From Fontimonas thermophila (GTDB lineage: Bacteria; Pseudomonadota; Gammaproteobacteria; Nevskiales; Nevskiaceae), in NCBI RefSeq assembly GCF_900113085.1, contig NZ_FOOC01000002.1:248001-312000 (forward strand): a stretch of 64,000 nt of DNA. Direction: 5' to 3'. Of the stretch, positions 1-64,000 are shown in pieces. The position numbers were made by a program, and so were the translations under genes. Positions within the stretch are counted from its first letter, which is position 1; every line of letters begins with the position of its first letter. The notes under the pieces were generated by a model. That model searched no databases, was not told the DNA's origin, and was given only the letters and a program-made list of their open reading frames with translations.

Positions 1-1014
1 CTCGAGGCGATCGACGATAACGGCTATCTCGAGCAGCCACTCGATGGCATCGCCCGCGAATCGGGTCTCGACCCGTTGCCCGGTCTTGCCGAAGTCGAGG
101 CGGCATTGCAAAAGGTGCAAAGCGTCGAGCCCACGGGTTTCGGCGCACGCGATCTGCGCGAGTGCCTGCTGCTACAGATCCACGCACTGCCGCCCGCTAC
201 GCGGGGGCGTGCTCTCGCCGAGCGTATCGTCTCGACCTGTCTTGATCGGCTCGCGAATCGTGAATTCGACGGCATCTGTACAGCGCTGGGTGTCGATCGG
301 ATGGATTTGCACGATGCCGTCGAGCTGATTCTTTCGCTCAACCCGAAACCGGGCGCGGCGATGGCGGTGGCAGCCGAGGCGGCACTGCCGGACGTGGTGG
401 TCAGCGGTGTTCCCGGCGCATGGAAGATCGAGCTCAATGCCGAACGCCTGCCGCGCGTGCGGATCAACCGTCTTTATGAGCGCCTGCTCGCAGGCGCCAG
501 CGAGCGCACGCTGCGTGATCAGTTGCAGGAAGCACGCTGGCTCGTGCGGGGTGTCGAAATGCGCAACGAAACCTTGCTGCGCACGGCGCGCGCCATCTTC
601 GAACGTCAGCAAGGGTTCCTCGAGCGGGGCGAGGAGGGCATGGCGCCGCTGACCTTACGCGAGATCGCCGATGCCATCGGCATGCATGAATCGACCGTCT
701 GTCGGGTCACGACCAACAAATGGGCCCAAACGCCTTGGGGGATCTACGAACTCAAGGCATTCTTCCCCTCACAGATCATGGGCGCAGACAGCGAGACCTC
801 AGGCACGGCCGTGAAAGCGATGATCCGCCGCATCGTCGATGCCGAAAACGCCAGCCATCCGCTGTGTGATGGCGAAATCGCTGCGATCCTGGCCCGCCAT
901 GGCGTACACGTGGCCCGGCGCACGGTGGCGAAGTATCGCGAGGCCATGGGTATCCCGCCTGCCAAGGAGCGATGTGCACGGGTTGCGCGTCGGCGCTTGC
1001 GTCTGGTGGGTTGA
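1..1014 (+). CDS. rpoN: RNA polymerase sigma-54 factor RpoN (5' truncated by window edge)
   Basis: The reading frame is open from base 1 and gives 337 residues, the C-terminal two thirds of a sigma-54 factor; the N-terminal activator-interacting region lies outside the window. Visible are the core-binding region (starting near IDDNGYLE), a helix-turn-helix region (LREIADAIGMHESTVCR) and a perfect RpoN box, ARRTVAKYRE, which reads the -24 promoter element. Sigma-54 needs AAA+ activators with a GAFTGA loop, and one (FleQ) is encoded two genes downstream. The usual housekeeping rpoN neighbours hpf, ptsN and rapZ do not follow, so this may be a second, flagellum-dedicated copy (rpoN2). That reading is inferred from context. 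Confidence 0.96.
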   Translation, partial: LEAIDDNGYLEQPLDGIARESGLDPLPGLAEVEAALQKVQSVEPTGFGARDLRECLLLQIHALPPATRGRALAERIVSTCLDRLANREFDGICTALGVDRMDLHDAVELILSLNPKPGAAMAVAAEAALPDVVVSGVPGAWKIELNAERLPRVRINRLYERLLAGASERTLRDQLQEARWLVRGVEMRNETLLRTARAIFERQQGFLERGEEGMAPLTLREIADAIGMHESTVCRVTTNKWAQTPWGIYELKAFFPSQIMGADSETSGTAVKAMIRRIVDAENASHPLCDGEIAAILARHGVHVARRTVAKYREAMGIPPAKERCARVARRRLRLVG

Positions 1015-1049
1015 GCGCGGCGCGTGCATATGGACAAAGGAGTGCCGAG

Positions 1050-1425
1050 GTGAGGAAGTGGCGTACGGTGTTGGTGGACGACAACCGGCCATTCCTAGTG
1101 CTGGCTCGGCATCTGCTTGCCGACTATCCGCAGATCGACGTGATCGGAGAAGCCTACGACGGCCATCAGGCCGTGATGCTCGCCGAGACGCTGCGTCCCG
1201 ATCTGCTCATCATGGATCTGGCCATGCCGGGGATGGGCGGCCTGCAGGCCACACGTCTGATCAAGGCGCAAGATAAGCCTCCGATCATCCTCATCGCATC
1301 GCACTACGACGATCCGGCACACCGCGAATTCGTTGCCCAGGTCGGAGCCGATGGCTTCATCAACAAGCAGCGTTATGAAACCGAGGTCATCGCCTTCATC
1401 CGCAATCTCTCGGGGGTAATCACTC

Positions 1426-1433
<8 letters not shown>
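1050..1433 (+). CDS. Stand-alone receiver-domain response regulator
   Basis: A CheY-like receiver of 127 residues with no output domain. The acidic pair (VDDN), the phospho-acceptor Asp in [10 protein letters not shown], the conserved Ser in IASHYDD and the Lys in GFINKQ are all present, so it should be phosphorylatable. I chose the GTG at 1050 because AAAGGAG (1036-1042) sits 7 nt upstream and translation then begins just before the first receiver strand; an in-frame ATG further upstream only adds a basic tail. It lies between rpoN and fleQ and overlaps fleQ by 8 bases, so the two are probably translationally coupled. A receiver in this position is known from xanthomonad rpoN2-fleQ loci. No partner kinase is in view. 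Confidence 0.88.
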
Positions 1434-2919
<1,486 letters not shown>

Positions 2920-2931
2920 GAAGCCGGCGCA

Positions 2932-2971
2932 CCGGCCCCTGCGGATCGAGAGTGCAATACACAGGGGCCGG
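2932..2971. terminator. Perfect 10-bp inverted repeat between convergent genes
   Basis: CCGGCCCCTG (2932-2941) and CAGGGGCCGG (2962-2971) are exact inverted repeats with a 20-nt spacer. They fill the gap between the stops of fleQ (plus) and the lipoprotein gene (minus). There is no T-tract on either side, so this is a transcript-end stabiliser or weak bidirectional terminator rather than a classic intrinsic terminator. Confidence 0.5.
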
Positions 2972-2989
2972 CTGCAGGCAGCGCAGAAC

Positions 2990-3607
2990 TTACTTTGCGG
3001 CGTAGATCGATTCGAAGCGGGCGATTGCCTCGGTCGGTGCAGATTTCGCGCTGGCGCTGTTCTGCACGAACACAACGGTCTCCCGGTTCGGACCCTTGCC
3101 GATATGGGTCACGCCAAAGGGTGCTTCGCCGGTTGCCTTGAACGCTTCCAGATCTTTCCAGTCGGTGAAGACGTAAATGCGGCCATTTTTGTGTAGCTCG
3201 CCGTAGAAACCTTTGTCGGCGCCCTTGAGCTCGCCTTCGAACATCCGTTGTGCGGAGCCCTTGTATCCGACGGTTTTCTCCATGGCTTTGGCCTCGGACT
3301 TGAGCAAGCCCATCTTCACCGTCTCTCCATTGGGGCCGGCCCCGATCTTGGTCACCACCAACGGAATCTCGCCAACTTTACGGAAGCTCTGATACTCATC
3401 GAGATCGGAGAACACGTAAATGCGGCCATCGCGGTGGATTTCGTAGTAATCGTCGTTGTTGAGCTTGGCCGCTTCGGCTTTGGCTTTCATCTGCGCTTCA
3501 TAGGCTTTCTCGGCATCGGCGCCCATCCATCCACCTTTGACGCCGCAGCCCCCGAGCAGGGTCATCGTGACGCCGGCCAGGGCGGCGGTCCACACGTTCG
3601 CATGCAT
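2990..3607 (-). CDS. Predicted lipoprotein with a tandem internal duplication
   Basis: A 205-residue protein of unknown function. A short signal peptide ends in a lipobox LGGC (18-21), predicting a lipid-anchored envelope protein. Residues about 55-103 and 136-182 are copies of one module: each begins with an (I/L)H-x-x-GRIYVF strand, continues through a D-(L/W)-x-(E/D) and F segment, and ends G(P)N-x-ETV. The copies are joined by a Lys/Ala-rich linker. Translation starts after GGGAG at suitable spacing. The gene is convergent with fleQ and divergent from mrcB, with a 9-bp inverted repeat in its upstream region. I do not recognise a named family. The repeat pattern suggests a two-domain binding or structural protein, but function cannot be assigned. 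Confidence 0.8.
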   Translation of the reverse strand: MHANVWTAALAGVTMTLLGGCGVKGGWMGADAEKAYEAQMKAKAEAAKLNNDDYYEIHRDGRIYVFSDLDEYQSFRKVGEIPLVVTKIGAGPNGETVKMGLLKSEAKAMEKTVGYKGSAQRMFEGELKGADKGFYGELHKNGRIYVFTDWKDLEAFKATGEAPFGVTHIGKGPNRETVVFVQNSASAKSAPTEAIARFESIYAAK

Positions 3608-3633
3608 TGCGTTCTCCCAGACGGTTGATCAAT

Positions 3634-3663
3634 CCGCAAAAGCATGCCCGCGATCTTTTGCGG
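3634..3663. repeat. Perfect 9-bp inverted repeat upstream of the lipoprotein gene
   Basis: CCGCAAAAG (3634-3642) and CTTTTGCGG (3655-3663) are exact inverted repeats with a 12-nt spacer, 27 to 56 nt upstream of the lipoprotein start at 3607. It may be an operator for a dimeric regulator or a 5' leader hairpin. Confidence 0.5.
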
Positions 3664-3833
3664 TTCTGTGACAGCCAGACCATGAGGCGGTGTCGGCCCA
3701 GAAATGGCCAGGGACAGATGCACTGGACGGAGTGTTCGTGCGCTGCGCGGCAAGGATTGCGCATCCCGAGGCATGGGCACGGTGCAGGAGGCTGATGCAC
3801 CCGCGCGGGATCACGGCTGTGCGGGTGATCGAC

Positions 3834-3839
3834 TACACT
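3834..3839 (+). promoter_or_regulatory. -10-like element for mrcB
   Basis: TACACT followed by a GC-rich TCGCGCCC stretch, ending 10 nt before the mrcB ATG; no Shine-Dalgarno is present in between. Transcription starting about 7 nt after the hexamer would give a 3-4 nt leader. The same 15 bases, CTACACTTCGCGCCC, recur at the tRNA-Leu promoter (35263-35277). No convincing -35 is visible. Confidence 0.45.
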
Positions 3840-3849
3840 TCGCGCCCTT

Positions 3850-6156
3850 ATGTCGCGCAACCGTCGCCGCACCCTCTGGGTTTTCGCCGCCACCGCACTG
3901 ATCCTCGTTCTCAGCGCGGGGCTGATCGTGTTCAGCGCCTATCTGGTCAAACTGGATCGTGAGATCCGCGAGCGTTTTGCCGGGGTGCGCTGGGCGCTGC
4001 CTGCCCAGGTTTATGCAGCGCCGCTGGAGCTGTACGCCGGTCTGGGCTTGGCGCCTGCCGATCTGGTTCACGAGCTCGGTCGCCTGGGGTATCGGGAGGA
4101 TCCCCATCTGGCGAGCACCGGCACTTATCTGCCGTCACGCACGCAGATCGACATCCATGTGCGTCCGTTCCGCTTCTGGGACGGGGAGCAGCCGGCGTTC
4201 AAGCTCGCCGTGCGCTTCAGCGGCAACCGCATCGATTCGCTGCAACGCCTCGACAGCGGTGAGCCGGCCGACATCGTGCGCCTGGATCCAATGCTGATCG
4301 GCAGCATCTATCCACGGCATGGCGAGGACCGTGTGCTGGTGCGTCTGGCCGAGGTGCCGCCATTGTTGCCCGCCGGCTTGATCGCCGTCGAAGATCGTCA
4401 CTTTTATGAGCACGCGGGTGTGAGTCTGCGCGCGATTCTGCGCGCGACGCTGGCCAACCTGCGAGCCGGACGCGTCGTGCAGGGGGGATCGACGATCACC
4501 CAGCAGTTGGTCAAGAACTTTTTCCTGACCAGCCGCCAGAGCTGGACCCGCAAGCTCAACGAAGCGCTGATGGCGGTCCTGCTCGAGCGCCACTATGACA
4601 AGGACGAAATTCTCGAGGCCTATCTCAACGAGGTTCACTTGGGTCAGGACGGCAACCGTGCGATTCACGGTTTTGGGCTGGGCGCGCAGTTTTATTTCAA
4701 CAAGCCGCTGTCCGAATTGCAGCCGCACGAAATCGCCCTGCTGGTCGGCGTGGTCAAGGGGCCGTCCTATTACAACCCGCGGCGGAACCCGCAACGCGCG
4801 CTGGAGCGGCGCAATCTCGTGCTCGCGGTTTTCCACGAAGAAGGTTTGATCGACGATCAGACCTTCGCCCATGCCACGGCCCAGCCGCTCGGAGTCGATG
4901 CCGGCCGTGCCGGTGGGATCGAGCGGTATCCGGCGTTCGTCGAGCTGGTGCGCCGCCAATTGCGCGGGCAGTATCGCGACGAGGACCTCACCGATGAAGG
5001 CCTGCGCATCTTCACGACGCTCAATCCGCGTGTGCAGGAGACGCTGGAACGTCACATCGTCGGCACGCTGCCGGAACTGGAGCGCGCACGCAAAATGAAA
5101 GCCGGTACGCTCGAGGCAGCCGGCGTCGTCACCAGCGTCGATGGCGGGGAGGTGCTGGCACTCGTCGGCGGCCGCGATGTGCGCTTCCCCGGATTCAACC
5201 GCGCACTCGATGCACAGCGCCCGATCGGTTCGCTGGTCAAACCTTTCGTCTATCTGACGGCGCTGGAACGTTCCGGCGAATTCAACCTGTACACGATCCT
5301 GCCCGATGAGCCGGTCGATTTGCGACTGCCGCACGGCAAGCTGTGGTCGCCGGCGAACTATGACCGGCAGTTGCATGGGCCGCAGCCGCTGTATCGCGCA
5401 CTGGTGCAGTCCCTGAATCTGCCGACCGTGCATCTCGGTCTGCGTGTCGGGGCCGAGCAGGTGGTGCGCACGCTGCGCCGCGCCGGCTACTCCGGTGATG
5501 TGCAGCCATTACCATCGCTGTTTCTCGGTGCACTCGGCATGGCGCCGCTCGACGTCGCTCAGATCTATGCCACGCTGGCCGCCGGCGGATTCCAAGCGCC
5601 GCTGACGGCGATCCGTGAGGTGCAGACCCGCGATGGTGAACCGCTATCCCGTTATCCGGTCCAGCTCCAGCAAACCCTGCCGGATGGCCCGGTCTATCTC
5701 GTCGACTGGGCATTGCGCCGCGTCGTCACCGAGGGCACGGGGCGGGGTGTCTATGCCACTTTACCCGCCGACATCGCCGTGGCCGGCAAAACCGGCACGA
5801 CCGATGACTACCGCGATAGCTGGTTCGCCGGTTTTTCGGGCGACCGCGTCGCCGTGATCTGGGTCGGCCGCGATGACAATCAGCCCACGGGCTTGTCGGG
5901 GGCCAGCGGTGCGTTGCCCGTGTGGGCGCGGCTGATGCGCGATCTGCGGGTGCAGAGCTTCGAGCCGATCGTCCCCGAAAGCATCGAGATGCTGCTGATC
6001 GACATGCAGACCGGGCTGCGTGCCGACGCGGGCTGCGCGGAGGTGATCGAGGTGCCGTTCGTGCGCGGTTCCGCTCCGGTGGACTGGGCGCCCTGTGCAT
6101 ACGAACACGAAGGCCCGATCGACCCGCTGCAATGGCTGCGGGAGATCTTCGGCTGA
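3850..6156 (+). CDS. mrcB: Penicillin-binding protein 1B (bifunctional glycosyltransferase/transpeptidase)
   Basis: A class A PBP of 768 residues that polymerises and cross-links peptidoglycan from lipid II on the periplasmic face. One N-terminal membrane helix (about 9-33) is followed by a UB2H-like region (about 60-150), where outer-membrane activators bind. The GT51 glycosyltransferase domain has catalytic Glu in EDRHFYEH (181-188) and QGGSTITQQLVKN (211-223). The transpeptidase has SLVK (Ser461), SLN (521-523) and KTGT (647-650), so all catalytic motifs are intact. The protein ends shortly after the transpeptidase domain, without a long C-terminal extension. The ATG at 3850 lacks a Shine-Dalgarno. 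The next gene encodes a TPR lipoprotein, as in pseudomonad ponB-lpoP. Confidence 0.96.
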   Translation: MSRNRRRTLWVFAATALILVLSAGLIVFSAYLVKLDREIRERFAGVRWALPAQVYAAPLELYAGLGLAPADLVHELGRLGYREDPHLASTGTYLPSRTQIDIHVRPFRFWDGEQPAFKLAVRFSGNRIDSLQRLDSGEPADIVRLDPMLIGSIYPRHGEDRVLVRLAEVPPLLPAGLIAVEDRHFYEHAGVSLRAILRATLANLRAGRVVQGGSTITQQLVKNFFLTSRQSWTRKLNEALMAVLLERHYDKDEILEAYLNEVHLGQDGNRAIHGFGLGAQFYFNKPLSELQPHEIALLVGVVKGPSYYNPRRNPQRALERRNLVLAVFHEEGLIDDQTFAHATAQPLGVDAGRAGGIERYPAFVELVRRQLRGQYRDEDLTDEGLRIFTTLNPRVQETLERHIVGTLPELERARKMKAGTLEAAGVVTSVDGGEVLALVGGRDVRFPGFNRALDAQRPIGSLVKPFVYLTALERSGEFNLYTILPDEPVDLRLPHGKLWSPANYDRQLHGPQPLYRALVQSLNLPTVHLGLRVGAEQVVRTLRRAGYSGDVQPLPSLFLGALGMAPLDVAQIYATLAAGGFQAPLTAIREVQTRDGEPLSRYPVQLQQTLPDGPVYLVDWALRRVVTEGTGRGVYATLPADIAVAGKTGTTDDYRDSWFAGFSGDRVAVIWVGRDDNQPTGLSGASGALPVWARLMRDLRVQSFEPIVPESIEMLLIDMQTGLRADAGCAEVIEVPFVRGSAPVDWAPCAYEHEGPIDPLQWLREIFG

Positions 6157-6175
6157 TTCGCCGGCGGTACGCCGT

Positions 6176-6181
6176 TACACT
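6176..6181 (+). promoter_or_regulatory. -10-like element just before the TPR lipoprotein gene
   Basis: TACACT ends 7 nt before the GTG start at 6189, with no Shine-Dalgarno between. Initiation at the usual distance would place the transcript start at the GTG itself. It would allow expression independent of mrcB read-through. Confidence 0.4.
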
Positions 6182-6188
6182 AACCGGT

Positions 6189-6749
6189 GTGATCACATCC
6201 CGCTTTTTCGTCGTCTTCCTCGCTTTTGCCCTTGCCGCCTGTGGCACGAGCCACGGCACCCGACGTAGCTGGCCGCAGGATGAGCCGGGGATCGTCGTCG
6301 CACCGGCGCCGCCTGCGCCGCAGATCGAACCGCAGCCCGCGGCTCCGGAGACGCCGGCGTCGGATTTGCCGCAGTATCCGCGCACCCCGGAGGAGATCAG
6401 CAGTGCGGCGGTGACGGCACTGATGCGGCAGGCGCGCACGGCGCTCGATGGCGGCCGTCCGCAGCAGGCGGCCGCCGCGCTGGAGCGCGCACTACGCATC
6501 GAACCGCGCAATTACTTCGTCTGGTCGCTGCTGGCACAGACCTATCTCGCGCAGAACAACCCCGCCCAGGCGGCGAACCTTGCCGCCAAGTCCAATGCCC
6601 TGGCGCGCGGCAATGTGTATGTCGAACTGGTGAACTGGCGCACGATCGCAGCAGCGCGCCAGGCTTTGGGCGACGCCGAGGGCGCGCGCAGCGCAAGCCT
6701 GCACGCGGATGAACTGGAGCGCTCGCTGTCGTTCCAGTCTTCGCCATGA
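6189..6749 (+). CDS. lpoP: TPR-containing lipoprotein, probable PBP1B activator LpoP
   Basis: 186 residues: a hydrophobic signal peptide ends in lipobox LAAC (Cys18), then comes a Pro/Ala-rich linker (about 30-65) and two TPR-like helix pairs (about 73-106 and 108-141). In Pseudomonas aeruginosa the TPR lipoprotein LpoP is encoded directly after the PBP1B gene and stimulates it from the outer membrane; this gene has the same size class, architecture and position, 32 bp after mrcB. The GTG at 6189 is chosen because it puts the signal peptide at the N-terminus; the frame is open further upstream inside mrcB, but that would bury the signal sequence. Its stop overlaps the next start (ATGA). The assignment is by architecture and synteny, and sequence identity is untested. 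Confidence 0.68.
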   Translation: MITSRFFVVFLAFALAACGTSHGTRRSWPQDEPGIVVAPAPPAPQIEPQPAAPETPASDLPQYPRTPEEISSAAVTALMRQARTALDGGRPQQAAAALERALRIEPRNYFVWSLLAQTYLAQNNPAQAANLAAKSNALARGNVYVELVNWRTIAAARQALGDAEGARSASLHADELERSLSFQSSP

Positions 6750-8719
6750 ATCGCGAGCTCGGTGCGCAGGTCGCCGCGGCGCTCGCCAGCGGCGGTGTGC
6801 TCGAGCGTCATCTGCCGGATTTCGCGCCACGGGTGGTGCAGCAGCGCATGGCCGACAGGGTCGCGCGCACGCTCGCCAGCCGCACCTGCCTGGTGATCGA
6901 AGCGGGGACCGGCACCGGCAAGACGTATGCTTATCTCGTTCCCGCATTGCTGTCGGGCTTGCGCACGGTGGTGTCCACCGGCACCCATACCCTGCAGGAC
7001 CAGTTGTTCCACCGTGATCTACCGCGCGTGCGTGCAGCGCTGGCTTCGCCGGTGCGCGTCGCGCTGCTCAAGGGGCGGACGAATTATCTGTGTCTGCACC
7101 GCATGAAGCGGGCCCGCGGCTTGCCGCTTGTGCGCGATGCCGCCCAGATCTGGCAGAAGATCGAAACGTGGGCACGCCGTACCGAAACCGGGGAGTTATC
7201 CGAGCTCGGGGATTTCCGTGAGGAATCGTCGCTGATGCGGCAGATCACCTCGACCCCGGACAACTGCCTGGGTAGTCGCTGCGGCGAGTTCGAGCATTGC
7301 TTCGTGGCGCGCGCACGCCGCCAGGCCCAGGCTGCGCACCTCGTCGTCGTCAACCATCATTTGCTGTTCGCGGATTTTCTGCTCAAGGATCAGGGTTTCG
7401 GTCAGATCCTGTCCGGCGCCGATGCGGTGATCGTCGACGAAGCGCATCAGCTCCCGGAACTCGCCGCCCAGTTCTTCGGTTGCCGCGTATCGACGCGCCA
7501 GATCCACGAGCTCGCCGGCGATGTCCAGCTCGACGCCCGCAACTGCGGTGATCTGCCCGATCTCGTCGAGTGCGCGCAGCGTCTGTCGGCCGACGTCGAG
7601 CAACTGGAGCGATGTTTTCGCGCCGGGATGGGACGCCTGCCGCTGCAAGTTTTCATGGCCGATGGGGAGGTACGCGGTGCGCTCACGCGCGTGCGGCAAT
7701 CGATCGAGGACTTGTACCAGGCTCTGCGTCCGCTCGAAGAGCGCAATGCCGAATTGTCTTCCGATCTTGAACGCGCACTGACGCTGCGCGACAACTGGAC
7801 GCACATCCTCGAAGGCGAGGCCGAATCGGCGACGACCGATGAGGTTCCCACCGAGGTGCGCTGGGTCGAACCCCTGACCCGTGGCGGCAGTTTTCATGCG
7901 ACACCGATCGAGCAGGCCGAGGGGTTCCGGCGTATGCGTCAAACGTACCCGGGGGCGTGGATTTTTACCTCGGCCACGCTCGCATCGGGCGCGGATTTTA
8001 CGCATTACACGCGCGCGCTGGGCTTGGACGAAGCAGAGACGGTGCAGCTCGACAGTCCTTTCGATTACGCGCGCCAGGCCCGTTTGTATCTTCCCGGCGG
8101 ACTTCCCGATCCGAACGCGTCCGATTATGCGCAGGCGGTCGCCGAAGCGGCGTTGCCGGTGATCCAGGCTGCTCAAGGCGGGGCTTTCGTGCTGTGCACC
8201 AGCCATCGGGCGGTGCGCACCATCGCCGGATATTTGCGTGCCCATCTGTCCTGTCGCCTGCTGGTGCAGGGCGAGGATGCACGCTCCGCTTTGCTCGATG
8301 CCTTCGTTGCCGATGGCAACGCCGTGCTCGTGGGCACCAGCAGTTTCTGGGAGGGAGTCGATGTGCGCGGACCGGCGCTGCGCGTGGTCGTCATCGACCG
8401 GTTGCCGTTCGCCGCGCCTGGCGATCCGGTGCTCGAGGCCCGGCGGCGAGCCATCCAGGCGCGCGGCGGCAATCCATTCCGGGAACTCCAGCTGCCGGAG
8501 GCGATCGTCACCCTGCGCCAAGGGATCGGCCGCCTGATCCGCGATCCCGACGACCGCGGGCTGCTGATGCTGTGCGATCCACGTCTGACCGAAAAATCCT
8601 ACGGACGTCAGGTGCTCGCCGCGTTGCCATCGATGCCGTTGCTGCGCGACCTCGATGCCGTGCGGCATTGGCTGTCCGAGATGACCCGCCGTACCACGGC
8701 GATGGATTGCAACAGATGA
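6746..8719 (+). CDS. yoaA: DinG/XPD-family ATP-dependent helicase YoaA
   Basis: A 657-residue superfamily 2 helicase with an iron-sulfur cluster domain. Walker A GTGTGKT (54-60) and a DEAH box (231-234) are present. Four cysteines (C116, C174, C179, C185) lie between them in the XPD/DinG arrangement that binds a 4Fe-4S cluster. Late motifs GVDVRGPALR and RQGIGRLIR complete the second RecA-like domain. In E. coli YoaA acts with the polymerase III chi subunit in damage tolerance and unwinds 5'-3'. The downstream gene is tsaB, exactly as in E. coli (yoaA-yeaZ), which favours YoaA over DinG. It overlaps the preceding lipoprotein gene by 4 bases. Confidence 0.92.
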   Translation: MNRELGAQVAAALASGGVLERHLPDFAPRVVQQRMADRVARTLASRTCLVIEAGTGTGKTYAYLVPALLSGLRTVVSTGTHTLQDQLFHRDLPRVRAALASPVRVALLKGRTNYLCLHRMKRARGLPLVRDAAQIWQKIETWARRTETGELSELGDFREESSLMRQITSTPDNCLGSRCGEFEHCFVARARRQAQAAHLVVVNHHLLFADFLLKDQGFGQILSGADAVIVDEAHQLPELAAQFFGCRVSTRQIHELAGDVQLDARNCGDLPDLVECAQRLSADVEQLERCFRAGMGRLPLQVFMADGEVRGALTRVRQSIEDLYQALRPLEERNAELSSDLERALTLRDNWTHILEGEAESATTDEVPTEVRWVEPLTRGGSFHATPIEQAEGFRRMRQTYPGAWIFTSATLASGADFTHYTRALGLDEAETVQLDSPFDYARQARLYLPGGLPDPNASDYAQAVAEAALPVIQAAQGGAFVLCTSHRAVRTIAGYLRAHLSCRLLVQGEDARSALLDAFVADGNAVLVGTSSFWEGVDVRGPALRVVVIDRLPFAAPGDPVLEARRRAIQARGGNPFRELQLPEAIVTLRQGIGRLIRDPDDRGLLMLCDPRLTEKSYGRQVLAALPSMPLLRDLDAVRHWLSEMTRRTTAMDCNR

Positions 8720-8754
8720 CGAAAGACGAGTCCGCCGTTACCGTTGTTCACACC

Positions 8755-9456
8755 ATGAATGTACTGGCCATCGATACCGCGACCGAAGCCTGCTCGGTAG
8801 CCTTGTCCGTCGGCGGGCATGTTCTGGCGCGTCATGAGATCGTCGAGCGTTCGCATACCGAGCGTCTGATGCCGATGGTGTTCGGCCTGATGAGTGAGGC
8901 AGGGCTCGGGTTTGCCCAGCTCGACGGTTATGTCTGTGGCATCGGCCCCGGCAGTTTCGCCGGCGTGCGCATCGGTGTCGGCTATGTCAAGGGTCTTGCG
9001 CTTGCGCACGATCGACCGGTGGCCGCCGTCTCTTCGCTGGCGACACTGGCCTTGCCGATGCTCGATTCTGGCGCCGAATGCGTGATCGCCGCCATCGATG
9101 CACGCATGCGCGAGGTTTATCTCGGCTGCTATCGGCGGGGCGGCGATGGGCTGCCGGAGGCAATGATGCCCGAACGCGTGTGCGATCCGGCGCATGCGCC
9201 CGTCGTGGCGCCGGGTCTGTGGGCGGCCACCGGCACCGGCTGGGGGCGCTACGCAGAGCGCTTGCGTGTAGCAACCAGGGCCGAAATCACCCGCATCGAT
9301 GAGCAGGCACTGCCGCGCGCACAGGATGCGCTGACGATCGGTCTGGCGCAGCTTGCGGCCGGGCAGGGCGCTTCGGCCGATGCGCTGACGCCAGCCTATC
9401 TGCGCGACAAGGTCGCCCTGACGCTGGACGAGCAGCAGGCCCTGCGGCGGTCGTAG
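8755..9456 (+). CDS. tsaB: tRNA t6A biosynthesis protein TsaB
   Basis: An ASKHA-fold protein of 233 residues. With TsaD and TsaE it transfers the threonylcarbamoyl group to A37 of ANN-decoding tRNAs. The N-terminal LAIDTATEACSVAL strand-loop and the GIGPGSFAGVRIG motif, typical of TsaB, are clear; like other TsaB proteins it lacks the metal-binding residues of TsaD. The start is uncertain. The ATG at 8755 gives the usual TsaB N-terminus (MNVLAIDT), whereas an in-frame ATG at 8716 overlaps the yoaA stop and adds 13 residues. Neither has a strong ribosome-binding site. A TsaC-related protein (YciO) is encoded near the other end of the window. Confidence 0.93.
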   Translation: MNVLAIDTATEACSVALSVGGHVLARHEIVERSHTERLMPMVFGLMSEAGLGFAQLDGYVCGIGPGSFAGVRIGVGYVKGLALAHDRPVAAVSSLATLALPMLDSGAECVIAAIDARMREVYLGCYRRGGDGLPEAMMPERVCDPAHAPVVAPGLWAATGTGWGRYAERLRVATRAEITRIDEQALPRAQDALTIGLAQLAAGQGASADALTPAYLRDKVALTLDEQQALRRS

Positions 9457-9539
9457 GTCCGACCATGGGGGTGTGCTACACATCGCCCAGCGATTCAGGC
9501 ACACTGCGCGTCCTTTGCGGATTTCCCCGCATCGTCTAT

Positions 9540-9650
<111 letters not shown>

Positions 9651-9741
9651 GCCCGATCTCGATCCACGGCAGCGGATCGATCGTCCATGCGCAGGCCCGC
9701 GACGGTAGAAAACCGCACACTGCACACCGGACACTAGACGC

Positions 9742-11307
9742 ATGAGCTATCTCGCACTCGCCCGCAAGTACCGTCCGCGCCGCTTCGAGGACGTGATGGG
9801 CCAGGATCATGTCGTCAGAGCCTTGTCCCACGCGCTCGCCGGCGATCGTCTGCATCCGGCCATTCTGCTGACCGGCACGCGCGGCGTCGGCAAAACCACG
9901 CTGGCGCGCATCATCGCCAAATGCCTCAACTGCGAAACCGGTGTCAGCGCCCAGCCCTGCGGACGATGCTCGGCCTGTCAGGAAGTGGATCAGGGCCGCT
10001 TCGTCGATTTGCTGGAGATCGATGCCGCCAGCAATACCGGTGTCGATGACGTCCGCCAGGTCATCGAAAACGCCCAGTACGCACCGGTACGCGGCCGCTA
10101 CAAGGTCTATCTGATTGACGAAGTCCACATGCTGTCCAAGAGCGCGTTCAACGCATTGTTGAAAACGCTCGAGGAACCTCCGACGCATGTCAAATTCATC
10201 CTCGCGACGACGGATCCGCAAAAGCTTCTGGCGACGGTACTGTCGCGCTGCCTGCAATTCAGTCTCAAACGCCTGCCGGTTGCGGTGATCCGCGAGCAAC
10301 TCGCCAAGGTCCTCGAGGCCGAGAGCGTCAGCTTCGAGCCGGGGGCGCTCATCGAGATCGCGCGCGCCGCCGATGGCTCGATGCGCGATGCATTGTCGCT
10401 GCTCGATCAGGCGATCGCTTTCTGCGGCGGGCAGACGCTGCGCCGTGCCGTGGTCGAGGACATGCTCGGCACCGCCGGTCGCCGTCTGTTGTTCGAGATC
10501 CTGGCAGCGCTGGCCGACCGCGACGCCCAGGCGCTGCTCGCCTGCATCCAGCGGCTGGAGACGCAGGCGCCCGACTATGCGGCATTGCTCAATGAGCTCG
10601 CCGGTGCACTGCAGCGCCTGGCCGTGCTGCAACTATTGCCGGATGCGCAAACCGAGGACGACGATGTCGAATTGGTCGCGCTCAAGTCGCGGTTTGCGCC
10701 CGAGGACTTGCAGTTGTATTACCAGATCGCCGTGCACGGCCGGCGTGATCTGCCATGGGCGCCGGCTCCGCGGCTCGGTTTCGAGATGACGCTGCTGCGC
10801 ATGTTCGCGTTCCAGCCCGATGGCGCCGATGGCGCACCGGCCGCCGACAGCGGCGCCGTGCGCGCAGCAGAACCGCGTGCCGGGACACCCGGCGCGACGG
10901 CGGCGGCCCGTCTGCCCGAGGATGCGAGCTGGCCAGAACGCGTCGAGGCCATGGCGCTTGAGGGCCTCACGCGCCAGCTCGCGCGCCATTGCGCCTGGCT
11001 GGGACGTGACGGCACGCTCGTCCGTCTGGGGCTCGACCCCAAGGCGCGCCATCTGCTCGTCGAAGGGCGCCGTGCTGCGCTGGAGGCGGCGCTGGCAGTA
11101 CAACTGGGTATGCCGATACGGCTGCAGATCGATATCGCCGAGGCCGAAGCAGCCGTCGAATCACCCGCGCAACTGGCGCAGCGCCGCGAGCGCGAACGCC
11201 AGCAGGAGGCCGAGGCCGCGATTCTCGCCGATCCGGTCGTGCGCGCCTTGCGCGAGCAATTCGGCGCGCAGGTACGTGCCGGCAGCATCCATCCGCTCGA
11301 CGGCTAG
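9742..11307 (+). CDS. dnaX: DNA polymerase III subunit tau (clamp loader)
   Basis: A 521-residue AAA+ clamp-loader ATPase that opens the beta clamp and links it to the replisome. Walker A GTRGVGKT (45-52), a zinc module (C64, C73, C76, C79), the DEVH Walker B region and the SRC sensor/arginine-finger motif are present. Domains I-III are complete; the C-terminal tau-specific part (from about residue 360) is Ala-rich and shorter than in E. coli (643 residues). I see no A-AAA-AAG slippery heptamer, so a gamma form by the E. coli frameshift mechanism is not supported. It lies 91 bp after the 4.5S RNA gene and 24 bp before ybaB. Confidence 0.95.
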   Translation: MSYLALARKYRPRRFEDVMGQDHVVRALSHALAGDRLHPAILLTGTRGVGKTTLARIIAKCLNCETGVSAQPCGRCSACQEVDQGRFVDLLEIDAASNTGVDDVRQVIENAQYAPVRGRYKVYLIDEVHMLSKSAFNALLKTLEEPPTHVKFILATTDPQKLLATVLSRCLQFSLKRLPVAVIREQLAKVLEAESVSFEPGALIEIARAADGSMRDALSLLDQAIAFCGGQTLRRAVVEDMLGTAGRRLLFEILAALADRDAQALLACIQRLETQAPDYAALLNELAGALQRLAVLQLLPDAQTEDDDVELVALKSRFAPEDLQLYYQIAVHGRRDLPWAPAPRLGFEMTLLRMFAFQPDGADGAPAADSGAVRAAEPRAGTPGATAAARLPEDASWPERVEAMALEGLTRQLARHCAWLGRDGTLVRLGLDPKARHLLVEGRRAALEAALAVQLGMPIRLQIDIAEAEAAVESPAQLAQRRERERQQEAEAAILADPVVRALREQFGAQVRAGSIHPLDG

Positions 11308-11331
11308 TCGGGCAAACCACGGAGAACAGAC

Positions 11332-11655
11332 ATGAAACAGGCGATCGGCCAGATCATGCGTCAGGCCCAGCAAATGCAGGAGAACTTAAAGCGCGCACAG
11401 GACGAGATCGCGCGGATGGAAGTGACCGGCCAGGCAGGGGCCGGCATGGTCAAGGTCACGCTCAGCGGCAAGTATCAGGCACGCAGGGTCGAGATCGCAC
11501 CGGAAGCCTTGCAGGAAGGTAAAGAGTTTCTCGAGGACCTGATCGCGGCCGCGATCAACGACGCCGCACAAAAAGTCGAGGACGCATCCAAGGCGCGGAT
11601 GGCGCAGGTCACCGCCGGTCTGCAGCTGCCGCCGGGTGTCCATCTCGGGTTTTGA
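11332..11655 (+). CDS. ybaB: YbaB/EbfC nucleoid-associated protein
   Basis: A small DNA-binding protein of 107 residues. The long N-terminal helix (IGQIMRQAQQMQENLKRAQ) and the central sheet with VKVTLSGKYQARRVEI are typical, as is the C-terminal end (GLQLPPGV). It forms tweezer-like dimers on DNA. GGAGAACAGAC precedes the ATG and gives good initiation. It is co-directional with dnaX, as usual, but recR, which normally follows in proteobacteria, is absent; a convergent phosphoglucomutase gene comes next. Confidence 0.95.
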   Translation: MKQAIGQIMRQAQQMQENLKRAQDEIARMEVTGQAGAGMVKVTLSGKYQARRVEIAPEALQEGKEFLEDLIAAAINDAAQKVEDASKARMAQVTAGLQLPPGVHLGF

Positions 11656-11675
11656 TCCGCCATATGCCCGTTCTG

Positions 11676-11690
11676 CCGGGCGCAGCCCGG
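11676..11690. terminator. Short GC hairpin between ybaB and pgm
   Basis: CCGGGC-GCA-GCCCGG forms a 6-bp stem with a 3-nt loop between the convergent stops of ybaB and pgm. No T-tract follows, so termination is uncertain. Confidence 0.35.
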
Positions 11691-11691
11691 A

Positions 11692-13323
11692 TCATGTGAC
11701 CAGCGATGCTGCCCTGCGGCCGGTCAGCTCGCCGATGCGGCCGAGCCGGTCCGCGGCGGCAGAAAGCGGTGCCAGCGCGTCGGCGGGTTTCCAGTGCAGG
11801 GCACTGGCATCGTGCTCGTAGCGCTCCAGATAAACCCGCAGCGTGGCGCCCTGGGTGCCGGTTCCGGACAGGCGCATGACGATGCGGGCGTGTTCACCGC
11901 AGACCACGCGTAAACCCTGGCCGGTGGCGATGCTGCCGTCGATTCTGTCGTGATAGCTGAATTCATCGGCGAGCGTGACTTCCCAGTCGCCCAGTTTCTG
12001 CCCGCGCAGATTGGCCAGCGATCCAGCAAAGGCCTGCATTACGGCCTCGGCTGCCGGGCCCGGCAGATTCTCGTAATCGTGGCGCTGGAAGTAATGCCGG
12101 CCATAGCGCAGCCAGTGCTCGCGCATGATCGCCTGTACCGGCTTTCCGGTGATCGCCAGCACGTTGAGCCAGGCGAGTACGGCCCAGAGTCCGTCTTTTT
12201 CGCGCGTGTGTGCGGAGCTCGTGCCAAAGCTCTCCTCGCCACAGATCGTGGCCTGGCCAGCGTCGAGCAGGTTGCAGAAGAACTTCCAACCCGTCGGTGT
12301 TTCGTGCAGCGGCAAGTGCATGGCGTGGGCGACGCGGTCGGCGGCGCGCGATGTCGGCATCGAGCGGGCGATGCCACACAGGCCGTCGCGATAGCCCGGC
12401 AATTGCGGCAGATGCGCCGCGAGCACTGCCAGCGAATCCCCCGGGGAAACGAAAATGCCACGGCCGAGAATCATGTTGCGGTCGCCATCGCCATCGCTGG
12501 CTGCGATCAGTTCGGGGGCGCCGTCGGAGAAGGCGAGCTCGACCAAGTGCTTGCCATAGACGAGATTGGGGTCGGGATGCCCCCCGCCGAAATCCTCGAG
12601 CGGGATCGCATTGAGCACGGCCGCCGCCGGTGCGCCCAATTGCTCGACCAGGATGCGCTGTGCATACGGCCCGGTGACGGCGTGCATGGCATCGAAGCGC
12701 AGTGCGTTGCCGCGCCGGATCCAGTCGCGTATGCGGTCGAAATCGAACAGGCTTTGCATCAGCTGGGCATAGTCGTCCACACAATCGACCACTGCGACAC
12801 TCATGCCGGCGATGGTCTGCGTGCCGCGGCGGTCGAGATCGAGCTCGATATCGTCGAGCGTGCGGTAACGGCTGATCGTCTTGCTTTGGGCATAGATGCG
12901 CTCGGTCAACCCCTCACCCGCCTGGCCGCCGCCGGCGATGTTGAACTTGACGCCAAAGTCGCCATCCGGCCCCGCCGGGTTGTGGCTGGCGGTGAACAAA
13001 AAACCACCGGCGGCACCGAGCTTGCGGATCAGGTGCGAGGCCGCCGGTGTGGACAACAGCCCCCCCTGGCCGACGACGACACGGGCAACGCCGTTGGCGG
13101 CGGCCATTGCGATGGCGGTGCGGATGGCATCGCGGTTGTGATAGCGGCCATCGCCGCCGATGACCAGGGTCGCGCCCTTGAGCGCCGGCACACAGTCGAA
13201 AATCGACTGCAGGAAATTCTCCAGATAATGCGGCTGCTGGAATACGGCGACCTTCTTGCGCAATCCCGCGGTGCCGGGTTTCTGATCGAGGTAGGGTTTC
13301 GTCGTGATTTCACGTATGGGCAT
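11692..13323 (-). CDS. pgm: Phosphoglucomutase (alpha-D-glucose phosphate-specific)
   Basis: A 543-residue phosphohexomutase interconverting glucose 1- and 6-phosphate; it supplies UDP-glucose and glycogen or envelope sugars. It is of the long, eukaryote-like type (TKPYLDQKPGTAGLRKKV at the N-terminus). The catalytic phosphoserine loop is TASHNP (Ser113), the metal loop is DGDGDR, the sugar-binding loop GEESFG lies in the third domain, and RLSGTGTQGAT is the phosphate-binding loop in the fourth. GAGGCGAACAAC lies just upstream of the ATG. The gene is divergent from the DUF1249 gene, sharing a 54-bp region. A very long open frame on the opposite strand is only its shadow. Confidence 0.95.
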   Translation of the reverse strand: MPIREITTKPYLDQKPGTAGLRKKVAVFQQPHYLENFLQSIFDCVPALKGATLVIGGDGRYHNRDAIRTAIAMAAANGVARVVVGQGGLLSTPAASHLIRKLGAAGGFLFTASHNPAGPDGDFGVKFNIAGGGQAGEGLTERIYAQSKTISRYRTLDDIELDLDRRGTQTIAGMSVAVVDCVDDYAQLMQSLFDFDRIRDWIRRGNALRFDAMHAVTGPYAQRILVEQLGAPAAAVLNAIPLEDFGGGHPDPNLVYGKHLVELAFSDGAPELIAASDGDGDRNMILGRGIFVSPGDSLAVLAAHLPQLPGYRDGLCGIARSMPTSRAADRVAHAMHLPLHETPTGWKFFCNLLDAGQATICGEESFGTSSAHTREKDGLWAVLAWLNVLAITGKPVQAIMREHWLRYGRHYFQRHDYENLPGPAAEAVMQAFAGSLANLRGQKLGDWEVTLADEFSYHDRIDGSIATGQGLRVVCGEHARIVMRLSGTGTQGATLRVYLERYEHDASALHWKPADALAPLSAAADRLGRIGELTGRRAASLVT

Positions 13324-13365
13324 GTTGTTCGCCTCGATTCGTTGTCGCGGATCGTGAGCCTATCT

Positions 13366-13371
13366 TATAGT
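13366..13371 (+). promoter_or_regulatory. -10-like element for the DUF1249 gene
   Basis: TATAGT ends exactly 6 nt before the ATG at 13378, with no Shine-Dalgarno in the gap. Initiation 7 nt downstream would start the mRNA at the ATG, i.e. a leaderless transcript. Confidence 0.5.
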
Positions 13372-13377
13372 CCGCTC

Positions 13378-13857
13378 ATGCAAGCCTCCATGCACGCGTG
13401 CCCCTGTTGCGGAAAACCGCGCAGGATCGCGCACCTGCTCGAACTGTACGAGCGCAATTACCGACTGATCCAGCGTTTGGTGCCGGAGCCCGATGCGCCA
13501 TGCCATCGGGCCGTCTCGCACAGCTTGAGCGACTGCCCGTTGCATCTGGAAATCGTCGAGCGCGACCGTTATACGCTGACGTTGCGCCTGACCTATGAAT
13601 TCACCGATGAGTCGGGTATCCGCCGGCAGCCCGATCTGTGGGTACGGCTATACCGTGATGCAGGTGTGGCCGAGGCGCTGGCATGCAATCACCGTCCACC
13701 GTGGCTCGCCGAGCGTGACGGCGATCCCGCCGCGCATGCGTTCTTATCCGCGCAATGGCGGCGCAATCTGCTGCTGAACAAGTGGCTGGAATATTTGCTC
13801 GATCACGGCCACGGCTTCATCGCCAGCGCACGTCCCCGCGCCATGGAGCCGGCCTAG
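13378..13857 (+). CDS. yqiB: DUF1249 family protein (YqiB-like)
   Basis: A 159-residue protein of the DUF1249 family, whose E. coli member is YqiB; the biochemical role is unknown. An N-terminal CPCCGKP (Cys-rich) segment precedes the helix LLELYERNYRLI. The central part has the conserved HLEIVERDRYT and PDLWVRLYRDAGVAEAL segments, and the C-terminal NLLLNKWLEYLLDHGH is also family-typical. In E. coli the gene lies between nudF and cpdA; here it lies between pgm and an esterase, so that link is lost. The frame is open far upstream across pgm, but only this part is protein-like. The start is placed at the ATG preceded by a -10-like element. Confidence 0.85.
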   Translation: MQASMHACPCCGKPRRIAHLLELYERNYRLIQRLVPEPDAPCHRAVSHSLSDCPLHLEIVERDRYTLTLRLTYEFTDESGIRRQPDLWVRLYRDAGVAEALACNHRPPWLAERDGDPAAHAFLSAQWRRNLLLNKWLEYLLDHGHGFIASARPRAMEPA

Positions 13858-13864
13858 CGTTTTC

Positions 13865-14497
13865 TCACACGGCGCCGGCTTTTTTCAGCAATGCCGCGAT
13901 GGCTTCGGCGATGCGGCGATAGCCGGCGGCGTTGGGGTGGATTTGGTCCGACTTGAGCGTGCGCTCACCGAGCACGGTGGGAATCACGGTGGCTTCGAGG
14001 GGTACACCGAATTCAGCAGCGAGCGCCGCATAGCTGGGTTCGGCCTTGAGGCGCAGCAGTTTGGGTTCCGGGACCCCCAGCAGAACGACCGGAATGCCGC
14101 GAGTGCGGATCTCGCGGATCATCGCCGCGAGATTGGCGCGCATCGACGCGCGATCCATCTGGCGCAGCATGTCGTTGCCGCCCAGGCACAGGATCACCAG
14201 TGCAGGCTGGATTTCATCGAGGGTTGCCGGTAATCGCGCCAGTCCTTCGGCCGTGGTCTCACCGGGCACCCCGGCATTGACCACCGGACGCCCGATCAAG
14301 GCCGACAACTGCGCCGGGTATGCCTGCTCGCGGCTTGCACCGGTGCCGTAGGTCAGGCTGTCGCCGAAGGCGAGGACTACGCCATCGGTGGCCAGCGGCG
14401 GCAGACGCGGGACCGGTTGGCTGCAGGCCATGATCGACGAGCCGATCAGCGCTTGCAGCCAAAGCAGGACGATCGCTACGCTGCGTTGGTGTTTCAT
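13865..14497 (-). CDS. tesA: SGNH/GDSL esterase, TesA-like
   Basis: A 210-residue secreted SGNH hydrolase (arylesterase / thioesterase I / lysophospholipase group). Block I FGDSLTYG holds the nucleophile Ser47, block III is GGND, and block V is SDQIHPN with the catalytic Asp and His. The N-terminus is hydrophobic and ends in IMAC (Cys25), so it could be a lipoprotein rather than a soluble periplasmic enzyme like E. coli TesA. AGGAG precedes the start. Only 14 bp separate it from the divergent carbonic-anhydrase-like gene. Substrate cannot be fixed from sequence. Confidence 0.9.
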
Positions 14498-14511
14498 GTT
14501 CGGGGCTCCTG

Positions 14512-15033
14512 ATGCTCTACACGCTCGACGGTCGCCAGCCGCAGCTCGGCACGGATGCCTGGGTGGCCGACAACGCCCAGGTCATCGGCGCGGTGACGCT
14601 GGGACGGCGCGCCAGCGTCTGGTTCAACTGCGTGCTGCGCGGCGACAACGACCCCATCGTCATCGGTGACGACAGCAATGTCCAGGACGGCTCGGTACTG
14701 CACACCGACGAGGGTATCGCCCTGACCATCGGGTGCGGCTGCACGATCGGTCACATGGCGATGCTGCACGGGTGCTCTGTGGGCGACAACAGCCTGATCG
14801 GCATCGGCGCTGTCGTCCTCAATGGCGCCCGTATCGGCGCCAATAGCATCGTCGGTGCACGCGCACTGGTCACCGAAGGCAAGACCTTTCCGGATGGCGT
14901 GCTCATCCTCGGTGCGCCAGCCAAGGTCGCGCGCGCGCTCACGGACACGGAAATCCAGATCCTGCGTGCAACCGCCCAGCACTACGTCGCCAATGCTGCC
15001 CGTTACCGGCGAGCCCTGCAGCCGGTGCGCTGA
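14512..15033 (+). CDS. Gamma-carbonic anhydrase family protein (YrdA-like)
   Basis: A left-handed beta-helix protein of 173 residues built of hexapeptide repeats ([39 protein letters not shown] and so on). The three metal-ligand histidines of gamma-class enzymes are recognisable in the VLHT and IGHMAMLHG segments, and RGDN is also typical. E. coli YrdA and related proteins bind zinc, but carbonic anhydrase activity is unproven for many members. A C-terminal helix ends the protein, as usual. It is divergent from the esterase gene and convergent with the SixA-like gene. Confidence 0.92.
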
Positions 15034-15051
15034 CCCGTCGATTCTGTGCGC

Positions 15052-15579
15052 TCAACTGCGCTCACGCAGCTGCTTGGGGAAGGCGTAGAAGCGCTGTGTG
15101 CCGGCGCGCTCGTCGATGTCGCACCATCGCGTGCTGTCGAAGCCGATCTGGACGACGCCGCAGGTGGGCAGATCGTCGAAGCTGCAGCGCGCGAGCAGAT
15201 GCGCGAGTTCCGAAAGACCCGGATTGTGACCGAACAGCATCACGTGGCGGTCGGCGTCGTCGAGCCACTGCACGAGACCCAGCAGGGTTTCTGGCGCCGC
15301 TTCATAAATTCGCGGCTCGCAGACGATCGCGTGCTGGGGGATCGAGAACGTCTCGGCGAAGATCTGCGCGGTTGTCAGCGCGCGCAGCGCCGGGCTGCTG
15401 ATCAGCCGGTCCGGGCGACCGAGCGCGCGTAAGACATGCGTGGCCATGCGTGGCGCATCGCGACGGCCGCGCTCGTTGAGCGGTCGGGCGAAGTCCACGC
15501 AGGTCGGGTCGTCCCAGGACGATTTGGCATGGCGGACCAGCGTGAGCAGGCGCATGGGGTAAACGGTTTGCCGAGTCAT
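15052..15579 (-). CDS. sixA: SixA-like histidine phosphatase
   Basis: A histidine phosphatase superfamily protein of 175 residues. The RHG-type motif is LVRHAKSSWDD, the second Arg lies in RLISSPALRALTTA, and the second catalytic His is in MLFGHNPGLSELA. Proteins with this pattern resemble SixA, which dephosphorylates His-phosphotransfer domains (ArcB in E. coli, NPr in the nitrogen PTS). The annotated ATG gives MTRQTVYPM; the internal ATG (MRLLTLVRHAK) would match the family N-terminus better and is equally possible. It follows rsmJ on the minus strand with a gap of 6 bases. Confidence 0.88.
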   Translation of the reverse strand: MTRQTVYPMRLLTLVRHAKSSWDDPTCVDFARPLNERGRRDAPRMATHVLRALGRPDRLISSPALRALTTAQIFAETFSIPQHAIVCEPRIYEAAPETLLGLVQWLDDADRHVMLFGHNPGLSELAHLLARCSFDDLPTCGVVQIGFDSTRWCDIDERAGTQRFYAFPKQLRERS

Positions 15580-15585
15580 GCCATC

Positions 15586-16290
15586 TTATCGGTCTGCGGA
15601 TGACGGTGGGATGTAGACGTCGTATCGTGCCTGGGTGCCGCGCAACTGGAAATCAGGCCGGTGGCCGGCGAGAAACGGTGCGCTCAGTGGTCGCTTGACC
15701 ACGACCCGCCGACGGCAGGCGCCGAGCGCCAGGTCAAGTAGCTCGGCCGCATCGTCGTCATGGCCGCACAACTCGCGCAGCAGTTGCATTTCTTTTTGCG
15801 GTAGCGCCTGTTTGCCGCGGTGCGGGTACATCGGATCGAGATGGACGACATCCCAGCGTGCAGGGCCGGCGAGCAGGGCGGCCGCATCGCCTTCGATGAT
15901 CTGCATGCGCGCGGCGGCTTTTTGCCAGACTGGATCGGTTGCGGTGCGTTGCCATGCATCGCGCAGAAGCGCGGCCAGCAACGGCTGGCGTTCGACCAGC
16001 GTGACGGTCGCGCCCAGTGCGGCGAGTGTGAAGGCATCGCGCCCCAGACCGGCCGTTGCGTCGAGCACGCTCAGCGAGTCCGTCTTGTGCAGACCAACGG
16101 CGCGCGCCAGCAACTGCTTGCGGCCTGCGGCGATACGCCGCCGCTGTGACGCGCCGGTCCAGGCCAGGGTCAGCGGCTTGTAATCGGGATGATGTCGCGC
16201 CACCAGCTCCAGTCCGGCTTCGCCGGCGACCAGTTCAAATGCAAAACCCCGGGCGTCGCCACCCGGGGTTGCGGAACATCTTGTGGACAA
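15586..16290 (-). CDS. rsmJ: 16S rRNA (guanine-N2) methyltransferase RsmJ
   Basis: A class I SAM-dependent methyltransferase (about 234 residues) that makes m2G1516 in 16S rRNA. The SAM loop LDATAGLGRDAF, the acidic ERQP strand end and the catalytic-type DPMYPHR motif match RsmJ, as does RRVVVKRP. The start is a judgement. The only in-frame ATG (16338) lies inside the upstream SCP2 gene, so I chose the TTG at 16290, five bases after the SCP2 stop. Either way the N-terminal region is shorter than that of E. coli RsmJ. A terminator-like hairpin (16245-16270) overlaps the first codons. Confidence 0.86.
   Translation of the reverse strand: MSTRCSATPGGDARGFAFELVAGEAGLELVARHHPDYKPLTLAWTGASQRRRIAAGRKQLLARAVGLHKTDSLSVLDATAGLGRDAFTLAALGATVTLVERQPLLAALLRDAWQRTATDPVWQKAAARMQIIEGDAAALLAGPARWDVVHLDPMYPHRGKQALPQKEMQLLRELCGHDDDAAELLDLALGACRRRVVVKRPLSAPFLAGHRPDFQLRGTQARYDVYIPPSSADR
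16245..16270 (-). terminator. Terminator-like hairpin at the start of rsmJ
   Basis: A perfect 9-bp stem (AACCCCGGG / CCCGGGGTT) with an 8-nt loop. Read on the minus strand, it lies 25-50 nt after the SCP2 stop and is followed by a short T-rich run (TTTTGCATTT). It overlaps the predicted rsmJ N-terminus, so it may attenuate rsmJ or mark a later rsmJ start. Confidence 0.55.
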
Positions 16291-16294
16291 GCTT

Positions 16295-16609
16295 TTACAG
16301 CTTGCTGGCGTCGAAGAAGCTCGCCATGCGCTGGGCAAGCATCAGATCGCCTTCGATTTGCAGCTTGCCGGTCATGAATGCGGTCATGCCGTTGAGCTCG
16401 CCTTTCATCAGGGCGACGAGGTCGTCGTCTTCCATCGTGATCGTGACGTCGGCATTGGGGGATTGGCCATCGTTAACGGTGCACGTCCCGTTCTTGATCA
16501 CCGCATGCACCGGCGTCGAGCACATGAACTGGATCGTGCAATTCGTGCCGGCGGCTTGGCTGGCGTTGAAGGCGGCGGGCAGTTTGTGAAGCAGTGCAGC
16601 GGCAGACAT
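16295..16609 (-). CDS. SCP2 sterol-binding-domain protein
   Basis: A stand-alone SCP2 domain of 104 residues, the fold that binds lipids or acyl chains. The core strand order is visible: CTIQFMCSTPVHAVIKNGTCTVNDG, then ADVTITMEDDDLVALMKGELNGMTAFMTGKLQIEGD, with the family-typical GKLQIEGDLMLA end. The chosen start (MSAAALLHKL) is preceded by GGGAGC. Bacterial single-domain SCP2 proteins have been linked to fatty-acid or ubiquinone metabolism, but this one has no specific partner beyond the two thioesterase genes upstream on the same strand. The frame is open upstream, but that part is low-complexity and not protein-like. Confidence 0.85.
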   Translation of the reverse strand: MSAAALLHKLPAAFNASQAAGTNCTIQFMCSTPVHAVIKNGTCTVNDGQSPNADVTITMEDDDLVALMKGELNGMTAFMTGKLQIEGDLMLAQRMASFFDASKL

Positions 16610-16700
16610 GTGATGCTCCCGGAAAGGTTGTGAACGGTGAGGCATCCTAACCATCGCCTCTTGCACACGCAACCCTGCGAATGGATGAGAGAAACCATCA

Positions 16701-16988
16701 TTACCGAGAAGCCGGCCCGGAGCCTCGCAATGCCGCCGCCACCGCTTCGGCTGCGTGGGGCGCCAGGACGATGACATTGAGGCTGCCGGCGTAGATGCGC
16801 TGCCGTGCGCGCAGCGCCTCGATCCGTGCGCGGTCGCGTTCATGGTGCAGCACCACGTAGTCGCGGTCTTCTTCGAACCGCTCCGCGAGATGCTTGAATG
16901 CACGAAAGGCGCTGCCCTTGGGGGCGTGCGCGGCCTGGTCGAGCTCACGCAGCGTGCGGCCGCGCTCGAGCAGTGCATCCCGGGTCAT
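16701..16988 (-). CDS. Conserved-looking hypothetical protein, about 95 residues
   Basis: I do not assign a function. The chosen ATG (16988) overlaps the stop of the upstream thioesterase gene by 4 bases, which supports translation. The protein is charged and mostly helical at its N-terminus (MTRDALLERGRTLRELDQAAH), followed by PKGSAFRAFKHLAERF, a VVLHHERDRARIEALRARQRIY segment and a hydrophobic strand SLNVIVLAP. Similar short proteins occur in related gammaproteobacteria, as far as I recall, sometimes mislabelled as ABC transporter ATPases; there is no Walker motif here. No signal peptide or membrane helix is visible. Confidence 0.65.
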   Translation of the reverse strand: MTRDALLERGRTLRELDQAAHAPKGSAFRAFKHLAERFEEDRDYVVLHHERDRARIEALRARQRIYAGSLNVIVLAPHAAEAVAAALRGSGPASR

Positions 16989-17431
16989 GGCGATGCCAGC
17001 AGAAAATGCGCCCGCGCGATCGCGATCGGGCGGTCCGGGTCGCCCTGCCAGCAGCGGATCTGGGTCTGCGCAATGCGCAAGCCGGCGCGCGCGACGCGGC
17101 ACTCGGCATAACAATCCTGTGGCCGACCCGGGAGCAGGTAATCGATCGCGAAATCGATGATCTTGGGTATGCGGTCTTGTCCGGGCTGGAGCAACAGGTG
17201 CAGCATCGCCGCGTTTTCCATGAATGCGGCAGTCACCCCGCCATGCAGGGCCGGCAGCGCAGGGTTACCGATGAGAACGGGGCGATAAGGCAGATGTGAG
17301 CGCAGGATGTCGCCGTGCCGCTCGATGCGCACGCCGAGAAAGCGCGCATAAGGCATCCGTGCCAGCAAAGCCTCGTAGCAACCCGATTCGCGGGCCTGCC
17401 GGAGAATTTCGGCCAGCGGGGCCTCGCTCAT
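16985..17431 (-). CDS. PaaI-family hotdog thioesterase (second of a tandem pair)
   Basis: A 148-residue hotdog-fold protein. The sequence FLGVRIERHGD, then PALHGGVTAAFMENAAMLHLL and the strand IDFAIDYLLPGRPQDCYAECRVARAG, match PaaI/YigI-type acyl-CoA thioesterases, which hydrolyse acyl-CoA esters as dimers or tetramers. The residue after HGG in the central helix is not the standard Asp/Asn, but Glu in AAFMENAA may serve. The start overlaps the stop of the other thioesterase gene by 4 bases, and its own stop overlaps the next gene, so three genes form one tightly coupled unit. Confidence 0.86.
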   Translation of the reverse strand: MSEAPLAEILRQARESGCYEALLARMPYARFLGVRIERHGDILRSHLPYRPVLIGNPALPALHGGVTAAFMENAAMLHLLLQPGQDRIPKIIDFAIDYLLPGRPQDCYAECRVARAGLRIAQTQIRCWQGDPDRPIAIARAHFLLASP

Positions 17432-17898
17432 GCCGGTTCCCGCGTGGATCGCTGCGTCCGCACGAACACACCGTGTGCCGATGCGATCGGCTCGCCTTCG
17501 GGCGCCTGCCAGACCGTGGCCCGCGCAAAGGCAATGTGGGCAGTCAAGCGATGACAGTGCGCACGGCAAAGGGTGTCGGCATCGCGGACGGCCGCGCGCA
17601 GGAAATCGACACGCAGGTCGAGCGTCGCGATCATCTCTGCCTGTCCGATGCGCGCCAGCACGGCGGCGCCACAGGCCGAATCGATCAGCGTCGTGATGAT
17701 GCCGGGATGCAGGAATCCACGCTCGGCATCGCCGATCCACTCCTCGCGGAACGGCAATCTGAGCTCGGTGGCGGTGGCGTCGAGTCGCTCGATCTGCATG
17801 CCGCAGGCCGCGATGTGCGGCGTGAAGTCGAGCAGGCGCTGGCGCAGCGAGTCCTGGAAAGTCGGCATCGGCATGGTGCCCTGGATTGTAGATCGCAT
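17428..17898 (-). CDS. PaaI-family hotdog thioesterase (first of a tandem pair)
   Basis: A 156-residue hotdog-fold protein related to its downstream neighbour but clearly diverged. The key helix is FLHPGIITTLIDSACGAAVLARI, with a D-S-A-C-G arrangement usual in PaaI-like acyl-CoA thioesterases, followed by the strand ATLDLRVDFLRAA. GGAG lies 8 nt before the ATG at 17898; an internal ATG (MPMPTF) is a weaker alternative. It is divergent from the Nudix gene with only 16 bp between the starts. Two paralogous thioesterases plus an SCP2 lipid-binding protein on one strand suggest acyl-CoA handling; the substrate is unknown. Confidence 0.88.
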   Translation of the reverse strand: MRSTIQGTMPMPTFQDSLRQRLLDFTPHIAACGMQIERLDATATELRLPFREEWIGDAERGFLHPGIITTLIDSACGAAVLARIGQAEMIATLDLRVDFLRAAVRDADTLCRAHCHRLTAHIAFARATVWQAPEGEPIASAHGVFVRTQRSTREPA

Positions 17899-17902
17899 CC
17901 GC

Positions 17903-17908
17903 TAAACT
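17903..17908 (+). promoter_or_regulatory. -10-like element for the Nudix gene
   Basis: TAAACT ends exactly 6 nt before the ATG at 17915, with no Shine-Dalgarno between, so a leaderless transcript is predicted. The 16-bp gap to the divergent gene leaves the -35 region inside that gene. Confidence 0.42.
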
Positions 17909-17914
17909 CCGGGA

Positions 17915-18565
17915 ATGAACGCCGAATCTCCGGTAACCGAGATGACCGAATGGGAGCAGCGTCTGCGCTGCGCGCTCGCCGGTACGAGTCTTGCGCCGCC
18001 GCGGCCGATGGTCGATCTGGCCTTGCCATTCAAGGCGCAGAAGCTGCTGGAACCGCTGCTCGGCACACGTCTGCGTGCGGCGGCGGTGCTCGTGCCGGTG
18101 ATTCGCCGCGGCGATGACGCATCGATGTTGTTCACGGTCCGCGCGGGCCATCTGCGTTCGCACAGTGGCCAGATCAGTTTTCCAGGCGGCGGGTGCGACG
18201 CCGCCGACGGCAATGCCGTCGATACCGCGTTGCGTGAGGCGCGCGAAGAAATCGGGCTCGATCCCGCCTGCGTCGAGGTCATCGGCTTTCTCGACGATTA
18301 TCCCACGCTGTCGCGTTACCGGGTGACGCCCGTCGTCGGTCTGATCGAGGGTGAGCCTCATCTCAGCATCGATCAGAATGAAGTCGCGGAGGTCTTTGAG
18401 GTGCCACTCGCTTTCGTCTTCGACTCCCGGAATTTCAAGCGCACGCGCCTGTCCCGCGAGGGGATCCATCTGCCGGTGCTCGAACTGAACTGGCGGCAGC
18501 ATCGCATCTGGGGCGCGACGGCCGGCATGCTGTGGAATCTGGTGCAGAAGGTGGGAGCGGCATGA
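17915..18565 (+). CDS. nudL: CoA pyrophosphatase (Nudix hydrolase, NudL-like)
   Basis: A 216-residue Nudix hydrolase. The Nudix box is GGGCDAADGNAVDTALREAREEIGL in pattern (G-x5-E-x7-REUxEExGU), here with Asp/Ala at the first acidic position and intact REAREEIG. Just before it, the segment LRSHSGQISFPGG is the NuCoA motif that marks enzymes cleaving coenzyme A or acyl-CoA to 3',5'-ADP and (acyl)phosphopantetheine. It sits opposite the thioesterases, which also act on CoA thioesters. Its stop overlaps the start of the MazG gene by 4 bases. Confidence 0.9.
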   Translation: MNAESPVTEMTEWEQRLRCALAGTSLAPPRPMVDLALPFKAQKLLEPLLGTRLRAAAVLVPVIRRGDDASMLFTVRAGHLRSHSGQISFPGGGCDAADGNAVDTALREAREEIGLDPACVEVIGFLDDYPTLSRYRVTPVVGLIEGEPHLSIDQNEVAEVFEVPLAFVFDSRNFKRTRLSREGIHLPVLELNWRQHRIWGATAGMLWNLVQKVGAA

Positions 18566-18939
18566 GCGCGTCCGATCCGCTCAGAGATGCCCTGACACTG
18601 CAGCGCGATGCGGCCGAGCTGGGTTTCGACTGGCGCCATCTCCACGAGCTGTGGGCCAAGCTTGCCGAAGAGATCGAGGAACTCAAGCAGGCCGTGCCCC
18701 AGGGGGGCGATGCCGTGGAAGCCGAGCTGGGCGATCTGCTTTTCATGGTCGTCAACTTGGCACGCCATCTCGGTGTCGATCCCGCTGCAGCGCTGGCGCG
18801 CACGAATGCCAAATTCACGCATCGCTTTGCCTACGTCGCCGCACGGCTTGAGCTTCTGCCGCCGATCGGGGATGCTCGGCGTCTGGACGCGATGGAGGCG
18901 CTCTGGCTCGAAGCCAAGCGTCTGGAAAAGAACGGTTAG
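18562..18939 (+). CDS. MazG-like single-domain nucleotide pyrophosphohydrolase
   Basis: A 125-residue all-alpha NTP-PPase domain. The helix LAEEIEELKQAV supplies the EExxE metal-binding residues, and ELGDLLFMVVNLARHLGVDP the second (ExxD). This corresponds to one half of the duplicated E. coli MazG. Such proteins hydrolyse (d)NTPs to monophosphates and clean the nucleotide pool. The ATG at 18562 overlaps the nudL stop (ATGA) and is preceded by GGGAG, so the two hydrolases are co-translated. A longer in-frame extension upstream is not protein-like. Confidence 0.88.
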   Translation: MSASDPLRDALTLQRDAAELGFDWRHLHELWAKLAEEIEELKQAVPQGGDAVEAELGDLLFMVVNLARHLGVDPAAALARTNAKFTHRFAYVAARLELLPPIGDARRLDAMEALWLEAKRLEKNG

Positions 18940-19013
18940 GGTCTGGCGAGTCGCCAGCTGAAGGCAGGAGCGCCTGGTTTGCGGGGGCATACCGGCGCAG
19001 GAGGAGAACAACG

Positions 19014-19958
19014 ATGCGTATCGGAATCGTCGTCGATTCCGGCTGTGATTTGCCGCCGGAATTCATTGCCCAGCACAAGATCGGCATTCTGCCGATCACG
19101 ATCCACCTCGAGGGGCGGGATCTGGTGGACCGGCGCGACCCACAGGAAACACTCGAGTTCTATCGGCACCATCGTGCCGAAGTCGCCGATGCCAGCACTT
19201 CACCGCTGTCACCCGAGCAGATCAAGGACGTGTTCTTATCGAACCTGGTGCTCGATTACGACTTCGTGTTCTGTCTCACCATCGCGAGCAGCCGCAGCCC
19301 GATCTACGAAAATGCGGTGAAAGCTTCGTTCGCGATTCTGTCGGACTACAAGCCGATCCGTGCGCAGGCCGGGGTTCCAGGGCCTTTTTCGCTGCGTGTC
19401 GTCGATACGCAAAATCTGTTCGCCGGACAGGCGATCTCCGCGGTCGAAGTGGTGCGCATGATCCGCCAGGGCGTGGCCAATCCGAACAAGATCCGCGAAC
19501 GGCTGGAGCAGATCATCCCCAACACCTATGGCTACATGATTCCGCGCGATCTGCACTACCTGCGGGTGCGCGCGCAGAAAAAGGGGGATCGCAGTGTCGG
19601 CTGGTTTGGCGCGATGCTTGGAACCGCGCTCGACATCAAGCCGCTGCTGCGCGGCTATCGCAACGAAACCGGGCCGGTGGCCAAGCTGCGGCACTTCGAC
19701 GACGCAGCGGAGAGGCTGTTCGGTTACGTCACCCGCCGCATCGAACAGGGGTTGATGACGCCCACGCTTGCGATCAGCTACGGCGGCGAACTCGCCGAAG
19801 TGCACAAGCTTTCTGGTTATGCCGCGATGATCAATGTCTGTCGGCGCAAGGGTGTGGAGGTTTTCGAGAGCATCATGAGTATCACCGGCGGGATCAACGT
19901 CGGCGAGGGTGCGCTCGCCATCGCATTTGCTGCCGAGGAACACGAACTGGATCTGTGA
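19014..19958 (+). CDS. DegV family fatty-acid-binding protein
   Basis: A 314-residue DegV-fold protein. The N-terminal strand and loop GIVVDSGCDLPPEF hold the acyl-carboxylate-binding Ser typical of the family, and the second conserved patch is CLTIASSRSPIYENA. The C-terminal half has the ISYGGELAEVH and GINVGEGALAIAF segments. In Firmicutes the related FakB proteins present fatty acids to the kinase FakA; no FakA-like gene is visible here, so the role in this organism is open. A strong ribosome-binding site (AGGAGGAGAAC) precedes the ATG. It is monocistronic or at the head of a unit with dapB. Confidence 0.92.
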   Translation: MRIGIVVDSGCDLPPEFIAQHKIGILPITIHLEGRDLVDRRDPQETLEFYRHHRAEVADASTSPLSPEQIKDVFLSNLVLDYDFVFCLTIASSRSPIYENAVKASFAILSDYKPIRAQAGVPGPFSLRVVDTQNLFAGQAISAVEVVRMIRQGVANPNKIRERLEQIIPNTYGYMIPRDLHYLRVRAQKKGDRSVGWFGAMLGTALDIKPLLRGYRNETGPVAKLRHFDDAAERLFGYVTRRIEQGLMTPTLAISYGGELAEVHKLSGYAAMINVCRRKGVEVFESIMSITGGINVGEGALAIAFAAEEHELDL

Positions 19959-19999
19959 GCACAGGGCCGGCACCGCTTAAGCTATGCGCCCGTCATTGA

Positions 20000-20820
<821 letters not shown>

Positions 20821-20821
<1 letters not shown>

Positions 20822-21315
20822 TGACGGCAGTGAGCATCCGTCCGGCACGGCCGCAGGATGTACCGACGATCCTCGCCTTGATTCGTGCGCTGGCCGAGTA
20901 CGAAAAGTTGTTGCACGAAGTCACAGCCACTGAAGCAGCCCTGCATGCGGGCTTGTTCGGTCCGCGCCCGCATGCCGAGGCGGTGCTGGCCTGGGATGGC
21001 GACGAGGCGGCCGGGTTTGCGCTCTACTTTCACAGTTTCTCGACTTTCCTCGCCCGGCCAGGGATTTATCTCGAAGACTTGTTTGTGCGTCCTGAATACC
21101 GCGGTCGTGGAATCGGCAAGGCCCTGCTCGCAGAAGTCGCGCGGGTTGCGGTGGCGCGTGGATGCGGGCGCCTGGAGTGGGCCGTGCTCGATTGGAATGC
21201 ACCGGCAATCGCGTTCTACCGCAGATTCGGCGCGCAGGCGCTTGCAGACTGGACCGTTCACCGCATCAGCGGACCGGCGCTCCATACACTGGCAGCCCAG
21301 GCGCGGCCGCGCTAG
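20821..21315 (+). CDS. GNAT acetyltransferase of the diamine/thialysine (SAT2-like) group
   Basis: A 164-residue GNAT N-acetyltransferase. The acetyl-CoA loop is RPEYRGRGIGKALL. The strand IYLEDLFVRPEYRG and the segment LEWAVLDWNAPAIAFYRRFGA are the pattern of the eukaryotic SAT2 (thialysine N-epsilon-acetyltransferase) and bacterial diamine acetyltransferase-like proteins. It probably acetylates a small amine or amino-acid side chain; the exact substrate is not predictable. It shares one base with the dapB stop and is probably translated from the same mRNA, but a functional link to lysine synthesis is only suggestive. Confidence 0.88.
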
Positions 21316-21353
21316 AACAGACGGCGATAGCGACGTTTCTTGAGGAGAGAACG

Positions 21354-22682
21354 ATGGGCATCCTGCACACAGCCAGCGCGGTTTCCGTCGCCGCAGTCTT
21401 GTCGCAGACGCTGTCGCAGATGCCCCCTGCGAGCCCGGATACGCGCGATCTGCAGGCGCTGATCAACGCCGTGCAGCCGCACGTGATCGAGCATCGACGG
21501 CATCTGCACGCACACCCCGAGTTGTCCAATCGCGAATTCGCAACGGCGGCTTACATTGCCGAACAGCTGCGTGCACTGGGTGTGCCGGTCGAGACGGGGA
21601 TTGCGCGCACAGGCGTCGTCGGTGTGATCAAGGGCGCTCGTCCAGGTCCTGTGATCGCGTTGCGCGCCGATATGGATGCGCTGCCGGTTACCGAACAAAC
21701 CGATGTGCCGTTCCGGTCCACCGTGCGTACAACTTACGATGGCAAGGAAGTCGGCGTCATGCATGCGTGCGGGCACGATGGCCACATGGCCATTCTGCTC
21801 GGCGTCGCCGAGGTGCTCATGCAGCAGCGGGACATCCTGCCGGGCACGGTCAAGCTCATTTTCCAGCCCGCCGAGGAGGGTCCACCTCCCGGAGAGGAGG
21901 GTGGTGCCGCACAAATGATCCGTGAGGGCGTGCTGCGCAACGATCCGCAACCAGAGGCGATTTTTGGCTTGCATTTGTTGTCGCAATTCGAAGTCGGCCG
22001 GGTCGGTTACCGTTCCGGCGGCATCATGGCCAGTGCCGACGATCTGCGCATCGTGGTCCGCGGCAAGCAAACCCATGGCGCCGCCCCTTGGCTGGGTATC
22101 GATCCAATCGTCGCAGCGGCGCAAATCGTACTCGGTCTGCAGACGATCCCGAGCCGTCAAACCGAGGCGACCAAGGCGCCGGTGATCGTTTCCATCGGCA
22201 AGATCGAGGGTGGGGTACGTGACAACATCATCCCGGATCGGGTTGAGATGAAAGGCACCTTGCGTGCCCTCGACGAAAACATGCGTCAGGATTTGCATGC
22301 ACGCGTGCAACGCACTGCCGAGAAGATCGCCGAGGCTTCCAGCGCAAGCGCCGAGGTGTTCATCGCGGAACGTCACGCCTATCCGGTCACCTACAACGAT
22401 CCCGCATTGATGGCGCGCATGCTGCCGGGGCTGCGTCAAGCCTTCGGCGATGCCTTGTTCGAAGCCCAGCCGATTCTCGGAGCCGAGGATTTTTCATTCT
22501 TCCAGCGCGAGATCCCGGGCTTGTATTTCTTTGTCGGCATCCGGCCGCCACACATTCCGCCGGATGAGTTCCCGGCCAATCACTCACCGCATTTCACGAT
22601 GGACGAACACGCACTGGCAACCGGCATGCGGCTGTTCCTGCATCTGGTGTGGGACTATCTGGACGGGAGGCGCGAACCTTGA
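21354..22682 (+). CDS. M20D-family metallo-amidohydrolase
   Basis: A 442-residue M20 peptidase-family amidohydrolase (hippurate / IAA-amino-acid / N-acyl-amino-acid hydrolase group). RRHLHAHPELS, RADMDALPVTE, the metal motif MHACGHDGHMA, QPAEEG and, near the C-terminus, GAEDFSFFQREIPG are the signature blocks; the lid domain sits in between. GAGGAGAG precedes the ATG. The first 30 residues (SAVSVAAVLSQTLSQ) are mildly hydrophobic and might be a weak signal peptide, so a periplasmic location cannot be excluded. The gene overlaps the start of the radical SAM gene by 4 bases (TTGA). Confidence 0.92.
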   Translation: MGILHTASAVSVAAVLSQTLSQMPPASPDTRDLQALINAVQPHVIEHRRHLHAHPELSNREFATAAYIAEQLRALGVPVETGIARTGVVGVIKGARPGPVIALRADMDALPVTEQTDVPFRSTVRTTYDGKEVGVMHACGHDGHMAILLGVAEVLMQQRDILPGTVKLIFQPAEEGPPPGEEGGAAQMIREGVLRNDPQPEAIFGLHLLSQFEVGRVGYRSGGIMASADDLRIVVRGKQTHGAAPWLGIDPIVAAAQIVLGLQTIPSRQTEATKAPVIVSIGKIEGGVRDNIIPDRVEMKGTLRALDENMRQDLHARVQRTAEKIAEASSASAEVFIAERHAYPVTYNDPALMARMLPGLRQAFGDALFEAQPILGAEDFSFFQREIPGLYFFVGIRPPHIPPDEFPANHSPHFTMDEHALATGMRLFLHLVWDYLDGRREP

Positions 22683-23827
22683 CTCGATCGCCGATCCCAC
22701 ACAAAGGGCGTGGCGCCACGATCAATCCGCAAGGGCGCTTCGAAACCCTGCGTCGCGAGCCCATCGATGACGGATGGGGCAGGACGCTGCGCTCGGATCA
22801 TCCACCCATGGATGGCCAGGCCGATCTCTCCGACGAGGACGTCGCGGAATCGATGGAAGCCGCACGCGAGCTGCCGACCCAGCTTTTCATCGACCATGCG
22901 CGTACGATCATCACGCGCAACGTATCGCCCGACATCCCGTTCCGCCAGTCGATCAACCCCTATCGTGGCTGCGAGCACGGCTGCGTCTACTGCTACGCCC
23001 GGCCTGCGCACGCTTATCTCGATCTTTCACCGGGACTCGATTTCGAGACCAAGCTGTTTTACAAGCCCGATGCCGCGCGTTTGCTCGAGGCAGAGCTGCG
23101 CAAACCGGGCTACCGTCCGCAATGGATCGCGCTCGGTGCCAACACCGATCCATGGCAGCCGGTGGAACGCCGGCTCGGAATCACACGCGGCATCCTCGAG
23201 GTCCTGGCCCGTTTCCGTCACCCCGTCGGGATCGTCACCAAAGGCGCGGTTCTGATCGAGCGTGACATCGATTTGCTCGCGGACATGGCGCGCGATGATC
23301 TCGTCATGGTCGCGATCTCGGTGACGACCCTGGATCCCGCGCTCAAACGCACGCTGGAACCGCGCGCCTCGGCGCCGGCGACACGGCTGCGTGTGATGCG
23401 CAAGCTCGCCGATGCCGGCGTGCCGGTGATGGTGATGTTTTCGCCGGTGATCCCTTTCGTCAACGATGCCGAACTCGAGCGCGTGCTCGAAGCCGCATAC
23501 GATGCCGGGGCACGCCATGCGGCTTATGTGATGCTGCGTCTGCCGCACGAAGTAAAGGAGCTGTTCCGGGCCTGGCTCGATGTACATCTGCCCCTGAAGG
23601 CCGCGCACGTCATGAGCCTGGTGACGCAGATGCGCGGTGGCAAGGACTACGACAGCGCTTTCGGCACGCGTATGCGCGGGGAGGGAGCTTACGCCGATGT
23701 CATCGCCCAGCGCTTCCGCACCGCGTGCAAGCGGCTGGGGCTCAATGCGCAGCCGATGCCGGTACTTTCCACGGCGCATTTCCGTGTGCCGCCGGGCGCC
23801 GGAGACCAGATCGAGCTGCCACTATGA
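22679..23827 (+). CDS. PA0069-family radical SAM protein
   Basis: A 382-residue radical SAM enzyme of the PA0069 group, related to SplB-like proteins. The 4Fe-4S cluster motif is NPYRGCEHGCVYCYARPAHAY (CxxxCxxC in its core). The N-terminal KGRGATINPQGRFE block is characteristic of the group. The reaction is unknown. The TTG at 22679 is chosen because GGGAGG sits 8 nt upstream and it overlaps the stop of the amidohydrolase gene; an upstream ATG would lie deep inside that gene. C-terminal segments (YDSAFGTRMRGEGAYAD) are conserved in the family. Confidence 0.9.
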   Translation: MTRSPIPHKGRGATINPQGRFETLRREPIDDGWGRTLRSDHPPMDGQADLSDEDVAESMEAARELPTQLFIDHARTIITRNVSPDIPFRQSINPYRGCEHGCVYCYARPAHAYLDLSPGLDFETKLFYKPDAARLLEAELRKPGYRPQWIALGANTDPWQPVERRLGITRGILEVLARFRHPVGIVTKGAVLIERDIDLLADMARDDLVMVAISVTTLDPALKRTLEPRASAPATRLRVMRKLADAGVPVMVMFSPVIPFVNDAELERVLEAAYDAGARHAAYVMLRLPHEVKELFRAWLDVHLPLKAAHVMSLVTQMRGGKDYDSAFGTRMRGEGAYADVIAQRFRTACKRLGLNAQPMPVLSTAHFRVPPGAGDQIELPL

Positions 23828-23874
23828 CCGCGACGAGATACCCAGGCCCGGCGCGCGGCGCGATCTTGGCCGCA

Positions 23875-23903
23875 TGGACGATGCGGCAGCGCAGCGATAT
23901 AAT
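23875..23903 (+). promoter_or_regulatory. Sigma-70-type promoter upstream of carA
   Basis: TGGACG (23875-23880) and a perfect TATAAT (23898-23903) with a 17-bp spacer. Transcription would start near 23910, about 140 nt before carA, and run at once into the hairpin at 23919. Confidence 0.65.
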
Positions 23904-23918
23904 GCCGACCTAATCCTG

Positions 23919-23941
23919 CGGGGGCATAAAGCCCCCGTTTT
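23919..23941 (+). terminator. Attenuator-like hairpin in the carA leader
   Basis: CGGGGGC-ATAAA-GCCCCCG forms a 7-bp GC stem with a 5-nt loop, followed by TTTT. It begins about 10 nt after the predicted transcription start, so it could terminate the leader early (attenuation or reiterative-type control of pyrimidine/arginine genes) or end the upstream transcript. Confidence 0.6.
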
Positions 23942-24048
23942 GCTGAAGAAGCGAGCCTCTCGGCAAAACACCGTAACTTTCGATGGGACCGGCCCGCGCG
24001 CCTTGCAGGGTCGATCCTCATGCAACGACCGGATTAGAAACGATACCC

Positions 24049-25185
24049 ATGCCAGACCTCAAACCGGCCCTGCTCGTACTCGCAGATGGTTCCATATTCA
24101 ACGGTGTTTCCATCGGCGCAGAAGGACAGACAGTCGGGGAAGTGGTCTTCAACACCGCGATGACCGGGTATCAGGAGATCCTCACCGACCCCTCGTACCG
24201 CGGGCAAATCGTCACGCTGACGTATCCGCACATCGGCAACGTCGGAGTCAATGCCGAAGACGCCGAGTCCGACCGGGTCCACATTGCCGGTCTGGTGTTG
24301 CGGGAAGTACCGCGGCGGCCGAGCAATTTCCGCTCGACACAAGATTTCCGCGATTACCTGCGAGCCAACAAGGTGGTTGCCATCGCCGGTGTCGACACTC
24401 GCCGGCTGACCCGTATCCTGCGCGATAAAGGCGCACAAAATGGCTGCATCGTCGCCGGCAGCCGCATCTCGGGAAAAAAAGCCCTGTCGGCCGCGCAGCG
24501 CCACCCCGGACTCAAGGGCGCCGACCTGGCGCAGGTCGTCTCCACTGACGCGGCTTACACCTGGACCCGCGGTAGCTGGACGCTCGCAGCCAACCGGGAA
24601 ACAGAGCGACCGGGTGGGCGCTACCATGTCGTCGTCTATGATTTTGGCGTCAAGCGCAACATCCTGCGCATGCTCGTCGACCGCGACTGCCGCGTCACCG
24701 TCGTGCCGGCAAGGACTCCCGTTGCCGAGGTGCTTGCGCTCAAACCCGACGGGGTGCTGCTCTCCAACGGCCCTGGCGATCCCGAGCCCTGCACTTATGC
24801 CATCGAGGCCGCGCGGGCCTTAATACAAAAAAAGCTGCCTTTGTTCGGAATTTGTCTGGGACATCAAATCCTGGGGCTGGCTGTCGGCGCCAAGACGCTG
24901 AAAATGAAATTCGGCCACCATGGCGCAAACCATCCGGTGCAGGATCTCGAAAGCGGGCGCGTGATGATCACGAGCCAGAATCACGGCTTTGCCGTCGACG
25001 AATCGACCTTGCCGGCGCATGTGAAGGTCACGCATCGCTCGCTGTTCGATGGTTCGAACCAAGGCTTGCGTGTGCTCGATGCACCAGCTTTCAGCTTCCA
25101 GGGCCATCCGGAAGCCAGCCCCGGTCCTCACGATGTCGGTGAGCTGTTCGACCGTTTCGTGCGGCTGATGGCCGGCGGTAACTGA
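24049..25185 (+). CDS. carA: Carbamoyl-phosphate synthase small subunit
   Basis: The 378-residue glutaminase subunit that releases ammonia from glutamine and channels it to CarB for carbamoyl phosphate, the precursor of arginine and pyrimidines. The N-terminal domain ([31 protein letters not shown]) is CarA-specific; the class I amidotransferase domain has the Cys nucleophile in GICLGHQ and the His/Glu pair in [14 protein letters not shown] use the ATG at 24049 (MPDLKPALL), which fits the family; the frame is open upstream but is in the leader. Control probably acts through the promoter and the hairpin in the leader. Confidence 0.97.
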
Positions 25186-25223
25186 CCATGTGCGGTGCCA
25201 GTACCCTCGCCACCGGGGTATCG

Positions 25224-25246
25224 GGCGGTGACCGTGGGGTACCGCC
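25224..25246 (+). other. Hairpin in the carA-carB spacer
   Basis: The 172-bp carA-carB gap holds no gene. GGCGGTgACC pairs with GGTACCGCC (9 bp, one bulged G, 4-nt loop). No T-run follows. It may set the carA/carB ratio by RNA processing. Confidence 0.35.
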
Positions 25247-25357
25247 TTCATTCGAATGGGCCGTTCATGCTGCGCACGGCACTCCGACGTGGCGTGCAGG
25301 CCGCGTTTCCCACTTCAATGCCCGGCCGGCAGTTGTCGCCGGCGGATGATCCGATCC

Positions 25358-28300
25358 ATGCCCAAGCGTAACGACATCCACAGCATTCTCATCATCGGTG
25401 CGGGCCCCATCGTCATCGGCCAGGCCTGCGAGTTCGATTACTCGGGAGCCCAGGCCTGCAAGGCTCTGCGTCAGGAAGGGTATCGCGTCATCCTGGTCAA
25501 TTCGAATCCCGCGACGATCATGACCGACCCGGAAATGGCCGATGCCACGTACATCGAGCCGATCCGCTGGCAGGCGATCAAGAAAATCATCGAGAAGGAG
25601 CGGCCTGACGCACTGCTGCCGACGATGGGCGGGCAGACCGCGCTCAACTGCGCCCTCGACCTGGTCAGGCACGGCGTTCTGGAGAAATACGGTGTCGAGC
25701 TGATCGGCGCCAAGGCCGAGGCGATCGACATCGCCGAGGACCGTCAGAAATTCCGCGATGCAATGACCGAGATCGGTCTGGGCTGTGCCCGTTCCGGCAT
25801 CGCCCACACCCTGGAGGAGGCGCGCAGAATTCAGGCGGAAATCGGTTTCCCGGTGATCATCCGGCCAAGTTTTACGCTCGGCGGGACGGGCGGCGGCGTT
25901 GCGTACAACGTCGATGAGTTCGAGGAAATCGTCGCGCGCGGGCTCGATCTGTCGCCAACCACTGAAGTGCTGATCGAGGAATCCCTGCTCGGCTGGAAAG
26001 AGTACGAGATGGAGGTTGTCCGCGACCGCAAGGACAATTGCATCATCGTCTGCTCGATCGAAAACTTCGATCCCATGGGCGTGCACACCGGCGATTCGAT
26101 CACCGTTGCGCCGGCGCAAACCCTCACCGACAAGGAATATCAGATCATGCGCGACGCGAGTCTTGCGGTGTTGCGCAGGATCGGCGTCGATACCGGCGGC
26201 TCCAACGTGCAGTTCGCGATCAACCCCAAAGACGGGCGCATGATCGTGATCGAGATGAATCCGCGCGTATCGCGCAGCTCGGCGCTGGCGTCCAAGGCCA
26301 CGGGTTTTCCGATTGCCAAGATCGCTGCCAAGCTCGCCGTCGGGTACACCCTCGACGAACTCAAGAACGACATCACCGGGGGGCGAACCCCGGCTTCGTT
26401 CGAACCCAGCATCGATTACGTCGTCGTCAAGATTCCGCGCTTTACTTTCGAGAAATTCCCGCAGGCCGATTCACGACTGACGACGCAGATGAAGTCGGTC
26501 GGCGAGGTGATGGCGATCGGCCGCAATTTCCAGGAGGCCCTGCACAAGGCGATGCGCGGGCTCGAGGTCGGATCCGAGGGTTTCGAGTCGCAGGTCCCCG
26601 ATTTTTCGCAGGAGTCGATCAATCGCATCCGGACTGAACTGGCGATTCCGCGCGCCAAGCGGCTGTGGTACATCGGGGATGCCTTCCGTGCCGGCATGAG
26701 CATCGACGAAGTCCATCAGCTTTCGAAAATCGATCCGTGGTTCCTCGAACAAATCGAGGAACTGATCGCCGCCGAGCGGCAGCTTGCCGGTCAGAAACTG
26801 AGTGCACTCGATGCCGAGCTCTTGCGCCGCTACAAGCGGCTCGGATTTTCCGATGCGCGGCTCGCAAGACTCATGGGCGTCAAAGAGGACTCGGTGCGCC
26901 GTCTGCGGCACAAGCTCGGCATCCGCCCGGTTTACAAGCGCGTCGATACCTGCGCCGCCGAGTTCCCGACGTCCACCGCCTATCTGTACTCCTCCTACGA
27001 CGAGGAATGCGAGGCCGCGCCCTCGAACCGCGAGAAGATCGTCATCCTGGGCGGCGGTCCGAACCGCATCGGGCAGGGCATCGAGTTCGATTACTGCTGC
27101 GTGCACGCCGCATTGGCCCTGCGCGAGGATGGTTACGAAACCATCATGGTCAACTGCAATCCGGAGACCGTCTCGACCGATTACGACACCTCGGACCGCC
27201 TGTATTTCGAGCCGCTGACATTCGAGGATGTGATGGAAATCATCGACCTCGAAAAACCCAAGGGCGTGATCGTCCAATTCGGCGGACAGACGCCGCTGAA
27301 GCTGGCGCGGCGACTCGAGGCGGCGGGGGCGCCGATCATCGGGACCACGCCCGATGCCATCGATCTCGCCGAAGATCGCGGACGGTTCCAGAAACTGATC
27401 GACGATCTTGGTCTGCTGCAGCCGCCCAATGGCACTGCGACGTCAGAGAAGCAGGCGCTCGCGGTTGCCCGCCGGATCGGCTATCCCCTGGTCGTGCGGC
27501 CGTCCTATGTGCTCGGCGGCCGCGCGATGGAAATCGTCTACGACGACCCCGATCTGCTGCGTTACATGCGCGAGGCGGTCCAGGTGTCCAATGATTCGCC
27601 GGTGCTGCTCGACCGCTTCCTCAATGACGCGATCGAGGTCGATGTCGATGCACTGGCGGACGGGCAGGACGTTGTCATCGGCGGAATCATGGAACACATC
27701 GAGGAGGCGGGCGTGCATTCCGGCGATTCGGCGTGTTCGCTACCGGCGCATTCCCTGCCCAAGAAGGTCCAGGACGAAATCCGCCGCCAGGTGGTCAAGC
27801 TGGCCAAGGCCTTGAACGTCGTTGGATTGATGAACACCCAGTTCGCCGTGCAGGAGGGCCGGGTGTATCTGCTCGAAGTCAATCCTCGTGCCTCGCGCAC
27901 GGCACCCTTCGTCTCCAAGGCCACGGGACGGCCGCTCGCCAAGATTGCGGCGCGCTGCATGGTCGGGCAGACGCTCAAAGCGCAGAACGTGACCAAGGAG
28001 ATCCTGCCTCCGTACTACTCGGTCAAGGAATCGGTCTTTCCGTTCAACAAATTCCCCGGCGTCGATCCCCTGCTGGGGCCGGAGATGCGCTCGACCGGGG
28101 AGGTCATGGGCACGGGCATCCACTTTGGCGAGGCCTTCCACAAGGCGATTCTCGCTGCCGGCATGAACATCCCCCGCGAAGGCACGGCGTTCATCTCGGT
28201 GCGCGACCAGGACAAGAAAAAAGCCGTGGAGCTCGCCCGCATCCTCGCGGCCAAGGGGTTCAGGATCATCGCCACCCACGGCACCGCCGCGGCGATTCTG

Positions 28301-28576
28301 AAAGCCGGCATTCCCTGCCAGGGCGTGAACAAAGTCAAGGAAGGGCGGCCCCACTGTGTCGATATGATCAAGAACGGGGAGATCCACTTCATCGCAAACA
28401 CCACCGAGGGCAAGCAATCGATCGAGGAATCGCGCTCGATCCGCGCCTCGGCCATCCAGAACAAAGTCTGTTATTTCACGACCATGGCCGGCGCGCTCGC
28501 CGCCGCGGCGGCGATGGATCATCTCGATCGCCTGGACGTCAACCGCCTGCAGAGCTTGCACGCCTCGATCCAGTAA
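25358..28576 (+). CDS. carB: Carbamoyl-phosphate synthase large subunit
   Basis: A 1072-residue synthetase made of two homologous ATP-grasp halves, which form carboxy-phosphate and then phosphorylate carbamate, plus a C-terminal MGS-like allosteric domain. The first half begins [24 protein letters not shown], the second [21 protein letters not shown]. Metal/ATP motifs such as [18 protein letters not shown] and [18 protein letters not shown] occur in each half. The allosteric domain (from about residue 935) has the [10 protein letters not shown] loop. The ATG at 25358 (MPKRNDIHS) fits the family start; an open stretch upstream is not CarB-like. It is followed by greA, a common order. Confidence 0.97.
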
Positions 28577-28606
28577 GTACCATTACCGCATTCATCCGAT
28601 TTTTTT

Positions 28607-28636
28607 GCCTGCCGTGGTGCGCGGCGGGCCTTGTTT
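28607..28636. terminator. Hairpin with flanking T/A runs between carB and greA
   Basis: GCCTGCCG / CGGCGGGC form an 8-bp stem (one G-U) with a 7-nt loop, followed by CTTGTTTTT and preceded by a T6 run. It could terminate partially, separating carAB from greA. Confidence 0.55.
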
Positions 28637-28652
28637 TTGCCCGAAGATTGCC

Positions 28653-29129
28653 ATGAACAAGATTCCAATGACGGCCCGCGGCGCCGAAAAGCTGCGCGAA
28701 GAACTCCGGTACCGCAAAAGCGAGCTGCGCCCGAAAATCATCGCGGCCATCGAGGAAGCGCGTAAACAGGGCGATCTGCGTGAAAACGCCGAATACCATG
28801 CCGCACGCGAGCAGCATGGGTTCAACGAGGGGCGTATCCAGGAGATCGAGGCCAAACTCAGCGCCGCCCAGATCATCGACGTCACCCAGATGGCCGCAAC
28901 TGGCAAGGTCATTTTCGGCGTCACCGTCGATCTGGCCGACGCCGATTCCGGCGAGGAGCTGCGCTACCAGATCGTCGGTGAGGACGAAGCCGACGCCAAA
29001 AGCGGGTTGTTGTCGGTCAATTCGCCGATCGCCCGTGCCTTGATCGGCAAGTGCGAGGGCGACATCGTCCGGGTGACGACGCCGGCCGGCGCACGGGAGC
29101 TTGAAATCCTCAAAGTGCACCACATATGA
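28653..29129 (+). CDS. greA: Transcription elongation factor GreA
   Basis: A 158-residue factor that enters the RNA polymerase secondary channel and stimulates cleavage of backtracked RNA. The N-terminal coiled coil carries the family tip signature [18 protein letters not shown] with its acidic Asp/Glu residues, and the C-terminal FKBP-like domain ends in [18 protein letters not shown]. The length equals the E. coli protein. The ATG at 28653 (MNKIPMT) is the standard start. It sits after carB and before rlmE; the yhbY gene often found next to greA/rlmE is not here. Confidence 0.97.
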
Positions 29130-29207
29130 CCGGAGAATCGGGAGTCGGGAATCGCCGTCCGTGCATCCTGCCCTGAATCGTACGCGCGTTCCACGTTCCC
29201 GTCCGTC

Positions 29208-29837
29208 ATGAGTCAGAAACGTCGTCCCAGTTCGGCCCGCTGGCTGGCGGAGCATGAAGCCGATCCCTACGTGCACGAAGCGCGGCGGCTCGGATTGCGT
29301 TCGCGCGCGGCCTTCAAGCTCAAGGAGATCCAGGAGCGGGATCGCATTCTCAAACCCGGCCAGATCGTCGTCGATCTCGGCGCCGCCCCCGGAGGCTGGA
29401 GCCAGGTGGCGCGGCCACTGCTGGGCAGCCGCGGCCAGTTGTTCGCGCTCGACATTCTGCCGTTTGAGCCGATTCCCGGGGTGGACATCATCATCGGCGA
29501 TTTCCGCGAGGATGCCGTACTGCATCAGCTCGAAGCCCGTGTCGGTGACCAGATGGTCGATCTCGTCATGAGCGACATGGCGCCCAACATCAGCGGCGTG
29601 GACGCCGCTGATCAGGCGGCGAGCATGTATCTGTGCGAACTGGCCTTTGAATTCGCCAAGGCGCATCTGAAACCGCGCGGCACGCTGCTGGTCAAAGCCT
29701 TTCAGGGCGATGGTTTTGATGCCTACCTCGGATCCCTGCGGGAGGCGTTCGAAAACGTCGCGATCCGCAAGCCGAAAGCCTCCCGTCCGCGCAGTCGCGA
29801 GGTTTATCTGCTGGCGCGCAACTTTCATGCGGTGTAG
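29208..29837 (+). CDS. rlmE: 23S rRNA 2'-O-methyltransferase RlmE
   Basis: A 209-residue SAM-dependent enzyme (FtsJ/RrmJ) that methylates the ribose of U2552 in the 23S A-loop, needed for 50S maturation. The SAM loop is VVDLGAAPGGWSQ. The catalytic tetrad K37 (AFKL), D123 (MSDMAP), K163 (LVKAFQG) and E198 (SREVYLL) is complete. It is followed 57 bp downstream by ftsH, the gene order seen in E. coli and many relatives, where both are heat-shock regulated; no clear sigma-32 promoter is visible to me here. Confidence 0.97.
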   Translation: MSQKRRPSSARWLAEHEADPYVHEARRLGLRSRAAFKLKEIQERDRILKPGQIVVDLGAAPGGWSQVARPLLGSRGQLFALDILPFEPIPGVDIIIGDFREDAVLHQLEARVGDQMVDLVMSDMAPNISGVDAADQAASMYLCELAFEFAKAHLKPRGTLLVKAFQGDGFDAYLGSLREAFENVAIRKPKASRPRSREVYLLARNFHAV

Positions 29838-29894
29838 TGTTCTGATCATGCGGCCCGCCGGATCGAGGCGGGTCCCCGACTGTGAGGAATTCCA

Positions 29895-31823
29895 TTGAAC
29901 GATCTGGCCAAAAATCTGCTGCTCTGGGTGGTGATCCTCGTCGTCCTGATGAGCGTTTTCCAGAGCTTTTCGTCCCGCTCACGGGCCCAGCCGGAGCTGG
30001 CCTATTCCGAATTCATGGCCCAGGTCGAGCAGGGCAATGTCGCCGAGGTCACGATCAACGGCCCGGTGATCCGCGGTGAACTCAAGGGCGGATCGCGCTT
30101 CGTCACGATCAGCCCGGAGACGGACAACCGCGCCATGATCGGCACATTGCTCGACAACAAAGTCAAATTCAGTGGCGAGCTGCCCAAGGAGACCCCGTGG
30201 ATCCTGCAGCTGCTGTTCAACGCCTTCCCGATCCTGCTGTTGATCGCGGTCTGGGTCTATTTCATGCGGCAGATGCAGGCCGGAGGCGGGGGGCGCGGCG
30301 CGCTGTCGTTCGGCAAGAGCCGTGCCCGCATGCTCAATGCGGATCAAGTGAAAATCACCTTCAACGACGTCGCCGGCTGCGAGGAAGCCAAGCAGGAAGT
30401 CGCCGAGCTGGTGGATTTCCTCAAGGATCCCGGCAAATTCCAGAGACTGGGCGGCAAGATCCCGCGGGGCGTGCTGATGGTCGGTCCCCCGGGTACCGGC
30501 AAGACCCTGCTGGCCAAAGCCATTGCGGGCGAGGCAGGCGTGCCTTTCTTCACGATTTCGGGCTCTGATTTCGTCGAAATGTTCGTCGGCGTGGGTGCTT
30601 CGCGCGTGCGCGACATGTTCGAACAGGCCAAGAAGCATGCGCCATGCATCATTTTCATCGACGAAATCGACGCCGTCGGCCGCCATCGCGGGGCTGGCTT
30701 GGGCGGCGGTCACGATGAGCGCGAGCAGACACTGAACCAGTTGCTGGTCGAGATGGATGGTTTCGAGGGCAACGAGGGCGTGATCGTCATTGCCGCGACC
30801 AACCGCCCGGACGTGCTCGACCCCGCGCTGCTGCGTCCGGGCCGCTTCGATCGACAAGTGGTCGTCCCCCTGCCGGACGTGCGCGGCCGCGAGCAAATCC
30901 TCCGGGTCCATATCCGCTCGGTGCCGCTGGCCGACAACGTCAAGCCGGAAATCATCGCGCGCGCAACGCCGGGCTTCTCCGGCGCCGATCTGGCCAATCT
31001 CGTCAATGAGGCCGCCTTGTTCGCGGCACGCGCCAACAAGCGTCTGGTCGATCAGGACGATTTCGAGCGCGCCAAGGACAAGATCATGATGGGGACCGAG
31101 CGCCGCTCCATGGTCATGTCCGAAGACGAAAAACGGCTGACCGCCTACCATGAGGCGGGCCACGCGATCGTGGGCTTGTCGGTGCCGGAGCACGATCCGG
31201 TCTATAAGGTCACGATCATTCCCCGTGGCCGTGCCTTGGGAGTGACCATGTTTCTACCCGAGGAAGATCGCTACAGCTATACCAAACAGCGGCTGAACTC
31301 ACAGATCTGCTCGCTGTTCGGCGGACGCCTCGCCGAGGAAATCATCTTTGGCCCCGACCGGGTTACCACCGGCGCCAGCAACGACATCGAGCGCGCCACC
31401 GAGATTGCCCGCAACATGGTCACCAAGTGGGGGCTGTCCGAACGCCTGGGCCCGCTGTCGTACTCCGAGGACAGCGGCGAGGTCTTCCTGGGCAAGTCGG
31501 TGACCCAGACCAAGCACGTCTCCGACGATACCGCGCACGCGATCGACGAAGAGGTCCGCAAGATCATCGAGAGCAATTATGCGCGTGCGAAGAAGATCCT
31601 CGAGGACAACCTCGATAAGTTGCATGCAATGGCCGAGGCGCTGATCAAATACGAAACGATCGATGCCGAGCAGATCCGCCGGATCATGGCTGGCCAGGAT
31701 CCAGGTCCGCCGGAGAGCTGGAACGACACCCAGGATGCCGGAGACGCGGGCGGTTCCCCCAAGGCCGCGGCCGAGCCGTCCGCCAAACCGGGCGTGCCTC
31801 CCAAGCCGGCGAGCCAGACCTAA
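29895..31823 (+). CDS. ftsH: ATP-dependent zinc metalloprotease FtsH
   Basis: A membrane AAA+ protease of 642 residues that degrades misfolded membrane proteins and regulators such as LpxC in E. coli. Two membrane helices (about 7-25 and 103-124) flank a periplasmic domain. Walker A GPPGTGKT (197-204), Walker [10 protein letters not shown], the second-region-of-homology [20 protein letters not shown] and zinc motif HEAGH (419-423) are intact. The C-terminus is a flexible Pro/Ala-rich tail. It starts with TTG at 29895 after GAGG. It lies between rlmE and folP. Confidence 0.97.
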
Positions 31824-31886
31824 CCGGGTGGCCGTTTCTCTGGATTGAAGGGGTCGGATGATCCCGGTTCTGCGCTTCCTTGCAGC

Positions 31887-32726
31887 GTGCAGCTCGTTCT
31901 CCCCAAGCGGGTTTTGGATCTGAGCACGCCTTGTGTCATGGGCGTGCTCAACGTCACGCCCGATTCGTTCTCGGACGGTGGTCGCCATACCGACTGCGCG
32001 GTGGCCGTGGCGCACGCCCTGTCCATGGTCGAGGAAGGGGCCGCCATCATCGATGTCGGCGGTGAATCGACTCGCCCGGGTGCGACGCCTGTGAGCGAGC
32101 AGGAGGAACTCGATCGGGTGATTCCGGTGATCGAGGCATTGCGCGCACGTACCGACGCGGTGATTTCGATCGACACGATGAAACCTGCGGTGATGCGCGC
32201 CGCCTGTGCGGCTGGTGCAGAGCTGATCAACGACGTGATGGCGCTGCGGATGCCCGGTGCGCTCGATGCCGCTGTCGCAACGGGGGCCGCGATCTGCTTG
32301 ATGCACATGCAAGGCGATCCCCAAACGATGCAAGCGGCACCGCATTACGATGATGTCGTCCAGGAAGTTTCCGACTTTCTCGCGGAACGGATGGCCTGCT
32401 GTGTGCGGAACGGGATCGCAGCAGAGCGCATCGTGTTGGATCCCGGCATCGGATTTGGCAAGAGTCTGGAGCACAATCTGACCTTGCTGGCGAATCTCGA
32501 CCGGCTCGCCGTACATGGGCGCCCTTTACTGGTCGGTGTCTCCCGTAAATCGATGTTCGGTGCGCTGCTGGGCCGTTCCGTGGATCAGCGGCTGCCCGGC
32601 AGCCTGGCCGCGGCGGCGTTTGCGGTGAGCCAGGGCGCGGTTATAGTGCGCGCCCACGATGTCGCGGCCACCGTCGATGCGGTGCGCACCGCACATGCCC
32701 TCAAGATGAGGAGAGCGGCAACTTGA
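31887..32726 (+). CDS. folP: Dihydropteroate synthase
   Basis: A TIM-barrel enzyme joining p-aminobenzoate to the pterin diphosphate in folate synthesis; it is the sulfonamide target. The signatures [16 protein letters not shown] and [12 protein letters not shown], together with [10 protein letters not shown] and the C-terminal VSRKSM segment, are complete. I place the start at GTG 31887 (279 residues), which gives the E. coli-like N-terminus; TTG 31845 would add 14 residues. Neither has a clear ribosome-binding site. The stop overlaps the glmM start by 4 bases, and a putative glmM promoter lies inside the gene. Confidence 0.94.
32620..32647 (+). promoter_or_regulatory. Putative internal promoter for glmM inside folP
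   Basis: TTGCGG (32620-32625), 16-bp spacer, TATAGT (32642-32647), then GCGCGCCC. It lies about 75 nt before glmM and would give glmM expression independent of folP. Confidence 0.4.
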
Positions 32727-34063
32727 GTCGCAAATATTTCGGAACGGATGGGGTGAGAGGACGCGTCGGCACACCGCCGATGACCCCGGATTTCGCCCTC
32801 AAGCTCGGCTGGGCCGCGGGGCGTGTCCTCGGCGCGGGGACGAACCAGGCCCGCGTTGTCATCGGCAAGGACACGCGCCGCTCTGGGTATCTGTTCGAAT
32901 CGGCACTTGAGGCAGGTTTTGCTGCTGCCGGCGTGGAATCGGACCTGTTGGGACCATTGCCGACGCCGGGGGTCGCTTATCTGACCCGGGCGCTGCGTGC
33001 GCGCGCCGGCGTGGTCATTTCCGCCTCGCACAATCCGCATCACGACAATGGCGTAAAGTTTTTCGGGCCGGACGGCTGCAAGCTCAGCGACGAGATCGAA
33101 CTCGAAATCGAGGCGATGCTCGAACAGCCCATGACCTGTGTCGAACCCGACCGGCTCGGGCGCGCCAAGCGACTCACGGATGGTCCCGGGCGCTACATCG
33201 AATTCTGCAAGAGCAGTTTTGGCGAACGCAGCCTCGCGGGTTTGCGCATCGTGCTCGATTGCGCCAATGGCGCCGCCTATAAGGTCGGTCCGGCCGTATT
33301 CCAGGAACTGGATGCCGACGTCACCGTGATCGGCAATCAGCCCGACGGTCTCAACATCAACCTCGAATGTGGATCGACTCACCTGGCATCGCTGCAGCGC
33401 GCAGTCGTCGAGACCGGAGCCGATCTGGGCATTGCGCTCGATGGTGACGCCGACCGCTGCCTGATGGTCGATGCGCAGGGCAATGAAGTCGACGGCGACC
33501 AAATTCTCTACATCATCGCCCGCCTGCGGCAGGCCACTGGCGGTCTGTCGGGTCCGGTTGTCGGCACCTTGATGTCGAATCTGGGGCTTGAGCATGCCCT
33601 GCGTGCCCTGGGCATCGCATTCGTTCGCGCCAAAGTCGGCGATCGCTATGTCATGGAGACGCTGCGCGCCTGTGGCGGCATACTCGGCGGGGAAACCTCC
33701 GGACATACGATCTGCCTGGACAAGACCACCACAGGAGATGGCATCGTCACCGCGCTGCAAGTGCTGTCCGCGCTGCTGCGCGAGAATCGCAGCCTGGCGG
33801 AACTGGCCTGCGCCATGCCGAAGTATCCGCAGGTGTTGATCAACGTGCCGGTGTCGGCTGCAGCGGCCGCCATCCTGGAGACTCCGCAGGTCGTCGCTGC
33901 GCAGGCCGATGTGCGTGCGCGTCTGGCCGGACGCGGCCGCATTCTGTTGCGCCCCTCCGGCACCGAACCGCTGATCCGTGTCATGGTAGAAGCCGAAGAT
34001 CCGGCCGAAACGCGGCAGATGGCCGAATATCTGGCCGAACGCGTGCGTGATGCCTGTTCGTGA
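32723..34063 (+). CDS. glmM: Phosphoglucosamine mutase
   Basis: A 446-residue enzyme converting glucosamine 6-phosphate to glucosamine 1-phosphate for UDP-GlcNAc, hence for peptidoglycan and LPS. The N-terminal FGTDGVRG, the phosphoserine loop [11 protein letters not shown] (Ser102), the metal loop DGDADRC, GGETSGH and the phosphate loop [12 protein letters not shown] are all present. The TTG start at 32723 overlaps the folP stop and follows GAGGAGAG. folP-glmM-tpiA-secG is a frequent gammaproteobacterial order. Confidence 0.97.
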
Positions 34064-34085
34064 ACCGCCCAAGCAAGGAGTGACA

Positions 34086-34856
34086 ATGGCCCGACGCGCA
34101 CTGGTGGCCGGCAACTGGAAGATGAATGGGTCGCGCGACAGCAATGCCAGCCTGATCCACGACATCGTGCTCGATGTACGCAAATACCCCGATATCGACG
34201 TGCTGGTCTGCCCGCCAGCGATTTATCTCGAATCGGTTGGACGCCAGCTCGAAGGCAGCCCGGTCCAGCTGGGGGGGCAGAATCTATGCGAGCAGGAAAA
34301 GCCGGGCGCTTTCACCGGCGAGATCCATGGCGGCATGCTGCGGGACGTCGGGTGTTCCCATGTCATCGTCGGGCATTCCGAGCGACGCGCCCTTTACGGC
34401 GAGGGTGACGACCGGGTCGCAGCAAAATTCCGCACGGCGCAGATCTGCGGCCTGATCCCGATTCTCTGTGTCGGCGAGTCGCTTGCGGAACGCGAAAATG
34501 GACAGACCGAATCGGTACTCGCGCGGCAGTTGCAGGCCGTGCTCGATCGGTGCGGCATCGAAGCGTTCAGACGGGCAGTCATCGCGTATGAGCCGGTGTG
34601 GGCCATCGGCACGGGCCGCACGGCGACTCCCGAGCAAGCCCAGCAGGCCCACGCATTCCTGCGTGACAGACTCGCCCGATCAGATGCTAAAATTGCAAGC
34701 TCAGTCCGCATTCTCTACGGCGGCAGCGTCAAGGCCGAAAATGCGGGAGCTTTGTTTGGCTGTCCCGACGTCGACGGTGGCCTCATTGGCGGCGCGTCGC
34801 TGAAATCAGTGGAATTCATGGCGATCTGCGCAGCTGCGCAGGCGCGGAGCAAGTGA
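34086..34856 (+). CDS. tpiA: Triosephosphate isomerase
   Basis: A 256-residue TIM-barrel enzyme of glycolysis interconverting DHAP and glyceraldehyde 3-phosphate. AGNWKMNG holds the substrate Asn and Lys, VIVGHSERR the catalytic His, and AYEPVWAIGTG the catalytic Glu and flexible lid; the phosphate loop is LYGGSVKAEN. AAGGAG stands 6 nt before the ATG. It lies 22 bp after glmM and 7 bp before secG, so one mRNA is likely. Confidence 0.97.
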   Translation: MARRALVAGNWKMNGSRDSNASLIHDIVLDVRKYPDIDVLVCPPAIYLESVGRQLEGSPVQLGGQNLCEQEKPGAFTGEIHGGMLRDVGCSHVIVGHSERRALYGEGDDRVAAKFRTAQICGLIPILCVGESLAERENGQTESVLARQLQAVLDRCGIEAFRRAVIAYEPVWAIGTGRTATPEQAQQAHAFLRDRLARSDAKIASSVRILYGGSVKAENAGALFGCPDVDGGLIGGASLKSVEFMAICAAAQARSK

Positions 34857-34863
34857 GCACGGC

Positions 34864-35223
34864 ATGTATACGGTTCTGGTCATCGTCCAGGTTCTCGTCG
34901 CGGTTGCATTGATCGGTCTGATCCTGCTACAGCACGGCAAAGGCGCGGATGCGGGTGCCGCTTTCGGTAGCGGAGCTTCGGGCACCGTTTTCGGTGCGCG
35001 CGGATCGGCCAATTTCCTGTCGCGCACGACCGCTTGGCTGGCCACCGTGTTCTTTGCGGTGAGCCTGGCGCTGGCTTACCTGGTGCATGGAGAGCGCAAG
35101 ACGGATTCGGTCGTCGATCGGCTGCAGGCGCCGGCCAGCGCAGAGTCTGCAAAAGAACAGCCACAGGATCCGCCGGCGCAGACGACGAACGACTCCGAAC
35201 CGGCTCCGGTCGTTCCAGAATAA
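34864..35223 (+). CDS. secG: Preprotein translocase subunit SecG
   Basis: A small inner-membrane subunit of SecYEG, 119 residues. Two membrane helices (about 3-22 and 54-75) are joined by the conserved cytoplasmic loop LLQHGKGADAGAAFGSGASGTVFG. The C-terminal 40 residues are acidic, Pro/Gln-rich and not conserved. The position between tpiA and a tRNA-Leu gene is as in E. coli. Confidence 0.95.
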   Translation: MYTVLVIVQVLVAVALIGLILLQHGKGADAGAAFGSGASGTVFGARGSANFLSRTTAWLATVFFAVSLALAYLVHGERKTDSVVDRLQAPASAESAKEQPQDPPAQTTNDSEPAPVVPE

Positions 35224-35227
35224 AACT

Positions 35228-35251
35228 CGAGACAAAACCCGAGACAAAACC
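35228..35251 (+). repeat. 12-bp perfect tandem repeat upstream of tRNA-Leu
   Basis: CGAGACAAAACC occurs twice head to tail (35228-35239, 35240-35251). The second copy contributes the -35-like GAGACA of the tRNA-Leu promoter, so copy number could affect promoter strength. Confidence 0.85.
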
Positions 35252-35269
35252 TGTTCCCGGCGCTACACT
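35241..35269 (+). promoter_or_regulatory. Promoter of tRNA-Leu
   Basis: GAGACA (35241-35246), 17-bp spacer, TACACT (35264-35269), followed by a GC-rich discriminator TCGCGCCC typical of stringently controlled stable-RNA promoters. The tRNA begins 15 nt after the hexamer. Confidence 0.6.
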
Positions 35270-35284
35270 TCGCGCCCCTGCGAT

Positions 35285-35369
35285 GCCCACGTGGTGGAAT
35301 TGGTAGACACGCTACCTTGAGGTGGTAGTGGCGAAAGCCGTGGGAGTTCGAGTCTCTCCGTGGGCACCA
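35285..35369 (+). tRNA. leuU: tRNA-Leu(GAG)
   Basis: An 85-nt class II tRNA with encoded CCA. The acceptor GCCCACG pairs with CGTGGGC; the anticodon stem CTACC/GGTAG encloses the loop TTGAGGT, giving anticodon GAG (reads CUC/CUU); a variable arm and the T-loop TTCGAGT are present. It corresponds to E. coli leuU, which also follows secG. Confidence 0.96.
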
Positions 35370-35453
35370 TTCGCAGGATCGGGAACTGGGTTGGCCGGCC
35401 ACAATCCGGGCCGTTGTGTGCCGGTCGGAAGTCGCAGGGCCGGTGTGTTTTTC

Positions 35454-35482
35454 TTGCTTCGAATCGGAGCGAAAGTTATACT
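35454..35482 (+). promoter_or_regulatory. Promoter of initiator tRNA / rimP operon
   Basis: TTGCTT (35454-35459), 17-bp spacer, TATACT (35477-35482). The predicted start is about 6 nt before the tRNA. It probably drives the tRNA and, by read-through, rimP-nusA-infB. Confidence 0.65.
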
Positions 35483-35495
35483 GGTCGTCCTCTGG

Positions 35496-35572
35496 TGCGG
35501 GGTGGAGCAGTCTGGCAGCTCGTCGGGCTCATAACCCGAAGGTCGCAGGTTCAAATCCTGCCCCCGCTACCA
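35496..35572 (+). tRNA. metY: Initiator tRNA-fMet(CAT)
   Basis: A 77-nt tRNA with encoded CCA. The anticodon loop is CTCATAA with anticodon CAT, flanked by the three G-C pairs (GGG/CCC) that mark initiators. Position 1 is T and position 72 is also T, so the end pair is a U-U mismatch: it keeps the initiator lack of pairing but differs from the usual C1-A72. The location before rimP-nusA-infB is that of E. coli metY. Confidence 0.96.
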
Positions 35573-35586
35573 AAACCGCTGGCTTG

Positions 35587-35612
35587 AAAAGGGCCCCTCG
35601 AGGGCCTTTTTT
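35587..35612 (+). terminator. Intrinsic terminator between tRNA-fMet and rimP
   Basis: A 10-bp stem AAAAGGGCCC / GGGCCTTTTT (one G-U) with loop CTCGA, running into T6. It lies 15 nt after the tRNA and 30 nt before rimP, so it should reduce read-through into the rimP operon. Confidence 0.8.
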
Positions 35613-35641
35613 GTTGGTACAACAGGAGCAGGTCGCCTCGG

Positions 35642-36106
35642 ATGACCGTTTTGCGTGAACGCTTGCAGCAATTGCTCGAGCCGGTGGTCGAGGCCATCGG
35701 CTACGAACTCGTGCTGCTGGAATTCAGTCCCAGCAGCAAGAGCGCGTTGCTGCGCCTGTATATCGACGCGCCAGGCGGCATCACGATCGACGATTGCGAA
35801 CGCGTCAGCAAAGAAGTCTCCGGCGTCCTCGACGTCGAAGATCCGATCAGCAGCGCTTACCGACTCGAGGTGTCGTCTCCGGGGCTCGATCGACCTCTGG
35901 TCAAGCCGGCCCATTTCGAGCGGTTCGTCAACGAGCAGGCGCGTATCCAGTTGATCGCCCCACGTGAGGGCCGCCGGCGTTTCGTCGGCTGGATTCGCGG
36001 ATTTGCAAACGGCGCGGTGCGTCTGGAGACATCGGAAGGCATGGTCGAGATTCCCCTTGCGGACATCGACCGTGCTCGGCTGGTTCCGGAATACGATCGA
36101 GAGTAA
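35642..36106 (+). CDS. rimP: Ribosome maturation factor RimP
   Basis: A 154-residue factor that binds free 30S subunits and helps assemble the S12/S19 region. The N-terminal alpha/beta domain includes LVLLEFSPSSKSALLRLYID and DDCERVSKEVSGVLDVEDPI; the conserved YRLEVSSPGLDRPL precedes the C-terminal SH3-like barrel (about 88-154). AACAGGAGCAGG lies upstream of the ATG. It is the first gene of the rimP-nusA-infB-rbfA-truB-rpsO-pnp operon, 5 bp before nusA. Confidence 0.96.
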   Translation: MTVLRERLQQLLEPVVEAIGYELVLLEFSPSSKSALLRLYIDAPGGITIDDCERVSKEVSGVLDVEDPISSAYRLEVSSPGLDRPLVKPAHFERFVNEQARIQLIAPREGRRRFVGWIRGFANGAVRLETSEGMVEIPLADIDRARLVPEYDRE

Positions 36107-36111
36107 AGGTT

Positions 36112-37602
36112 ATGAACAAAAACATCCTGGTGATGGTGGATGTCGTGTCCAATGAAAAGGGCGTGGACAAGGCGCTCATCTTCGAGGCGCTGGAGGCTGC
36201 ACTCGCATCCGCGGCCAAGGAGCGGTATGGCGATGAGGCCGACCTGCGCGTCGTCATCGATCGTGAAACCGGCGATTACGAAACCTTCCGCCGCTGGACC
36301 GTTCTGGAGGATGACAGCGAGGAGTTCGAATACCCCGAACGTCAGATCAAGCTGTCGTATGCCCGCAAGGAGAATCCGGACGTAAAGCCCGGCGATGTCA
36401 TCGAACGCAAAGTCGAGTCGGTCGATTTTGGCCGCATCGGGGCACAAAAGGCCAAGCAAGTCATTGTCCAGAAAGTCCGCGAGGCAGAGCGCGCTCAGGT
36501 TGTCGAAGCATACCGCGATCGCGTTGGCGAGCTGATCACCGGGCAAGTCAAACGCATCGAACGTGGAAACGTCATCGTGGATCTGGGCGGCAATGCCGAA
36601 GCGGTGATCCTGCGCGATCAGCTGATTCCGCGAGAACAGATCCGCCCCGGTGACCGTATCCGCGGCTATCTCTACGAAGTCAGTCCGCAGGCGCGGGGCC
36701 CGCAATTGTTCCTGTCGCGCACCTCGCCGAAGTTTCTGATGGAGCTGTTCAAGCTCGAGGTCCCGGAGATCGCCCAGGGACTGATCGAACTCAAGGGTGC
36801 TGCACGTGATCCGGGACTGCGCGCGAAGATTGCGGTACAGGCCAAGGACAAGCGCATCGACCCGGTCGGCGCCTGCGTGGGCATGCGTGGCTCGCGTGTG
36901 CAGAGCGTCTCCAACGAGCTTGCGGGTGAGCGCATCGATATCGTCCCGTGGGATGAGAATATCGCGCAGTTTGTCATCAACGCGATGGCGCCGGCCGAGG
37001 TCGAAACGATCATCGTCGACGAAGAATCGCACTCGATGACGATCGGCGTTGCCGAGGAGAAACTTGCGCAGGCGATCGGCCGCGGAGGCCAGAACGTCCG
37101 TCTGGCCTCCGAACTCACGGGCTGGGTGCTCAACGTCATGACCACCGCTGAGGCGGAGTCCAAAAAAGAGGAGGAGAACCAGTCGGTCCTCCGCAATTTC
37201 ATGGAATGGCTCGACGTCGATGAGGAAGTCGCGGGCATTCTCGTCCAGGAGGGCTTCACCACGCTCGAAGAGATTGCCTATGTGCCGGCGCAGGAGCTGA
37301 TGCAGATCGAAGAGTTCGACGAGGGCATCGTCGAGGAACTGCGTAACCGTGCGCGCGACGTTCTGCTGACCAAGGCGATCGCCAAGGCCGAGCAGCGCGC
37401 CCACGCGCAGCCCGCAGAAGATCTTCTGACGCTCGATGGCATGGATGAAGATACGGCCTATCAACTCGCGGAAGCCGGCGTCAGCACCTGCGAGTCCCTA
37501 GCAGACCTTGCCACCGATGAGCTGCTCGAGCTGCTGCCCGATCTCGGTGAGGCGCGCGCATCGGCGCTGATCATGGCAGCGCGTGCCAAGGCTTACGCAT
37601 AG
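36112..37602 (+). CDS. nusA: Transcription termination/antitermination factor NusA
   Basis: A 496-residue RNA polymerase-binding factor in pausing, termination and antitermination. In order: the NTD that contacts polymerase, an S1 domain (about 135-200; [22 protein letters not shown]), KH1 and KH2 ([12 protein letters not shown] and [12 protein letters not shown] loops), then two C-terminal acidic repeats (about 365-420 and 440-496), as in E. coli. The length is almost identical to the E. coli protein. In E. coli it autoregulates this operon. Confidence 0.97.
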
Positions 37603-37634
37603 GTACCGCGCGGCCGACTATCAGGAAAGATCAT

Positions 37635-40277
37635 ATGTCGACAACGGTAACCGTACAGGATTTCGCCAAAGAGCTGGGACGGCCGGTCGAAGAACTGCTG
37701 ATGCAGCTCAAGGAGGCCGGAGTGGCCGTCGCCAAGGCCGACTCTGTGATCACTGCGGATGACAAAGTCGCATTGCTGAGCTATTTGCAGCAGAAAACCC
37801 GTGGCATAGCGGTCTCCAGCGAACCGCGGCGGATCACGCTCAAGCGGCGCGAAACCACCGAGCTCAAGCTCGGCGGTGGCCGGGGTACGCCAGCCAAGAC
37901 GGTCAGTATCGAAGTGCGCAAGAAGCGCACATACGTCAAACGCGAAGATGTCCCGGAACCCGTCGATCTAGAAACGCAGCGTCAGGCCGAGGAAGCTGCC
38001 GCGCGGGAGCAAGCCGAGCGCGAGGCTGCGGCACGTGCGGCTGCAGAGGCCGAAGCTCGGCGGCACCAGGAAGAGCTCGAGCGCAAACTGCGTGAGGAAG
38101 AAGAGGCTCGCCGGCGCAAAGAAGAGCAGGCGGCTGAGCAGCGCGCGCGCGAAGAGCATCAGCGACGGCTCAAGGAAGATCCGCTTTACCGCGCGAAGTG
38201 GGAAGCCGAACAGGCGCGCAAGCGTGCCGCCGAAAATCTGCGCCGTGCCGCCGAGGCGGCGAAAGCACTTGCCGCGCAGGCAGCTACGCCTGCCAGCACT
38301 GCTACGCCAGCAGCGAGCGCCGCCGCTCCCAAGAAAGCCTCGCCCGATCGTGCCGTCCGCGATCGCCTGGCAGAGCGTCAGCACCGCGCCGAACTTCATC
38401 TTTCCGAGGACAAGGCCGGTCGTCGTGAAAAGAAGGCGAAGAAACCGTCCGGCCGCGTACGCGTCGAAAATGTCCACGTCTTCGAAAAGCCGGTTGCACC
38501 GATCGTGCGCGAGGTCGAGGTTCCGGAGGCGATCACCGTCGGCGAACTCGCCAACCGCATGGCGGTCAAGGCCACCGAATTGATCAAGGTCATGATGAAA
38601 AACGGCATCATGGCCACGATCAACCAGACGCTGGATCAGGACACGGCTGCGCTGATGGTCGAAGAAATGGGCCACAAGGCGCGGATCGTCAAGGCCACCG
38701 ACGTCGAGGAGCGCCTGGAGCTTGCAGTTAGCGGCGAGCATCACGACGTCGAGCAAAAACCGCGGCCGCCTGTGGTCACGATCATGGGACATGTCGACCA
38801 CGGCAAGACGTCCTTGCTCGATTACATCCGCAAGACCAAAGTCGCCGCCAGCGAGGCCGGTGGTATCACCCAGCATATCGGTGCTTATCATGTCCAAACG
38901 CCCAAGGGCATCGTCACTTTTCTCGATACACCGGGGCACGCGGCTTTCACACGCATGCGTGCCCGTGGTGCGCAAATCACCGATATCGTCGTTCTCGTCG
39001 TTGCGGCTGACGATGGCGTGATGCCGCAGACACGCGAGGCGATTCAGCACGCAAGGGCGGCAAAGGCGCCGATCGTTGTGGCGATCACCAAGATCGACAA
39101 GCCGGAAGCCGATATCGACCGTGTCAAAACCGAGCTGGCCAAGGAGGAAATCATCCCGGAAGATTGGGGTGGTGATGTCCAGTGTATCGGCGTGTCGGCC
39201 TACACCGGCGAAGGTATCGATGACTTGCTCGATGCCATTCTCGTGCAGGCGGAAATCCTGGAGCTCAAGGCGCCCGTCGATACGCTCGCGCGTGGTGCGA
39301 TTCTCGAATCCTCGATCGAGAAAGGCCGCGGTCCGGTGGCGACGGTGCTGGTGCGCTCGGGCACGCTCAAGCAGGGCGATGTCGTGTTGTCGGGCCCGCA
39401 CTTCGGGCGCGTGCGCGCGATGTTCGACGAGAACGGCCGCCCCGTGAAGCAAGCCGGCCCGTCGATCCCCGTGCAAATCCTGGGTCTGTCGGGAGCGCCT
39501 GATGCCGGTGACGAGGTCGTCGTGGTCGCCGACGAGCGCAGCGCGCGCGAGCTGGCGCAGCTGCGTGAGCAGAAATTGCGCGAGCAGAAGATGGCGCAAT
39601 CGCAGGTGCTGCGCATGGATCAGGTCTTCGCCAAGATGGGCGAGGGCGAAACCAAGCAGCTCAATCTGATGATCAAGGCCGATGTGCAAGGCTCCGCCGA
39701 AGCCATCGCCGATGCGCTGCGCAAGATGCCCAGCGAGGAAGTCAAGATCAATGTGCTGTCATCGACCATCGGCGGCATCAGCGAGTCCGATGTCGATCTG
39801 GCGCTGGCATCCAAGGCAACGATCATCGGGTTCAATGTCCGTGCCGATGCCGGTGCGCGCAAGCGCATCCAGGAAACCGGCGTCGATGTCCGCTATTACT
39901 CGATCATCTACGACATCCTCGATGATGTGCGGGATGCCGTATCCGGTTTGCTGGGAACGGAGGTGCGCGAGCAGATTGTCGGCATCGCGCAGGTGCGCGA
40001 GGTGTTCCGCAGCTCCAAATTCGGCAATATCGCCGGCTGCCTGGTCATCGAGGGTTCAGTGCAGCGCAATCTGCCGATTCGCGTGCTGCGCAACAACACG
40101 GTCATCTACGAAGGTGTGCTCGAGTCGCTGCGGCGCTTCAAAGACGATGTGCAGAAGGTCGAGGCTGGCACGGAATGCGGCATCGGCGTCAAGGACTACA
40201 ACGATGTCAAGGTGGGCGATCAGATCGAATGCTTCCAGCGCATCGAGGTTCGGCGCACGGTCCCGGTCGCGGCCTGA
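37635..40277 (+). CDS. infB: Translation initiation factor IF-2
   Basis: An 880-residue GTPase that brings fMet-tRNA to the 30S P site. The N-terminal IF2N module (about 1-55) is followed by a long Glu/Arg/Ala-rich helical stretch (about 110-270) and a second IF2N. The G domain has G1 GHVDHGKTS (about 385-393), G3 DTPGH and G4 TKID, followed by domains II-IV ending in RRTVPVA. It needs an initiator tRNA recognised by its formyl-Met end, which makes the U1-U72 feature of the tRNA encoded 2 kb upstream of interest. Confidence 0.97.
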
Positions 40278-40308
40278 AGCGGCATGAGCGCGTCTGCACG
40301 TTGATGCA

Positions 40309-40686
40309 ATGAGGGAGTATCCGCGCAAACTGAGGCTTAACGCGCAGTTGCAGGCCGAGCTTGCCGTGCTCATCCGCGACGAATTGTCCGACCCCCGCGT
40401 CGCCGGCGTCACGGTCACGGCGGTCGACGTATCGCCTGATCTGCGCAATGCCCGCGTCAGCGTCAGCCTGCTTGGCGACGATGCGCGCCTGGCCGAAGCC
40501 GTCGAGGGCCTGAATCACGCCGCTGGTAGATTGCGTCACGGCCTGGGTCGGCGCTTGAGTCTGCGCTATATCCCGCAGCTACAGTTTCTCGCGGATGTCG
40601 GAATGCGCGATGGCGATCGCCTGCATGCACTCATCCGCGACGCGGTGCGGCGCGATGCGCAACGGCGTAATCCGCCCGAAAGCTAA
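40309..40686 (+). CDS. rbfA: 30S ribosome-binding factor RbfA
   Basis: A 125-residue KH-like cold-shock ribosome assembly factor that binds the neck of the 30S subunit. RKLRLNAQLQAELAVLIRDELSDPRV, VTAVDVSPDLRNARVSVSLL and the helix-turn before LRYIPQLQF are typical. The C-terminal tail is short and basic. The start lies 31 bp after infB in the usual order infB-rbfA-truB. Confidence 0.95.
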   Translation: MREYPRKLRLNAQLQAELAVLIRDELSDPRVAGVTVTAVDVSPDLRNARVSVSLLGDDARLAEAVEGLNHAAGRLRHGLGRRLSLRYIPQLQFLADVGMRDGDRLHALIRDAVRRDAQRRNPPES

Positions 40687-40712
40687 AGTTCTCTGCACGA
40701 TTCTGCACAACG

Positions 40713-41642
40713 ATGAATAAAACCCGGCGCCCGCGCCGTGCGGTGAGCGGCATCTTATTGCTCGACAAACCGCCGGGGTTGAGCTCCAATGCTGCACTGC
40801 AGCACGTCAAGCGCCTGTACCAGGCGGATAAAGCCGGCCACACCGGCAGCCTCGATCCATTGGCCACCGGCGTATTGCCGATTTGTCTCGGGGAGGCCAC
40901 CAAACTCTCGGGCGTGTTGCTCGATGCAGACAAGTGCTATCGCGCACGGGCCCGGCTGGGCGCGCGCACCAGTACTGGCGATCTCGAGGGTGAGATTGTC
41001 GAAACCTCGCGGCAACCGGTCGATCGCGCCGCTTTACTGGCGGTGTTGCCGCGTTTCCGCGGCACGATCCGACAGGTTCCGCCGATGTATTCGGCCCTCA
41101 AGCATGAAGGGCAGCGTCTCTATGCGCTGGCTCGCCAGGGGGTCGAGGTAGAACGTGCGCCGCGGGAAGTGACGATTCACACCCTCGAGCTCGAGGATTT
41201 CAGCGGCGATGGCTTTGTTCTGTTCATCCGTTGTTCCAAGGGCACTTACATCCGCACGTTGGTCGAGGACATCGCCCGCGCGGCAGGGCAGTGTGCGCAT
41301 CTGATCGCGCTGCGGCGCACGGCGGTGACGCCGTTCGACGACGACCGGCCGGTGACCTTGGAAATGCTCGAAGCGACCGCTCGGACTGGAGGGCTTGCGG
41401 CACTAGACCAGTTGCTGCTGGACCCCGCAGCCGGTGTGCGGCACTGGCCGCAGATTCGGATCGATGCCGTGCGGGCCAGCTATCTGGCGCAAGGACAGGC
41501 CGTTCGTGTGGCGGGCATCGTGCGCAACAGCCGTCTTGCGGTTCTCGATGAGGCCGGCCGGCTGCTCGGACTGGCCGAGACCACCGATGAGGGTATGGTG
41601 GCACCACGCCGCTGGCTGCGGCCAGTCCACGGCGCCTTGTGA
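40713..41642 (+). CDS. truB: tRNA pseudouridine-55 synthase TruB
   Basis: A 309-residue enzyme making pseudouridine 55 in the T-loop of all tRNAs. [15 protein letters not shown] and [17 protein letters not shown] carry the catalytic Asp48, the Tyr-containing [13 protein letters not shown] follows, and [14 protein letters not shown] is conserved. A C-terminal PUA domain (about 245-305) completes the protein. It ends 76 bp before rpsO. Confidence 0.97.
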
Positions 41643-41718
41643 TCAGTTTGTGGAAAAAGTTAATATATTAGACTTTGTAATGACAGACGAATATTCGAGC
41701 ATTTCGGAGTTGGCAGCA

Positions 41719-41988
41719 ATGACTGTGACGGCAGAGCGCAAAGCGGAAGTGATCAAGAAGTTTGCCCGCGGCAGTAACGATACCGGTTCGCCGGAAGTGC
41801 AGGTGGCCTTGCTCACCGAGCGTATCAATGCGCTCACCCCCCATTTCGAGCGGCACAAGAAAGACAATCACTCTCGGCGCGGTTTGCTGAAAATGGTCAA
41901 CCAGCGCCGCCAGATGCTCGATTATCTCAAGCGCAAAGACGAGCAGCGCTACACCAAGCTCATTGCCGAGCTCGGCCTGCGCCGCTGA
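41719..41988 (+). CDS. rpsO: 30S ribosomal protein S15
   Basis: An 89-residue primary 16S-binding protein, the same length as in E. coli. [51 protein letters not shown] and the end LGLRR are all conserved. The ATG at 41719 follows GGAG at about 10 nt; an upstream ATG (41680) would add an unusual 13 residues. The truB-rpsO gap and leader are strikingly AT-rich (TTAATATATTAGACTTTG), which may hold a promoter and the S15 autoregulatory site known in E. coli. Confidence 0.96.
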
Positions 41989-42016
41989 TCGGCCATCACG
42001 CAGCGGTGTACACGGG

Positions 42017-42054
42017 AAGACCCTCAGTGATACCACAGGGTTCACTGGGGTCTT
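42017..42054 (+). terminator. Long hairpin between rpsO and pnp
   Basis: AAGACCC and CAGTG pair with CACTG and GGGTCTT (12 bp with one bulged T, 13-nt loop), ending in TCTTTCGCTTT. This is the position of the E. coli rpsO terminator and pnp RNase III site, so partial termination and processing are likely. Confidence 0.7.
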
Positions 42055-42202
42055 TCGCTTTGAACCGCCATCTGCGCCACGGCACACGCCAGCGGATTTT
42101 CGCTGTCACCGCGGCTGGCCGCGAGTAAACACCCCATCCATCCAGGTGCGGCGCCGTACACGCAGTTCGCGTCGCCGCCCCCAGAACGAGTGAGATACCA
42201 GT

Positions 42203-44311
42203 ATGGGTATTCCAGCCACACCGGCAACCCCGATCCGCAAGACATTCCAGTACGGCAACCGCAAGGTCACGTTCGAAACCGGCGCGATCGCGCGCCAGGC
42301 GACCGCCGCGGTCATGGTGACGATGGATGAGACCGTCGTGCTCGTCACCGTCGTTGCCAAGAAAGACGCCAAGCCCGAGCAGGACTTCTTCCCGCTCACG
42401 GTTGATTACATGGAGAAGTTCTACGCCGGCGGGCGCGTACCCGGCGGCTTTTTCAAGCGCGAAGGGCGGCCCACCGAGAAAGAGACGCTCACTTCACGCC
42501 TGATCGACCGTCCGATCCGCCCGCTGTTCCCGGACGGTTTTTACAACGAAGTGCAAATCGTCGCGACGGTGATGTCGCTCAACCCCGAAGTCGATGGCGA
42601 CATCCCGGCGATGCTCGGCGCCTCAGCGGCGCTCGCCCTCTCGGGCGTGCCGTTCATGGGGCCGATCGGCGCCGCCAAGGTCGGATACAAGAACGGTCAC
42701 TATATCCTCAATCCAACCGAGAGCGAGCTTGAAACCTCGGAGCTCGATCTCGTCGTTGCGGGCACCGAGAACGCCGTGTTGATGGTCGAATCCGAGGCCA
42801 AGATGCTGCCGGAGCCCGTCATGCTCGGCGCCGTCATGTTCGGCCATGAGCAGATGCAGGCTGCGATCCAGGCGATCAAGGAATTCGCCGCCGAGGCCGG
42901 CAAGCCGAAATGGGAGTGGAAAGCGCCGGATCGCAGCGCGGTCAAGGCCTTCGTCGCGGCTTACGAAAGCGCCATCGCAGAGGCTTACACGATCACCGAG
43001 AAACAGGCGCGCTATGCCCGTCTCGGCGAGATTCGCGCGCAGGCCATCGCCGCACGTCCCGCCGATGCGCCATTCACCGAGAATCAGCTCAAGGCCGAAC
43101 TGCACGAACTCGAAGCCAAGGTCGTCCGCAACCGCATCCTCGACGGACATCCGCGCATCGATGGCCGCGACCGCACGACGGTCCGCCCGCTCGCGATGTC
43201 CACCGGCACGTTGCCGCGTGCTCATGGCTCGGCGCTGTTCACACGCGGGGAGACGCAGGTCATCGCGGTGACAACCCTGGGTACCGGCAAGGATTACCAG
43301 ATCATCGACGCCATCGACGGCGAGTGGCATGAGCATTTCCTCTTCCATTACAACTTCCCGCCGTACTGTGTCGGTGAGACCGGTCGCCTCAATGCACCCA
43401 AGCGGCGTGAGATCGGTCATGGCCGTCTGGCCAAGCGCGGCGTCGCCGCGGTGATGCCCGATCTTGAAAAGGAATTCCCGTACGTCGTGCGCGTGGTCTC
43501 GGAAGTCACCGAATCCAACGGTTCCTCTTCGATGGCCTCGGTCTGTGGTGCCTGTCTCGCACTGATGGACGCAGGCGTTCCGCTCAAGGCGCCGGTCGCC
43601 GGCGTCGCGATGGGGCTGATTCTCGAGGGCGATCGCTGGGCCGTGCTCACGGATATCCTCGGCGACGAGGATCACCTCGGCGACATGGATTTCAAGGTCG
43701 CGGGTACCGAGGACGGCGTCACCGCGCTGCAGATGGATATCAAGGTCGCTGGTATCACCGCCGAAATCATGGCGCAGGCCTTGACGCAGGCCAAAGCCGC
43801 GCGCTTGCACATCCTCGCGCAGATGAAACAAGTCCTGCCCAAGCCGCGCGAGCAGCTATCGCCGTTTGCCCCACGCATCACGACCATCAAGATCAATCCC
43901 GACAAAATCCGTGAAGTCATCGGCAAGGGCGGCGCGACGATCCAGTCGATCACCAAGGAAACAGGGACGACGATCGATATCGAAGATGACGGCACCATCA
44001 AGATCGCTGCCGTCGATGGCAGGGCCGCAGAAGCGGCGATCGCCCGGATCATGGCCCTCACGCGCGAGGTCGAAGTAGGCGCGGTCTATGAAGGCAAGGT
44101 GGCCAAGATCATGGATTTCGGCGCTTTCGTCACGATCGCTCCGGGCAAGGACGGGCTCGTCCACATCTCACAACTCGCCGACAAGCGTGTTGAGAAAGTC
44201 GAGGATGTGGTCAAGGAAGGCCAGACCGTGAAAGTCAAAGTCCTGGAAGTCAGCCGCGATGGCAAGATCCGCCTGTCGATGAAGGCGGTGGACATCGGCA
44301 TCGGGGGCTGA
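42203..44311 (+). CDS. pnp: Polyribonucleotide nucleotidyltransferase (PNPase)
   Basis: A 702-residue phosphorolytic 3'-5' exoribonuclease and degradosome component. Two RNase PH-like domains (the second with the [16 protein letters not shown] active-site region), then KH ([15 protein letters not shown]) and S1 ([14 protein letters not shown]) RNA-binding domains at the C-terminus. The leader of about 150 nt after the rpsO hairpin has no evident gene. PNPase in E. coli autoregulates its own leader and protects or degrades sRNAs; a predicted sRNA gene lies just downstream on the other strand. Confidence 0.97.
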
Positions 44312-44343
44312 AGCACCGCGGCGATGCGCCACTGGTTGAAGAT

Positions 44344-44370
44344 GGCCGGATTCTGCGTCAGAATTCGGCC
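44344..44370 (+). other. 12-bp hairpin in the pnp 3' region
   Basis: GGCCGGATTCTG pairs with CAGAATTCGGCC (one G-U) around a CGT loop, 33 nt after the pnp stop. No T-tract follows. It probably protects or defines the pnp mRNA 3' end. Confidence 0.6.
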
Positions 44371-44389
44371 CATTCCTGAATGATGGTGC

Positions 44390-44420
44390 ACCGACGTTTT
44401 CCCGCCGAGCGTCGGTTTTG
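44390..44420 (+). terminator. Terminator-like hairpin downstream of pnp
   Basis: ACCGACG pairs with CGTCGGT (7 bp) around a 13-nt loop and runs into TTTTGCCTTTAT. It is a candidate terminator for the long plus-strand operon. Confidence 0.55.
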
Positions 44421-44462
44421 CCTTTATGGGGAGATCGGGGGGCTGCGCAGCGATGCGCGGGC

Positions 44463-44589
44463 AAAAAAAGAACCCCCGGTAAGACCGGTGGCAAGGTGCG
44501 AGAAAGGCGCGGGGGCCTTTCTGGAGGAGACTGATTGGACCCGGTCACGCCACCCGGCATGGCCGGGTTTTTTGTGTCCGTGTCATGTT
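44463..44589 (-). ncRNA. Predicted small RNA with C-rich loop (about 127 nt)
   Basis: No long or gene-like reading frame lies here, but on the minus strand a near-consensus promoter (44597-44625) is followed by ordered structure. First is a 7-bp hairpin ACCCGGC/GCCGGGT, then an unpaired CUCCUCC (44521-44531 region), then hairpin AGAAAGG/CCUUUCU with the exposed loop CCCCCGCG (44501-44522). Last is a hairpin CCGGU/ACCGG running into U7 (44463-44469) as an intrinsic terminator. GGUGGC near the first hairpin can also pair with GCCACC near the end. C-rich loops and anti-SD-like CUCC stretches are the hallmark of sRNAs that bind ribosome-binding sites, such as sX13 of Xanthomonas. I claim analogy only, not homology. 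Ends are estimates. Confidence 0.6.
44552..44573 (+). terminator. Intrinsic terminator (plus strand) within the sRNA locus
   Basis: ACCCGGC-ATG-GCCGGGT, a 7-bp stem followed by T6. On the plus strand it is a classic terminator that would stop read-through from pnp; on the minus strand the same stem is the 5' hairpin of the predicted small RNA. Confidence 0.8.
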
Positions 44590-44596
44590 GCGGTGC

Positions 44597-44625
44597 AGTA
44601 TAAGCTTGACTGACGGTGTTGTCAA
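44597..44625 (-). promoter_or_regulatory. Near-consensus sigma-70 promoter of the small RNA
   Basis: Read on the minus strand: a perfect TTGACA (44625-44620), a 17-bp spacer, then TATACT (44602-44597). It is the best promoter match I found in the window. An AT-rich block (44640-44671) lies upstream, where an UP element could act. No gene start follows it. Confidence 0.8.
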
Positions 44626-44730
44626 GATGCAGACCCGTCAAAAAAATTAAATTAGACAATAATTTATATTGATCGAATCGCGTTTCGTGACGCAGTCGTC
44701 ATCAATTCCGGCGGCATTGCCGTCGCCACG

Positions 44731-45249
44731 TCAGTCGCGGGCGGGCGGTCTGGGCGGGCCATCCTCGATACCCGCACGTCGCTTGATCGATTTGGCCTTC
44801 GAGGAAAGATTGCGCAGGAACTCGGCCCGCACCGAGCGCCAGATGGGAACCTGGCGTTCGGCCAGTTCCTTGAGCGCCTGGATCGGTTGCTGCGCCTGGC
44901 CGAGCAGTTCCCTGAGCTGGTCGGCAAAGTGATGCTGCTGTTCCTGGAACAACTGTGCCGACAGTTCCAGGTAGCGGCCGATGCTGTTCTGCATCGGATC
45001 GCCGTAATAGCGGATGATGAAGCGCAGCAAGTCCGTGGTGAAAATAGGATTGCCGCCTTCCTCCTGCTCGGCGATCACCTGCAACAGGATGCTGCGCGTG
45101 ATGTCCTCGTGCGTGCGCTTGTCTTCGACGCGGAAAGGAATGTTCTGCAACACCAGCTGACGGATCTCTTCCAGCGTGATGTAGCGGCTGATGTGGGTAT
45201 CGTACAGACGCCGGTTCGGGTACTTCTTGATGATGCGTGGTTCGGACAT
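44731..45249 (-). CDS. phaR: Polyhydroxyalkanoate synthesis repressor PhaR
   Basis: A 172-residue regulator of PHA storage. The N-terminal domain (IIKKYPNRRLYDTHISRYITLEEIRQLVLQ) is the PHB accumulation regulator DNA-binding domain; a second domain (FTTDLLRFIIRYYGDPMQNSIGRYLE) and a basic tail follow. PhaR binds both PHA granules and promoters of phasin genes, derepressing them when polymer is present. No pha genes are in the window. The start (MSEPRI) has AAGG upstream; the frame is open further but less typical. It follows gluQ on the same strand with a 47-bp gap, and the predicted sRNA promoter lies downstream of it. Confidence 0.93.
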   Translation of the reverse strand: MSEPRIIKKYPNRRLYDTHISRYITLEEIRQLVLQNIPFRVEDKRTHEDITRSILLQVIAEQEEGGNPIFTTDLLRFIIRYYGDPMQNSIGRYLELSAQLFQEQQHHFADQLRELLGQAQQPIQALKELAERQVPIWRSVRAEFLRNLSSKAKSIKRRAGIEDGPPRPPARD

Positions 45250-45296
45250 AAGACCTTCATTCGACTGGTTTGTTGCAGTGCGGTTGCTGCAGGGCA

Positions 45297-46217
45297 TCAT
45301 GCCAGACCGTCGGCAGGTGCATCTACTGTGATGCGCGTTTGGGCGGGCACGCGGGACGCCTCCCAGTGCGCCAGCCCCCAGCGCAAGAGTTCGGCGGCTG
45401 GTGCCGCGCGCAAAGCCGATGGCGGGGATTGGCCCAGCCAGTCGAGGCAGCGCCAGAGGTTCTCCCCGGCGGTGCTGGATACCAGCGGCTGCGCGCGGTT
45501 TTGTTTGGACAGCTTGCGGCCGTCAATGCCGGCGAGAACCGGCAGATGGCGATATGCCGGGCGCCGTAACTGCAAGGCATCCATGATGACGAGCTGCTGG
45601 AACGTCGAGCCGAGCAGATCGGCGCCGCGCACCACTTCAGTGATGCCCTGCGCGTGTTCATCAATGGCGCAGGCGAGCTGATATCCCGGCACACCGTCGC
45701 GCCGAAGCACTACGAAATCGCCGACGTCCCTGTCCAGGCAGCGCGTCTGCTCGCCCTGCCAGCCATCGACGAATGCTATCTCGCCGTCGCCGACCCGCAG
45801 GCGCAGCGCATGGCCCGGTTCGGGAAGCGCGCGGATGCGGCAGGTGCCGGGGTACACCGGCCCATCGGGACCGGGACGGGCCGTCACCGCCAGTTGCTGG
45901 CGTGTGCAGCGGCAGGCGTACACACCGCCGAGCCTACGCAGTCGTTCGAGCGCATCGGCATATTCGTCCAGGTGCCGGCTCTGATAGCGCGGGCTCTCAT
46001 CCCACACCAAGGCGTGGGTTTCCAGTTGCCGCAAGATGACACTGTCCATTCCGGGAAGGCAGCGTTCCTGATCGAGATCATCGATGCGCAGCAGCCAGCA
46101 TCCGCCATGCCTGCGCGCCTGCAGCCAGCTCGCCAGTGCCGTCAATAGTGAGCCTAAGTGCAAGGGACCGCTCGGAGTGGGCGCAAAACGGCCGCGATAG
46201 CGGCAGGGATCGATCAT
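45297..46217 (-). CDS. gluQ: Glutamyl-Q tRNA(Asp) synthetase
   Basis: A truncated GluRS paralogue of 306 residues without an anticodon-binding domain; it attaches glutamate to queuosine at the wobble position of tRNA-Asp. The HIGH-like motif is PSGPLHLGSLL, KLSKQN is the second class I signature, and zinc ligands C102, C104, Y122 and C126 are in place. It depends on the queuosine pathway, one enzyme of which (QueF) is encoded about 6 kb away. It heads the gluQ-phaR minus-strand unit. Confidence 0.95.
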   Translation of the reverse strand: MIDPCRYRGRFAPTPSGPLHLGSLLTALASWLQARRHGGCWLLRIDDLDQERCLPGMDSVILRQLETHALVWDESPRYQSRHLDEYADALERLRRLGGVYACRCTRQQLAVTARPGPDGPVYPGTCRIRALPEPGHALRLRVGDGEIAFVDGWQGEQTRCLDRDVGDFVVLRRDGVPGYQLACAIDEHAQGITEVVRGADLLGSTFQQLVIMDALQLRRPAYRHLPVLAGIDGRKLSKQNRAQPLVSSTAGENLWRCLDWLGQSPPSALRAAPAAELLRWGLAHWEASRVPAQTRITVDAPADGLA

Positions 46218-46344
46218 GGCGCGTGCCGCGGATCACAGATTCGGGAGCATCTCATGCTACATTAACTTCAGCATGCAACCCGCTGAACCACAGTCGGATG
46301 GATTCTGAACAAGCACTCGGCGCGCAGTCTCTGGATCGGGTCTC

Positions 46345-47145
46345 ATGACCCTGCGCGCCGTTTTGTTCGACGTCGACGGCACGCTTGCCGACACTGAGGC
46401 CTTGGGCCACCGGCCTGCGTACAACCGCGCATTCCGTAAACTCGGTTTGCCTGTGCGCTGGGGACCGAAATTGTATCGCCGCCTGCTCAAGCTGCCGGGG
46501 GGGCGCGAACGCTTGCGGTATTACATCGAACACTACGCTCCGGATCTCGGCTCACAGGCAGCCGAGGCCGCTGCCGACCTCGATGCCTGGGTTGCCAAGG
46601 TACACGAACTCAAATCCAAGTACTTTCGCCGGCGCATGCGCCAGGGCCGCGTGCCGTTGCGACCGGGTATCGCGCGCCTGATGCGCGAAGCGCGCGCGCA
46701 CGGACTTCAGCTTGCGATCGTCACCAACGCCAGTCTCAAGACACTCAAGCCCGTTCTCAAGTACTGCATGGGACCCGAGCTCGCCGCCGAGATCGATGTC
46801 ATCGCCAGCGGCGAAGAAGTGGCGCACAAGAAACCGGCGCCAGATCTGTACCGCCTGGCCCTGCGTCGTCTCGGGGTCGCACCACATGAATGCGTCGCCC
46901 TGGAGGACTCCGAAATAGGGCTTGAAGCCGCTGCCGCGGCGGGCATTCCCGCCGTCATCACGGTCAATCGCGATACGCTGGAGCAGGATTTCCGTGAGGC
47001 CGCGCTGGTGCTGTCGAGCCTGGGCGAGCCTGGTGCGCCGGCGCGCGCCTTGCGCGGGAAGCTGGAAGGTCCGCAGTGGGTCACGATCGCCCATCTACAA
47101 GACATCGCCGAACGGGCTGCGCGTGAGCACGCACACGCCGCGTAA
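46345..47145 (+). CDS. HAD-superfamily phosphatase, CbbY-like
   Basis: A 266-residue subfamily IA HAD hydrolase. Motif I is FDVDGTLADTE with nucleophile Asp10 (approximate), motif II LAIVTNAS, the Lys of motif III AHKKPAPDLY and motif IV LEDSEIGLEAA. A helical cap lies between motifs I and II. The closest named group is CbbY/xylulose-1,5-bisphosphate phosphatase or beta-phosphoglucomutase-like, but no Calvin cycle genes are near, so the substrate is open. It lies 59 bp upstream of the alkyl-DHAP-synthase-like gene and may belong to the same unit; the internal -10-like element suggests otherwise. Confidence 0.88.
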   Translation: MTLRAVLFDVDGTLADTEALGHRPAYNRAFRKLGLPVRWGPKLYRRLLKLPGGRERLRYYIEHYAPDLGSQAAEAAADLDAWVAKVHELKSKYFRRRMRQGRVPLRPGIARLMREARAHGLQLAIVTNASLKTLKPVLKYCMGPELAAEIDVIASGEEVAHKKPAPDLYRLALRRLGVAPHECVALEDSEIGLEAAAAAGIPAVITVNRDTLEQDFREAALVLSSLGEPGAPARALRGKLEGPQWVTIAHLQDIAERAAREHAHAA

Positions 47146-47169
47146 GCCGGCCGATTCGAGGGTAGCGCA

Positions 47170-47175
47170 TATACT
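47170..47175 (+). promoter_or_regulatory. -10-like element before the FAD-enzyme operon
   Basis: TATACT followed by TTCGCGCGC, ending 29 nt before the start of the FAD enzyme gene; no good -35 is visible. A GGGGAG ribosome-binding site follows at 47194. Confidence 0.4.
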
Positions 47176-47204
47176 TTCGCGCGCATCGACGCAGGGGAGT
47201 TTGC

Positions 47205-48797
47205 ATGCGACGCTGGAACGGATGGGGCGATGAAGCCGATCATTTCGCGCTGAGCGAGGACGCGCAGGCGTTCCTGACCGAACGCCTGGGGCCCTCCCGG
47301 CCACCGCGTGATGCCACGTTGGAGCAGGCGCTGCAGACCGTTCCCGACAGCCGCCTGCCGGCCGGTACGCCTTTCCAGACCGATGTCCGCGTGCGCTTGC
47401 TGCACGCGCGCGGGCAGAGCTTTCCTGACTGGCTGGCGATGCGCAGCGGCCAGCTCGGTCCTTATGCCGATGGCGTGGCGCTGCCGACCAGTCACGACGA
47501 AGCGGCGCAGGCGCTGGCCGTTGCCCGGCGCGTCGGGGCTCTGGTCGTGCCTTATGGCGGTGGAACCAGCGTCGTCGGTCATCTCAGCGTGCCGGTGAGC
47601 GACCGCCCCGTCGTCAATATCTCGCTGGAGCGCATGAATCGCTTGCTGGCCGTCGATGAACGCTCGCTGCTCGCGACCTTGGGCGCTGGCACGCCAGGCC
47701 CGCAGATCGAAGCCCAGCTACGGCCTCATGGTTTTCTGCTCGGTCACTTTCCACAGTCTTACGAATACTCCACCGTCGGGGGCTGGGTGGTAACCCGTTC
47801 CTCCGGTCAGCAATCGCTGCGCTATGGGCGCATCGAGCAGATGTTCGCAGCCGGGCGTGTAATCACACCGCGCGGTGAGCTGCGTGTGGGCGGTGTTCCC
47901 GCCTCGTCCGCCGGCCCTGATCTGCGTGAGCTGATTCTCGGCTCCGAAGGTCGTCTGGGCCTGTTGACCGAAGTCACCGTGCGCGTGCGCCGGATCCCTG
48001 CCGTCGAGGATTTCCACGGTGTGTTTTTCCCAAACTGGGATGTGGCGATCGAGGCCGTGCGGGCGATGGTGCAGGCCGATCTGCCGCTGTCGATGTTGCG
48101 TTTGTCCAACGAGGTCGAAACCGAAACCCAGTTGCGCCTGGCCGGTCATCCCGAACGGGTGCGCTGGCTACAGCGCTATCTGGGCATGCGCGGTATTCAG
48201 CGCGGCCAATGCATGCTGATGATGGGCATCACCGGGTCCGCGGTCGAGGTACGACGTACGCGGCGCGATGCACTGGCGATTGCCAAGCGCTTCCGGGGTG
48301 TGCATGTCGGCAAGACGCTGGGCAAGAGCTGGGCGAAAAACCGGTTCCGCGGGCCTTTGCTGCGCAACTCGCTGTGGGAACTCGGCTATGCCGTCGACAC
48401 GGTGGAAACCGCCGTCAACTGGCCTAAGGTCACAGCCCTGATGCGCGGTATCGAACAGGCCGCCCGGGAGGCGCTCGCCACCGATAATGAGCGCGTACAT
48501 GCGTTCACGCATTTGTCGCATATGTACCGCCAGGGGTGCAGCATTTATTCGACCTTCGTCTGGCGCGCGGCCGGTGACCCCGCTGCCGACCTGGAGCGCT
48601 GGCGTCGATTGAAGACGCGTGTGAGCGAAACCATCGTCGCGCATGGCGGTACGATCAGCCACCAGCACGGAGTCGGCCTCGACCACGCGCCCTACTTGCC
48701 GGCAGAAAAGGGCGCGCTGGGCATGGACTTGATCCGCGCCGCTGCCCGCGAACTGGATCCCGACCAGATGATGAATCCGGGTAAGCTGTTCGCATGA
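47205..48797 (+). CDS. FAD-linked oxidase resembling alkyldihydroxyacetonephosphate synthase
   Basis: A 530-residue VAO-type flavoprotein. MRRWNGWGDE at the N-terminus and PYGGGTSVVGHLSVP (FAD pyrophosphate loop) open it. The segment SYEYSTVGGWVVTRSSGQQSLRYG follows, and SHQHGVGLDHAPYLPAEKG lies near the C-terminus. These are the blocks of AGPS, the ether-lipid enzyme that swaps the acyl chain of acyl-DHAP for a fatty alcohol. The HHH motif of eukaryotic AGPS reads HQH here, so identical chemistry is not assured; D-lactate/glycolate oxidase-like activity is the alternative. It overlaps the ABM gene by 4 bases, and a GlpD-like oxidase and a sugar/polyol kinase follow, hinting at glycerol or glycerol-ether metabolism. 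Confidence 0.82.
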   Translation: MRRWNGWGDEADHFALSEDAQAFLTERLGPSRPPRDATLEQALQTVPDSRLPAGTPFQTDVRVRLLHARGQSFPDWLAMRSGQLGPYADGVALPTSHDEAAQALAVARRVGALVVPYGGGTSVVGHLSVPVSDRPVVNISLERMNRLLAVDERSLLATLGAGTPGPQIEAQLRPHGFLLGHFPQSYEYSTVGGWVVTRSSGQQSLRYGRIEQMFAAGRVITPRGELRVGGVPASSAGPDLRELILGSEGRLGLLTEVTVRVRRIPAVEDFHGVFFPNWDVAIEAVRAMVQADLPLSMLRLSNEVETETQLRLAGHPERVRWLQRYLGMRGIQRGQCMLMMGITGSAVEVRRTRRDALAIAKRFRGVHVGKTLGKSWAKNRFRGPLLRNSLWELGYAVDTVETAVNWPKVTALMRGIEQAAREALATDNERVHAFTHLSHMYRQGCSIYSTFVWRAAGDPAADLERWRRLKTRVSETIVAHGGTISHQHGVGLDHAPYLPAEKGALGMDLIRAAARELDPDQMMNPGKLFA

Positions 48798-49153
48798 GCA
48801 CGACGACTCGGACCGGCTTTGCCGTCGTTTACCAGTGGCGCCTCAAGCCCGGCATGGAGGAGCAGTTTCGCCAGGCCTGGGAAGAGCTGACCGCGATCCT
48901 GCTGGCGACCCGCGGTGCACGCGGATCGCGTCTGCATCGCACCGATAACGGCCATTTCGTCGCTTATGCGCAGTGGCCGGATCAACAGACCTGGGAGCGC
49001 TCCTGCGCGTTGCATGAGCTGGATGAGAAATTGTCCCGGCGCATGCTCGAGGCCGTCGAGGAAACCTGGTCGCCGATGCTGCTGACGACCGTCAGCGATT
49101 GCCTGATTCCCGAACACGCCCGGCACGACCGGCCCGATGACACCACGCACTGA
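48794..49153 (+). CDS. Antibiotic-biosynthesis-monooxygenase (ABM) domain protein
   Basis: A 119-residue ferredoxin-like dimeric alpha/beta-barrel protein. VVYQWRLKPGMEEQFRQAWEELTAIL and SRLHRTDNGHFVAYAQWPDQQTWE are the ABM/YgiN pattern. Members include quinol monooxygenases, haem-degrading enzymes and proteins without known activity; no catalytic residue set can be singled out. It overlaps both neighbours (4 bases with the AGPS-like gene, 17 bases with the GlpD-like gene), so it is firmly part of the four-gene unit. Confidence 0.84.
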   Translation: MSTTTRTGFAVVYQWRLKPGMEEQFRQAWEELTAILLATRGARGSRLHRTDNGHFVAYAQWPDQQTWERSCALHELDEKLSRRMLEAVEETWSPMLLTTVSDCLIPEHARHDRPDDTTH

Positions 49154-50666
49154 GCTGGGCGCGCTGGCACGCCGCTACGATCTGGTCATCGTCGGCGGCG
49201 GTATCACCGGCGCTGGTATTCTGCGCGAGGCAGTGCGCAGCGGCGCGCGCGTGCTGCTGGTCGAGGCAGCGGATTTTGCATCGGGTACGTCTTCGGCCTC
49301 GTCCAAGCTCGTCCACGGCGGTCTGCGCTACCTGAAGAACGGGCAATGGCGCCTGACGCTCGAATCCGTGCGTGAGCGCCAGCGGCTGCTCGAGGAGGCA
49401 CCGGGCCTGGTCGATCCACAGCCGTTTCTGATGCCGATCTACGCGGATCGCAAGCCAGGTCGCTGGCTGATGCAAATCGGTCTTCGCATCTACGACGCGA
49501 TGGCGGGGGTTCGCCGCTCTCACTGGATGACGCGTGAGGCTCTGCTCGCCGCCGAGCCATGCCTGGACGAGCGGCATCTGCTCGGCGCGATGGCCTACGA
49601 AGATGCGCGCACCGACGATGCGCGTCTGGTCTTGCGGCTGATCTTCGAGGCGGTTGCCGAAGGTGCAACAGCACTCAACTACGTCCGCGCCGAACTGTGC
49701 CAGACATCCGGCCGCGTTCGCGGTGTGCGCCTGCACGACGAAATTCGCGGAACGGTGCGCGAAATCGACGCAGAACTCGTGATCAATGCAACCGGCGCCT
49801 GGGCGGGACAATTGCCCGGAGCCCCAGACGGGGCACCGCGGCTGCGCCCGTTGCGCGGTAGCCATCTGGTCTTGCCGCTGCAGCGGCTGCCGCTGCGCCA
49901 TGCCGTGTCCTGGCTGCATCCGCAGGATGGGCGTCCGGTCTTCGCCTACCCTTGGGAGGGCGCGGTCGTCTACGGCACCACCGATTTGGATCACCGTGAG
50001 GATTTGGCCGCTTTGCGCATCACGTCCGCCGAGCTCGACTACTTGCTTGCCGGACTCTCTCGGCAGTTTCCGCGGCTGCGCATCACGGCAGCCGACGCAT
50101 TGAGTACCTATGCCGGCGTGCGCCCGGTCATCGATAGCGGCAAGGCCAATCCATCCGCCGAATCGCGTGAGTCCGCGCTGTGGAGTAGCCCGGGTCTGGT
50201 CGGCATCACCGGCGGCAAGCTGACGACATTCCGCACGACTGCGCGCGAGGTGCTGCGTGCGGCGGCCAGACAACTGCCGCAGCTTGCGCCGGGTGCGGAC
50301 CGTCCAGTGTTCACCTCGGCCATGGTCCCGGCCACCCAGCAACGTCTCTACGGTCGTCTTGGCATTGCAGCCGCAGGCGCCTTCCTGCAGGAGATCCCTG
50401 GCGATGAACTGCAGCCCGTCGGCGATACACCCTATAGCTGGGGTGAGCTGCGCTGGGCCGCGCGCCACGAAGCGGTGGTGCATCTCGATGACCTGTTGTT
50501 GCGGCGCACGCGGTTGGGACTGGTCAGCGCGCATGGCGGCGAGGCCTGGCTGATGCGCATTCTCGACATCTGCCGCGAAGAGCTTGGCTGGGATGCCGAC
50601 CGGTGCACCGCTGAGGCTCAGCGGTATCGCGCGCTGTGGCGCGCCCGCCATGCGCCGCCGGCATGA
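49137..50666 (+). CDS. glpD: FAD-dependent glycerol-3-phosphate dehydrogenase-like oxidase
   Basis: A 509-residue flavoprotein of the GlpD family. The Rossmann loop is VIVGGGITGAGILREA; the family signature around SGTSSASSKLVHGGLRYL follows, the substrate domain has TYAGVRPVI, and the C-terminal FAD loop is GITGGKLTTFR. GlpD oxidises glycerol 3-phosphate to DHAP and gives electrons to ubiquinone at the membrane. The C-terminal helical domain is present. Its placement after an AGPS-like enzyme (which uses or makes DHAP derivatives) and before a kinase is suggestive; it could also be a paralogue with another polyol phosphate substrate. Confidence 0.88.
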   Translation: MTPRTELGALARRYDLVIVGGGITGAGILREAVRSGARVLLVEAADFASGTSSASSKLVHGGLRYLKNGQWRLTLESVRERQRLLEEAPGLVDPQPFLMPIYADRKPGRWLMQIGLRIYDAMAGVRRSHWMTREALLAAEPCLDERHLLGAMAYEDARTDDARLVLRLIFEAVAEGATALNYVRAELCQTSGRVRGVRLHDEIRGTVREIDAELVINATGAWAGQLPGAPDGAPRLRPLRGSHLVLPLQRLPLRHAVSWLHPQDGRPVFAYPWEGAVVYGTTDLDHREDLAALRITSAELDYLLAGLSRQFPRLRITAADALSTYAGVRPVIDSGKANPSAESRESALWSSPGLVGITGGKLTTFRTTAREVLRAAARQLPQLAPGADRPVFTSAMVPATQQRLYGRLGIAAAGAFLQEIPGDELQPVGDTPYSWGELRWAARHEAVVHLDDLLLRRTRLGLVSAHGGEAWLMRILDICREELGWDADRCTAEAQRYRALWRARHAPPA

Positions 50667-50685
50667 TCGGGCGGAAAGAAAAGCC

Positions 50686-52248
50686 ATGCACGCGGCGGCA
50701 CGCATCCTCAGCATCGACGTCGGAACCCAGAGCGCGCGTGCGATCGTGTTCGACGCATCCGGCCAGCTCCTCGGCAAAGCGCAACGGGTGTTCGACCCGG
50801 CCTATGTCGCGCCTCAGCCAGGCTGGGCGGAACAGGATCCGGCGATGTACTGGAATGCGGTCGTCGAATGCTGCCAGTCGCTGTGGCGCGATACCGGGAT
50901 CCGGCCTCATCAGATCACTGCACTGACGCTCACGACACAACGTGCGACGATGGTCTGTGTCGATCAGGCCGGGTGCATCCTGCGCCCGGCCATCGTCTGG
51001 CTCGACCAGCGGCGGTGCACCGCACCGCCGCCGTTGCCGATGTTCTGGCGTGCGGCTTTTCATGTCGTCGGGGCAACGCCATTGATCGCCCATCTGCAGC
51101 GCGAGGCTGAAGCCAACTGGCTGGCCCAGCACGAGCCAGCACTGTGGCAGAAAACTGCCCGTTTTTTGTTTCTGTCTGGCTGGCTTAGTCACCGGCTGGT
51201 CGGCGATTACGTCGATTCCACTGGGTGCCAGGTTGGCTTCGTGCCTTTCGATTACAGGCGTCTGGACTGGGCACGGCCGGGCGATTTCCGGTGGCACGCG
51301 CTGGCGGTGCGCCGCGAACAACTGCCGCGCCTGGTGCGTCCCGGCGAACGCCTGGGCACGCTCACCGCAACGGCCGCCGACGCGCTGGGTCTGCCCATGG
51401 GCATCCCAGTGATTGCCGCGGCCGCAGACAAGGCATGCGAGGTGCTGGGCTGCGGCGTGCTCGCCCCCGACGCGGCCCAGCTCAGTTTTGGAACCACCGC
51501 GACGATCAACACGACGCAGACGCGTTACGTGGAAGTGCAGCGCCTGCTGCCACCGTACCCGGCCGCCGTTCCTGGTGCCTGGAACACCGAAATCCAGATT
51601 TACCGGGGCTTTTGGATGGTGTCCTGGTTCAAGCGCGAGTTCGCACACCGTGAGCAAACGCTCGCGGCCCAGCGTGGGATCGCGCCCGAGCAATTGTTCG
51701 ACGAACTGGTCCGCAGCGTGCCGCCGGGATCGATGGGTTTGATGCTGCAACCCTACTGGTCGCCGGGCGTGCGCGATCCGGGTCCGGAAGCCAAGGGTGC
51801 GGTGATCGGCTTTGGTGACGTGCACACCCGCGCGCACTTCTACCGCGCCATCCTCGAGGGACTGGTCTATGGCCTGCGCAGCGGACGCGAGCAGATCGAG
51901 CGGCGCATCGGCCGACGCATCACACGGCTATGCGTCGCTGGCGGCGGATCGCAGTCGGATGTTGCGATGCAGATCACTGCCGATGTCTTCAATCTGCCGG
52001 CGGACCGCCCGCAGGTCTATGAAACTTCCGCGCTGGGCGCGGCGATCAACGCCGCCGTGGGTCTGGGCCTATATCCGGACTATGCAACGGCGATTCGCGC
52101 CATGACCCGCATCGAACGACGGTTCGAACCCGATCCGGGAGCGGTGCGCCTGTATGACGCACTGTATCGCGAGGTCTACCAGCACATGTACCGCCAGCTC
52201 AAGCCGCTCTACACGCGCATCCGCGCCATTACCGGCTATCCGCCGTGA
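50686..52248 (+). CDS. FGGY-family carbohydrate kinase
   Basis: A 520-residue ASKHA kinase. ILSIDVGTQSARAIVFDASG is the N-terminal phosphate-1 motif, VWLDQR carries a substrate-contact Asp, and SFGTTATINTTQ plus the C-terminal CVAGGGSQSDVAMQITADVFNLP form the adenine-binding half with the FGGY signature region. It resembles xylulokinase/glycerol-kinase relatives but is not a canonical GlpK, so the substrate (glycerol, a tetritol or a pentulose) is open. The ATG at 50686 (MHAAARIL) is preceded by GGAAAG; it lies 19 bp after the GlpD-like gene and ends the unit. Confidence 0.86.
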   Translation: MHAAARILSIDVGTQSARAIVFDASGQLLGKAQRVFDPAYVAPQPGWAEQDPAMYWNAVVECCQSLWRDTGIRPHQITALTLTTQRATMVCVDQAGCILRPAIVWLDQRRCTAPPPLPMFWRAAFHVVGATPLIAHLQREAEANWLAQHEPALWQKTARFLFLSGWLSHRLVGDYVDSTGCQVGFVPFDYRRLDWARPGDFRWHALAVRREQLPRLVRPGERLGTLTATAADALGLPMGIPVIAAAADKACEVLGCGVLAPDAAQLSFGTTATINTTQTRYVEVQRLLPPYPAAVPGAWNTEIQIYRGFWMVSWFKREFAHREQTLAAQRGIAPEQLFDELVRSVPPGSMGLMLQPYWSPGVRDPGPEAKGAVIGFGDVHTRAHFYRAILEGLVYGLRSGREQIERRIGRRITRLCVAGGGSQSDVAMQITADVFNLPADRPQVYETSALGAAINAAVGLGLYPDYATAIRAMTRIERRFEPDPGAVRLYDALYREVYQHMYRQLKPLYTRIRAITGYPP

Positions 52249-52288
52249 GATTGGCCGTGACCGGGGCTCGCCTGCGGCAGGGTGAAGG

Positions 52289-52711
52289 TCAAGGCGTCTG
52301 TCCCTGACCCGTCGGATCGACGTGCCAGGCGGGCGGCGGCAACGTACCGGTCCAGCCCGGCCGCCGGTATTCGGCGCTCACGTGGGTATAAATCCCGCCG
52401 CGCACATTGAACACGGCAGTCAGGCGCATGAAGCGCGGCTGTGTCGCGGCGACGAGATCGTCGAGGATGCGGTTGGTCACCGCCTCGTGGAAAGCCCCCT
52501 CGTTGCGGAACGACCAGACATAAAGCTTGAGCGATTTGAGCTCAACGCAAGCCTGGTCGGCCACGTACTCGAGATAAAGCGTGCCGAAGTCCGGCTGGCC
52601 CGTCTTGGGGCATAGACAGGTGAACTCCGGAATCCGCATACGGATCGCATAGTCGCGCTGCGGAGCGGGGTTGGGGAAGGTTTCCAGCGTTTTGCTCGGC
52701 TGGGTGGACAT
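52289..52711 (-). CDS. queF: NADPH-dependent 7-cyano-7-deazaguanine reductase QueF (short type)
   Basis: A 140-residue tunnel-fold enzyme reducing preQ0 to preQ1 in queuosine synthesis. The catalytic Cys34 and Asp41 lie in [36 protein letters not shown] is the QueF NADPH motif. This is the unimodular B. subtilis type, not the fused two-domain E. coli type. Gene gluQ, also in the window, uses queuosine-tRNA. It is divergent from smc. Confidence 0.95.
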
Positions 52712-52754
52712 ACGTGCCGGAATCGGATTCTGGTGGGAGGATGGCCCCGTCCGC

Positions 52755-52782
52755 TGGACGGCTGGCGCTCATAATTTACACT
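52755..52782 (+). promoter_or_regulatory. Putative smc promoter
   Basis: TGGACG (52755-52760), 16-bp spacer, TACACT (52777-52782). The -35 is the same hexamer as at the carA promoter. The predicted leader is about 65 nt. Confidence 0.5.
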
Positions 52783-52821
52783 ACGCCGCTTCGTGGCCCG
52801 GAAAAGGCCCTCCATGAACTA

Positions 52822-52837
52822 CGCCCCTGCAGGGGCG
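52822..52837. repeat. 16-bp perfect palindrome in the smc leader
   Basis: CGCCCCTGCAGGGGCG lies 18 nt before the smc ATG and inside a short upstream reading frame (ATG 52814, 39 codons by my reading) that overlaps the smc start in another frame. It could be an operator or a translational control hairpin. Confidence 0.5.
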
Positions 52838-52854
52838 AACGAATCCCAAACCGC

Positions 52855-55800
52855 ATGCGACTTTCTGGCATCAAACTGGCCGGCTTTAAGTCTTTCGTCG
52901 ATCCGACCTATCTGCCCTTGCCGGCCAATCTGACCGGCATCGTCGGGCCGAATGGCTGTGGCAAATCCAACATCATCGATGCTGTGCGCTGGGTGCTGGG
53001 TGAGACCAGCATGAAGAATCTGCGCTCCTCCGACAGCGAGGATGTGATCTTCAACGGCTCCAAGACGCGCAAGCCCGTGGGGCGGGCATCCGTCGAACTT
53101 TTGTTCGACAACAGCGACGGCACCATCGGCGGCCCTTATGCGGCGTATGCGGAAATCTCCGTGCGCAGGGAACTGATCCGGGATGGAGGCTCGCAGTATT
53201 ACTTGAACGGCGCCAAATGCCTCAAGCGCGATGTCACCGATCTGTTCCTGGGTACCGGACTCGGCGGCAAGAATCAGTACGCCATCATCGAGCAGGGTAT
53301 GGTCTCGCGCATGATCGAGGCCAAGCCCGAGGAGCTGCGGCAATGGCTGGAAGAGGCTGCCGGTATTTCCCGCTACAAGGACCGCCGACGCGAGACCGAA
53401 TCGCGGATCCGGCAAACCCGTGAGAACCTCGCGCGCCTGAACGATCTGCGCACCGAGATCCAGCAGCGTCTCGACGTTCTGAGCAAGCAGGCCGCCAACG
53501 CCGAGAAATACAAGGAGTACAAGGCGCAGGAACGCCAGCTACGGGCCGAGATCCTGGCATTGCGCCTGCGCCAGATCGAAGGCCAGTGCAAAGGGCTGGA
53601 GAACGAGATCGGCACGCTCGATGCGGCGCTGGAACAGGCGCGGCAGAAAGCCCATCGGGCGGCCGAGGCGCGCATCGCAGCCGAGATCGAAAGCCGTGCG
53701 CAAGGCCATCGGTTGAACGAAGAGCAAAGCAAGGTCTACGAGGCCGAAGCCAGCCTGGCACGGCGCGAGCAGAACCTGCAGCATGCGCGCGAACTCAAGC
53801 AGATCAAGACGCGCGAACTCGACCAGATCGCGCGTCAGCTCGCCGAACTCGATGCGCGTCAGATGCGCGAACAGCAGCGGCTGGAAGAAGCCCTGCGCCA
53901 GCTCGAGGCGCTGGAGCGCCAGATCGAAGCCGCAGAAGCCGCGGAAGCCGAGGCGCAGTCGCAGCTCCTCGCGGCCGAGGAAGAGGCCCAGGACGAACAG
54001 CGGCGCTGGGACGATTTCGTCCACGATGCCGAAACACCATTGACGCAGACCGAAGCGGAGAAGGTGCGCGTCCAGCAACTCGAACGCGCACGTTTCCAGA
54101 ACGAGGAGCGTCACCGACGGCTGCAGTCCGAGCATGCAGCGCTCAACATCGAACCCATCCGCGCGAGCCTCGCCGAGACCGACGCCGAACTGGCGGCCCT
54201 GCAGGATGAGTTGGCCACCGCCGAGGGCCGACTGGCGGCGGTCGATGCCGAACTCCAGCATCTGCGCGACGAAGGGGCGGCCGCCGAGGCGGCCTTGCAC
54301 GAGGCACGTCAGGCCTTGCAATCGGCGCGCGGCCGTGTGGCCTCACTGGAAATTCTCCAGCAGGCGGCTCTGCGCGAGGACGATCCGGAACTGAACCAGT
54401 GGTTGCGCAGCCACCAGCTCGCCGAATGCCCGCGCCTGGCGCAGGCGCTGCAGGTCGACGATGGTTGGGAGACCGCAGTCGAGCACGTGCTCGAAGATGT
54501 CCTGCAGGCTCCGCTGGTGCCGGCCTTCGCGCAACGTCTGCACGAGTTCGGCGATGCGCCCAAATCCGGCATCACGCTGCTGTCCGATGAGAGCGCACGC
54601 GGAACCGAGGGTCTGGCGGCTCATGTCGGGGGACCGCGCGCGGTGATCGAATGGCTCAAGGGCATTCGTACGGCCGAGTCGATCGAGCAGGCCGAGCGCA
54701 TCATTCCGATGCTGGATGTCGGTGAATCGGTGATCACGCGCGAGGGTATCTGGTGCGGGCGCCATTTCCGCCGTCATCCGAGGCGCGGAGATGATCGCGC
54801 CGGTGTCATCGCCCGCAGCCAGCTCCTCAAGCAGCTCAAGGTCCAGGTCGAGGAACAGCAACGCCTGGTGCTCGAACGCGAGCGCGTGCTCGGCGAACTG
54901 CGCACACGCATTCATGCCACCGAGCAGGAACGCCGCGACTTATCATCGAAATTCGACCAGCTACGCCACCGTCAGGCGCAAAAGCTCGCATTCCGCCAGG
55001 CGCAGGCCGTGCGACTGGAGCAGACGCAGGCGCGGGCCGCTGCCCTGGAACAGGAACTCAGGGCATTGACGCAGGCCCATCAGCAGCTATCCCAGGAGCT
55101 CGAAGAAGCACGCTCGCGACTGGTCTCGCTGGAGCGGATCGCGCAAGAACTGCGCGACCGGCGCGCGCAGATGCAGCAAACCTTGCAGCGCAAGCGCGAT
55201 CTCGTCAGCCGTGCACGCTTGGCGCTGGCTCAGGCACAGCAGGCCCGCAACCAACTCCAGGTCCAGTTGGCCGGGCGTCGCAGTGCCGCTGCCGCGCTGG
55301 AACAGACGATCCGCGATATCCAGACGAGCCGGGAAACCCTGCAGGCCCGGCGCAGCGAGGAGGAGCGCCATGCCGCCGATCTCGACGCGCCGCTCGCAAC
55401 GCAGGCGGCGGAAGTGGAGGCTGCGCGCGAGTCGGTACAGGCAGCGCGCGAGCGGCTGCGGGCGGTGCGCGAACAGGTCGATGCGGCAGAGGCGGCCTTG
55501 CAGGCGGCCATCGAGGCCGCACGCAGCGCGGAGATCGAAAAAGAGGCCGCACAGGAGCAGGCGCAGCGGGCGCGGCTCGAGTTCGAGAATCTGCGCGCAC
55601 ACCGGGAGAGCCTCGAAGAGCAGATCGCCGAGACTGGCTTCGAGCGCGAAGCCTTGCTCGCTGGGCTCGATCCCGAGGCGAGCCTGCCGGTCTGGGAAGA
55701 ACGTCTGGCGACGGTGACCCGGCGCATCGAGCGGCTGGGCGCCATCAACCTGGCCGCGATCGAAGAACTGGAAGAAGCGCGCGAACGGGCCAACTACCTC

Positions 55801-56364
55801 GCCGAACAGCACGCCGATCTGCACGGCGCGCTGGAGACGCTGGAAGCCGCGATCCGCAAAATCGACGCCGAAACCAAGGAGCTGTTCAAGCAAACCTTCG
55901 ACAAGGTGGACAGCGTGTTCCGCGATCGCTTCCCCAGACTGTTCGGCGGCGGCGAGGCCTATCTCGAACTCACCGGAGAAGATCTGCTGGAAACCGGTGT
56001 GCGCGTGATGGCGCGACCGCCGGGCAAGCGCAATTCCACCATCCACCTGCTGTCCGGCGGTGAGAAGGCGATGACCGCAGTGGCCTTGCTGCTCGCGCTG
56101 TTCCAGCTCAACCCGGCACCGTTTTGCCTGATGGACGAGGTCGATGCGCCGCTCGACGATGCCAACGTCGGGCGCTTTTGTGAAGTCGTCCGGGAAATGT
56201 CGCAGAACGTCCAGTTCATTATCATTACTCACAACAAAATCACCATGGAGCTGGCCCAGCAGCTGCACGGTGTGACCATGCAGGAACCCGGCGTCTCGCG
56301 CCTGGTCAGCGTGGACATCCAGCAGGCTGTGGAGCTCGCCACCGAGCAGGAAGCCAAGGCATGA
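52855..56364 (+). CDS. smc: Chromosome partition protein SMC
   Basis: A 1169-residue SMC ATPase that compacts and segregates the chromosome with ScpA and ScpB. Walker A GPNGCGKSN (31-39) and, near residue 1066, the ABC signature LSGGEKA and the Walker B LMDEVDAPLDDAN close the head. Two long coiled coils (about 165-480 and 670-1010) flank a hinge around residues 500-650. It starts with MRLSGIKLAGFKSF, the standard N-terminus. scpA, the kleisin partner, begins at the right edge of the window. Most gammaproteobacteria near the enterics use MukBEF instead, so this is a lineage marker. It overlaps zipA by 4 bases. Confidence 0.97.
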   Translation: MRLSGIKLAGFKSFVDPTYLPLPANLTGIVGPNGCGKSNIIDAVRWVLGETSMKNLRSSDSEDVIFNGSKTRKPVGRASVELLFDNSDGTIGGPYAAYAEISVRRELIRDGGSQYYLNGAKCLKRDVTDLFLGTGLGGKNQYAIIEQGMVSRMIEAKPEELRQWLEEAAGISRYKDRRRETESRIRQTRENLARLNDLRTEIQQRLDVLSKQAANAEKYKEYKAQERQLRAEILALRLRQIEGQCKGLENEIGTLDAALEQARQKAHRAAEARIAAEIESRAQGHRLNEEQSKVYEAEASLARREQNLQHARELKQIKTRELDQIARQLAELDARQMREQQRLEEALRQLEALERQIEAAEAAEAEAQSQLLAAEEEAQDEQRRWDDFVHDAETPLTQTEAEKVRVQQLERARFQNEERHRRLQSEHAALNIEPIRASLAETDAELAALQDELATAEGRLAAVDAELQHLRDEGAAAEAALHEARQALQSARGRVASLEILQQAALREDDPELNQWLRSHQLAECPRLAQALQVDDGWETAVEHVLEDVLQAPLVPAFAQRLHEFGDAPKSGITLLSDESARGTEGLAAHVGGPRAVIEWLKGIRTAESIEQAERIIPMLDVGESVITREGIWCGRHFRRHPRRGDDRAGVIARSQLLKQLKVQVEEQQRLVLERERVLGELRTRIHATEQERRDLSSKFDQLRHRQAQKLAFRQAQAVRLEQTQARAAALEQELRALTQAHQQLSQELEEARSRLVSLERIAQELRDRRAQMQQTLQRKRDLVSRARLALAQAQQARNQLQVQLAGRRSAAAALEQTIRDIQTSRETLQARRSEEERHAADLDAPLATQAAEVEAARESVQAARERLRAVREQVDAAEAALQAAIEAARSAEIEKEAAQEQAQRARLEFENLRAHRESLEEQIAETGFEREALLAGLDPEASLPVWEERLATVTRRIERLGAINLAAIEELEEARERANYLAEQHADLHGALETLEAAIRKIDAETKELFKQTFDKVDSVFRDRFPRLFGGGEAYLELTGEDLLETGVRVMARPPGKRNSTIHLLSGGEKAMTAVALLLALFQLNPAPFCLMDEVDAPLDDANVGRFCEVVREMSQNVQFIIITHNKITMELAQQLHGVTMQEPGVSRLVSVDIQQAVELATEQEAKA

Positions 56365-57050
56365 GTCCGTTGCAGTGGGCGCTTCTCGTCGTCGGGGCGG
56401 TTGCCGTCCTTGCGATCTACATCTACAGCCGTCGCGAACGCGCGCATCCGCCGCGCGGGCGGCCCGACGTTCCGACACCAGCCGTCGGATCATCGGCGCC
56501 GCCGGCCGTCAACGATCAGATGGACATGTTCGCGCGCGGCGGTTTCGACGAACTGGGCGTCGGCAAGCCGCGCAAGCGGATTGCCCCGAGCATGCCGGCT
56601 GCCGAACCCGAGGCCAAGGCGCCGACCTCGGCAAAAGTCGAGGAGCGCATCATCGCGGTGCTGATCGCCGAGCGCGAAGGTACGGCGATTTTTGGCCCCA
56701 AGATCCACGCAGCGCTGCGCGCGCAAGGCCTGCGCTTCGGTGACAAACGGATCTACCATCGCATCGAGGGCGGCCGCCCGGTATTTTCGGTCGCGAGCCT
56801 GATCAAGCCTGGCTATCTCGATCCGGCCGAGCAACAGGCGTTCTCGACGCCCGGCTTGACGGTGTTCATGCTGCTGCCGGGGCCGGTACCGCCGGAAACG
56901 GCGATCGGCGACATGCTGGGAACGGCACGCGCGCTGGCACAGCAGCTCAACGCCGAGGTCTATGACAGCAACCGGCAGGTACTCACGGTCGCAGCGGAAA
57001 AAGCGCTCATTGCCGACGTCAAGGCCTGGGCCCGTCAACACGGGCTGTGA
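56361..57050 (+). CDS. zipA: Cell division protein ZipA
   Basis: A 229-residue inner-membrane division protein that tethers FtsZ. One N-terminal membrane helix (about 5-22, short periplasmic end), a Pro/Ala-rich linker (about 25-90) and the C-terminal FtsZ-binding domain (about 92-229; ERIIAVLIAEREGTAIFGPKIHAALRAQGLRFG, then MLLPGPVPPETAIGDML). The linker is much shorter than in E. coli (328 residues in total). It is restricted to gammaproteobacteria. It stands between smc and ligA as usual. Confidence 0.93.
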   Translation: MSPLQWALLVVGAVAVLAIYIYSRRERAHPPRGRPDVPTPAVGSSAPPAVNDQMDMFARGGFDELGVGKPRKRIAPSMPAAEPEAKAPTSAKVEERIIAVLIAEREGTAIFGPKIHAALRAQGLRFGDKRIYHRIEGGRPVFSVASLIKPGYLDPAEQQAFSTPGLTVFMLLPGPVPPETAIGDMLGTARALAQQLNAEVYDSNRQVLTVAAEKALIADVKAWARQHGL

Positions 57051-59138
<2,088 letters not shown>

Positions 59139-59139
59139 G

Positions 59140-60282
59140 ATGGAACCGGCTCAGGCCTTGTACCGCATGCTGCTCGCGCATCCGCTTCAGGCCAGCGGTG
59201 TGATCGTTGCCGCCGCTGCCCTCACCATGCTGCTGCTGCACTGGCTGGTTCGCGAACTCAATGCGGGCAGCCGCAACTGGCAGCGCCGGCTGCGCGCACG
59301 TCTGGGCGTACCGCCGGGGCGCGCCATCGGCGAATTGCGCTGGATGCTGCTCGTATTCCATCTGGTGCTGTGGCCGCTCGTCGCCTGGGCGGTCTTCCAC
59401 GTTTGGGGCATGCACGAAACTGGCCGCAGCTTGACCCACGCCTTGTTCTCGACGGGTGTGCAGGTCGGTGGCGTCCACATCGTTCCGGGCAAGCTGCTTC
59501 TGGGACTGGTCTATTTTCTCGTGCTGTTCACGTTCACGCGCTGGCTCAAGAGCCGCATCGAGCATGACTGGCTGCCGCGCGCGGGTGTCGAGGCAAGCAC
59601 GCGCGAGTCGATCGCGACCCTGTTCGGCTATGCGACTTTCGCGCTCGCGGTTGTCGTGGGCTTGTCCTCGGCTGGCTTCGATTTCACCAAACTCGCCATC
59701 GTCGCCGGTGCGCTGTCCGTCGGCATTGGTTTTGGCCTGCAGAACATCGTCAATAATTTCGTATCGGGGCTGATCATCCTGTTCGAGCGCCCCGTGCGCA
59801 CCGGGGATTACATCTTCGTCGGCCAGACTCAGGGTTTCGTGCGCCGCATCCGCATCCGTTCCACCGAAATCGAAACCTGGGATCGCGAGACGATCATCGT
59901 CCCCAACTCGGATTTACTCTCAAACCATCTCAAGAACTTGAACCTGCGCGACGAATACGGTCGTGTGATCATCCCGGTGGGGGTTGCCTACGGATCGGAT
60001 ACGGCGCTGGTGAAGCAGAAGCTGCTGGAGGTCGCACTGGCGCATCCGCTGGTAATCAAGGAGGGTGAGGTTCCCGACATCGCCGGCCCGGGGGTTTTTT
60101 TCGTCAACTTCGGCGCAAGCTCGCTGGATTTCGAACTACGGGCTTACGTCAGGGAAGTCAGCAAGCGGCTGTCGGTGTCCAGCGATCTACGCTTTGCCAT
60201 CGACACAGCGTTCCGCGAGGCTGGCATCCAGATTCCGTTTCCCCAACACGATGTCTGGCTGCACACCGTCCCTGGCCGTTAA
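59140..60282 (+). CDS. Mechanosensitive ion channel MscS family protein
   Basis: A 380-residue membrane channel. About five membrane segments precede the pore helix (KLAIVAGALSVGIGFGLQNIVNNFVSGLIILFERPVRTGD), which is the MscS/MscK-type TM3 and hinge; a beta domain (QGFVRRIRIRSTEIETWDRETIIVPNSDLLSNHL) and a C-terminal alpha/beta domain follow. It resembles the channel part of MscK/MscM but lacks their large periplasmic domain. It releases solutes at hypo-osmotic shock. The ATG at 59140 lies directly after the ligA stop with GGGAG upstream. Confidence 0.92.
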   Translation: MEPAQALYRMLLAHPLQASGVIVAAAALTMLLLHWLVRELNAGSRNWQRRLRARLGVPPGRAIGELRWMLLVFHLVLWPLVAWAVFHVWGMHETGRSLTHALFSTGVQVGGVHIVPGKLLLGLVYFLVLFTFTRWLKSRIEHDWLPRAGVEASTRESIATLFGYATFALAVVVGLSSAGFDFTKLAIVAGALSVGIGFGLQNIVNNFVSGLIILFERPVRTGDYIFVGQTQGFVRRIRIRSTEIETWDRETIIVPNSDLLSNHLKNLNLRDEYGRVIIPVGVAYGSDTALVKQKLLEVALAHPLVIKEGEVPDIAGPGVFFVNFGASSLDFELRAYVREVSKRLSVSSDLRFAIDTAFREAGIQIPFPQHDVWLHTVPGR

Positions 60283-60554
60283 TCAGCGGAAACCTCCTCC
60301 GGTGCGCGCGTTACGATCGACAGCGCGTGAATGTCGGTCTGTAGCAAATCGGCCAGCGCGGCATACACGGCGCGGTGCCGTTCAATGGGCTTCATGCCGG
60401 CAAAACGCGCGCTGACGATCTCGACGCGGAAATGACCGCGGCCGCCCGCCGCCCCGGCATGGCCGGCGTGCCGGTGGCTTTCATCCTCGATCTGCAATAC
60501 CGTCGGCCGGAATGCCTGCTCCAGCGCTGCGCGGATCCGCTCGGTGCGATTCAT
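60279..60554 (-). CDS. bolA: BolA family protein
   Basis: A 91-residue BolA-fold protein; such proteins pair with monothiol glutaredoxins in Fe-S handling and affect morphology. RIRAALEQAFRPTVLQIEDESHRHAGHAG holds the conserved His, then HFRVEIVSARFAGMKPIERHRAVYAALADLL. I start at MNRTERIR; the frame is open 34 residues upstream but that part is not BolA-like. Its stop overlaps the convergent MscS stop. In pseudomonads yciB-yciI-bolA cluster; here yciI is missing. Confidence 0.92.
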   Translation of the reverse strand: MNRTERIRAALEQAFRPTVLQIEDESHRHAGHAGAAGGRGHFRVEIVSARFAGMKPIERHRAVYAALADLLQTDIHALSIVTRAPEEVSAD

Positions 60555-60674
60555 GGCCGTGCCCGAGTCAATGGGCGGACGATGGCGAATCTGCCCGACA
60601 TTCCAGGCACGCAGCTCTTGGTGCATGCCTGAGTTTGACATCAAGCCCGTTTTCATCTCCGGGCATGCCGGGCA

Positions 60675-61214
60675 TCACGGTTCTTCCTCCTGCGGCAGGT
60701 ACTGCTTCAAAAACGGCAGGTGCGCGATCAGGAACACGAACATCAATCCGGTGAAGCCAAAGGTCTTGAACTGCACCCAGACCTTCTCGGAAAAGTGGTG
60801 GGCGATATAAACGTTGAGCACGGCGCAACCCGCAAAGAACACTGCCCAGGCCAGATTGACCTTGCGCCATACCGGATCCGGCAGGCTGATCGATTTCTGT
60901 GGCAGGCGCGCGAGCAAGACCTTGTCGCCGACGATGTGGCTCAACAAGAGCGCCAGCGCAAACACGGCATAGACCGCCGTCGGCTTGTACTGGATGAAAG
61001 CGGGGTCGCGTATCCACAGCGTCAAGCCGCCCAGTGCCGCGGCCGCCAGGGCGGTGAGCAAATGCGCTTTATGCAGCCGCCGCTCTTTGAACCAGTACAC
61101 GGCGACGAGCGCAAACAGCGCAACGATCAGTACCGCGGTCGCGACATAAATGCCATACGCGTAGTACGCCCCGAAGAAGAGCAGGGCAGGGGCAAAGTCG
61201 AGTAGCAGATTCAT
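60675..61214 (-). CDS. yciB: Inner-membrane septation protein YciB (IspZ family)
   Basis: A 179-residue protein with five to six membrane helices. The N-terminus LLLDFAPALLFFGAYYAYGIYVATAVLI, DPAFIQYKPTAVY, and the C-terminal VNLAWAVFFAGCAVLNVYIAHHFSEKVWVQFKTFGFTGLMFVFLIA are diagnostic. It is linked to septation and envelope integrity. TACAAT lies exactly 6 nt before the ATG on this strand with no ribosome-binding site. It is divergent from yciO (41 bp apart). Confidence 0.94.
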   Translation of the reverse strand: MNLLLDFAPALLFFGAYYAYGIYVATAVLIVALFALVAVYWFKERRLHKAHLLTALAAAALGGLTLWIRDPAFIQYKPTAVYAVFALALLLSHIVGDKVLLARLPQKSISLPDPVWRKVNLAWAVFFAGCAVLNVYIAHHFSEKVWVQFKTFGFTGLMFVFLIAHLPFLKQYLPQEEEP

Positions 61215-61220
61215 GGCGCT

Positions 61221-61226
61221 ATTGTA
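61221..61226 (-). promoter_or_regulatory. -10-like element for yciB
   Basis: TACAAT (minus strand) ends 6 nt before the yciB ATG, predicting a leaderless mRNA. It lies back-to-back with the yciO element 15 bp away. Confidence 0.45.
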
Positions 61227-61240
61227 CGGCCCGCAGGGCG

Positions 61241-61246
61241 TAGAAT
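61241..61246 (+). promoter_or_regulatory. -10-like element for yciO
   Basis: TAGAAT ends 9 nt before the yciO ATG, with no Shine-Dalgarno; a leader of 2-3 nt at most is predicted. Confidence 0.4.
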
Positions 61247-61255
61247 CCCTCCGGC

Positions 61256-61879
61256 ATGGCCGACTGGTTTGACATTCATCCGGTGAACCCTCAGAAACGC
61301 CTGTTGGCGCGGGTCGCCGTGCGTCTGCGCCAGGGGGCGGTCATCGCCTATCCGACCGACTCCTGCTACGCGCTTGGCTGCCAGCTCGATGACCGCGAGG
61401 CTGCCGATCGCCTGCGCCGGATCCGCGGTTTCGATCGCCATCATCATTTCACCCTGGTCTGCCGGGACTTGTCCGAGATCGCGACCTATGCCCGCGTCGA
61501 CAACCGTCAATTCCGGCTGCTGAAGACGCTTACGCCGGGGCCTTATACCTTCGTGCTGCAGGCCACCAAGGAGCTGCCCCGGCGCATCGCCCATGACAAG
61601 CGCAAGACCGTCGGGATCCGCGTGCCGCGGCATGCGATCGCACAGGCATTGCTGGAGACCTTGGGAGAACCACTGATCTCATGCACCCTGCAGTTCCCGG
61701 GCGATCCGGAGCCGGTTGGAGATCCGCATGCGTACCGGGAAAATCTGGATCGCGCGGTGGATATCGTGATCGACGGTGGTCCCTGCGGGACCGACCCCAC
61801 CACCGTGCTCGACATCAGCGGCGAAGGAATCGAGATCCTGCGCCGGGGCAAGGGGGACTTGGCGCGTCTCGGCTTATAG
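61256..61879 (+). CDS. yciO: YciO/YrdC/Sua5 family protein
   Basis: A 207-residue protein of the L-threonylcarbamoyladenylate synthase family. IAYPTDSCYALGCQL, HHFTLVCRDLSEIATYA, LLKTLTPGPYTFVLQATKELP, KTVGIRVPRHAIA and PLISCTLQFPGD are conserved nucleotide- and threonine-binding blocks. The YciO subgroup is distinct from TsaC and its physiological role is less clear. The true partner of TsaB (tsaC) may be elsewhere. It is divergent from yciB. Confidence 0.9.
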   Translation: MADWFDIHPVNPQKRLLARVAVRLRQGAVIAYPTDSCYALGCQLDDREAADRLRRIRGFDRHHHFTLVCRDLSEIATYARVDNRQFRLLKTLTPGPYTFVLQATKELPRRIAHDKRKTVGIRVPRHAIAQALLETLGEPLISCTLQFPGDPEPVGDPHAYRENLDRAVDIVIDGGPCGTDPTTVLDISGEGIEILRRGKGDLARLGL

Positions 61880-61906
61880 GCCGGCATCCTGCCGCAGCCG
61901 CACCGG

Positions 61907-61912
61907 TATAAT
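61907..61912 (+). promoter_or_regulatory. -10 element just before the M50 protease gene
   Basis: A perfect TATAAT ends 5 nt before the ATG at 61918. No Shine-Dalgarno is present, so transcription would begin at or within the start codon. Confidence 0.5.
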
Positions 61913-61917
61913 GCCGT

Positions 61918-62586
61918 ATGCCCATCGACATGACGCTGGTCCAGAAGCTCGCGGTCTGGGCCCTCCCGGTACTGCTCGCGATCACGGTTCACGAAGCGAG
62001 CCACGGTTATGTGGCGCGCGCGCTCGGTGATCCCACCGCGGAGGCGCTGGGACGTCTGAGCCTCAATCCGCTCCGGCACATCGATCCGGTCGGCACCATT
62101 CTCGTTCCGGCCGTCCTGCTGGCGTTGGGTGGCTTTCTGTTCGGTTGGGCCAAACCGGTGCCGGTGAACATGCGCAATCTCGGCCATCCGCGCCGCGACA
62201 TGGCGCTGGTCGCCGCGGCCGGTCCGCTGTCGAATTGCGCAATGGCGCTGGGTTGGGGGCTCTTGCTCAAGTTCGCTCTCGCCGGCGGCGACGAGGGCGT
62301 ATGGCTCGGCCTGCGCTATATGGCGATTGCCGGTATCGTGATCAATCTGGTCTTGATGGTGCTCAACCTGTTGCCGTTGCCGCCACTCGATGGTGGGCGC
62401 GTACTGACCGGGCTCGTGCCGGAGCATGTGGCCCGCCAGTTCGATCGCATCGAACCCTATGGACTGTTGATTCTGGTCATTCTTCTGGCGACCGGTTTGT
62501 TGGGCCGCGTTCTCTACTGGCCGCTGACGCTGGCCGAGGCGGCGTTGTTCGCCATCCTCGGACTGCCACCCGCCACCGCACTGTGA
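61918..62586 (+). CDS. Site-2 protease family (M50) membrane metalloprotease
   Basis: A 222-residue integral membrane protein with about five helices. The zinc motif is HEASH (HExxH) in the first helix, and [14 protein letters not shown] supplies the third ligand (the LDG motif) near the C-terminus; [13 protein letters not shown] is typical of the compact RseP/SpoIVFB-like group 3 proteins. No PDZ domain is present, so it is not RseP. The substrate is unknown. The next gene, trpS, starts 4 bp after its stop. Confidence 0.92.
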
Positions 62587-62590
62587 TTCA

Positions 62591-63619
62591 TTGCCTGAAA
62601 CCGTGACTGTTCCACGCAAGCCCGTCGTTCTCTCTGGGATCCAGCCCTCCGGCCGCCTGACGCTGGGTAATTACCTCGGCGCGCTGAAGAACTGGGTGCA
62701 TCTGCACGAACGCTATGACTGCTACTACATGCTGGTCGATCTGCACGCGATCACCGTGCGGCAGGACCCGGTGGTACTGCGTGAGCGTTGCTACGAATTC
62801 CTGGCGCTCTACATCGCCTGCGGACTCGATCCCGCCCACAACGTGCTGTTCGTGCAGTCGCATGTGCCGGCACATGCGCGGCTCGCCTGGATCCTGAACT
62901 GCTATACCCAGTTCGGTGAGCTCAGCCGCATGACACAATTCAAGGACAAGTCGGCCCGACATGCCGATAACATCAACGCCGGCCTGTTCGACTATCCCGT
63001 GTTGATGGCCGCGGACATCCTGTTGTATCAGGCCAATGCAGTGCCCGTGGGCGAGGACCAGAAACAGCATCTGGAACTGACGCGCGACATCGCCATCCGG
63101 TTCAACAATCTCTATGGCACAGCAGATGCACCGGTGTTCGTCGTCCCCGAACCGATGATTCCGCCGGTCGGTGCGCGCATCATGGGTCTGCAAGATCCGA
63201 CGAAGAAAATGTCCAAGTCGGAGGATGCGCCCACCAACGCCGTTTATCTGCTCGACGAGCCGGACGTGATCGTGCGCAAAATCCGGCGCGCCGTCACCGA
63301 CCTCGGCAACGAGGTGCGCTACGCGCCGGACGAAAAACCCGGTGTCTCCAATCTGATGGCGATTCTCGCCGCGACGACGGGCCGTTCCTTCGAATCCATC
63401 GTCGATGAATTCGACGGCCAGGGTTACGGCAAGCTCAAACAGACGACCGCCGAAGCCGTCGTCGAACAGCTCAAACCGGTCCAGGCGCGCTACCGCGAGA
63501 TCCGTGAAGACACCGAGGGTCTGCGTCGCGTGCTGCGCGCCGGCGCCGAGAAAGCGCGTGCACGTGCCGACGCCACCTTGCACAAGGTTCACGACGTACT
63601 GGGCTTCATCCCCGAATGA
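62591..63619 (+). CDS. trpS: Tryptophanyl-tRNA synthetase
   Basis: A class I synthetase of 342 residues. [18 protein letters not shown] holds the HIGH-like TLGN, MSKS is in [10 protein letters not shown], and [11 protein letters not shown] and [16 protein letters not shown] are substrate-binding blocks. The TTG at 62591 is used; a GTG at 62603 is an alternative, and neither has a strong ribosome-binding site. It overlaps scpA by 4 bases. trpS followed by scpA-scpB is common in gammaproteobacteria. Confidence 0.96.
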
Positions 63620-64000
63620 ACGACACCGTCAGCCCCATACCTACGGCCACGGGGGTGCCCAAGGTCCACGGACAGCCGCTCGAAAAGCTGCCTGAGGATC
63701 TCTACATCCCGCCGGATGCGCTCGAAGTTTTTCTTGACGCTTTCGAGGGCCCGCTGGATCTGCTGCTGTATCTGATCCGTCGGCAGAACCTCAACATCCT
63801 CGACATCCCGGTCTTCAAGATCACGCAGCAGTACATTCAGTACATCGAGTTGATGCGCGAACTCAAGCTCGAGCTCGCGGCAGAATACCTGGTCATGGCG
63901 GCCCTGCTCGCCGAGATCAAGTCCAGCATTCTGCTGCCGCGCCCGCCGCCGGATGATGCCGTAGAGCAGGGCGATCCGCGCATGGAGCTGGTGCGCCGGC
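63616..64000 (+). CDS. scpA: Segregation and condensation protein ScpA (3' truncated by window edge)
   Basis: The first 128 codons of the kleisin subunit of SMC-Scp[70 protein letters not shown] is the conserved N-terminal helical domain that binds the SMC neck. An extension of about 35 residues precedes it. The ATG at 63616 overlaps the trpS stop (ATGA). The C-terminal winged helix lies outside the window. Its partner smc is in this window about 7 kb upstream. Confidence 0.95.

Follow-up and report, generated by a model that had tools for sequence, protein, structure and literature searches.

The phaR-pnp intergenic region

We analysed a stretch of 64 kb from Fontimonas thermophila, hereafter the window, in which a predicted small RNA (sRNA) gene lies on the minus strand between phaR, which is upstream of it on the same strand, and the convergent gene pnp. 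The features of the locus are listed here in the order in which the minus strand is read.

45271-45283, minus strand: operator-like CCGCACTGCAACA, 21 nt before the likely phaR start (motif scan)
44731-45249, minus strand: phaR, PHA synthesis repressor (PF07879; TIGR01848, E 1.1e-42)
44620-44625, minus strand: -35 box TTGACA (promoter scoring)
44597-44602, minus strand: -10 box TATACT, spacer of 17 nt (promoter scoring)
44586-44598, minus strand: PhaR-operator-like palindrome CTGCACCGCAACA, overlapping the -10 end and the start site
44463-44590, minus strand: predicted sRNA transcript of about 127 nt (promoter plus terminator, homologues)
44552-44568, no strand assigned: 5' hairpin ACCCGGC-CAT-GCCGGGT (terminator prediction)
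44523-44531, minus strand: anti-Shine-Dalgarno seed GTCTCCTCC; CTCCTCC in 116 of 121 distinct cores
44501-44522, minus strand: H2 hairpin AGAAAGGC/GCCTTTCT with loop CCCCGC (conserved)
44492-44500, minus strand: second conserved stretch, between the hairpins, CGCACCTTG (core alignment)
44463-44491, minus strand: intrinsic terminator hairpin and U7 (terminator prediction)
42203-44311, plus strand: pnp, convergent with the sRNA (RNase_PH, KH and S1 domains)

The promoter, TTGACA-17-TATACT at 44625-44597 of the minus strand, matches the consensus at 11 of 12 positions and is the single site on either strand of the 64 kb that combines TTGAC, a 17-nt spacer and at least 11 of 12 matches. No gene-sized ORF with a ribosome site was found downstream, which confirms the near-consensus promoter without a gene described in the original prediction. 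A small-ORF reading of the transcript, MTRTQKTRPCRVA, has no ribosome site and the other ORFs are open-ended, so that a coding role is unsupported. With a start at about 44590 and a U-run that stops at 44463, the proposed span of about 127 nt with its hairpins and U7 stands as a sequence prediction, and domain matches bear out the placement of the gene beside pnp and phaR. The likely true start of phaR is the ATG at 45249 (MSEPRII...).

From 5' to 3' the window copy consists of a first hairpin, CUCCUCC, H2, the terminator hairpin and U7. H2 is AGAAAGGC-CCCCGC-GCCUUUCU; a second hairpin had been foreseen at this place, but with 7 bp and an exposed CCCCCGCG instead of the 8 bp and 6-nt loop that the sequence gives. 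Both the first hairpin and the CUCCUCC that was thought to be unpaired are present in the sequence, but in the lowest-energy fold this hairpin gives way to a longer 5' stem, and the GUCU ahead of CCUCC pairs with the 5' part of the sRNA. On the plus strand the 5' hairpin is an intrinsic terminator (T6; 44552-44574) facing pnp, and this part of the sRNA differs between relatives. The fold as a whole is mildly unusual (z -1.84; 11 of 200 shuffles equally stable), a value insufficient by itself as proof of an sRNA, and the case therefore rests on comparison and conservation.

A Nevskiales sRNA family with a conserved seed

In a DNA search, 59 of 61 genomes, among them that of the window, matched the sRNA at E<=1. 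A covariance model built from 48 cores placed the sRNA core, at E<=1e-4, in 80 of the order's 85 genomes, in 126 copies: one per genome in 47, two in 24, three in 7 and five in 2. Most copies (81/126, from 68 of the 80 genomes) follow a match to the PhaR DNA-binding domain on the same strand at a distance of 424-2647 nt, and 45 are located away from phaR. Among 30 named PhaR loci, which include those of Solimonas, Sinimarinibacterium, Nevskia, Stagnimonas and Hydrocarboniphaga, 25 have an sRNA match, and in all 25 a convergent pnp lies behind the sRNA. Three Solimonas loci (L032, L033 and L039) have phaR and pnp, and neither the DNA profile nor the seed pattern found an sRNA there, but the RNA model does find a diverged copy for L032 (G002:C1:137722); in L050 and L060 neither sRNA nor pnp was found within the stretch examined. 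PhaR is present in four (G035, G054, G059 and G441) of the five order genomes without a core match. In a sample of the class the core occurs in 11 of 369 genomes (E<=1e-3), so the family extends to some other Gammaproteobacteria, not to most; PhaR occurs in 109 of the 369 and in 5 of the 11 that bear the core. A second, divergent copy (C19:203792-203863, E 9.8e-4; L099 1793-1864, minus strand) lies in the window's genome behind an ORF that we take to be GyrB-like; its seed is the same, but its H2 stem differs entirely. At 2.73 Mb the window's genome is reduced compared with the 3.2-4.7 Mb of ten congeners, and it retains phaR, one phasin and the two sRNA copies.

The copies yield 121 distinct cores: the order contributes 112, genomes outside it 8, and the second copy in the window's genome the remaining one. 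The conserved seed is mostly (G/A)UCUCCUCC, and the stretch that follows H2 is kept as GCAC(C/T)T in 106 of the 121. Directly after the seed, 119 of 121 cores have a perfect stem of 7 bp or more, compared with 46 of 6050 shuffles; the search model already contained the stem, and its presence is thus favoured by the way in which the copies were found. The paired changes in H2 are unaffected by this: the stem occurs in 18 versions, among them AGAAAGGC/GCCTTTCT, AGGAAGGC/GCCTTCCT, AGATCCC/GGGATCT and GTCCCGGG/CCCGGGAT, and of 306 arm swaps between versions, 17 pair. The compensatory base changes in aligned relatives that a structured RNA had been expected to show are thus present. In predicted folds of the 98 copies given a start, the seed is mostly unpaired, with a mean of 0.77 compared with 0.04 for the left arm of H2; in the window copy, where the first seed bases can pair with the 5' part, the seed is less unpaired.

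Two further proposals did not survive the comparison. The C-rich loop, thought to be the active element, takes its window form in a single one of the 126 copies; what the family conserves is CUCCUCC. C-rich loops of other forms are present in L142, L091 and L092. A long-range switch between GGUGGC and GCCACC is not conserved, GCCACC being found in 1 of the 108 cores aligned (13 of the 121 were omitted, some of them divergent low-scoring copies). The central claim of an independent sRNA of the trans-acting type is backed by order-wide conservation, the covarying hairpin and the conserved promoter. By sequence comparison, the window element is a member of a Nevskiales sRNA family first described here; among the matches listed in open-licence literature on Nevskiales and on PhaR with sRNAs there was no report of such a family, and no open-licence paper on Solimonas small RNAs was found.

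An operator-like palindrome at the sRNA start site

What might control this promoter? Directly 3' of the -10 box stands TGCACCGCAACA, and the palindrome TGCACYGCAACA at the sRNA start site is conserved amid variable surroundings. Across 88 promoters picked for TTGAC and TANNNT alone, the operator columns average 1.66 bits, compared with 0.35 in the -35/-10 spacer and 0.34 in the 20 downstream columns, a comparison restricted to these columns because those of the -35 and -10 boxes are conserved by construction. In PhaR-bearing genomes, TGCNNNGCA lies at most 2 nt from the -10 end in 83 of the 88 copies with a recognised promoter, compared with 0 of 3 in the order's PhaR-less genomes. The 123 copies of PhaR-bearing genomes thus include 5 with a recognised promoter and no palindrome, and 35 without a recognised TTGAC promoter; some of these 35 show the palindrome, but many copies away from phaR do not.

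The PhaR consensus of R. eutropha is YTKNTGCRNYGCANMAR (PMC12849132), and the window palindrome contains its core, TGCRNYGCA. The window operator agrees with 11 of the 14 informative positions, which fits the rule of the consensus source allowing up to 3 mismatches (PMC12849132) and is a score common by chance in 200 nt. When the 17-base consensus was run over the 200 nt upstream of each copy, scores of at least 12 were reached in 63 of 126 copies and 119 of 2520 shuffles, and a score of 11 in 36 of 126 copies and 566 of 2520 shuffles. This scoring separated copies from shuffles partly, and a positional test and an architecture search were used instead. The case for the window operator rests on core, position and conservation, in copies that share ancestry. 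Upstream of the second own copy, TTGTTGCGGCGCAACAG agrees by eye with 14 of 14 informative positions, a score reached once in 2520 shuffled upstream regions of the other sRNA copies.

In genus g17 the palindrome is present in 7 of 10 PhaR-bearing sRNA genomes and absent from G055, G056 and G060. In three further g17 genomes (G044, G047 and G447) phaR was not detected, and the sRNA is kept behind a shared promoter without the operator, a loss that is possibly one evolutionary event; these genomes are a natural experiment in which the sRNA survives without a detected phaR. Outside the order, G097 has PhaR, the sRNA, the palindrome and, by eye, a pnp-like ORF, and in G197, G309, G404 (two copies) and G073 the core stands behind a promoter without the palindrome and PhaR was not detected; stray TGCNNNGCA sites occur 218 nt upstream in G197 and 177 nt upstream in G073. 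The sRNA is thus not strictly tied to PhaR, but to judge from the sequences, order genomes that have both usually have an operator-like site in the sRNA promoter. The importance attached at the outset to the neighbours therefore divides: phaR, through this site, is probably more than a neighbour and a likely regulator of the sRNA, and for pnp synteny is the one test that gave a signal.

Shared architecture with phasin genes

The pattern TTGACN17-19TANNNTGCNNNGCA has 47 matches in 25 genomes, compared with 1 for the reversed pattern. They comprise 26 sRNA copies (16 assigned by sequence and 10 by coordinates against the covariance-model copies), 15 sites before phasin-like ORFs, 11 of which match Pfam Phasin_2 at E<=1e-3, and 6 others. 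In the window's genome the architecture was found exactly twice, at the phasin (PF09361) and at the window sRNA, and the single PhaR-less genome among the 25 had no match. PhaR of R. eutropha acts as a repressor of the phasin gene phaP1 and becomes sequestered on granules as these form; its footprinted site around the phaP1 start site was read as repression by steric hindrance (PMC12849132).

A different arrangement occurs in family f117, where a small helical ORF rich in Ala and Lys (L095, L096), with a phasin-type double-operator promoter, precedes the core by 93-109 nt. G171, in which PhaR is present, has the core 109 nt after such an ORF with its double operator, and no palindrome within the 250 nt before the core, which suggests from sequence a 3'-end route to the sRNA. 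G287 has the same arrangement, and PhaR was not detected in this 88%-complete genome. The L095 ORF has no Pfam phasin match; the L095/L096 ORF could possibly be a new phasin-like protein with a 3'-end sRNA.

Relation to known RNA families

At the gathering threshold, Rfam recognises the SRP RNA and two tRNA genes in the 64-kb window (9548-9644, 35285-35366 and 35496-35569, all on the plus strand) and no family at the sRNA; a weak plus-strand anti-hemB match was taken as chance. A scan of 31 sRNA-bearing loci, with a repeat on 5, gave whole-model sub-threshold matches on the sRNA of 20.7-28.0 bits against thresholds of 41-50 (E 0.03-0.94): RF02278 with up to 28.0 bits (L095; threshold 50) in 5 of 31 loci, anti-hemB RF02837 with up to 27.2 bits (49.5) in 4, with one match on the opposite strand, ncS54 RF02871 with up to 23.6 bits (43) in 3, and mmgR RF00519 with up to 26.9 bits (gathering threshold 41) in 2. 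The window copy matched neither RF02278 nor mmgR. Since these scores fail, the sRNA is not assigned to any of the four families; the matches are singly at chance level, and together they seem to point to the same kind of molecule. For RF02278, ncS54 and anti-hemB, the model-length matches on the sRNA strand start at (U)GUCUCC in some relatives.

The closest functional analogue is MmgR/alpha-r8 (Sinorhizobium MmgR and Caulobacter SisA-D; RF00519). In S. meliloti, PhaR (AniA) represses MmgR, which lowers phasins and PHB (PMC12542648, PMC8401924), and Caulobacter SisA-D carry an anti-Shine-Dalgarno 10-mer, and SisA represses a TonB-dependent receptor gene (PMC12559287). MmgR/alpha-r8 RNAs are connected with PHB and, for SisA, with the uptake of nutrients (PMC12542648, PMC12559287, PMC8401924). 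Shared with MmgR is the PhaR-type site in the promoter, a property of MmgR and not of every alpha-r8 RNA, and for Nevskiales a reading of the sequence; shared with the group are a single-stranded anti-Shine-Dalgarno motif and several sibling copies in some species. Unlike the alphaproteobacterial alpha-r8 RNAs, in which the 10-mer UUUCCUCCCU follows a weak hairpin (PMC12559287), the Nevskiales sRNA has UCUCCUCC before a strong hairpin, plus CGCACCUU, and its seed, mostly (G/A)UCUCCUCC, does not match the 10-mer.

The closest structural analogues are the Burkholderia double-hairpin sRNAs (RF02278, ncS03/05/27/62), which have double hairpins, an unpaired CU-rich stretch and several homologous copies per genome and of which NcS27 tunes carbon-source use (PMC5688073, PMC10987360). 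The sRNA core has this architecture, a CU-rich unpaired stretch and two hairpins, the last a terminator. A further property of RF02278 is that the cloned RNA inhibits growth of E. coli. A term search of the main text of PMC5688073 and PMC5760752 found no mention of PhaR, and the likeness may reflect either remote homology or convergence.

PhaR and the proposed role of the sRNA

How might PhaR and the sRNA act together? From a gene family with a conserved seed, a covarying hairpin and an operator-like site shared with phasin genes, all established by comparison of the sequences, we infer transcription of the element, PhaR binding and the direction of control, blocking of ribosome sites, and the targets. 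When PHA is absent, PhaR on the palindrome over the start site would shut the sRNA promoter, as at the phasin promoter. Once PHA granules form, PhaR would be drawn onto them and the sRNA would be made together with phasin. The RNA would present UCUCCUCC in front of a stiff hairpin and pair with Shine-Dalgarno sites of the GGAGGAGA type, blocking translation of selected mRNAs, probably those of uptake and catabolic genes, and metabolism would be matched to the storage state. We regard as probable this reading of a PhaR-controlled trans-acting sRNA that is released with PHA and masks G/A-rich ribosome sites. By analogy with MmgR, the sRNA should be released on PHA accumulation and should mask GGAGGAGA-type sites. 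An Hfq gene is present in the window's genome.

No conserved target was established by seed duplexes or by a scan of 11 genomes. Phasin was rejected for now, its seed duplex of -10.2 kcal/mol comparing with a median of -11.2 for 47 likely window genes, and the duplex at the likely phaR start reaches -4.0. The scan with TGGAGGAGAN3-9ATG gave 72 matches; the comparison site TAAGGAGGT gave 3 in the same 11 genomes, which is no fair background. Many of the 63 loci examined are apparently within coding regions, among them recurring matches that we take to be SpoVR-like and LeuA-like. Recurring families with start-like N-termini, recognised by eye and without a background rate, are a secreted-protein pair (L249/L273), a lipoprotein-like trio (L250/L303/L307) and receptor-like proteins (L270/L271/L299). 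The best candidate target in the window's genome, from sequence pairing, is an AMP-binding acyl-CoA ligase (PF00501), with 10 complementary bases and -22.8 kcal/mol; the strongest duplex among the 47 window genes, -19.9, is weaker. Of the 10 relatives of this ligase in the genus, 6 were examined and all 6 keep GAGGAGA, but these genomes may simply use it as their usual ribosome site.

Could the locus instead be a bidirectional terminator and spacer DNA between convergent genes? The convergence of phaR and pnp, the 5' hairpin as a plus-strand terminator and the weak single-sequence fold would fit, but such DNA would not be expected to have a conserved promoter, a near-invariant seed and a covarying hairpin, nor 45 of 126 copies away from phaR, and we think this very improbable. 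An sX13-type sRNA acting through C-rich loops, as first supposed, is slightly less credible still. Pairing of C-rich sequence with G-rich start regions would be common to both RNAs, and the window's CCCCGC loop and those of L142, L091 and L092 recall sX13; in the window form, however, the loop is that of a single copy, the element conserved in the family lies outside it, and sX13 is reported from Xanthomonadaceae only, always downstream of polA and with C-rich apical loops (PMC3771888), unlike the Nevskiales sRNA at phaR/pnp.

The two remaining alternatives accept the sRNA, and each is unlikely. The sRNA may be real, but what is conserved downstream of the -10 box may be a feature of initiation or of the 5' end, or the site of a different regulator, with phaR only a stable neighbour. 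The genomes outside the order that keep the sRNA and a TTGAC-type promoter without palindrome or detected PhaR speak for this, as do the three PhaR-bearing g17 genomes without the palindrome. Against it, phasin-like promoters, known PhaR targets elsewhere, bear the same architecture order-wide, the palindrome core equals the published PhaR core, and the palindrome is absent from the order's three PhaR-less sRNA genomes, maybe through one evolutionary event. A little less likely than this is that the RNA mainly titrates Hfq or another sRNA, as a sponge or protein-binding decoy, instead of blocking ribosome sites. The conserved C/U-rich stretches and U-tail would suit such a role, the Caulobacter sponge CrfA pairs with anti-Shine-Dalgarno sRNAs (PMC12559287), and the target scan of 11 genomes gave no convincing conserved mRNA target; but the seed reads as the reverse complement of strong Shine-Dalgarno sites, and it is near-invariant while the stem drifts.

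Wider implications

The proposed PhaR-controlled sRNA suggests that coupling of PHA storage to translation through such an anti-Shine-Dalgarno sRNA, known from one rhizobial case, also arose or persisted in Gammaproteobacteria. For Nevskiales, in which no described sRNA was found, it is a candidate regulator with a named controller and stored PHA as its input; if true, it would offer a handle for tuning PHA yield and would account for phaR and the intergenic sRNA gene remaining together. A broader and more doubtful view, which we offer tentatively, is of a proteobacteria-wide RNA arm of PHA sensing, in which titration of PhaR frees phasins and an anti-Shine-Dalgarno sRNA that lowers uptake and catabolism, the Nevskiales family, MmgR/alpha-r8 and the Burkholderia double-hairpin sRNAs being branches or repeated inventions. 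Here such a circuit would reach the sRNA in two ways, through a promoter of its own that bears the phasin operator and through placement 3' of a phasin-like gene.

Two minor observations concern sites and copies elsewhere. An exact CTGCATCGCAACA lies at 51960-51972 of the window (minus strand), without a recognised promoter, near a kinase-like ORF, presumably of the FGGY type. G426 and G427 (L173-L181) have five sRNA copies each, at phaR and dispersed, some with other promoters, and a split of regulation among them is possible.
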